Under the pieces are notes generated by a model. That model searched no databases and had not been told where the DNA came from. It saw nothing but the letters and a program-made list of their open reading frames with translations. 33,455 bases of DNA, taken from contig JALQZP010000006.1 in the NCBI GenBank assembly GCA_023258235.1, positions 1 through 33,455 on the forward strand, given 5' to 3'. Each line of letters starts with the position of its first letter. The first letter of the stretch is position 1. Shown in pieces: positions 1 to 33,455 of the stretch. The translations under genes were made by a program, and so were the position numbers. Source of the stretch: Terrimicrobiaceae bacterium. Its GTDB lineage: Bacteria > Verrucomicrobiota > Verrucomicrobiia > Chthoniobacterales > Terrimicrobiaceae.

Positions 1-267
1 TTACCTCACCAACTAGCTGATAGGCCGCGAGCTCATCAGGAAGCGTCTTGCGACTTTGGCTTCGGAGTGATGTCACCCCTGGCCACATGCGGTATTAATT
101 CGCCTTTCGGCGAGCTATCCCACACTTCCCGGCAGATTGCTCACGTGTTACGCACCCGTTCGCCACTAAGCCGTCATTGTATTGCTACAACAACGACCCC
201 GTTCGACTTGCATGTCTTATCCACGCCGCCAGCGTTCGTTCTGAGCCAGAATCAAACTCTCCGTTGA
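1..267 (-). rRNA. rrs: 16S ribosomal RNA, 5' end (partial)
   Basis: Read on the minus strand, this segment contains the universal bacterial 16S opening: AGAGTTTGAT at 260-251, followed by the CTGGCTCAG and GAACGCTGGCGGCG blocks, the GCAAGTCGAACG block and GTAACACGTGAG further in. By comparison with E. coli numbering the mature 5' end should lie near 267. Only about the first 267 nucleotides (V1 and part of V2) are present; the gene runs off the left edge. The GTGGATAAGACATGCAAG stretch is of the verrucomicrobial type. The identification is certain; the exact 5' end is inferred. Confidence 0.97.
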
Positions 268-275
268 AAAGCTTG

Positions 276-296
276 TCTCTTGCGCTATACAAGAGA
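276..296 (-). other. Leader hairpin just upstream of 16S rRNA
   Basis: A perfect 7-bp inverted repeat (TCTCTTG at 276-282 and CAAGAGA at 290-296) with a 7-nt loop lies within 30 bases of the predicted 16S 5' end. In the rRNA transcript it would form a small stem in the leader. A role in processing or folding is an inference. Confidence 0.45.
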
Positions 297-315
297 AAAT
301 TTCCGACTATCCAAT

Positions 316-347
316 AACTCAAGCCCCAGTGAGACTGTGCTTGAGTT
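316..347 (-). other. Long hairpin in the 16S rRNA leader
   Basis: A perfect 9-bp inverted repeat (AACTCAAGC at 316-324, GCTTGAGTT at 339-347) encloses a further 4-bp stem (CAGT/ACTG) with a 3-nt loop. It sits about 50 bases upstream of the mature 16S end and is absent from any coding frame. Such stems are common in rRNA leaders, where they help processing by RNase III or delay folding; the role here is inferred from position only. Confidence 0.5.
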
Positions 348-1030
348 TGATCGTCAAATTAAAAAACAAAACCGACGAAGAAACGCACAATTCAGCAAAT
401 GCTGATTGTCATTTCATATAAATTTATTTGCGTTCTGAATTTTACCGATTTCGATAAAATTTGAATTGGGTTTTCAAAAATCTGTAATCTTTTTCAGCCA
501 ACTTTTTTATCCGGACACCGACCCTTGTGGGGTCTTTGCCCGACTTGATTTGAACTGAAACTGAGATCAATTTCGCTTGGTGTGTTTCACCAGCGGGACA
601 GCGAACATAGCGGGACTCTTTTTTTCGTCAACAGCTTTTTATTTTATTTTTAAATTCACTCCTCCTCGAGCCCGTCCACCAAAATCCCCCAAGGCTCGCA
701 GAGCCCCATTCCATCAACTTCCCAGCTCCACCCTCATCCCCCTCACAACTCCCATGCCTGCGTTGTCTTTTTTACACTTTCGCATGGGTTTTTTTCCAGA
801 ACCCGCAATCCAACGCGCGCCTTCTTTCCATCACTATCCCCAATTTATCCAGCATTGAAGAGCTTTGGCGGGGATTAGTGACCACACAAAAGAAAAGGAC
901 CGCCTGTTTTTCAAAAAAGAAAAGCATCCCACATCTCAATTCCCGTTTATTTGTAGAGCGCGGTTTACCTCTGCCTGAAGCGTGAGAAAGCCCGCCAACA
1001 ATGGCTCAAAGAGAGGAGAGATGGTTTGTC
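348..1030. other. Gene-free rRNA upstream region
   Basis: About 680 bases between the 16S leader hairpins and the hisI terminator hold no convincing gene. The part from about 360 to 480 is A/T-rich and probably holds the rRNA promoter (minus strand), but I could not fix a -35/-10 pair with confidence. Around 392-405 is a short palindrome (TCAGCA..TGCTGA). From about 655 to 875 the plus strand is strongly pyrimidine-rich. The only open frame there (577-858, plus) is low-complexity Pro/Ser/Phe with no family resemblance, so I did not call it a gene. Confidence 0.5.
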
Positions 1031-1074
1031 TAAAAATAGAAAAAGCTCATGTGGCGCAATCACCACACCGTGAG
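1031..1074 (-). terminator. Probable rho-independent terminator of hisI
   Basis: On the minus strand, 10 bases after the hisI stop codon, the transcript can form a stem CTCA/TGAG plus TGTGG/CCACA (1046-1054 with 1063-1074, with a 3-nt bulge). It is followed by two U-rich runs (complement of 1031-1044). The position and the U-run support termination of hisI before the rRNA operon; the bulge lowers certainty. Confidence 0.5.
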
Positions 1075-1084
1075 TTGGGACCAA

Positions 1085-1486
1085 TCAGGATTTTTTAACG
1101 TAGACAGATTTGTCGTCAAAAAGCTTGGGTTCCTTGACATCAAGCGGGAGCGCATTGCGATCCAGTTCCTGAAAAAAACAGCTCTCGTACCCGGTGTGGC
1201 AGGCACCGGTTGTTTGCTCCACCTCGAAAAGAAGGACGTCCCTGTCGCAATCCACAAACCAGCGAACAACGCGCTGGGTGTGCCCACTGGTCTCTCCCTT
1301 GAGCCAGAGTTTCTGTCGGGATCGGCTCCAGAAGGTCATGAGACCGGTTTTGAGGGTGTTGGCCAAGGACTCCGAGTTCATCCATGCAAACATTAAAACC
1401 CGACCCGAGGGCCTTTCCTTGCCGGAGGCTTCTTGGACGATGACGGGAATGAGCCCATCGCTAGTGAATTTAAAGTCGAATTCCAC
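1085..1486 (-). CDS. hisI: Phosphoribosyl-AMP cyclohydrolase
   Basis: HisI opens the purine ring of phosphoribosyl-AMP, the third step of histidine synthesis, in the cytoplasm. The 133-residue protein shows the family hallmarks: VLMFAWMN near residue 30, the WLKGETSGHTQ signature, the metal-binding VDCDRD motif, and the Cys-containing TGACHTG and SCFF segments near the C-terminus. The length fits a stand-alone HisI; there is no fused HisE (pyrophosphohydrolase) domain. The start used is a GTG at 1486, which begins just ahead of the conserved region; no Shine-Dalgarno sequence is evident, as for many genes here. No other his genes are nearby. It is divergent from the roadblock gene and is followed by a likely terminator. 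Confidence 0.93.
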   Translation of the reverse strand: MEFDFKFTSDGLIPVIVQEASGKERPSGRVLMFAWMNSESLANTLKTGLMTFWSRSRQKLWLKGETSGHTQRVVRWFVDCDRDVLLFEVEQTTGACHTGYESCFFQELDRNALPLDVKEPKLFDDKSVYVKKS

Positions 1487-1544
1487 GGGATTGCTAATTT
1501 AAAGCCTATGGAGATAACCTGAGTCAGCGAAGGATACAACAGAA

Positions 1545-2594
1545 ATGCCTACCATCACACCCGAAGCCAACCAACCTTCCATCGTATATGGCAGCGCTCC
1601 AGCCTGCACGATTTCCATGCGATTGGCGGATTTGGAGCCATTGATACCAACGAACTGCCTGCTTCGTGAATGCTTGCCGACCGAAACTGTCAAGCTTCCT
1701 GCGGACCGCGTGCTTGGCCACGTCGTGCCGATACTTTCCTTGGATGTGCTGGCCGGCTTGGTTCCCGATTTCGTTAAATCCGCGCCTGGGTTTGTCCGAC
1801 TCCCACTGGCTCGCGTTGCACTTGGATACACTCTCCGCGAGCAAATTGTTAGCGGAGGCACGCCCGCATGGAAGGCACTCGAAACGCCACTAACCTCGCC
1901 GGTCGCGAGCCTGAATCTTTTTTTTGCGAAACCATCCGCCACTGAAGAAATCGATCTCGGTATCGAGCCTGAAGCCATCGAGGATGAGCCCGAGCCTGAG
2001 CGCCATGCAGAAGATCTTGAAGACGAGCCCTCCGCACGAAAGCTGTCCGACCTCATCAGCAGCTTGCCGACATTCCGCCGCAAAACCGTGGGCCCTATTC
2101 CGGATGAGAACGCGATCATTACGATCAAGCCGGATTTTCCCGCGCTCGATACTTTTGGCGATGAAGTCCTGCCGGAGCAGGATGCCTTGCAGTCGCTTTT
2201 CATGACCGATGAGAAATTAAGCACCAAGCGGGTCGTGGAGTTGTGCGGCGACCTGCCCGGGATCAAGTCCTGCCTTTTGACAAGCGACGATGCATTTATC
2301 GCGTCTCAAAATGTCCCTGCAGGATTGGATATTGCTTCGCTTAGCTCCAAAGCCACCGCGATGGCGCGCGCCATGCATGAAGCTTCGGCTGACATGGGCA
2401 TCGGTGAGATTCCCGCACTCACGCTGCATACGGAAAAGGGCCCCATTAGTGTTTTTCAAAACGCCAGTCATACCATGCTCGTCTTCCATGCCGACCGCGG
2501 CTTTATACCGGGGGTTCGAGAAAAGGTCTCCCTCGCGCTGGGAGAGGTTACCCGATCACGCCTTTGCCTTCCTCCCCCGACAAATGAAACCTGA
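1545..2594 (+). CDS. Roadblock/LC7-domain protein with acidic linker
   Basis: 349 residues in three parts. Residues 1-115 contain loosely repeated hydrophobic units (ISMRLADLEPLIP, VPILSLDVLAGLVP, GFVRLPLARV), a pattern I associate with verrucomicrobial proteins of unknown function. Residues about 130-175 are a Glu/Asp/Pro-rich, probably flexible linker. Residues about 228-338 look like a roadblock/LC7 domain: a GDLPGIKSCLLTSDDAF strand pair, a long Ala/Met helix and a final VFHADRGF segment. Roadblock proteins usually dimerise and act as scaffolds or regulators of small GTPases (MglB type), but no GTPase gene is adjacent. The gene lies 46 bases upstream of the ExbB-like gene and probably starts that operon. 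A GAAGGA sequence lies about 10 bases before the ATG. The family assignment is by pattern only; the function is unknown. Confidence 0.75.
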   Translation: MPTITPEANQPSIVYGSAPACTISMRLADLEPLIPTNCLLRECLPTETVKLPADRVLGHVVPILSLDVLAGLVPDFVKSAPGFVRLPLARVALGYTLREQIVSGGTPAWKALETPLTSPVASLNLFFAKPSATEEIDLGIEPEAIEDEPEPERHAEDLEDEPSARKLSDLISSLPTFRRKTVGPIPDENAIITIKPDFPALDTFGDEVLPEQDALQSLFMTDEKLSTKRVVELCGDLPGIKSCLLTSDDAFIASQNVPAGLDIASLSSKATAMARAMHEASADMGIGEIPALTLHTEKGPISVFQNASHTMLVFHADRGFIPGVREKVSLALGEVTRSRLCLPPPTNET

Positions 2595-2640
2595 AAACCC
2601 ATTGCGGGGATGCCTGCGATGATTTAGAAAGCCAGAACTT

Positions 2641-3267
2641 ATGATGGAACTTGTGCAAAAGGGTGGCCCGCTGATGTGGCTTATTCTGGGCTGTAGTGTC
2701 ACGGCCCTTGGGGTTTTCTGCGAACGCCTGCTTTTTTTCCACCGTGCTTCGATTCAAACCGGTGATTTTCTGCGTGGACTGGCCAATTTGCTGAGGAAAA
2801 AAAACTTTGCCGAGGCGATTAGGGAATGTGCTGCCTCGCCCGGTCCGGTTCCCCGAGTGCTGCTTGCCATGTTGGTCCGACACAATGCCCCTCGATCTGA
2901 ATTGCGTGACATCGCCCAAGAAGCCGGTCAACTCGAGGTTCCCCGCTTGGAGAGCAATCTCGCACTGCTGGCAACGATAGCCTATGCGACTCCGCTGGTC
3001 GGCTTGCTTGGGACCATTCTCGGCCTTCTCACCGCCTTCCAACAGATCACCACACATGGGGGCTATGCCACTGCCGCCGAGATTGCGGGAGGGGTTTATG
3101 AAAGTCTGCTCACATCGGCAGCAGCACTCACCATCGCCATTCCAGCGTTTGTCGCTCACAGTTATCTAGTCGCGAGGTCGAACGATGTCCTCCACGACAT
3201 TGAGCGCGCTTCGATTGAGATTCTGGACGTCCTCCACGAGCCTGCCGAATCGGATACCGCCGCGTGA
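2641..3267 (+). CDS. MotA/TolQ/ExbB-family proton channel protein
   Basis: 208 residues with the three-helix layout of ExbB/TolQ: helix 1 near residues 10-30, a cytoplasmic loop, helix 2 near 107-133 and helix 3 near 158-180. The family signatures are visible: ATPLVGLLGTILGLLTAF (the pore Thr-containing segment) followed by VYESLLTSAAALTIAIPAF, which keeps the conserved Glu before helix 3. Such proteins form the pentameric inner-membrane channel that, with ExbD, converts proton flow into force on TonB. Two ATG codons (2641, 2644) could serve as start. The stop overlaps the GTG start of the ExbD gene by 4 bases. Whether it belongs to an iron or vitamin uptake system or a Tol-like system cannot be told; no TonB-dependent receptor is in the window. 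Confidence 0.9.
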   Translation: MMELVQKGGPLMWLILGCSVTALGVFCERLLFFHRASIQTGDFLRGLANLLRKKNFAEAIRECAASPGPVPRVLLAMLVRHNAPRSELRDIAQEAGQLEVPRLESNLALLATIAYATPLVGLLGTILGLLTAFQQITTHGGYATAAEIAGGVYESLLTSAAALTIAIPAFVAHSYLVARSNDVLHDIERASIEILDVLHEPAESDTAA

Positions 3268-3665
3268 AAATCCAGCGCACACCCGGTCTTCATCCGGCCC
3301 TGATGTTTATAGCGCCGTCCCTGAACGTCGTGCTTCTGCTGGTTTTTTACATCATCCTCAGCACGTCCTTCCTGTTGCAACCCGGCGTGACGGTCGAGGT
3401 ACCCCAATCCCCCTTTCTTCTTGCCCCGCAAAGAAACCCTCTCATCATCAGCATTGCCACTGCGCCTTTGTCATCGATTTATTTTGAAAATGACGCCGTC
3501 ACTCTAGATGAACTGCGCACCAAGCTGAAGGAATACGGCGGGCGAAACCATACGGTGATTATCAAAACCGACCGCAGATCCCCAGTCGAACAACTAACGC
3601 GGGTTATGACTGTTTCACTTTCGCTTGGATACCCTACCGTTATCGCCACATCGGAAGAGCAGTGA
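3264..3665 (+). CDS. ExbD/TolR-family protein with Asp-to-Asn change
   Basis: 133 residues: a short cytoplasmic start, one membrane helix (about residues 17-40) and a periplasmic domain with the VIIKTDRRSPVEQLTRVM pattern typical of ExbD. ExbD proteins normally carry a P-x-I/L-D-V motif at the head of the helix, where the Asp is the essential proton-relay residue. Here the matching segment reads APSLNVVLLL, with Asn21 (codon AAC) in the Asp position. The reading frame is intact and tightly embedded: a GTG start overlaps the exbB stop by 4 bases, and the stop overlaps the next GTG start by 4 bases. It is either a variant subfamily or a non-conducting unit. The family assignment is firm; the effect of the change is inferred. 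Confidence 0.88.
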   Translation: MKIQRTPGLHPALMFIAPSLNVVLLLVFYIILSTSFLLQPGVTVEVPQSPFLLAPQRNPLIISIATAPLSSIYFENDAVTLDELRTKLKEYGGRNHTVIIKTDRRSPVEQLTRVMTVSLSLGYPTVIATSEEQ

Positions 3666-4399
3666 AAAACACTCCCCTGATATTTGACTGGCCTGTACGG
3701 CATCGCATCCACCTGCTTCTTCCAGCCATGCTGGTGCTCGCCGCCCTCGCGCATGGATCCCTTTTTTTTGTCTTCACGATCGCCTATCCAAAAGGCACAC
3801 CGGACACACTGAAGCCCGCCCAGTTGTTTTTTTTACCAGACGGTTCCCCTCAAAAAAGACAAGTCGAGGGGCTGCTTCTTTCGTCGGATCCCTCCCTTTT
3901 CGCCCCTGGGCGGGGACTACCCCGCGAGGAGAGTTTGTTTTCGACGGCTTACACTCCGCAATTTTCATCGGAAAAACCAGCCATTCTCCCACCCACACGT
4001 AAAGTTGAAGCCAGTTCTCCCGCGCATATCCCCAGCTTGAGACGTGACGTAAAACTATCCACGCCGCCCTTACCAAAGATGGAGGCGGTTTCTCTCCCGC
4101 CCCGACTCCATTCTGGACCTGCTTTAGCTGATCGATTACCAACCCTACCTGCAACACCCTTGGTTTCCTCCATCGCATCCGCCCCACTCGAGACAGCCAC
4201 TTTTCTCATTGGAGTGGATTCCGATGGCAGCGTCGCATTCCTTGTACCTGAGAAATCTTCTGGCGATCCAACAATCGATCGCGACCTCCTTCGGCTACTG
4301 CGAGGTCTTCGCTTTGCGCCAACGGAAAAAAACGGAATTGTCTGGGATTTTCTGGAATTTCAATGTGGTTCGGAGCCCAATCCGCTGAAGAAGCCATGA
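3662..4399 (+). CDS. TonB-like energy transducer
   Basis: 245 residues with TonB architecture. There is a short cytoplasmic N-terminus, one membrane anchor at about residues 14-42 (LLLPAMLVLAALAHGSLFFV), a long Pro/Ser-rich span of about 130 residues suited to crossing the periplasm, and a C-terminal domain from about residue 178 (TATFLIGVDSDGSVAFLV, then IDRDLLRLLRGLRFAP) resembling the TonB C-terminal fold. It starts with GTG inside the stop of the ExbD gene and stops inside the ATG of the next gene, so the four genes are probably translationally coupled. The C-terminal match is weak and the protein could serve a partner other than a classical TonB-dependent receptor. Confidence 0.72.
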   Translation: MKNTPLIFDWPVRHRIHLLLPAMLVLAALAHGSLFFVFTIAYPKGTPDTLKPAQLFFLPDGSPQKRQVEGLLLSSDPSLFAPGRGLPREESLFSTAYTPQFSSEKPAILPPTRKVEASSPAHIPSLRRDVKLSTPPLPKMEAVSLPPRLHSGPALADRLPTLPATPLVSSIASAPLETATFLIGVDSDGSVAFLVPEKSSGDPTIDRDLLRLLRGLRFAPTEKNGIVWDFLEFQCGSEPNPLKKP

Positions 4400-4635
4400 T
4401 CCCTATTCCGCTTCCCTGGCTCGTCTTTACGGCACTCATCGTCTTCCTTGCCGGGATTTTTTTTGTTTGGATTTGCTATGAGATCGCCCGAAAGCGACGC
4501 GCAGCAAAGGATCGAAAAGATCGCATTCAATGCCATCTCTGCGCCCGCGAATTCACAGCCGAAAGATTGGAACCACTGCCTCTCTGCCCTTATTGCGGAA
4601 GCTCTAACGAGCGTATTCCCCTGCGCTTGTTTTAG
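4396..4635 (+). CDS. Small membrane-anchored zinc-ribbon protein
   Basis: 79 residues. An N-terminal membrane helix (residues about 8-28) is followed by a basic stretch (ARKRRAAKDRKDR) and a four-Cys zinc ribbon: CHLC (Cys46, Cys49) and CPYC (Cys64, Cys67). The basic stretch after the helix predicts a cytoplasmic zinc ribbon. The ATG at 4396 overlaps the stop of the TonB-like gene (ATGA), which is why I chose it over an upstream ATG at 4363. It is the last gene of the roadblock/exbBD/tonB operon. The function is unknown; a regulatory or assembly role in the complex is a guess from position. Confidence 0.7.
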   Translation: MIPIPLPWLVFTALIVFLAGIFFVWICYEIARKRRAAKDRKDRIQCHLCAREFTAERLEPLPLCPYCGSSNERIPLRLF

Positions 4636-4767
4636 ATTTCCAGAGCTGCGGGTTGTAAATAGATACCGCAATTTCTTGAATGCTGGCATCTTTCCATCTC
4701 GGAAGCCCCGAATCACAGCCTCTGGATGAGGAAGACTCTTTCGTTAATTTTGTAACGGTATCCGATT

Positions 4768-4789
4768 TAGAGCAGTTTAAAATGCTCTA
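4768..4789. terminator. Possible bidirectional terminator between convergent genes
   Basis: A perfect 7-bp inverted repeat (TAGAGCA at 4768-4774, TGCTCTA at 4783-4789) with an 8-nt loop lies between the convergent ends of the zinc-ribbon gene (4635) and the GNAT gene (4882). On the plus strand it is followed by GATTTTC. The stem is A/U-rich and the U-run short, so this is weak. Confidence 0.3.
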
Positions 4790-4881
4790 GATTTTCAAAA
4801 CCCCATCGGCACCGAGAAATCGCCAACAGCCCCCAAAAACAAACCGCAAGGCGACGCCATACAGTCAAAGTCGTTATCAGA

Positions 4882-6042
4882 TCAGGCAGTAAGGGATTTT
4901 TCAAAGATCGCCCATTCACGGTCGGTTTCGCCACCGACAAGGCGGCAGTTTTTGATGATTTCCGAATTGGTATCCTCCAACCACCCGAGCGCGGCATCGG
5001 TGAAATGTTTTTGGGCTTCGCAAAATTGCTCGTGAATCAACCAGGCGTGCAAGCCACGGTCGCGGAATTCGGGAACAACCCCCAGCACGGTCTGCCGACA
5101 AGTTTTGATCTTCCGCGTTTTCATAAGAATGAAAATATGGACCAACCGGAGCCAGTGAGGTGTATTTTTGGTGGCGGCTAGGATCTCATTGAAATTCGGC
5201 AATGTGATGGCCACTCCGGCGTCACGCCCCTCGGACTCCCCGATGAGAAGCAGGCGAGGGTCGGCAATCGCTCGTATGTCTTCCGCCGCGGCAAGAAGGT
5301 CCTCCATCGCGATTGGGACAAACCCCCAATTCCTCTCGAGCGTGGCATTGTAAACGTCTCGAACGATAACCAGTTCCTCCTCGAGTCGCGCAATATTCAT
5401 GGTTCGCGTCTTGAGTTTCGAGCGTTTCTTCATGTGCTCCACGATCCGCCCGAAACGCTCCGGCGTTTTCAGACGGTGAAGCGGAAGATGAAGGCTGTAA
5501 AGCGTGCGGGCTTTTTGGAATCCCAGACCCTCAAGAAGTTTCGGGTAATAGGCGGGATTCCAAGGCAGCCCCATCATGGGCGGTTGGTCAAACCGATTCA
5601 GCAATATGCCGCAATCATCATTGATGCTTGGATTATAGGGCCCACGCACCTTGTCCATGCCGGCAGCGAGGAGCGTCTCGTTGACTCTGTCCAAGAGCGC
5701 GGCCGCTGTGGCGGGATTGTTCTCACATTCAAAAAAACCGAAAAATCCGGTCCGATCCTTGTGATATTCATTATGGGAGCGATTGATGATCGCCGCCACC
5801 CGCCCCACGATGCGGCCGTCCCTCTCGGCTAAAAAAGCTGTGATCAAACCATGGCGGCGTTGGAATGCGGAATCCGGAGCAAGAAACTTGGCTATGCTTC
5901 CCGGGAACGGGGGCACGAAGGCGGGATCGGCGTGATGGATTGTCTCCGCCGTTCGTTCAAACCGCTTCCACTGCGACGGGGTTCGACAGACTGAAATCGA
6001 AAGTGTTTTTCCGGCGTCCAGGGTTGAGGTAGGCGGGATCAT
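4882..6042 (-). CDS. GNAT-family acyltransferase, probable bacterial ceramide synthase
   Basis: 386 residues. The N-terminal part (PAFVPPFPGS, then ITAFLAERDGRIVGRVAAIIN) is a GNAT acetyltransferase core. The middle carries a KVRGPYNPSINDDCGILL motif, and further on comes the segment VLGVVPEFRDRGLHAWLIHE with an acyl-CoA-binding-like R-D-R-G loop. This is the long-GNAT family often misnamed dATP pyrophosphohydrolase. As I recall, it includes the bacterial ceramide synthase (bCerS) of Caulobacter, which acylates the sphingoid base made by serine palmitoyltransferase. The overlap of about 86 bases with the upstream SPT-type gene fits that pathway. The start is ATG 6042 (a TTG at 6045 is adjacent); any later start would cut the conserved N-terminus, so the overlap is real. 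The ceramide role is an inference from family and context. Confidence 0.72.
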   Translation of the reverse strand: MIPPTSTLDAGKTLSISVCRTPSQWKRFERTAETIHHADPAFVPPFPGSIAKFLAPDSAFQRRHGLITAFLAERDGRIVGRVAAIINRSHNEYHKDRTGFFGFFECENNPATAAALLDRVNETLLAAGMDKVRGPYNPSINDDCGILLNRFDQPPMMGLPWNPAYYPKLLEGLGFQKARTLYSLHLPLHRLKTPERFGRIVEHMKKRSKLKTRTMNIARLEEELVIVRDVYNATLERNWGFVPIAMEDLLAAAEDIRAIADPRLLLIGESEGRDAGVAITLPNFNEILAATKNTPHWLRLVHIFILMKTRKIKTCRQTVLGVVPEFRDRGLHAWLIHEQFCEAQKHFTDAALGWLEDTNSEIIKNCRLVGGETDREWAIFEKSLTA

Positions 6043-7237
6043 CAAAGGTTCCTAGTTCACGGGCGAGTTTTTCGAAGATTTCCAACACTCGGTCCAGGTC
6101 GTTGTCCGTATGGGTGGCCATGAAGCTTGTGCGCACGATGGCTTCGCCGTATCGAACGGCTGGGTAGATCGCAGGGGTTGCAAAAACTCCCTCCTCGAAG
6201 AGTCGCTGGGTGAAGACAAAGGCTTTTGCCTCGCTTCCAATGAGGATGGGAACGATGGGGGTTTGGGTTTCTCCGATTTGAAATCCGATACGCTTGAACC
6301 CCTCATGCATCTTGCGGGTATTGCGCCAGAGTTGGTCGATGCGCCAAGCTTCCTCCTGCATAATCTCGAGCGCCTTCATCACGCCGCCGACAATAGCAGG
6401 GGCAAGTGCCGCTGTGAAAATAAGGCACCGGGACTTGTGTTTGAGATACTCCACCAGTTCGGCATTTCCAGCAATGAAGCCACCCATGGATCCAAGGGAT
6501 TTCGAAAAAGTCCCCATCACGATATCGACATCATCGTGCAGGCCAAAGTGGTCGACCGTGCCACGTCCTTGGCGACCCAGAACACCGAGCGAATGGGCCT
6601 CGTCCACATAGACCATCGCGCTGTGACGCTTCGCCACGGGAATGATCGACGGCAGGTCGGCGATATCGCCGGACATGCTGAAAACCCCGTCCAAAATGAC
6701 CATCCGACCGGCCTCGTCGGGCAAACGCTTGAGCCGATTTTCCAGAGACGCGGCGGAATTGTGACGGAAGGGGATGAGCTTCCCTGGGGCGAACTGGCAG
6801 CCATCGATGATGCTCGCATGGTTCTCCCGGTCGCACAGGATGGCATCTCCATCCTCGGTCAGCGCAATAAGCGCCCCTTGGTTTGCAAAAAATCCCGTTG
6901 AAAACAGAATCGAGGCCTCGCGCCCTAAAAAATCCGCCAAGGCCTCCTCGAGCTCCACATGCAGCTTGATGGTCCCGTTGAGCAAGCGCGATCCCGTGCA
7001 ACCCGCACCATATCGACGGGTGGCTTCACAGGCCGCTTCAACGACGCGGGGATCCTGGGCCAGACCGAGATAATTGTTCGACCCGATCATGATCTTTTGT
7101 TCCCCGTCGCAAACAACGTAGTTGCCGTGGGGCTCCTCAATAGAACGGAAGTAGGGGTAGAACCCCTGGGCGCGCGCATCCGCGCTGTCCCTGTACTCCC
7201 TGCACTTTTGATAAAGATTTTTGGGTCCAGTTGCCAT
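5957..7237 (-). CDS. Serine palmitoyltransferase-type alpha-oxoamine synthase
   Basis: A PLP enzyme of the alpha-oxoamine synthase family (SPT, KBL, BioF, HemA), which condenses an amino acid with an acyl-CoA. Motifs in order, numbered from Met at 7237: SNNYLGL near 53, GSRLLNG, NHASI with His140 (stacks on PLP), VDEAHS with Asp212 and His215, and GTFSKSLGSMGG with the PLP Lys246. The last motif is closer to serine palmitoyltransferases than to BioF or KBL. No bio or tdh genes are nearby, and the overlapping GNAT gene supports sphingolipid synthesis. I chose ATG 7237 (MATGPKNLYQ) because family members start there; the frame is open to 7282 with ATGs at 7249 and 7282. The substrate is inferred, not shown. 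Confidence 0.82.
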   Translation of the reverse strand: MATGPKNLYQKCREYRDSADARAQGFYPYFRSIEEPHGNYVVCDGEQKIMIGSNNYLGLAQDPRVVEAACEATRRYGAGCTGSRLLNGTIKLHVELEEALADFLGREASILFSTGFFANQGALIALTEDGDAILCDRENHASIIDGCQFAPGKLIPFRHNSAASLENRLKRLPDEAGRMVILDGVFSMSGDIADLPSIIPVAKRHSAMVYVDEAHSLGVLGRQGRGTVDHFGLHDDVDIVMGTFSKSLGSMGGFIAGNAELVEYLKHKSRCLIFTAALAPAIVGGVMKALEIMQEEAWRIDQLWRNTRKMHEGFKRIGFQIGETQTPIVPILIGSEAKAFVFTQRLFEEGVFATPAIYPAVRYGEAIVRTSFMATHTDNDLDRVLEIFEKLARELGTFDDPAYLNPGRRKNTFDFSLSNPVAVEAV

Positions 7238-7459
7238 TGTTGATCCCATTAGAGTTACAATTCTGGAAAGTATGTAAATCATTTTTCCCTATCCACGGGG
7301 CAATGCGGCAAGTCCTGACACAGGCTCCCAGAACCCGGCGTTTCGCAAGAATGGACAAAAAGAGCACCGGACTGCGAAATCTCACAGGTGATTTGGCTTT
7401 CCTAATGCCCAAGGGAGGTATTGGAATACGGCAACGCTTACTGCCCAGTCATCACAACC

Positions 7460-8449
7460 ATGCTTGCCGACGCCGATGTCATCTCTCTGACGAGCGAGCG
7501 ATTTTCGCTCAATCCCAGCCAAAACCCTTCTGTGGTCGCCCTTGAGAAGGGTGGCTCGGATCGCAAGTTCTACCGCGTGAGCATGGGCGGGGAATCAATG
7601 ATTTTTGTCAAATACTCCAGCCAAAAGGAAGAAAATCGCCACTATGTCGATATCGCGCGATTCCTTCAGACTGCTGGCGTTCCCGTTCCCGAGATTTATC
7701 ACCATGATTCCGCTGACGGATTGATCTGGATGCAAGATCTCGGAGAACTCGATCTCTGGAGCTTTCGAAATGAATCGCGGGACTCCCGCATGGCGCTTTA
7801 CTCCTCCACGCTGGATGGCGTGCTGCAAATGCACCTGAAAGCGACCGCTCTTGTCGGCGATGCGAACATCCAGTTGGAACGGGTCTTTGACAGGGACCTC
7901 TATCTTTGGGAGCAGGGGTATTTTTTTGAAAACTGCTTGAAAAAACACTTCCTCATTCCCTCGGAGGAAGTCGAGCGCCTTTCAAAACTACCCGCATTGC
8001 TGAACGCCGCGTCACATTTGGCCGAACTCCCGCGCACGTTGGTGCACCGGGATTTCCAATCCCAGAACGTCATGATCGCCGATGGATCCGCGTGGTTGAT
8101 CGACTTCCAAGGAATGCGTTTCGGTTTGCCTCAATACGATCTCGCTTCCCTCTTATACGACCCTTATGTGACGTTGACAGACTCCGAACGGGACGAATTG
8201 CTCGACAACTATAAAAGCCGCTTGATTGCCCATGGCGGTGCCGTGGATGCGGAGTTTGACACCACCTACAAATGGTGCGCCCTTCAGCGCCTCATGCAGG
8301 CCCTTGGTGCCTATGGTTTTCTCGGGCACCAAAAAGGCCGCACGTCCTTTCTTTCACACATTCCGGCCGCCAAAAAATCACTTCAGGAGGTCGCGGCGGG
8401 GCTTGATGGACTGGAACCACTCCTGCAAAAATTGAAAACCTTGCCATGA
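7460..8449 (+). CDS. Aminoglycoside-phosphotransferase-fold sugar kinase (AmgK-like)
   Basis: 329 residues with a small-molecule kinase fold. The N-terminal lobe has GGSDRKFYRV (nucleotide-binding loop) and MIFVKYSS with the expected Lys. The catalytic loop is HRDFQSQN (His196, Asp198, Asn203), followed by the metal-binding DFQGMRFG (Asp215) and YDLASLLYDPYV. These last motifs match the COG3178/AmgK group, whose characterised members phosphorylate N-acetylmuramic acid or N-acetylglucosamine at C1. The stop overlaps the glgE start (ATGA), so the two are co-translated. A maltokinase-like role feeding GlgE is therefore possible but unproven; true maltokinases are longer. I chose ATG 7460; the frame opens at a TTG (7421) that is too close to the GGGAGGT upstream to use it. 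Confidence 0.78.
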   Translation: MLADADVISLTSERFSLNPSQNPSVVALEKGGSDRKFYRVSMGGESMIFVKYSSQKEENRHYVDIARFLQTAGVPVPEIYHHDSADGLIWMQDLGELDLWSFRNESRDSRMALYSSTLDGVLQMHLKATALVGDANIQLERVFDRDLYLWEQGYFFENCLKKHFLIPSEEVERLSKLPALLNAASHLAELPRTLVHRDFQSQNVMIADGSAWLIDFQGMRFGLPQYDLASLLYDPYVTLTDSERDELLDNYKSRLIAHGGAVDAEFDTTYKWCALQRLMQALGAYGFLGHQKGRTSFLSHIPAAKKSLQEVAAGLDGLEPLLQKLKTLP

Positions 8450-10443
8450 ACAAAAGCCCCGAAACCACAGTCATCCGCCGCATCTCTCCTTCGCTCGACA
8501 ACGCACGCTTCGCCGTCAAGCGGGCGGTCGGAGAGACAATCACCGTCAGGGCCGATGTTTTCAAAGATGGCCATGACGAAATGGCCGTGATGTTGAAATG
8601 GCGGCAAGTTGGCTCAAAAACCTGGCGCGAGACTCCGATGACGCCGCATCTGAACGACAACTGGAGTGGCACGCTTTCGGTGACTGCTCCGGGAGCTTGG
8701 GAATACACGATTGAGGCCTGGGGGGACGTCTTCTTTTCCTGGCAGCACGAACTCGAGAAAAAATTCGCCGCCGGGTTGCGTGACCTGCAGAGCGAGATTC
8801 TCGAGGGGGCTGCATTCATTGGAGCTGCCGCGACCCGCGCAGGCAAGTCACCGGACGGGGAGACATTGAAAAAAATGGCCTCTGTGATGCAGGGCGCTGA
8901 TGCCGCCCAAGCGCACGAACTCGCACACGATCCTGTTCTTTGCGGTCTGATGCAAATTCACGCCGACCGATCGCTATCCACGACATCAGAGCCCTTTCAC
9001 CCAGTTTGGGTCGATCGGGAACGTGCCACCTTTGCCGCTTGGTATGAATTTTTTCCACGATCCGCCGAAGGCAAGGCGGACTCGGGTTCGACATTCCGCG
9101 ACTGCCTCGGACGGATCGATGATGCGAAAGCCATGGGCTTTGATGTGATTTATTTTCCTCCGATCCATCCGATCGGCGCGACAAACCGGAAAGGCCGGAA
9201 CAACTCGCTCCGCTGCGAACCGGGTGAACCCGGCGTTCCCTACGCCATCGGGAACAATCGTCAGGGCGTCAATGGCGGTGGGCACAAGGATGTGGCGCCG
9301 GAACTCGGAACGCTCGAGGATTTTGACTGGCTCGTGGGTGAAATCAAAAAACGCGACATGGAAATCGCGCTCGATTTTGCAATCAACTGCTCCCCCGACC
9401 ACCCCTACGTGAAGGCCCATCCGGAATGGTTTTTCAAGCGTCCGGACGGCTCGATCAAGTATGCCGAGAATCCGCCAAAAAAATACGAGGACGTCTATCC
9501 GCTGAATTTCCACAATCCAAACTGGCAGGAACTTTGGGACGAATTGCGGGACGTTGTTCTTTTCTGGTGCGGTCACGGCGTAGGAATATTCCGGGTGGAC
9601 AACCCCCATACAAAGCCTGTCGCTTTCTGGGAGTGGCTCATTGCCGAAGTGAAGAAACAATACCCCGGCACGGTCTTTCTCAGCGAGGCTTTCACCAAGC
9701 CGAACATGATGCAGGAACTCGCCAAGGTCGGCTACACGCAGAGCTACACATATTTCACCTGGCGTAATACCAAGCACGAACTGAGCGAGTATTTGACCGA
9801 ACTCACGCAGGGGCCGATGAAGGAGTACTTCCGCGCCAACTTCTTCGCAAACACCCCCGACATCCTGCCCGAGTATCTTCAGCAAGGCGGGCGGCCGGCG
9901 TTTTTGATCCGCGCCGCGCTCGCGGCATTGACCATGCCTGTCTACGGCATCTATAGCGGGTTTGAACTGTGCGAAAATGCGCCTGTTCCAGGCAAAGAGG
10001 AATACGTGGACTCCGAAAAATACCAATTCAAGGGCCGCGACTGGAACGCACCGGGGAATATCAAAGACTACCTCACCCGTTTGAACAAAATCCGTCGCGA
10101 AAACCGTGCGTTGAGGGAATACGCCAACCTTCGGACACACACGGTGGAGAATGACCAAATCCTCTGCTTCAGCAAAACCACGGCTTCCCTCGACGAGGCC
10201 TTGCTTGTGGCGGTAACGGTCGATCCCAGAAACACGCAGACAGCCTTTGTTCATGTTCCTCTCGCGGAATTCGGCTTGAACGCAGAAGAAGTCTATCAAG
10301 TTGAGGATTTGATTACGGGTGAGAGATATGCGTGGCAGGGATCGCGCAACTTCATCTCTCTCGATCCGCATTCCCGTCCTGCCCACGTCTTCCGCATCCG
10401 GCGATGTGTCGCACGGGTGGGAGGCGAAGGTATTTTTGCCTAA
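8446..10443 (+). CDS. glgE: Alpha-1,4-glucan:maltose-1-phosphate maltosyltransferase
   Basis: GlgE moves maltosyl units from maltose-1-phosphate to an alpha-1,4-glucan, building glycogen-like polymer in the cytoplasm. The 665-residue protein has the N-terminal maltosyltransferase domain (to about residue 190) and a GH13-type barrel. The nucleophile is Asp385 in IFRVDNPHTKP and the acid/base is Glu414 in VFLSEAFTKP; their 29-residue spacing equals that in Streptomyces GlgE. Other family segments are YFPPIHPIG, TNRKGRNN and YTYFTWRNTKHEL. The length is close to that of mycobacterial GlgE (about 700). It is coupled to the upstream kinase by ATGA. No treS, glgB, glgC or glgM is in the window, so the source of maltose-1-phosphate is not shown. 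Confidence 0.95.
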   Translation: MNKSPETTVIRRISPSLDNARFAVKRAVGETITVRADVFKDGHDEMAVMLKWRQVGSKTWRETPMTPHLNDNWSGTLSVTAPGAWEYTIEAWGDVFFSWQHELEKKFAAGLRDLQSEILEGAAFIGAAATRAGKSPDGETLKKMASVMQGADAAQAHELAHDPVLCGLMQIHADRSLSTTSEPFHPVWVDRERATFAAWYEFFPRSAEGKADSGSTFRDCLGRIDDAKAMGFDVIYFPPIHPIGATNRKGRNNSLRCEPGEPGVPYAIGNNRQGVNGGGHKDVAPELGTLEDFDWLVGEIKKRDMEIALDFAINCSPDHPYVKAHPEWFFKRPDGSIKYAENPPKKYEDVYPLNFHNPNWQELWDELRDVVLFWCGHGVGIFRVDNPHTKPVAFWEWLIAEVKKQYPGTVFLSEAFTKPNMMQELAKVGYTQSYTYFTWRNTKHELSEYLTELTQGPMKEYFRANFFANTPDILPEYLQQGGRPAFLIRAALAALTMPVYGIYSGFELCENAPVPGKEEYVDSEKYQFKGRDWNAPGNIKDYLTRLNKIRRENRALREYANLRTHTVENDQILCFSKTTASLDEALLVAVTVDPRNTQTAFVHVPLAEFGLNAEEVYQVEDLITGERYAWQGSRNFISLDPHSRPAHVFRIRRCVARVGGEGIFA

Positions 10444-10501
10444 TTTCTCTGTTTCGGGCCTTGTTGGACAAAAGCCCTAGGAGTGAGTTAAGTTAGCACT
10501 C

Positions 10502-13500
10502 ATGTCTTTTGTTCACCTGCATTGCCACTCGGAATTCTCCCTCCTCGACGCCTCGGTGCGCGTCAGTGAGTTGGTGAAAAAAGCCGCCGTCCTCGGTATG
10601 CCGGCGGTGGCGGTGACAGATCATGGCAACCTGCATGCAGCCGTGCCGTTTTATCAGGCCGCACGCAAGGTTGGAGTCAAACCGATCATTGGTTGCGAGG
10701 TCTATGTGGCACCGGGATCGATGCTGGATCGCAACGGGTCGTCAGCCAAGGATTCTGCTTACCATCTCACGCTCTTGGCCACGGATGCGGAGGGCTATGG
10801 CAATCTGGTCAAACTCGTCACCTCGGCTCATCTGGAGGGCTTCTACTACAAGCCGCGTATCGATAGGGAGCGCTTGGCAGCCCATGCCAAGGGCCTCATC
10901 GCACTCAGCGGTTGCGTGAAGGGCGAGGTGCCAACCCTTCTTGCCGGTGCGCGAATGAAGGAAGCCAAGGAAACCGTCGCCGCCTATCGTGATATTTTCG
11001 GGCCCGAAAATTACTTCATCGAATTGACCGAGTTCGGGCTCGATGCCCAACGGAGAGTGAATCCGGAATTGATCCTGCTCGCACGCGAGTTCGGCCTCGG
11101 CCTTGTGGCCACGAACGATGTGCATTTCCTTGAAAAATCGCACCACGAGGCTCACGACGTCCTGATTTGCATCGGGTCGGCATCGATGGTGATGGATGAG
11201 AAGCGCCAACGCTACAGCCCCGAACTTTACTTCAAGTCCGCCGAGGAAATGCGGGCCCTTTTTGTGAAGCTGCCAGAGGCCTGTGACAACACACTTCGGA
11301 TTGCGGAACGTTGCCATTTCGAGATGGAATTCGGTGTTCCGAAATACCCGAATTTCGACTCCCCAGATGCCCGCAGCCGCGAACAATACCTGCGCGACCT
11401 CTGTTACGGTGGGCTTCGCATGAGATTCGGTGGCCGGGTCGATACCGACGCGGAGCTGACGACCCGCTTGAACTACGAGCTTTCGGTGATCGAAAAAACC
11501 GGCTTCATCAGCTATTTCCTCATCGTCTGGGATTTTATCCGCTATGCCAAGGAACAGGGTATCCCCGTGGGACCAGGCCGCGGATCCGCCGCCGGTTCGC
11601 TGATTGCTTATGTGCTCGGCATTACCGATATCGACCCTCTGCGCTACGGGCTCATTTTCGAACGCTTCCTGAACCCCGAGCGCATCAGCCCGCCCGATAT
11701 CGACGTGGATTTTTGCATGGAACGCCGAGGCGAGGTGATCGAATACGTTCGTCAAAAATACGGCGAACGCGCGGTCTCGCAGATTGTCACATTCGGCACA
11801 CTCGGCGCGAAGAGCGTGATTCGCGATGTCGGCCGCGTTTTGGGCTGGAGCTACGGTGACGGCGACCGGGTCGCTAAAATGATCCCAAACGAGTTGAATA
11901 TCGACCTACAGGGAGCCAAGGAAAAGAACCCCGAACTGGCCGCCGCCATCGAGAACGAGGCACCCGTCCGTCAACTCTGGGACTATGCCACCGTCCTCGA
12001 GGGCCTGAGCCGCAACACGGGCATCCATGCCGCCGGCGTGGTCATCGGCGATCGCCCGCTGGACGAATTCATCCCTCTCTGCCGCGGCAAGGAAAACGAA
12101 GTCGTGACGCAATATGCGATGGGACCGCTCACCGACCTCGGAATGTTGAAGATGGACTTCTTGGGTCTTCGCACGCTCACGATCATGCAGGAAGCGGTCA
12201 GGCTCATCCACGTTGCGAATCCGGATTTCAACATCGATACGATTCCCACAGACGACAAGGCCGCTTTTGACATCTACAACCGGGGTGAAACGCTCGGGGT
12301 TTTCCAGATGGAAAGCGGGGGCATCACGAGCTGCTGCAAACGTTTCGATGTCGGATGCATCGAGGACATCATCGCCGTCGGTGCGCTTTACCGACCCGGC
12401 CCGATGCAGTTCATTCCGGACTACATCGAGCGCAAGAAAGGCCTGAAAAAAGTCGAATATCTGCATCCCCTCCTCGAAAAGGTTTGCGCGGAAACCCACG
12501 GCATCATCGTTTATCAGGAACAGGTCCAACTTGCGGCGAGCGTTCTCGCCGGCTACTCGCTCGGCGAGGCCGATCTTCTCCGCCGCGCCATGGGCAAAAA
12601 GGATGCGGAAAAAATGGAAAAGGAACGCGCCCGCTTTGTGGCCGGCTGCGAGAAGCACAATAACATCACGCCAAAGGTGGCCGATGCCATCTTCGGCTTC
12701 ATCGCCAAGTTCGCCGAATACGGGTTCAATAAATCCCACACCGCTGCCTACGGCTGGATCTCCTACCAGACCGCTTGGCTGAAAGCCCACTATCCGCGCG
12801 AGTTCATGTCCGCCATGCTCACCTTCGACGCCAGCACGACTGAGCGACTGGCCGAGGTGATCGGAGAGTGTCGGCGCATGGACATCCCTGTGCGCCCGCC
12901 GGACATCAATTCGAGCGATCTTAAATTTTCTCCGGAAACCTCAGGCGACGGAATTCGCTTCGGGTTGGCATCAATCAAGAACGTGGGAGCCGGCGCGATG
13001 GAGTCCGCAATTGCGGAACGCAACAAGGGGGGCAAATTCGTGTCCCTTGATTCCTTCTGCGCACGCCTGGACTCACGAACCGTGAACCGCAAAATCCTGG
13101 AAAGCCTGGTCAAGTGCGGCGCCTTCGATTGCTTTGGCAAATCCCGCGCCCAACTTTTCTCGGAGATCGAATCAACGATGGCCTCGGCGGCCTCGCTGCA
13201 ACGCGATCGCGCCAGCGGGCAGGTTTCGCTTTTCGGTGACATGCCCATGATGCCATCCAAGGCGTCCGTGGTGAATGCAACGGTCGACCCATGGCCCCAG
13301 TTGGAAATGCTCAAATACGAGAAGGAACTCCTCGGCTACTACGTCAGCGGACACCCCCTCGACAGCTACGCCGGGCACTTCGACTCCGGAAAATACAACA
13401 CCATCTCCCAAGTCACCCAAGCCACGGAGAACGGGAGCTTCAAGCTCGCCGGACTCATTATGAGCATCGAAAAAAAGTTCTCCAAAAAGGACAGCAAGCC

Positions 13501-13912
13501 CTTTGGCATTTTGGTGCTCGAGGATTTCACCGGCTCACTCGAAATCACGGCTTGGGATGAAACCTTTTCTAAAAACGCCGCCCTGCTCGTTCCTGGAAAC
13601 GCTGTCTCCATCAATATCCGCGCCACCCTCCGAGAAGAGTCCGTTCGGGCCACAGCCGGAGCCATGGCGGCGCTCAAGCCGAAGGCCTCCGTGAAAGCGG
13701 TGCGATTACGGTTGGAACGTGGACTTGTCGATGAAGCCGCCTTACAGACGATTCTCGCCGCGGTGAAAAAAAATCCGGGTGTTCGCCCCCTCATACTTGA
13801 GTTCGCCCTTCCGGACGGTCGCACCTTTGAAATCGCTGCGGGGGAAGAATTCAACGTCGGCGATGAGCGCGCAATCCGCTCGGCCGTGGTCCACCTCGCC
13901 GCGTCGGCATAA
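10502..13912 (+). CDS. dnaE: DNA polymerase III subunit alpha
   Basis: The replicative polymerase subunit, 1136 residues (E. coli 1160). Domains: an N-terminal PHP domain starting VHLHCHSEFSLLDA (residues 4-17), then the polymerase palm with catalytic Asp399/Asp401/Asp403 in PPDIDVDF and Asp552 in LKMDFLGLRTLT. Then come fingers with GRGSAAGSLIAY and GEADLLRRAMGKK, a helix-hairpin-helix region (about 830-900), and an OB fold at about 965-1045 (KLAGLIMSIEKKF, then TGSLEITAW). Asp401 and Asp403 coincide in number with the E. coli catalytic pair. The ATG at 10502 gives the standard N-terminus. A weak AGGAG lies 16 bases upstream, further than usual. It is separated from glgE by 58 bases and may have its own promoter. 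Confidence 0.98.
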   Translation: MSFVHLHCHSEFSLLDASVRVSELVKKAAVLGMPAVAVTDHGNLHAAVPFYQAARKVGVKPIIGCEVYVAPGSMLDRNGSSAKDSAYHLTLLATDAEGYGNLVKLVTSAHLEGFYYKPRIDRERLAAHAKGLIALSGCVKGEVPTLLAGARMKEAKETVAAYRDIFGPENYFIELTEFGLDAQRRVNPELILLAREFGLGLVATNDVHFLEKSHHEAHDVLICIGSASMVMDEKRQRYSPELYFKSAEEMRALFVKLPEACDNTLRIAERCHFEMEFGVPKYPNFDSPDARSREQYLRDLCYGGLRMRFGGRVDTDAELTTRLNYELSVIEKTGFISYFLIVWDFIRYAKEQGIPVGPGRGSAAGSLIAYVLGITDIDPLRYGLIFERFLNPERISPPDIDVDFCMERRGEVIEYVRQKYGERAVSQIVTFGTLGAKSVIRDVGRVLGWSYGDGDRVAKMIPNELNIDLQGAKEKNPELAAAIENEAPVRQLWDYATVLEGLSRNTGIHAAGVVIGDRPLDEFIPLCRGKENEVVTQYAMGPLTDLGMLKMDFLGLRTLTIMQEAVRLIHVANPDFNIDTIPTDDKAAFDIYNRGETLGVFQMESGGITSCCKRFDVGCIEDIIAVGALYRPGPMQFIPDYIERKKGLKKVEYLHPLLEKVCAETHGIIVYQEQVQLAASVLAGYSLGEADLLRRAMGKKDAEKMEKERARFVAGCEKHNNITPKVADAIFGFIAKFAEYGFNKSHTAAYGWISYQTAWLKAHYPREFMSAMLTFDASTTERLAEVIGECRRMDIPVRPPDINSSDLKFSPETSGDGIRFGLASIKNVGAGAMESAIAERNKGGKFVSLDSFCARLDSRTVNRKILESLVKCGAFDCFGKSRAQLFSEIESTMASAASLQRDRASGQVSLFGDMPMMPSKASVVNATVDPWPQLEMLKYEKELLGYYVSGHPLDSYAGHFDSGKYNTISQVTQATENGSFKLAGLIMSIEKKFSKKDSKPFGILVLEDFTGSLEITAWDETFSKNAALLVPGNAVSINIRATLREESVRATAGAMAALKPKASVKAVRLRLERGLVDEAALQTILAAVKKNPGVRPLILEFALPDGRTFEIAAGEEFNVGDERAIRSAVVHLAASA

Positions 13913-14054
13913 AAATCACATCCACGTCAACCGGGATACTCCAGCGTTCTTTTGCCCGGATTTTGAAAATCGACGTCCTCCTGCCTCTACGAGACGTCAC
14001 CATTTACAAGGGTTCCTAGAAATGGCATCGCAACAATCCGAAATGTCTGTTTTT

Positions 14055-15122
14055 TCAAGCCCCCAAAAGCAAGCGGGCTGGGTTCTCGATGCATTCTTTG
14101 ACTCGAACCAGGAATGTCACAGCCTCCTTGCCATCAACCACACGGTGATCGTAGCTCAGGGCGAGATACATCATCGGGCGGGCGACGATCTGGCCCTTGA
14201 TGACGACCGGACGCTCTTGAATTTTGTGCATGCCGAGAATGCCGCTTTGAGGGGGATTCAGGATCGGGGTGCTGAGCAGCGAACCGTAGGTGCCTCCATT
14301 GCTGATGGTGAACACGCCACCTTTGAGGTCATCCAAGGAGATTTTACCTTCACGGGCTTTTGCGGCGTATCCGGCAAGGCGGGATTCAATATCCGCAAAA
14401 CCGAGGCGATCGCAATCGCGAACGACAGGCACGATGAGCCCACGCTCGGTACCGACAGCCACTCCAATGTCGTAAGCCGTACTCGTCACCAGATCGTCTC
14501 CGTCGATGCGGGAATTGATCGAGGGAATCGCTTGGAGCGCATCGACCACCGCCTTGATAAAGAAACTCATGAAGCCGAGTTTGACTCCATGTTTTTTAGT
14601 GAATTCCTCCTGCAGTTCTTTGCGCAGGGCCATCACAGCGCTCATATCGCATTCATTGAACGTTGTGAGAATAGCGGCGGTTTGCTGCGCCATCACGAGT
14701 TGGGTGGCGATTTTGCGGCGCAGGGGAGAGAGTTTTTTCCGCACGGTGCGAGCTTCATCGACGGGCGCCGAAACAACAGGAGCGGGCTTCACGACAGCAA
14801 CTGGAACTGGTGCGGGTTCAACCGCTTTTTCCACCACAGCAGGTTTGGCCGGCGCCGGGGCGGCGGCCTTGGAGGGGGCTGCAGCTGCGCCGGGAGCGAT
14901 TTCGGCCACAACTTGACCGATTTTCACTTCCTGACCTTCGGGAACCTTGATGTGAAGCACGCCTGAATCCGCAGCCATCACTTCTTGCGAAACCTTGTCA
15001 GTTTCCAAGGTGAAGAGCAACTCGTCACGGGAGACGCTGTCGCCCTCTTTTTTATGCCAAATGGAAAGCACTCCGGAGGTGATGGACTCGCCAACGGCTG
15101 GAATTTTAACTTCGATGTTCAT
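14055..15122 (-). CDS. sucB: 2-oxoglutarate dehydrogenase E2 (dihydrolipoyl succinyltransferase) lacking a PSBD
   Basis: The E2 core of the 2-oxoglutarate dehydrogenase complex (TCA cycle), passing succinyl from lipoamide to CoA. The lipoyl domain occupies residues 1-76, with Lys43 in ETDKVSQEV as the lipoylation site. An Ala/Pro linker (77-123) follows. The catalytic domain is 124-355, with [14 protein letters not shown]-type [11 protein letters not shown], and SYDHRVVDG (His326, Asp330). The catalytic part is strongly E2o-like rather than pyruvate E2. At 355 residues it is about 50 shorter than E. coli SucB. The missing piece is the peripheral subunit-binding domain (SPAVRRL, then GTGVGGRLTKEDV in others), which normally docks E3. 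The frame is intact. It follows sucA by 6 bases. Confidence 0.95.
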
Positions 15123-15128
15123 GCGATT

Positions 15129-17870
15129 TTAGACTTCAAAGGCTTGCTTGATAAGGGCGGCTTGTTGTTCTTTGTGCTTTCCGGAAGACCCGGTCGCGGT
15201 GCTGGCGCTCTCTTCCCGGCCAGCATAGCCGACGAGGGATCCAACGATCCCCGCTATGCGTGGAGCTATGAAATTCCAAGCGCCCATGTTTTGGGGCTCT
15301 TCCTGACACCAGACGTAGCGCTTGGTGCCGGGGTAGCGTTTGGCCAAGGCTTTCAACCGCTCGCTGTGGAGCGGATAGATCTGTTCGAAACGAATGATCG
15401 CCGTTGTCGCTTTTTGCTTCGCTTCCTCACGACCACGAACGAGATCGTAGTAGACCTTGCCTGAACAGAAGACCACGCGATTCACTTTTTTGGGATCCTT
15501 GATGGTGGGGTCGTCCAGGATTTCCTCAAACCGGGCGTTGGTGAAATCCTCCACACGCGAAGCCGCATCCTCCGAACGCAGGAGGCTTTTCGGCGACATA
15601 ATGATGAGCGGTTTGCGATAGCCTCGGTGGATTTGCCTGCGAAGGACATGGAAATACTGGGCGGGCGTGGTGATATTGCACACCTGCATATTGTCCTCGG
15701 CACACAGTTGAAGGAACCTCTCCAGCCTCGCGCTAGAGTGCTCCGGACCCTGACCTTCGTAGCCATGGGGCAGAAGCATCACAATCGAGCTTGGGCGACG
15801 CCACTTCGCTTCGGCTGAGGCGATAAATTGGTCAATGATGATCTGTGCCCCATTCGCAAAGTCGCCAAACTGGGCTTCCCAGATGCAGAGCATCGATGGG
15901 AAATCCATCGAATAACCATAATCGAAGCCAAGCACGGCATACTCGGAAAGCGGGCTGTTATAGACGCAAAACGTCTCCTGCTCGGGCGAAATGTTTTTGA
16001 GTGGGAAGTAGCGATCGCGAGTCGCCTCATCGTAGAGAACCGAATTGCGGTGACTGAATGTACCCCGTCGGCTGTCTTGACCGGAGAGACGTACCGGCGT
16101 GCCCTCGAGGAGGAGCGAACCAAAGGCCAAAGCCTCCGCAAATCCCCAGTCGTAAGGTCCGCCATCCTTCCAAACCTGGAGGCGACGATCGATAACCGTC
16201 CTTTTGATTTTCGGTACGACGTTGAAATTTTCGGGAACTGTCGTGATGGCCGCTGCCACTTTGTCGAGCGTGGCGACCGTAATCGCGGTGTTGACCGGTT
16301 CGTGGGAGTAGGGCGGCTGGAATATCGCCGTGGAACCGGCGAATTCGCTTTTCTTCTTTTTCGACTCGCTCTTTTTTTTCACCTCGATGAAAGCCGCTTC
16401 GAGTTTTTCGAGCAACTTGGCTTTGATTTCCGCAGCCTCCTCGGAGGTGACGGTTCCAAGCGAAGCCACTTGCCCGGCGAATGTGGTGCTGAGGAGGGGA
16501 TGCCCTTTGATGATCGAGTAAAGATCGGGCTGGGTGAAGAGCGGTTCGTCCGTCTCATTGTGTCCGTGCCGACGGTAGCAATAAATATCGATCACCACAT
16601 CGCGACGGAACTTCTGGCGGAACTCGAGAGCGATCTGAGCGACCTCGATCACCGTGAGAGGGTCCTCGCCATTCACGTGAAAGACGGGGGCGTCGACCAT
16701 TTTGGCCATATCGGTGCAATAGCGCGTGGAACGTGCATCGGCAGGGAGCGTGGTGAAACCGATCTGATTGTTCACCACGAGGTGGATCGTACCGCCGGTG
16801 CGATAGCCGGGGAGTTGCGACATATTGAATGTCTCCGCCACGATGCCTTGGCCGATAAAAGCGGCATCCCCATGCACCAGGATCGGAAGAACTTTGCTGC
16901 GCTCCACAGTGTCTTGCAACACACGCTGCCGGGCGCGGGCTTTGCCCTGAACGACCGGATCGACCGCCTCCAGATGGCTCGGATTTGCCGCCATGCGAAT
17001 CTCGACCTTGTGACCGCCCGGCACATCCCTCGTCGTCTGGTAACCAAGATGGTATTTCACATCTCCGCTGCCACCGACCAATTGCGGGTCAAAGGTATCC
17101 TGAAACTCATTGAAAATGACGTCCAAGGGCTTGTTGAGAAAGTTGGCCAGGACGTTGAGTCGGCCACGATGCGCCATACCCATGACGATTTCGAGGACTC
17201 CGACCGATCCACAGCCCTCAAGGATCGCGTTGAGCGAGAGCATGAGGGATTCCCCGCCTTCAAGCGAAAACCGCTTCTGTCCGACAAATTTGGTATGGAT
17301 GAAGGACTCGAATGTTTCCGCCTGATACAATTTGCGAAGAATATCCCGATGCACCTCTGGAGATTGGCGGGAATCACTTCGACGGTTTTCAACGCGATCG
17401 GCAACCCATTCGCGCATGACGGGGTCTTGGATGTGAGTGAATTCCACCCCGAGGGTTTCGCAGTAGGTTTGCCGAAGGCCGGCAATCATCTCCTTCAGCG
17501 GCATCTCACGGCCCTGCTGGAAGTTTCGGGAAGAAACAACTTCGTTCAAATCCGCCTCCCCTAGGCCAAAATCCGCAGGCTCCAAACGGGGAATAGCTGG
17601 CGCGGATTTCGACAGAGGATTGAGATGCGCCGCTGTGTGACCGATTGTGCGGTAGGCTTCAACCAGCAAATCCACGCGGGCTTGGAGTGGCGAACCCGAA
17701 CCTTGCACCGCCTCGCGAGCCTCCACCTTGCGGCTTCGAACGAGTCCAAGTTCAAACCCCTCAAAAAAAGCGGCCCACTCGGGTTGTACGGAATCGTGAT
17801 CAGCGACCCACCGCTCATAAAGCTCGTCAATCAGTGCCTCATTAGCGCGGGCGGGGAGAGAAGTATTCAT
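15129..17870 (-). CDS. sucA: 2-oxoglutarate dehydrogenase E1 component
   Basis: The thiamine-diphosphate-dependent E1o, decarboxylating 2-oxoglutarate and succinylating the E2 lipoyl group. 913 residues, close to E. coli (933). The N-terminal arm (DELYERWVADHDSVQPEW) is the segment that in E. coli contacts E2. Key blocks: VEFTHIQDP, GMAHRGRLNVLANFL, SGDVKYHLG, AANPSHLEAVDPVVQGK, HGDAAFIGQG, YRRHGHNETDEP, LSGQDSRRGTFSHRN, LPHGYEGQGPEHSSAR and CQEEPQNMGAW. All are standard for the family. It is the first gene of the sucAB unit; its promoter should lie in 17871-18005, downstream of the pnp terminator, but I could not identify it with confidence. No lpd (E3) gene is present. Confidence 0.97.
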   Translation of the reverse strand: MNTSLPARANEALIDELYERWVADHDSVQPEWAAFFEGFELGLVRSRKVEAREAVQGSGSPLQARVDLLVEAYRTIGHTAAHLNPLSKSAPAIPRLEPADFGLGEADLNEVVSSRNFQQGREMPLKEMIAGLRQTYCETLGVEFTHIQDPVMREWVADRVENRRSDSRQSPEVHRDILRKLYQAETFESFIHTKFVGQKRFSLEGGESLMLSLNAILEGCGSVGVLEIVMGMAHRGRLNVLANFLNKPLDVIFNEFQDTFDPQLVGGSGDVKYHLGYQTTRDVPGGHKVEIRMAANPSHLEAVDPVVQGKARARQRVLQDTVERSKVLPILVHGDAAFIGQGIVAETFNMSQLPGYRTGGTIHLVVNNQIGFTTLPADARSTRYCTDMAKMVDAPVFHVNGEDPLTVIEVAQIALEFRQKFRRDVVIDIYCYRRHGHNETDEPLFTQPDLYSIIKGHPLLSTTFAGQVASLGTVTSEEAAEIKAKLLEKLEAAFIEVKKKSESKKKKSEFAGSTAIFQPPYSHEPVNTAITVATLDKVAAAITTVPENFNVVPKIKRTVIDRRLQVWKDGGPYDWGFAEALAFGSLLLEGTPVRLSGQDSRRGTFSHRNSVLYDEATRDRYFPLKNISPEQETFCVYNSPLSEYAVLGFDYGYSMDFPSMLCIWEAQFGDFANGAQIIIDQFIASAEAKWRRPSSIVMLLPHGYEGQGPEHSSARLERFLQLCAEDNMQVCNITTPAQYFHVLRRQIHRGYRKPLIIMSPKSLLRSEDAASRVEDFTNARFEEILDDPTIKDPKKVNRVVFCSGKVYYDLVRGREEAKQKATTAIIRFEQIYPLHSERLKALAKRYPGTKRYVWCQEEPQNMGAWNFIAPRIAGIVGSLVGYAGREESASTATGSSGKHKEQQAALIKQAFEV

Positions 17871-18007
17871 TTAGTATCTGTGTGGCATATCAAGCCTCAC
17901 GAAAACGAAGGCTTTAAGACGAGAAAAACTGCCTTTTTTTTGCGCATTTGGCAAGACACGAAAAACGCCCACTGGAAAATGGAAGGGGAAAAAGGGACGG
18001 CCAAATC

Positions 18008-18050
18008 AAAAAAAATCCGCCCGCACCCCAATCGGGGCGGGGCGGAAATT
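18008..18050 (-). terminator. Rho-independent terminator after pnp
   Basis: On the minus strand a very G/C-rich stem (18017-18045, CCGCCC/GGGCGG outer pairing with an AAT-type loop and one small mismatch region) is followed by eight consecutive U residues (complement of the A-run at 18008-18015). It starts 18 bases after the pnp stop codon and separates pnp from sucAB. Confidence 0.85.
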
Positions 18051-18062
18051 TTTGAGGAGTTT

Positions 18063-20189
18063 TTAGTCTTTTTTGCCAGCAGCTTCGTCGCGGTCTTTCA
18101 TCGCGGCCTTGCGGCTGAGCTTCACGCGTCCCTTGTCATCGACGCCAATGCATTTGACCCAAATCGAGTCGCCCATTTTCACAACGTCCTCGACTTTGTT
18201 GACACGGAAATCGGCCAATTCAGAAATGTGAACAAGTCCGTCTTTACCGGGCAGAACTTCCACGAATGCGCCGAATTCTTTGATTGAAACGACCGTGCCT
18301 TGGTAGATCTCGCCAATCGTAATCTCCTTGGTCATACCATTGATGATTTCCTTCGCACGCTTGAGGCTTTCACCGTTGTTCGAGTAAATGTGGATGGATC
18401 CGTCATCCTCGATGTTGATCTCGGCGCCAGTCTCGGCAACGATGCCTTTGATCGTCTTGCCTCCCGGTCCAATGACAAGGCCGATCTTGTCCGGATTGAT
18501 TCGGATGGTTTCGATACGCGGGGCGTATTGGCTAAGTTCAGCGCGTGGGCTGGCAAGAATGCCGTTCATGACACCCAGGATTTTTGTGCGCGACTCTTTG
18601 GCCTTGGTCACGGCCTCGGCCATGATCTCGTGCGAGATTCCGGGCAATTTGAGATCAAGCTGGAACCCGGTGACACCGACTTCCGTTCCACAGAGTTTGA
18701 AATCCATGTCGCCGAAGTGATCCTCGCTGCCGATGATGTCGGTAAGCGTCGTGTAGCGCTTGAGTGTCTCGCCCTCGAATTCGGTAACGAGACCGACAGA
18801 GATACCGGCCACAGGGCGACGGAGCGGAACACCCGCATCCATGAGCGCAAGCACACCGGCGCAAACGCTGGCCATCGATGTGGACCCGTTCGATTCCATA
18901 ACCTCGCTCACGACGCGAATGGCGTAAGGGAAATCCTTCTCACTTGGAACGACTGGCTCAATCGAGCGCTCGGCAAGGGCACCGTGCCCGATCTCACGGC
19001 GGTTCTGTCCACCGAAACGACCGGTCTCACCGACGCTGAAAGGCGGAAAGTTGTAGTGAAGCAGAAAGCGTTTTGTGTCAGGGCCTCCACCGTAGGAGTC
19101 AATCATCTGAGCCTCGTCGGCGGGAGCGAGAGTCGCAATACCGAGAGCCTGAGTCTCGCCACGCGCAAAAAGGGCGGATCCATGGGTGCGCGGCAGCAGA
19201 CCGGTCTCACCGGAGAGCGGACGGAGTTCATGAAGACCACGACCATCACAACGTTGCTTGCGGTCGAGAATACTGATGCGGAAGGCTTTTTTCTGCAGGT
19301 AATCAAACGCCTGCGAGATGTCGAACTTCGAGGCGGCTGGGAATTGCTGAAGCACGGCGGCGCTCACCTCGTCGCGCAAAGCGCCGACCGCTTTGCTACG
19401 GGCGACTTTGCCTGAAGTGTAGAGTGCGGACTCAATTCGGTCGCCGGCGACCTGGTAGGCGATTTCCAAAATCGAGGAATTGACCTCGAAGAGTGGCATG
19501 GTGCGCTTTTCTTTGCCGACTTTGGCGGCAAGCTCACGCTGGGCGGCAACGATGGGCTTGACAGCTTCACGCGCGAAATCGAGAGCGGCCGTGAACTCCG
19601 CTTCGGCGAGTTCGTTGGCGGCTCCCTCGATCATGATGACCTTTTCGCCATCTCCGACATAAACAAGGTCGAGGTCGCTATCCAGGCGCTCGGAGTGGGT
19701 CGGGTTGATAACAAAGGCACCACCGATACGTCCAACACGAACAGCACCAATGGGTCCTGCAAACGGAATGTCAGAAACACAAAGCGCAGCCGAGGCTCCG
19801 TTAATCGAGAGCATATCGGGATCGTTCTGACCATCGGCGCTCAGAAGAAGAGTGATGACCTGGGTGTCATACAGATAGCCTTTTGGGAAAAGCGGACGCA
19901 ATGGGCGATCGGTCATGCGTGCCGTGAGGATTTCCTTTTCTGTGGGGCGACCCTCACGTTTGAAGTATCCACCGGGCAATTTGCCAACGGCGGCAGCTTT
20001 TTCTTTGTATTCGACAGTGAGAGGGAAGAAATCCTGCCCTTCTTTGATTGTGGTGGCGGAGACCGCCGTCACAATGACAATGGTGTCACCGGAGCGGACT
20101 GTGACCGCGCCGTCTGCCAGTTTGGCAAGTTTGCCGGATTCGAATGTGATGGGGGATTGACCCGCTTGAGCGGTTACGGAATGAGACAT
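18063..20189 (-). CDS. pnp: Polyribonucleotide nucleotidyltransferase (PNPase)
   Basis: Processive 3'-5' phosphorolytic exoribonuclease of the RNA degradosome. 708 residues (E. coli 711). It carries two RNase PH domains (about 10-215 and 300-545) with FFPLTVEYKEK, GYFKREGRPTEKEIL, RTHGSALFARGETQ and the catalytic-site segment GSEDHFGDMDFK. These are followed by a KH domain (about 550-610, IGPGGKTIKGI) and an S1 domain (about 620-690, GTVVSIKEFGAFVEV). The ATG at 20189 gives the normal N-terminus. It lies directly downstream of rpsO, the conserved order in bacteria, with a hairpin between them. Confidence 0.98.
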   Translation of the reverse strand: MSHSVTAQAGQSPITFESGKLAKLADGAVTVRSGDTIVIVTAVSATTIKEGQDFFPLTVEYKEKAAAVGKLPGGYFKREGRPTEKEILTARMTDRPLRPLFPKGYLYDTQVITLLLSADGQNDPDMLSINGASAALCVSDIPFAGPIGAVRVGRIGGAFVINPTHSERLDSDLDLVYVGDGEKVIMIEGAANELAEAEFTAALDFAREAVKPIVAAQRELAAKVGKEKRTMPLFEVNSSILEIAYQVAGDRIESALYTSGKVARSKAVGALRDEVSAAVLQQFPAASKFDISQAFDYLQKKAFRISILDRKQRCDGRGLHELRPLSGETGLLPRTHGSALFARGETQALGIATLAPADEAQMIDSYGGGPDTKRFLLHYNFPPFSVGETGRFGGQNRREIGHGALAERSIEPVVPSEKDFPYAIRVVSEVMESNGSTSMASVCAGVLALMDAGVPLRRPVAGISVGLVTEFEGETLKRYTTLTDIIGSEDHFGDMDFKLCGTEVGVTGFQLDLKLPGISHEIMAEAVTKAKESRTKILGVMNGILASPRAELSQYAPRIETIRINPDKIGLVIGPGGKTIKGIVAETGAEINIEDDGSIHIYSNNGESLKRAKEIINGMTKEITIGEIYQGTVVSIKEFGAFVEVLPGKDGLVHISELADFRVNKVEDVVKMGDSIWVKCIGVDDKGRVKLSRKAAMKDRDEAAGKKD

Positions 20190-20236
20190 AGTAATAGATA
20201 CGAAGTGCCGTTGGTAAAAACGACAGGGTGGTAATT

Positions 20237-20267
20237 AGAGAAAAGCCCCGATGACGACCGGGGCTTT
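20237..20267 (-). terminator. Terminator/attenuator between rpsO and pnp
   Basis: A perfect 9-bp inverted repeat (AAAGCCCCG at 20242-20250, CGGGGCTTT at 20259-20267) with an 8-nt loop. On the minus strand the second arm runs into UUUUCUCU. It lies 17 bases after the rpsO stop and about 50 before pnp, matching the position of the partial terminator between these genes in E. coli. Partial read-through to pnp is likely but inferred. Confidence 0.8.
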
Positions 20268-20284
20268 CAGGAGTTCAGTGAGCG

Positions 20285-20542
20285 TTATTTACGGAGGTCG
20301 AGTTTCTCGATGACCGCCGAGTAACGAGCTTTGGCGGTCCGCTTGAGGTAATCAAGCAGGCTGCGCCGTGTGGCAACGAGCTTGAGGAGTCCGCGACGGG
20401 AGGAATGATCCTTGGCGTTGACCTTCAGGTGCTCGGTGAGGGATAGAATGCGTTGTGTGAGGAGCGCGATTTGAACGTCCGCGCTGCCGGTGTCTTTTGC
20501 GTGGAGTTTCAGGGACTCCATTTCAGTTGCTGCTTTAGCCAT
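20285..20542 (-). CDS. rpsO: 30S ribosomal protein S15
   Basis: S15 binds the central domain of 16S rRNA. The protein is 85 residues, close to the usual 88-89. Diagnostic segments are [35 protein letters not shown] and [11 protein letters not shown]. The start is the ATG at 20542 ([10 protein letters not shown]). The frame stays open far upstream to 20887, but that extension overlaps queD on the other strand and has no S15 homology, so it is not used. In E. coli S15 represses its own mRNA through a leader structure; the 5' region here (20543-20671) is shared with the divergent queD and I see no clear pseudoknot. Confidence 0.98.
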
Positions 20543-20671
20543 TATTTTTCTTATTGTTGTTGGAAGGCGGGGAAGTTGCCATGCCGACAGGATCATGACA
20601 AGGACAAATTCTTCAACCCGATGTGAAATTGAACTGGGAAGAGTCGCCCGAGAGTCTATAACAACGCGCTT

Positions 20672-21034
20672 ATGAAGGTTCGCCTCACCAAAGATTTTAT
20701 CATCGAAGCCGCGCAAAGTCTGCCCAAAGTCCCGGCCGGCCACAAGTGCGCCCGCATCCATGGCCACACATTCACTATCGAAGTTTCCGTCGAGGGTGAG
20801 GTGGATCCGGAGACCGGATGGTTTTACGACCATGCCCTCATTAGCGCCGCCATGCGACCGATTGTGGAGCAACTCGACCACTCGCACCTCAACGACATCC
20901 CCGGATTGGAAAACCCCACCATCGAGCTGATGGCAGGCTGGCTTTGGAAAAAACTGGAACCCCAGTTACCCGGACTCGCCGAAATCGTGATCCACGAAAC
21001 TCCCCGCGCCCGCTGCTCCTATAAGGGAGAGTGA
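20672..21034 (+). CDS. queD: QueD-like 6-carboxy-tetrahydropterin synthase
   Basis: A PTPS-family enzyme making 6-carboxy-tetrahydropterin for queuosine/7-deazaguanine synthesis. 120 residues, and the whole chain follows E. coli Que[13 protein letters not shown] (Cys26 nucleophile, His30 and His32 zinc ligands), [28 protein letters not shown] (Asp69, His70) and [11 protein letters not shown] (Glu109). The one departure is at residue 15. E. coli has EAAH, the His being the first zinc ligand, whereas this protein has EAAQ (codon CAA). It may be a natural subgroup, or zinc binding may be weakened. A TATAAC box lies 11 bases before the ATG, suggesting a very short leader. It converges with cstA, with only 3 bases between stops. 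queA is in the same window, about 10 kb away. Confidence 0.9.
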
Positions 21035-21037
21035 CCT

Positions 21038-22933
21038 TCAATTACCTGATTTTTCGATCAAGCGGGGGGCACGTAGAAGGATGCGACCCCCGATCCAGGC
21101 GACCCCCGCCGCGAGGCAGATCAATACGGCGCAGGCGGCAACAAGCGCCCAGTTGCCCGTTTGATAATTCTGAAAAAGGGAAATCGCTGTCGCCGACAGC
21201 GTGGTGATGAACATCAGGATGGCGGGAACGAGAACAAAGGCCGATCGCCGACCATGGTCGCGAAGCCAAACGGCGGCAACAAGCAGCGCCATGGCCCCCA
21301 TCATTTGATTGGCGGAGCCGAAGACCTGCCAAAGAACCGGCAAGGTGTTGGAGCGGGAGAGTGCAAACATAAGCGCCACGCACAGCCCCGTATTGAACCA
21401 AATATTGAGAACGATCGCAGGCGGCTTTTTGAAAACAAATCTCCACACCTCCTCAAGCAGATAGCGGTTCAGGCGAACAGCGACGTCCAAAGAGGTCACA
21501 ACAAAGCCCTCCAGAAGAAGAATCCCCAAAATCGTGCCGCTCCAGACTGGCAGACCGAAAGCCAGATTCACCAAACTCCCCGTGGCCAAAGCGAAAGCCA
21601 GAATGGGATTTTTTTCTCCATAAGTGATCTGTTGATAGCTGGACCAATCCAAGCCGATGAGCAGAGTCAGAATCACACTCACGGCAAGGAGGGATTCCAG
21701 AAGCATACCCGTGTATCCGACTTTACGCGCATCGCGCTCGTCAGCGAGTTGGCGCGCGCTCGTACCACTCGAGACCAAACAATGAAACCCGCTTATGGCA
21801 CCGCACGAGACCGTGATGAGAAGCATGGGCCAGAGCAGCCCGACATATTGAAGGCCGGACTGGAGATTCCAGAGCGGAATTGTTTCCGCGAGATTCTGCG
21901 GAGCAGCAGGAATCCCGGGGAACCCGCCGCCCAAAGCCGCCACCACCAACCCCACGACCACAGCCAGCATCCCCGCATAGAGAATCTGCACATTCACAAA
22001 ATCCCTCGGCATGAGCAGCAACCAAACGGGTATCGCCGAGGCCAATACCACATAGAGAGTCATCAGAAACCGCCACGCATCGGACGAAACAATCACCGGC
22101 AGATGAAATCCCAGAACGACCGAGGCTACAGACAAGAGCGCCGCCACCGCATAGTTCAACCAAGCGGGGGAACGCATCCGGTAAATCAGAAATCCCAAGA
22201 ACGGGGCGCATAAGGTGATAAAAAGCACACTGGTCGAAGCGATGCCTCCGATCCTCGCGAGCAGGACCGGTTGCCCATCGCGAAGTCCGACCACTGAGGG
22301 AAGACCTCCCCCTCCGGCAAAAGGGTGGAGCCCCATGGCATCCGGCGGAAGCGCGAGCGAGGCCGCGAGCGCATCCCGGGAAGGCGGAGCCATACCCACC
22401 TTCGTGGCCGGATACATGCTGGTGAGAGCCGTCACACTGAGGTTCAAAAATGTGGCGGTTATCATCACCAATCCGATCACCAGAAAACTCACGATCAGGA
22501 TATACCCTCCATTGCCAAGATAGATGCGAGCGATATCCGCAACCGACCGCCCCTCTTCCCGGGAGGATATGAACAAGGTGACCATGTCATGCACACCGCC
22601 GAGAAGGATCGCTCCCGCCACCACCCAAATCAACGCCGGCAGATACCCGTAGATCATCGCGAGCGTTGGCCCAACAATCGGCCCGGCTCCCGCAATGGCG
22701 GCGAAGTGGTGGGCAAATAAAACGTAGGGTTTGGTAGGCAGAAAATCCTTGCCGTCCTTTTTCAGGACCGCCGCTGTGGCGTGGCCTCCATCGACCCCAA
22801 GGAGACGCTCCAGAAGCGGAGCGTAGAAACGCAAAGCCATCCAATAACAGAAGAGGACGCCGCCCAAAATCGAAAGTATGATTGTGCCCACCGGGGATCG
22901 ATATTGAAGACACGCCGGATTCCGTGCAAGCAT
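21038..22933 (-). CDS. cstA: Carbon starvation protein A (peptide/pyruvate transporter family)
   Basis: A large inner-membrane protein (631 residues from ATG 22933) with many hydrophobic helices. CstA-family segments are clear: PTKPYVLFAHHFAAIAGAGPIVGP, GAILLGGVHDMVTLF, ISSREEGRSVADIA, FHCLVSSGTSARQL and GYTGMLLESLLAV. Characterised relatives (CstA, BtsT/YjiY) import peptides or pyruvate, often under carbon limitation. The start is uncertain: ATG 22933 leaves only 7 bases to the divergent DUF423 start, while a GTG at 22891, immediately before the first helix (GTIILSILGG), would give 617 residues and more promoter space. The substrate cannot be read from the sequence. Confidence 0.93.
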   Translation of the reverse strand: MLARNPACLQYRSPVGTIILSILGGVLFCYWMALRFYAPLLERLLGVDGGHATAAVLKKDGKDFLPTKPYVLFAHHFAAIAGAGPIVGPTLAMIYGYLPALIWVVAGAILLGGVHDMVTLFISSREEGRSVADIARIYLGNGGYILIVSFLVIGLVMITATFLNLSVTALTSMYPATKVGMAPPSRDALAASLALPPDAMGLHPFAGGGGLPSVVGLRDGQPVLLARIGGIASTSVLFITLCAPFLGFLIYRMRSPAWLNYAVAALLSVASVVLGFHLPVIVSSDAWRFLMTLYVVLASAIPVWLLLMPRDFVNVQILYAGMLAVVVGLVVAALGGGFPGIPAAPQNLAETIPLWNLQSGLQYVGLLWPMLLITVSCGAISGFHCLVSSGTSARQLADERDARKVGYTGMLLESLLAVSVILTLLIGLDWSSYQQITYGEKNPILAFALATGSLVNLAFGLPVWSGTILGILLLEGFVVTSLDVAVRLNRYLLEEVWRFVFKKPPAIVLNIWFNTGLCVALMFALSRSNTLPVLWQVFGSANQMMGAMALLVAAVWLRDHGRRSAFVLVPAILMFITTLSATAISLFQNYQTGNWALVAACAVLICLAAGVAWIGGRILLRAPRLIEKSGN

Positions 22934-22940
22934 GTTGCCA

Positions 22941-23276
22941 ATGCAAAAAGTCAATATCGCCGCCATAACCGGCTTTCTGGGCGTCGCACTGGGGGCCTTT
23001 GGCGCCCACGGGCTCAAGGCCATCCTTGCCGCAAATGATACCGCCGCGATCTGGCAAACGGCCGTTTTTTACCACATCACCCATGCCGTGGCTGGGCTTT
23101 GGGCGACAGAAAAGAACGAAAACGTGGTTCGCCTGTGGATCATCGGCATCGCGATATTTTCGGGTTCGCTCTACCTTCTCGCCGTGACCAATGCCCGCTG
23201 GCTTGGAGCCATTACGCCGATCGGGGGATTATTCCTCCTCGCGGGATGGGCTGTGCTTTTTAAAGCTCGGCGCTGA
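22941..23276 (+). CDS. DUF423 family small membrane protein
   Basis: 111 residues with about four hydrophobic helices. The N-terminal GFLGVALGAFGAHGLKA motif and the mid segment VFYHITHAVAGLW are the hallmarks of the DUF423 (YgdD-like) family. The function is unknown in the literature I know of. ATG 22941 (MQKVNIAAITG) fits family starts; an ATG at 22932 lies three codons upstream. It is divergent from cstA, and its last 17 bases overlap the end of the convergent Arg/Ser-rich protein gene. Confidence 0.9.
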   Translation: MQKVNIAAITGFLGVALGAFGAHGLKAILAANDTAAIWQTAVFYHITHAVAGLWATEKNENVVRLWIIGIAIFSGSLYLLAVTNARWLGAITPIGGLFLLAGWAVLFKARR

Positions 23277-24804
23277 CCTCGCTCTCGGGAACAGGCTCTG
23301 CAGAAGAAGACCCTTGAGGACGAGGCTCTGGACGCGGTTTCTTTACAGATGCTCCCGCAGCCGGGGCCACCTTTGTGCGAGCCGACGGGCGGCGAGCGAC
23401 CTCCATCCCCTTGGCGGCAAAGTCGATCACATGCCCCTGATGTAAAAGCCAGAAAAGCTCCTTGAGCAAAGCCGCCTCGCGTGCGGCATCATCGCCGTTC
23501 GGAGCCAATTGGGGCAATGCCAAGAGAGACTTCCACTGCTCTGCACGGGGAGGCTGCGGAGATCTCTCCAAATAGTCCAAAATCGCAGCCAAGGTTTCCG
23601 AGACAGGAGTCGCCTGACGATCAAGCGGACGTGGCCTCGCCACCGAAATGTAGGTCACGTTTTCGTGAGCTTTGAAAATTTGCAGTCCACGAGAGGAGAG
23701 TTCCTGCCCAATCACGTGGGCGATGGGCAGCGGGAAGCGAATGAGATTATCCAACTCGCGACGCACAAACACAAATATCGGCTGGGCGGAATCATTCACC
23801 GCCGCCGATCCAGGAACCGTGCAAGAATCCCCCACCGGTTGGACGGCCGTGGCTGCGTGATTTTTCAAGAAATGAGCTTCGACTTCGGCAAGATTTTGCA
23901 GCGTGACAGGTTCAGCACCCTCGGGTGTTTCGAGGGGATGATAGACCGTCTGCATGCACTGCTCGTCCTTCCACTTCTGAATCACCGCCTCGTCGCGCAC
24001 CATACGAACCCGCGACGTGTATACATCGAATGGCACGTTGGCAAAACGTTCACTGTGGATTTTCCGAAGTTTGGATTGGTAATCGTGGTGATTGGGGGGC
24101 CCGATGAGAACATCGCTCATTCCACACTGGGCGATATAAGGGAAGGCCCCTTTGGGAGCCTCCACTGTGACGGTTTCCGTCGTGTAGAAGGCGGCTATCT
24201 GGCTGGCCAAGGTGTGGGATAAAGCCTCGCGCTCGCTGAGCCAGAGAGTGCCATCGGCCTCGCAACGGAAAAGAGCCGGACCCGACTTGCGAGTGAATTC
24301 AACGAGATAGCGAGGCGACTTTTCCAGAACCAAGCGGGCGAGTTCAAAAAGACCATACGCCTTTGCCGTGGATTTGATTTGCTTGGCAAGACCCTCGATA
24401 CCACGCGGCTCCGGAATGAACTTAACATCCCAGCCTTCGAGAAGGGTCTCGCGGGGTTGCGAACGGGCTTCACGTCGCGAATCGTCGCGATGCCCGGACC
24501 TCCCTTCTGGACGCGGTCCCGATGAACGGCCTTCTGGCTTGCGCGACTTCGCAGAGAAGGAACGCTCCTCCTCGCGCGGACGCTGAGAACTGGTGGGCTT
24601 GCGCGGTTTTCTGTCTCGACGCGATTCACGACTCTCCGGAAAGCGCGATTCTCTTTCGTTGAACTCGAAAGATCTGTCGGAACCTGCAAATCGCGCCAGC
24701 TTTTCAATTGACGATGATTCCTTCACCCAAGCTGGTTGAAAGCTTTTAGTGAGGTCCATCTCCAGACCGGAAAGGTCGGTTGGTGCGTCCGGTTCTTGGT
24801 TCAT
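23260..24804 (-). CDS. Unrecognised protein with Arg/Ser/Glu-rich disordered N-terminus
   Basis: 514 residues from ATG 24804 (the frame is open to 24912). Residues about 50-120 are extremely rich in Arg, Ser, Glu and Pro with repeated SRE, RKP, EGRS and RREAR words, so surely disordered and basic, reminiscent of RNA- or nucleic-acid-binding tails. Residues about 123-440 look globular: GWDVKFIPEPRGIEGLA, an amphipathic helix region (KSTAKAYGLFELARLVL), GTLWLSEREALSH, then FPYIAQCGMSDVLIGPPNHH and KIHSERFANVPFDVYTSRV, and DYLERSPQPPRAEQWKSLL. The C-terminal 40 residues are again low-complexity Pro/Arg/Ser. I do not recognise a characterised domain. It is the last gene of the Deg/nuclease strand cluster, 128 bases after the nuclease, a gap that holds a 10-bp inverted repeat; it may be separately transcribed. 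Confidence 0.75.
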   Translation of the reverse strand: MNQEPDAPTDLSGLEMDLTKSFQPAWVKESSSIEKLARFAGSDRSFEFNERESRFPESRESRRDRKPRKPTSSQRPREEERSFSAKSRKPEGRSSGPRPEGRSGHRDDSRREARSQPRETLLEGWDVKFIPEPRGIEGLAKQIKSTAKAYGLFELARLVLEKSPRYLVEFTRKSGPALFRCEADGTLWLSEREALSHTLASQIAAFYTTETVTVEAPKGAFPYIAQCGMSDVLIGPPNHHDYQSKLRKIHSERFANVPFDVYTSRVRMVRDEAVIQKWKDEQCMQTVYHPLETPEGAEPVTLQNLAEVEAHFLKNHAATAVQPVGDSCTVPGSAAVNDSAQPIFVFVRRELDNLIRFPLPIAHVIGQELSSRGLQIFKAHENVTYISVARPRPLDRQATPVSETLAAILDYLERSPQPPRAEQWKSLLALPQLAPNGDDAAREAALLKELFWLLHQGHVIDFAAKGMEVARRPSARTKVAPAAGASVKKPRPEPRPQGSSSAEPVPESEVSAEL

Positions 24805-24828
24805 AGGGTCATGAATATCTCCGCATCC

Positions 24829-24908
24829 TTGCTCCAGCCTGATTCGGACAGCAAGAGAATTATTGCAATTTCGGGCGGTGTTTTTTTGCGAAAAACATGC
24901 TGGAGCAA
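24829..24908. repeat. Perfect 10-bp inverted repeat with 60-nt spacer
   Basis: TTGCTCCAGC at 24829-24838 and its exact complement GCTGGAGCAA at 24899-24908 flank an A/T-rich 60-base spacer in the gap between the nuclease and the Arg/Ser-rich gene. No U-run follows either arm, so it is not a simple terminator. It could be a paired operator or a long-range RNA stem. Confidence 0.55.
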
Positions 24909-24932
24909 ACAATCCCTGCGATTCACCTGAAA

Positions 24933-25857
24933 CTAGTTTCCCTTTGGGGAAGACGGCGCGGGCGTATCGAAATGCAGGCTTGATGCGATTTTACTCAACA
25001 ATTTCGGCGTCACTCCCTTGATCCGCAGAAGATCATCCAAGCGCACAAAAGGCCGATCGGCGCGGGCGGCGATGATGCGCTCGGCGAGATTCTTTCCAAT
25101 GCCCGGCAAGGCTTCGATTTCCTCTAATGTCGCGGTATTAAGGTTGATGCCTCCGGAGGGGATGGCAGGCTTGAGAAAGGACGCGAGTTCCGCGTTTTCG
25201 GCCCGCTCGACAGCACGATCGGAGGAAAGGCGATTCCAGTCCGTGCTCGCCCAGACTCCACGCCGCCCTGCGGCCGCCGTGAGTTCGATATCCCGGAGTT
25301 TGTTGCGATACTCCTCCCCATCGCTTCCGTCGGGCAGACGCCTCACCAAACCCACGGCTCGCGCCAACCCCTCCTCCACAAGAACAGTGGCATGATCCCG
25401 ACCGTCTGCAGTGGTAATAAAAACATAGAATCTCTCGGAAGCCGACCCGCCGCGCGCATCGGAGAAAGCTGTGTGCAGCGTGAATGGCTTGGCGAGCAAC
25501 TCCCGCGTGCGTTTGGCAGCAAGCTCACCAAAGAATTTCGCCTTGGCCATCGAGGCATTGGTGTCATCGCCACCAATCCCGAAATAGCGCCGCTGGGCCC
25601 GCAGGCGACGCGCATCGGTTTCATCATTCACATGCCACTCGATGCAATCCGCGCCATAAAGGCGGGCCGTCACCGTGCGTCCATCCGGAAGATGAACGGG
25701 AAAAACTATCGCCGTCGGCCCAAGGAGCCTGGACGAGAGTACAGCCCGGGATGGATTGCAACGGTTGCTCGGCGACTAATGAACCGAGCCCGAGGAAGGT
25801 TGCAAGAACGGCCCAGAGGAGTGAACTGCCAAGATGCCGGCGATTTCGATCGTTCAC
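24933..25857 (-). pseudogene. Secreted SNase-like nuclease with HhH domain, broken by a frameshift
   Basis: Two overlapping frames together make one protein of about 307 residues. The first (GTG 25857) encodes a signal peptide (LLWAVLATFLGLGSLVA) and IPGCTLVQAPWADGDSF. The second, in another frame, continues PVHLPDGRTVTARLYGADCIEW, with SNase active-site residues in RLYGAD, a Glu, and GRRGVW. It ends with a ComEA-like helix-hairpin-helix domain (INLNTATLEEIEALPGIGK, then LLRIKGVTPKLL). The break is at an A5 run (T5 on the coding strand, 25701-25705); four T's would restore AGT-TTT-CCC-GTT in one frame. The start lies 4 bases after the stop of the upstream Deg-like gene, so it is in the same operon. 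Either a sequencing/assembly error or a recent inactivation. Without the fix, translation could only start at GTG 25673. Confidence 0.8.
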
Positions 25858-25861
25858 AACT

Positions 25862-27415
25862 TCAGGGAGATTTTTTTCCTTTTAGACGCTGCAAGGCGGG
25901 CAAGGAATACTGCTCCACAAGCGCCTTTTGATTCGCTTCCACGGACGCTGCATCAAGAAAGACCGTTTTGGGATCCTCTTCGAATTCGATTTTATGAAAC
26001 CCCTTCACTGGTTTTTTTGCAGCCTCGGCTAAATCAACGAGGCTGCGCACAGGCTTCCCATTGACTTGAGTGACCACCAGATTTTGAAGTGGCTCGTAGC
26101 CCAGTGTTTCAGGCACAGGGAGGACCCGACCAAGGACTACGATCTTGCCCCTGTCCTCGGGAAGCTCATTTTGAAACGCATCGTAGTAAACAAGCCTCTT
26201 CGGGGCGTTATTCACCCAATCGTTACCCCACTCCTGCAAATACGGACGGGAAAGTTCCAGAAATACGAACCCACCAAGCACGACGTAATCGGGGGGGTGA
26301 TCGGCTAGTTGGGCATCACTCACCACATGGGCCCGATCGGGCACACTCATATGCGCAGGGATTTTTATCAATTTTCCTTTGCGGAATATGGTGAAGGTCA
26401 CCTCGGAACCGGGAGTGGCAACGGTGTTTGTGAGATGACTGAACAAGACACGCCCGAAATTCGGATCATCATAGTTTCCATCCTGGTCGATCGCTTTCCC
26501 ATCGACAGCAAGAATCACATCCCCCTTTTTGATTCCCGCTTCGGCTGCGGAACCATGAGGCGAAACCTCGTTCACATAAACTCCGCCGGGCTCCTTAAGG
26601 CCAATAAAACGCCGGAATTGCGGGTCGCGCAGTGAAGAAAACGAGAGCCCCATTCGAGGAAAACGGGCTTTCGCGGGGGAATCCAGAAAGTGCCGGATAA
26701 CGGGCGTGGAAATCAGATCCGCAGACTGACTGCGCGCATCGAACCGCATCAACAAACCAACGAGATGCCCATCCGAAACAGCGGGAAGCATGAAGCTCCC
26801 ATCGCGCTGCTGGAGCGGCACCCGGAGCCTGTAAACAAGAAGGCCGATATTTTCCAACGGGTAGGGACCCACACTGATCGTGGTGATCTGCCCGATTGTC
26901 TCCGCAATCTCCCCGTTCGGCTCCAATTGAAGCACGGTGGCCTCATTCCCGACACGCAGGCTTTTCTCCAACGTCAAAGGTTTCATCCCCTCCAAGAATC
27001 CGGGATCATTCGGTCGCAGGAGTGCCAGATTGCAATCGTAATCCACCCGCTCCACGGTCGCGGAGGATTTCTCTGCCGTGGTGGCTTTTTCGAGTTCGAC
27101 GAAGTTCGAGTTCATCACCAACTCCGCCGTAACCAGAACGCATCCGCCCTGCACAAGAACTCCAACCCCCCGCCGACTGACGGGATTTTTTTTCAACCAG
27201 GGCTGGAAAAAATCGTAGGCCTGATTGGTGGAGTTCACGCGCAGGATCGAGCGCTCTGCCACCACTCGGCTGTCTTGAGTTTCATTACACCCCGGCTTTT
27301 CAAGCGGCGAAGGGGATGGTTCCGCAGCCGCATAGGGGTGGTTAAAAGGCGATTTTGGCTCTGCTACGGCCAGCAGAGGCGTGAGCAAAAGCAGGAAAGC
27401 GATTTGGCGAATCAT
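25862..27415 (-). CDS. Deg/HtrA-like pseudoprotease with PDZ domains
   Basis: 517 residues with a signal peptide (IAFLLLLTPLLAVAEP), a degenerate trypsin-like domain (about 50-235) and PDZ-like domains (about 245-360 with VSPHGSAAEAGIKKGDVILAVDGKAI; about 440-490 with VVTQVNGKPVRSLVDLAEA). Aligned to the neighbouring active protease, the triad His/Asp/Ser positions are Glu98 (VTAELV), Asn129 (YDCNLALL) and Phe208 (GSFMLP). All three are replaced, so it should not cleave. The overall layout and the IVVLGRVLP segment match its neighbour and the plant DEG9-like group, indicating duplication and divergence. Its start overlaps the stop of the active protease gene (ATGA), so the two are made together. 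A partner or regulatory subunit of the protease, or a periplasmic binding scaffold, is a reasonable inference. Confidence 0.88.
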   Translation of the reverse strand: MIRQIAFLLLLTPLLAVAEPKSPFNHPYAAAEPSPSPLEKPGCNETQDSRVVAERSILRVNSTNQAYDFFQPWLKKNPVSRRGVGVLVQGGCVLVTAELVMNSNFVELEKATTAEKSSATVERVDYDCNLALLRPNDPGFLEGMKPLTLEKSLRVGNEATVLQLEPNGEIAETIGQITTISVGPYPLENIGLLVYRLRVPLQQRDGSFMLPAVSDGHLVGLLMRFDARSQSADLISTPVIRHFLDSPAKARFPRMGLSFSSLRDPQFRRFIGLKEPGGVYVNEVSPHGSAAEAGIKKGDVILAVDGKAIDQDGNYDDPNFGRVLFSHLTNTVATPGSEVTFTIFRKGKLIKIPAHMSVPDRAHVVSDAQLADHPPDYVVLGGFVFLELSRPYLQEWGNDWVNNAPKRLVYYDAFQNELPEDRGKIVVLGRVLPVPETLGYEPLQNLVVTQVNGKPVRSLVDLAEAAKKPVKGFHKIEFEEDPKTVFLDAASVEANQKALVEQYSLPALQRLKGKKSP

Positions 27416-28854
27416 TTTTTGATATATTGTTCCGATGTCACTCCATAGCGCTGCAGGATCCGGGAGCGCGCTTCCTCAACGGCCTTGCGCTCCAATACAA
27501 GCGGTCGACCGATACCGAGCATTTGAATCACATAGTAATCCGAGGTCTTCGCAAAAGCGGACGCCACATCGCTAATACGGCGAATTTTTTGACCATTGAT
27601 TTCATCGACCACGGCAAAGAGGAAATCCTTGGCGTATGCATTCACCGCATCCGCAAGGATGTTGCTCAAAACAACCAACTGGGGCCGTTCCCGGTAGATC
27701 CCATCCTCGACAAAAAAATCAAAAAGGTAATCGAGCCGGAGATTTCCCGGCTTGTAGGCATCCATGAAGTTTTGATCCACCGGTTGAAAAACCAAGCCCC
27801 CGAAGACAATGAACTGGGGCTTTTCATCGTAGGCTTTGGACTGTAACGCAAAGGGCCAAGGGGCGCTGAGCGGCACTTTCACTTGAAGCGATGATCCTTC
27901 ACGAAGGATGTCCAGCGAGGCTGATTCGCCCTTGAACTTTCTTTCGACCACTTCTGTGAGAGGCACTGACTCCCCGTCGAGCTTAATCGTTCCATCACTC
28001 GCGATGCGGAGACCGTCGATGCCCATCAAAACATCACCAGACTTGATAATTCCGTCCGATGGACCACCCCCGTAGACGGTGCCGACCTGCACCCCGACAT
28101 CATCGTTGGGCAACCCTAGCGCCTTCCTTGCGGCGGGATTGAAGAGGTTATCAAACGTGAGTGCGAGATCCACGTAGCGATCATACTTTCCATCCTCCAC
28201 GTCCCTGAAGAATCGCTTCACGACAGGTGTGGGGATCATGTAACCGACGTTCTGAGCCACATCGCCGCTGTAACCTTGGAAGGCCACCCCTACGACCTTG
28301 CCCTTTTGCATCACCGGCCCACCGCTATTACCGGGATTGATGGCGGCATCAATCTGGATCGTGAGATGGGAATCCATCCCGGAATGCGAGTAAGTCTGAA
28401 AATCGATGCGCGAAACGATGCCGCGCGTAACCGACAGACGCTTCCCTCCGATGGGGTATCCGTAAACAGAAACCAAGGACTCGATTGCCGGAATATCCCC
28501 CAACTCCAAGGCTGTCGTTCCATTGAAAAACTCGGCTTTGTCGACAGAAAGCAAGGCCAAATCACAATCGTGTGCCACATACAATACTTTCGCCGGATAA
28601 GGTTTCGGATCGCCCTCCTTGTTGACCGTGAGAAAGCTGGCATTGCTGACCACATGGGCGTTCGTAAGAATCCGGTCGCCTTGCACAATAAAACCGGCTC
28701 CAACGCCCGACGAGACCTCACCGGGGCTCCACGGAGCCTTGTAGTTGGGCTCTTGGAATGTCGCCTCGATCCGAACCAAGCTTTCAGCGACCTCTGCGGC
28801 CTCCAGTCCGAGAGACAGGAAAACACAGAAGAGAAAAAGTGACACCCTTAACAT
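27412..28854 (-). CDS. Deg/HtrA-family periplasmic serine protease
   Basis: 480 residues. A signal peptide (VSLFLFCVFLSLGLEAAEVA) is followed by a trypsin-like domain with a complete triad: His67 in LTNAHVV, Asp98 in HDCDLALL and Ser177 in NPGNSGGPV. A PDZ domain (about 255-345, GGGPSDGIIKSGDVLMGIDG) and a second PDZ-like C-terminal region (PQLVVLSNILAD, then VVDEINGQKIRRISD) follow. The second region resembles DEG9-type plant and bacterial proteases more than DegP. The frame is open to 29223, but the ATG at 28854 begins a proper signal peptide and has AGGA just ahead, so I use it. A possible promoter (TTGCAC at 28889-28884, TAGCCT at 28867-28862, 16-bp gap) would give almost no leader. It leads the four-gene minus-strand cluster. 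Confidence 0.93.
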   Translation of the reverse strand: MLRVSLFLFCVFLSLGLEAAEVAESLVRIEATFQEPNYKAPWSPGEVSSGVGAGFIVQGDRILTNAHVVSNASFLTVNKEGDPKPYPAKVLYVAHDCDLALLSVDKAEFFNGTTALELGDIPAIESLVSVYGYPIGGKRLSVTRGIVSRIDFQTYSHSGMDSHLTIQIDAAINPGNSGGPVMQKGKVVGVAFQGYSGDVAQNVGYMIPTPVVKRFFRDVEDGKYDRYVDLALTFDNLFNPAARKALGLPNDDVGVQVGTVYGGGPSDGIIKSGDVLMGIDGLRIASDGTIKLDGESVPLTEVVERKFKGESASLDILREGSSLQVKVPLSAPWPFALQSKAYDEKPQFIVFGGLVFQPVDQNFMDAYKPGNLRLDYLFDFFVEDGIYRERPQLVVLSNILADAVNAYAKDFLFAVVDEINGQKIRRISDVASAFAKTSDYYVIQMLGIGRPLVLERKAVEEARSRILQRYGVTSEQYIKK

Positions 28855-28959
28855 TCCTGAAAGGCTAGCAGAGACCCGATCAAGTGCAATGCGAGCCTGC
28901 CGACAAATCCACCCTCGCCTTTTAACGTGAGAGACTGTTAATTTCACGGGGTGATTGAC

Positions 28960-31452
28960 ATGCAGCCAGTGCGCGTGCGCGCCAAATTTTTCTTCGAGGG
29001 TGACAAAAAGTTTTTCATCAAGGGCGTCACCTACGGTCCATTTGCTCCGGACGGAGAGGGCGAGCACTTCGGCAGCCCGGAAAGTGCCGCACGCGATCTG
29101 GATTTGATGGTCGAGGCCGGCGTGAATCTTGTTCGTATCTACTATGTCCCGCCGCGCTGGTTCCTTGATCTTTGCCAGGATTTCGGCATCCGCGCGTTGA
29201 TTTCGATTCCGTGGGCCGAGCATCTTGAGTTTTTAAAAGATGCCAAAATCCGCAACGAAGCCAAAAAGGCGGTTCGCGAGGGCGTTTCCAAAAATGCCGG
29301 CCACCCGGCGGTCTTCGGCTATCTCGTCGGAAATGAGATCCCGAGCACGATGGTTCGTTGGCTGGGAGCGCGTCAGGTCACTGAGTTTGTCGAGCAACTC
29401 ATAGCGATCGGACGCGCCGCCGATCCCAAGGCCCTGTTCTCTTACGCCAGTTACCCGCCGACGGAATACCTCCTTCCGCAGAACAGCGACTTTGTCACAT
29501 TCAATGTCTATCTACATCGGCAGGATGACTTTGAGCGCTACCTTGCCCGACTGCAAAACCTCGCCGAGGACAAACCGCTCATCCTCGGGGAGTTCGGCAT
29601 GGACACGATCCGCCATGCGGAAAGCGAGCAGGCGGAAATGCTTCGCTGGCACATTGAAAGCGTTGTGCGCGGCGGTCTCGCCGGCACGATCGTCTATGCT
29701 TGGACGGACGAATGGTTCCGGGGTGGACAGGAAATTTTAGACTGGTCGTTCGGCCTCGTCCGCCGCGACCGATCCAAAAAACCCGCTTTTGATACCGTTA
29801 AAACTCTCTTTTACGGTGAAGGGTCGATGACCTCGCGGGTCAAATTGCGCGAGTATCCAAAAGCCTCCGTTGTTGTTTGTTCGTATAATGGGGCCAAAAC
29901 GCTCGATCGTTGCCTGACATCGCTTAAGGAGATCAACTACCCGAGCTATGAGGTCATCCTCGTGGACGACGGGTCCACCGACAACACACAAGAAATCGCC
30001 GCCCGGCATCCTTGGATCAAAAATATCCGCCAAGAAAACAAGGGCCTGAGCTTCGCCCGAAACGTCGGCGCCCATGCCTCCGGCGGCGATGTGATTGTTT
30101 ATACCGACAGCGACTGCATGGCCGATCCCGACTGGCTCTACTACCTCATGGGCACGCTTCTCAGCGGAGACTACGCCGGGGTGGGCGGACCCAATATTTC
30201 GCCCCCGGCGGAAAACTGGGTTCAAGCCTGCGTGTCCGCTGCTCCGGGCGGTCCGAACCACGTCCTTCTCACCGATGTCGTCGCGGAGCACATCCCTGGT
30301 TGCAACATGGCGTTTCACCGCTGGGCCTTCGATCAAGTCGGAGGCTTCGACCCCGAATACCGCAAAGCCGGTGACGATGTGGACTTCTGCTGGCGCTTGC
30401 AACAGAGTGGCGGCGTGATCGCCTTTAGTCCCGCAGCGATTGTCTGGCACTACCGCCGCTTCACTTTGCAAGCCTTCCGGAAACAACAGGAAGGCTACGG
30501 GGAGGCCGAATCGATGTTACGATTCCAGCACTTGGTTTTCTTCGGCCCCACCGGCACGGCGAAGTGGAAAGGCCAGATCTACGGCGCGCCCCGCTTCACC
30601 TGGCTGGTCAACAAGCCCATCATTTATCATGGCGTCTTCGGCGAGGGGCTCTTCCAATCCATCTACCCCACCCCTCAATCCGAGATCGCAGCCTATCTAA
30701 GCAGCATCGAGTGGCTGGCTCTCACCCTCTTTGTCTTGGGCATCTCTGTTCCCCTCCCCTTCCTGCGCATCGTCCCCTACATCATGTTCGGCGGCACATT
30801 GCTCGTGGCGCTTTCCTACATGATCCATGCAAGACTGGAGGCGAAGCACGACACGATCCCCGCACGATTGCTGGTGGCTTTCCTAGCCCTCGCCCAGCCC
30901 CTCGTTCGCGGATGGGCCCGCTATTTTACCTGGCTCAAATTCAAGCGCACCCCGCCGGCCGTTATCGCCAGTGTCGAAAAGGATTTCAAACCCGCCAGGG
31001 GCAGCATTACGAACCTCCGCTTCTGGAGTGAAGACGGACACGGACGCGAGCGCCTCCTGCAGGAAAGCATCCAAGCCCTCGAAAGCGAAGGCTGGAACTA
31101 CTCGCTCGATACCGGTTGGAAAAATTGGGACGTCCAGATCTACGGTAGTTTTTGGTGGGGTATCCAAATGCGCTCGGTCACGGAATACCACGGCGGGCCG
31201 AAGTGCCTCACCCGCGTACACCTCCGCACACGCATGGTGGCTACGACATTCCTGCTTAGTTTCATTCTCTTGGGAATTCTCTCGTATCAACAATTTTTCA
31301 TTCCGGAGGCTTCCCTCTGGCCGTGGATTCCCTACGTGCTGTTTGAATTGTTCCTCTTTTTGAGAGCGCGCCGACTCAAACGCCGCGTCGCCGAATTGGT
31401 GGGCGCCGCCGCCGCCCGCTGCGGATTCACCCGCATCACCAAAGCCGTCTAA
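28960..31452 (+). CDS. Glycoside-hydrolase-like/GT2 glycosyltransferase membrane fusion
   Basis: 830 residues in three parts. Residues about 10-285 form a clan GH-A (GH2/GH5-like) TIM barrel: FIKGVTYGPFAP, GVNLVRIYYVPPRWFLD, YLVGNEIPS with putative acid/base Glu126, and ILGEFGMD with putative nucleophile Glu211. Residues about 300-560 form a GT2 domain: SVVVCSYNGAKTLDRCL, VILVDDGSTDNT, VYTDSDCMADPDW, GCNMAFHRWAFDQVGGFDP and GDDVDFCWRLQQSGG. The C-terminal third has membrane helices near 590-640 and 765-800. The protein probably makes or remodels a surface or periplasmic glycan; the polymer is unknown. I chose ATG 28960 (GGGGTG lies ahead) over GTG 28951. queA follows after 3 bases. Confidence 0.85.
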   Translation: MQPVRVRAKFFFEGDKKFFIKGVTYGPFAPDGEGEHFGSPESAARDLDLMVEAGVNLVRIYYVPPRWFLDLCQDFGIRALISIPWAEHLEFLKDAKIRNEAKKAVREGVSKNAGHPAVFGYLVGNEIPSTMVRWLGARQVTEFVEQLIAIGRAADPKALFSYASYPPTEYLLPQNSDFVTFNVYLHRQDDFERYLARLQNLAEDKPLILGEFGMDTIRHAESEQAEMLRWHIESVVRGGLAGTIVYAWTDEWFRGGQEILDWSFGLVRRDRSKKPAFDTVKTLFYGEGSMTSRVKLREYPKASVVVCSYNGAKTLDRCLTSLKEINYPSYEVILVDDGSTDNTQEIAARHPWIKNIRQENKGLSFARNVGAHASGGDVIVYTDSDCMADPDWLYYLMGTLLSGDYAGVGGPNISPPAENWVQACVSAAPGGPNHVLLTDVVAEHIPGCNMAFHRWAFDQVGGFDPEYRKAGDDVDFCWRLQQSGGVIAFSPAAIVWHYRRFTLQAFRKQQEGYGEAESMLRFQHLVFFGPTGTAKWKGQIYGAPRFTWLVNKPIIYHGVFGEGLFQSIYPTPQSEIAAYLSSIEWLALTLFVLGISVPLPFLRIVPYIMFGGTLLVALSYMIHARLEAKHDTIPARLLVAFLALAQPLVRGWARYFTWLKFKRTPPAVIASVEKDFKPARGSITNLRFWSEDGHGRERLLQESIQALESEGWNYSLDTGWKNWDVQIYGSFWWGIQMRSVTEYHGGPKCLTRVHLRTRMVATTFLLSFILLGILSYQQFFIPEASLWPWIPYVLFELFLFLRARRLKRRVAELVGAAAARCGFTRITKAV

Positions 31453-31455
31453 AGC

Positions 31456-32433
31456 ATGCTCGACCGCCTCGGTGATTACCACTACGAGCTTCCTCCGGAA
31501 CTCATAGCCAACCGCCCGACTGAGCGCCGCGACGACTCGCGCATGCTCGTCCTGCATAGAACATCGGGCGAGATTGAGCACCGGATGTTTCGCGATTTTG
31601 CGACCCTTTTAAAACAAGGAGACCGCGTTGTCCTGAACGACTCCCGCGTTATCAAGGCCCGCCTCCTCTCAGAATCTCCCGCTATCGAGATTTTTCTTCT
31701 CGAGTCTCTTGGCGACGCGAAATGGAAATGCCTCACCCGACCGGGCCGCAAGCTCAAACTTGGCGTTCGCATTCCCATCGCAGGCACGGTCGCCGAGGTT
31801 CTGGACGTTCTTCCCGAAGGCGAACGAATCATCCAATTCGACACTATGCCGGATCTGGAAACTCATGGCCACATGCCCTTGCCTCCCTACTTCAAACGAG
31901 GAGCGGATGAAGCCGATGACGAGCGCTATCAAACTGTCTATGCGCAGTGCCCCGGATCTATCGCGGCTCCCACGGCCGGACTTCACTTCACTCCCGAAAT
32001 TCTGGCTAAAATCCCACACACCTTCGTCACCCTCCATGTTGGCGCGGGAACATTTTTGCCGGTGAAAACCGAAGACATCCGCGAGCACACGATGCACGAG
32101 GAGGTGTACTCGATCAACTCCGATTCCGCCGCCGCGATCAACGAGGCCTCACGCGTCTTCGCGATTGGCACGACGGCTACCCGCGTGCTCGAATCCCAAC
32201 CCCCAGGCCCGATCCTTCCCCACGATGGACGCACCCGCATTTTTATCCGCCCGCCCTACGAGTTTCAACATACCGGCGCTCTCCTCACGAATTTCCACCT
32301 CCCCGGCTCGACACTCCTCATGCTCGTTTGCGCCATGGCCGGTTACGAAAACACCCTCCGTGCCTACAATGAAGCCATTCGCGAACGCTACCGATTCTTC
32401 AGCTACGGCGACTGCATGGCGATCGTGGATTAG
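31456..32433 (+). CDS. queA: S-adenosylmethionine:tRNA ribosyltransferase-isomerase
   Basis: QueA moves the ribosyl part of S-adenosylmethionine to preQ1 at the tRNA wobble base, forming epoxyqueuosine. 325 residues, with the family blocks in order: YELPPELIANRPTERRDDSR, VVLNDSRVIKARLL, LTRPGRKLK, MPLPPYFKR, ERYQTVYA, GSIAAPTAGLHFTPEIL, TLHVGAGTFLPVK, EHTMHEEVY, GTTATRVLES, TGALLTNFHLPGSTLLMLV. It is slightly shorter than usual (340-360), because a few loops are trimmed. The ATG lies 3 bases after the GH/GT2 stop, so the two are probably co-transcribed although functionally unrelated. Confidence 0.97.
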   Translation: MLDRLGDYHYELPPELIANRPTERRDDSRMLVLHRTSGEIEHRMFRDFATLLKQGDRVVLNDSRVIKARLLSESPAIEIFLLESLGDAKWKCLTRPGRKLKLGVRIPIAGTVAEVLDVLPEGERIIQFDTMPDLETHGHMPLPPYFKRGADEADDERYQTVYAQCPGSIAAPTAGLHFTPEILAKIPHTFVTLHVGAGTFLPVKTEDIREHTMHEEVYSINSDSAAAINEASRVFAIGTTATRVLESQPPGPILPHDGRTRIFIRPPYEFQHTGALLTNFHLPGSTLLMLVCAMAGYENTLRAYNEAIRERYRFFSYGDCMAIVD

Positions 32434-32450
32434 GGGAGTGCCTCCGAAAT

Positions 32451-33455
32451 CTAAGGAGCCGTGATCTGTACTGGTACGGTTTGGTTTCCGCTTAGGAAAT
32501 ATCCCGCCCCTCTTATCATTGGCTGTCCCGTCCCAAATGAAAGCGGACTTGCAAACATGACTCCTTGGAAGGCCGTCGAAACAGGAGCCGCATTTACTGT
32601 CCGGTTGAAGGTACCTTGAATATTTGCATTAGCGGGGATGAAACTCATGATCAGCCCTGATGTAATGGGTTGAGTAAAAGCAGGAACATTACTCGATGAC
32701 CAAGATCCTTTTTGTAAAATTACCGCAGGTAAAACCTTTTTCAGGGGATCAATGCCGAGAGTAAAGTTTGCCGCGGTCGCGTTTCCGCTTAGGAAGGATT
32801 TTCCTGTAACGACAGCATACTTGCTTCCAACAATGGTTGAGCGTTTGAGGAACCCAGTAGGGAAAAGTGCCGTCGAGGCATTCGGTTTGCGCAGCCACTC
32901 AATGGACCCTGCCACTTCCGCAGTCCCGGCACTAGGATTTTTGGGTATTACGATTTCACCTGTGACAACGCCATTGCCTGTTGAATAGAGCGGGAGCACC
33001 CAGTTTCCATCACCCGAGTCAACTATACCCGCGGAAGCAGAAATGGCATCACCAGTAGCCAACTTGCCGAGAACTTTAGCAAAACCATTTTCTTGAATGG
33101 ACACAGTTGCAAATCCATACCCAGCCGAAACTCCAGCGGGGGCAGGGATTGCTAGCGTATAAGTTCTATTTCCGAGAGCATGCACTGTGGCATTTTCGGA
33201 ATAGGCCGCACGCAACGCCCTAAATGGAAGCTTATTGCCAGACACGGTTATATTGCCCGAGATTTCACCCGGCAGCGAGGATGTCAGTTGTAGCAAGGCG
33301 GGGGCAGCCGTTGTATTCGCCCTCATTATAGAAATCGAAACCGTTTTATTTGTCGCAAAATTGCCCGCGAAGGCATTGGTTTGGCCCTCTATGCTCAAGT
33401 TGCCACTCACAACTCCAGTCGAAGCAAGACTGAAAGTAACGAAGCCATTTTTCAC
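32451..33455 (-). CDS. C-terminal part of a large repeat-type surface/secreted protein (partial)
   Basis: At least 334 residues, open to the right edge of the window, so the N-terminus is missing; the GTG at 33455 is probably an internal Val. Composition is Gly/Ala/Thr/Ser/Asn/Val-rich and beta-strand-like. It contains imperfect units of the form FATVSIQENGFAKVLGKLAT, then a GNWVLPLYSTGNGVVTGEI segment and a GSIEWLRKP segment. I associate this arrangement with the C-terminal domains of large exported verrucomicrobial proteins, often with Ig-like repeats upstream. Smaller echoes (VSGNLSIEG, ISGNITVSGN, FLSGNATAAN, FLSGNQTVPV) recur along it. It converges with queA with 17 bases between stops. 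The function is unknown. Confidence 0.75.
   Translation of the reverse strand: MKNGFVTFSLASTGVVSGNLSIEGQTNAFAGNFATNKTVSISIMRANTTAAPALLQLTSSLPGEISGNITVSGNKLPFRALRAAYSENATVHALGNRTYTLAIPAPAGVSAGYGFATVSIQENGFAKVLGKLATGDAISASAGIVDSGDGNWVLPLYSTGNGVVTGEIVIPKNPSAGTAEVAGSIEWLRKPNASTALFPTGFLKRSTIVGSKYAVVTGKSFLSGNATAANFTLGIDPLKKVLPAVILQKGSWSSSNVPAFTQPITSGLIMSFIPANANIQGTFNRTVNAAPVSTAFQGVMFASPLSFGTGQPMIRGAGYFLSGNQTVPVQITAP

Follow-up and report, generated by a model that had tools for sequence, protein, structure and literature searches.

The window analysed here, a stretch of 33,455 nucleotides from a Terrimicrobiaceae bacterium (contig JALQZP010000006.1), carries on its minus strand a tandem of two genes, designated A and B, whose products are related in sequence but differ in their catalytic residues. 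Gene A (27412-28854, 480 aa) encodes a Deg2/Deg9-type protease, and gene B (25862-27415, 517 aa) encodes a pseudoprotease paralogue of A; the stop codon of A and the start codon of B share an ATGA overlap at 27412-27415. The coordinates, strand, frames and overlap of the two genes had been correctly described in the original prediction, which was made from the letters of the window.

The A protein consists of a signal peptide, a trypsin-like domain (Trypsin_2, 2.2e-25 in the Pfam scan), a weak PDZ domain and a C-terminal PDZ_3 domain (1.1e-23), and its alignment locates the catalytic residues His67, Asp98 and Ser177 together with a GNSGG motif. Its best solved relatives are the plant proteases Deg2 (4fln, 3.4e-83, over 21-476) and Deg9 (5il9, 1.5e-78). 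With an H-D-S trypsin-like domain, a C-terminal PDZ_3-type domain and a full-length Deg2/Deg9 match, A has the features of S1C proteases of the Deg2/Deg9 type, and we assign it as an exported, catalytic member of this type, whose activity and oligomeric state are predicted from the sequence. The putative periplasmic location of both A and B follows from signal peptides read by eye.

The B protein is built of a signal peptide, a proline-rich linker, a degenerate trypsin-like domain, a PDZ domain and a PDZ_3 domain, and aligns with the full length of A at 25% identity (E 3e-31). The Pfam scan of B returned PDZ_2 (5.6e-13) and PDZ_3 (1.8e-30), as well as PDZ_6 and PDZ, and no Trypsin_2 match at the threshold used; among 22 diverse B proteins, the old protease domain is still detected by Trypsin_2 in 13 (E up to 1, the best being 5e-11). 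The residues of B aligned to the triad of A are Glu98, Asn129 and Phe208, exactly as originally claimed, and the catalytic triad is thus missing. The closest solved proteins are Deg2 and Deg9, as for A. An AlphaFold2 model of B, built with 43 relatives, reached a pLDDT of 84.6 and a pTM of 0.81, with disorder limited to the signal peptide, the linker and the last few residues, and it superimposes on Deg9, Deg2 and a Deg2/Deg9 chimera with Z-scores of 38-39 over ~454 residues (rmsd 2.4-2.6; for 5ilb, Z 38.9 and rmsd 2.4 over 454 residues). Thus, the whole three-domain Deg2/Deg9 fold is predicted to be retained by B, which agrees with the earlier proposal that B keeps the fold and the PDZ layout. 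No His, Cys or Ser was found among the invariant columns of the diverse B alignment, which makes a replacement active site unlikely. In the window pair, PDZ_2 scores 49.4 bits in B versus 20.5 bits in A; a division of labor with the better PDZ domain in B and the active site in A fits this pair, but the situation is reversed in Leptospira, and we rejected it as a general rule.

To place the window pair among its relatives, we examined PDZ_3-containing genes at several taxonomic levels. They are present in 25 of the 26 genomes of the window's GTDB family, nearly always as two copies, and a C-terminal PDZ_3 match was found in 219 of 384 genomes in a sample of the GTDB class (two copies in about 193 genomes, three in 6, and a single one in about 20) and in 155 of 387 genomes in a sample of the phylum. 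In the fetched regions, the genomes with two hits proved to contain A-then-B tandems, with a few exceptions in which A and B lie apart. A scan of named genomes yielded 80 B loci, whose titles all point to Verrucomicrobiota (PVC group in one case), and A is located directly upstream of B in 78 of them (77 by script and L064 by inspection), the remaining two, L057 and L073, ending at a contig edge. The co-occurrence of A and B genes is therefore conserved across the family, class and phylum samples and the named contigs, and at the level of sequence the pair is a conserved unit that is not local to the window. The search for the same pair in other Verrucomicrobiota had been proposed together with the original prediction, which a pair never co-occurring in relatives would have contradicted; the outcome was clearly the opposite. 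Of 77 related pairs, 32 have an NTGA overlap, and most of the remaining ones are separated by no more than ~60 bases; the matched production of both proteins suggested earlier fits this overlap and the recurring tandem arrangement.

Linkage of the two genes is not universal. In the one-contig genome G278, A (2.03 Mb) and B (3.59 Mb) occupy separate positions, and both genes are present but unlinked in three further genomes (G281, G239 and G267), so co-translation is not obligatory. Most of the single hits represent either a distinct active form, found in family f10 and others, or pairs split by contig ends, and one genome (G325, genus g14) shows only a B-like copy. Other families commonly have active single forms and no B. 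At loci L137-L145 and L152, a separate active PDZ_3 protease was observed that exists as a single copy without a B partner; it is common in family f10 and also occurs in G281 beside the unlinked A and B.

The catalytic difference between A and B is preserved among the relatives. All 35 A copies of the sampled set carry the H-D-S triad, as do 74 of another 77, of which the remaining three are unreadable at two sites; none of the 37 sampled and 77 further B copies carries it. In B, the Asp position is almost always occupied by Asn, and the other two positions differ between clades. Since the triad is missing in every B copy, we consider B a pseudoprotease relative rather than an active member of the family. 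Nearly all relatives have a full-length B; at one locus (L056, 4508-5917) the B match holds one in-frame stop. A simple counting method applied to two sequences, the window and its nearest relative L044, estimates dN/dS at 0.037 for A and 0.079 for B, which points to strong purifying selection on B. Both dN/dS and the tree indicate that B evolves faster than A. A lipobox-like N-terminus is present in four B and two A copies of the sampled set, never in both members of a pair.

In the phylogenetic tree of 77 proteins, one branch (support 100/100) separates the 37 B rows from all others, and another (88/93) does so for the 35 A rows, with a similar branching order inside the two groups. In a second tree that included Leptospira and more single-copy forms, B again formed one group (100/100), and A was not clearly one group with respect to the single-copy forms. 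As all B copies form one group, loss of the triad need have occurred only once, and it was probably lost once and long ago.

The pair is not restricted to Verrucomicrobiota. A protein search of plasmid-type records identified an A-B tandem, with the genes 14 bases apart (3343-6455), on a 350-kb replicon of Leptospira interrogans corresponding to chromosome II (L154). The product of the upstream gene reaches 551 bits against the A profile and possesses the triad; the downstream product reaches 371 bits against the B profile versus 199 bits against the A profile and carries Asn in place of the Asp. We equate these genes with LIC20143 and LIC20144, which were placed in one operon in a 2020 paper (PMC7709667), on the basis of the replicon, the order of the genes and an adjacent adenine phosphoribosyltransferase gene rather than of sequence identity. 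They form an A-B tandem by position and profile, as in the window. LIC20144 was described there as containing a PDZ domain only, whereas in our analysis it scores as a full-length B protein with a degenerate protease domain. In the same work, a heterodimer was proposed for LIC11112 and LIC11111, encoded in an operon with an ATGA overlap (PMC7709667); these genes may represent another such pair.

Formation of a complex between A and B was approached by structure prediction. At six loci A and B are in the same frame, and reading through the single stop codon of A joins the two proteins into an A-B chain that is longer by one residue. For the read-through chain of L088 (986 residues, modelled with 28 other rows), AlphaFold2 gave a pLDDT of 82.5 and a pTM of 0.77 in an analysis based on one chain from a relative and six paired rows, in which the five models spanned mean pLDDT values of 82.5 to 68.4. 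For two confident halves placed at random we estimate an expected pTM of ~0.5, so that a confident mutual placement of A and B seems to be held in the model. This value does not separate an A-B contact from an A-A contact, and AlphaFold2 may recall Deg homo-oligomers from its training. Among the solved chains compared, none spanned both halves of the fused model, which is not evidence against a complex. The read-through assembly therefore fits a mixed oligomer but is no proof of it, and both the physical A-B complex and the regulation of A by B are what we infer from these data. Regarding the original prediction of a hetero-oligomeric protease with a pseudoenzyme subunit, B is indeed a genuine pseudoprotease kept by selection, and the grounds for the complex are prediction (pTM 0.77) and precedent.

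Several known systems provide such precedents. The plant proteases Deg2 and Deg9 (4fln, 5il9) have the same protease-PDZ-PDZ_3 domain order and fold as A and B, the fold of B being predicted; however, these active proteases were crystallised alone, whereas here a dead second subunit is encoded alongside. The AtDeg7-type proteases contain an inactive domain with a reported role in trimerization (PMC3473262), but Deg7 is a single polypeptide with four PDZ domains, whereas A and B are separate proteins of the Deg2/Deg9 type that are exported from bacteria. The degenerate HtrA protein MamO activates the HtrA protease MamE without catalysis, and physical contact between them was not detected (PMC4794232). 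MamO functions in the magnetosome and is equipped with a TauE-like transporter domain as well as a metal site, whereas the Pfam scan of B returned PDZ families only, with no TauE-like domain, and its gene has no magnetosome context, which sets the pair apart from the MamE/MamO system. PflC of Campylobacter jejuni resembles B as a periplasmic triad-less HtrA relative with an Asp to Asn replacement, but it is a scaffold of the flagellar motor and is not described as a protease partner (PMC12222027).

The usual view of Deg/HtrA proteases is that of homo-oligomers under the control of the PDZ domains that they themselves carry, and exported Deg proteins form trimers. Trimer assembly is seen in the structures of Deg5 and Deg8 (PMC3640471). 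As the pair recurs across much of the phylum and in Leptospira, the dead copy B very probably works as a partner of the live A rather than being a decaying gene. We favor, with moderate confidence, a model in which a single exported Deg2/Deg9-type system has A as its catalytic and B as its non-catalytic subunit, with B joining mixed oligomers and regulating A. In this scenario, B would have arisen by an old duplication within the Deg2/Deg9-type family, would have lost its triad before it spread, and would have been retained as a partner produced alongside A, which would perform the cutting. B most likely joins A in mixed Deg assemblies, trimers or larger, by way of the existing Deg interfaces. 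Within them, its inactive protease domain and its PDZ domains would provide a scaffold and would bind substrates or signals to regulate A, comparable to the reported role of the inactive half of Deg7 in trimerization (PMC3473262) and to the effect of MamO on the activity of MamE (PMC4794232).

The most serious alternative is that B serves the same pathway without a complex, as a stand-alone PDZ chaperone, scaffold or adaptor co-expressed with A for envelope protein quality control. The signal peptide of its own, the complete PDZ and PDZ_3 domains, the persistence of B unlinked from A in several genomes, the lipobox-like N-termini of one but never both members of a pair, the contact-free activation of MamE by MamO (PMC4794232) and the scaffold role of PflC (PMC12222027) all suit such a function, but the recurrence of the tandem over the phylum and in Leptospira and the single confident assembly of the read-through model argue against it, and we regard it as rather unlikely. 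That the former active site of B has acquired a new function, either enzymatic or in ligand binding, appears improbable: the nearly invariant Asn at the Asp position would be unusual for a useless site, and MamO did gain metal binding (PMC4794232), but the invariant columns of B offer no His, Cys or Ser, and its other two triad positions vary between clades. The notion of B as a decaying duplicate heading for loss, to which the lost triad and the faster evolution might point, was rejected as extremely improbable given its full length across the phylum, dN/dS of 0.079, intact predicted fold and old split from A.

The A-B pair represents a widespread new variant of the known protease/pseudoprotease theme. 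More tentatively, and with somewhat less than even confidence, the mixed-subunit model can be extended to a widespread two-subunit Deg machine, with A responsible for catalysis and an obligate dead B for regulation, that would be a two-gene counterpart of Deg7 in Verrucomicrobiota and Leptospira and has so far been recorded as separate, unrelated-looking annotations. Our search of an open-access library of papers returned nothing relevant on Verrucomicrobia with Deg pseudoproteases. If the proposed model is true, bacteria also regulate Deg/HtrA proteases by mixing live and dead subunits. The annotation of some "PDZ domain-containing" proteins should be corrected to degenerate proteases.

Downstream of B on the minus strand lies a gene encoding an SNase-like and helix-hairpin-helix protein (24933-25673; HHH_3 5.3e-16, SNase 0.0013), which had been described as a secreted nuclease. 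The gene exists, but at about 25702-25706 the window has five T residues versus four in L044, and this one extra T, either an assembly error or a real change, puts the gene start and the signal peptide out of frame (24933-25871). This gene adjoins the A-B pair only in close relatives of the window, and other lineages have unrelated neighbours; the proposed degradation unit combining the nuclease with the proteases was therefore discarded. On the other side of the pair, a divergent gene (28951-31452) encodes a glycoside-hydrolase-like N-terminal domain (Glyco_hydro_72, Glyco_hydro_2_C) fused to a family 2 glycosyltransferase, and is 97% identical to the L044 counterpart, being more conserved than A or B. 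At ~26 soil-type loci (L083, L084, L090, L098, L116 and others), a convergent gene downstream of B resembles, by eye, Dop/PafA of the Pup pathway.
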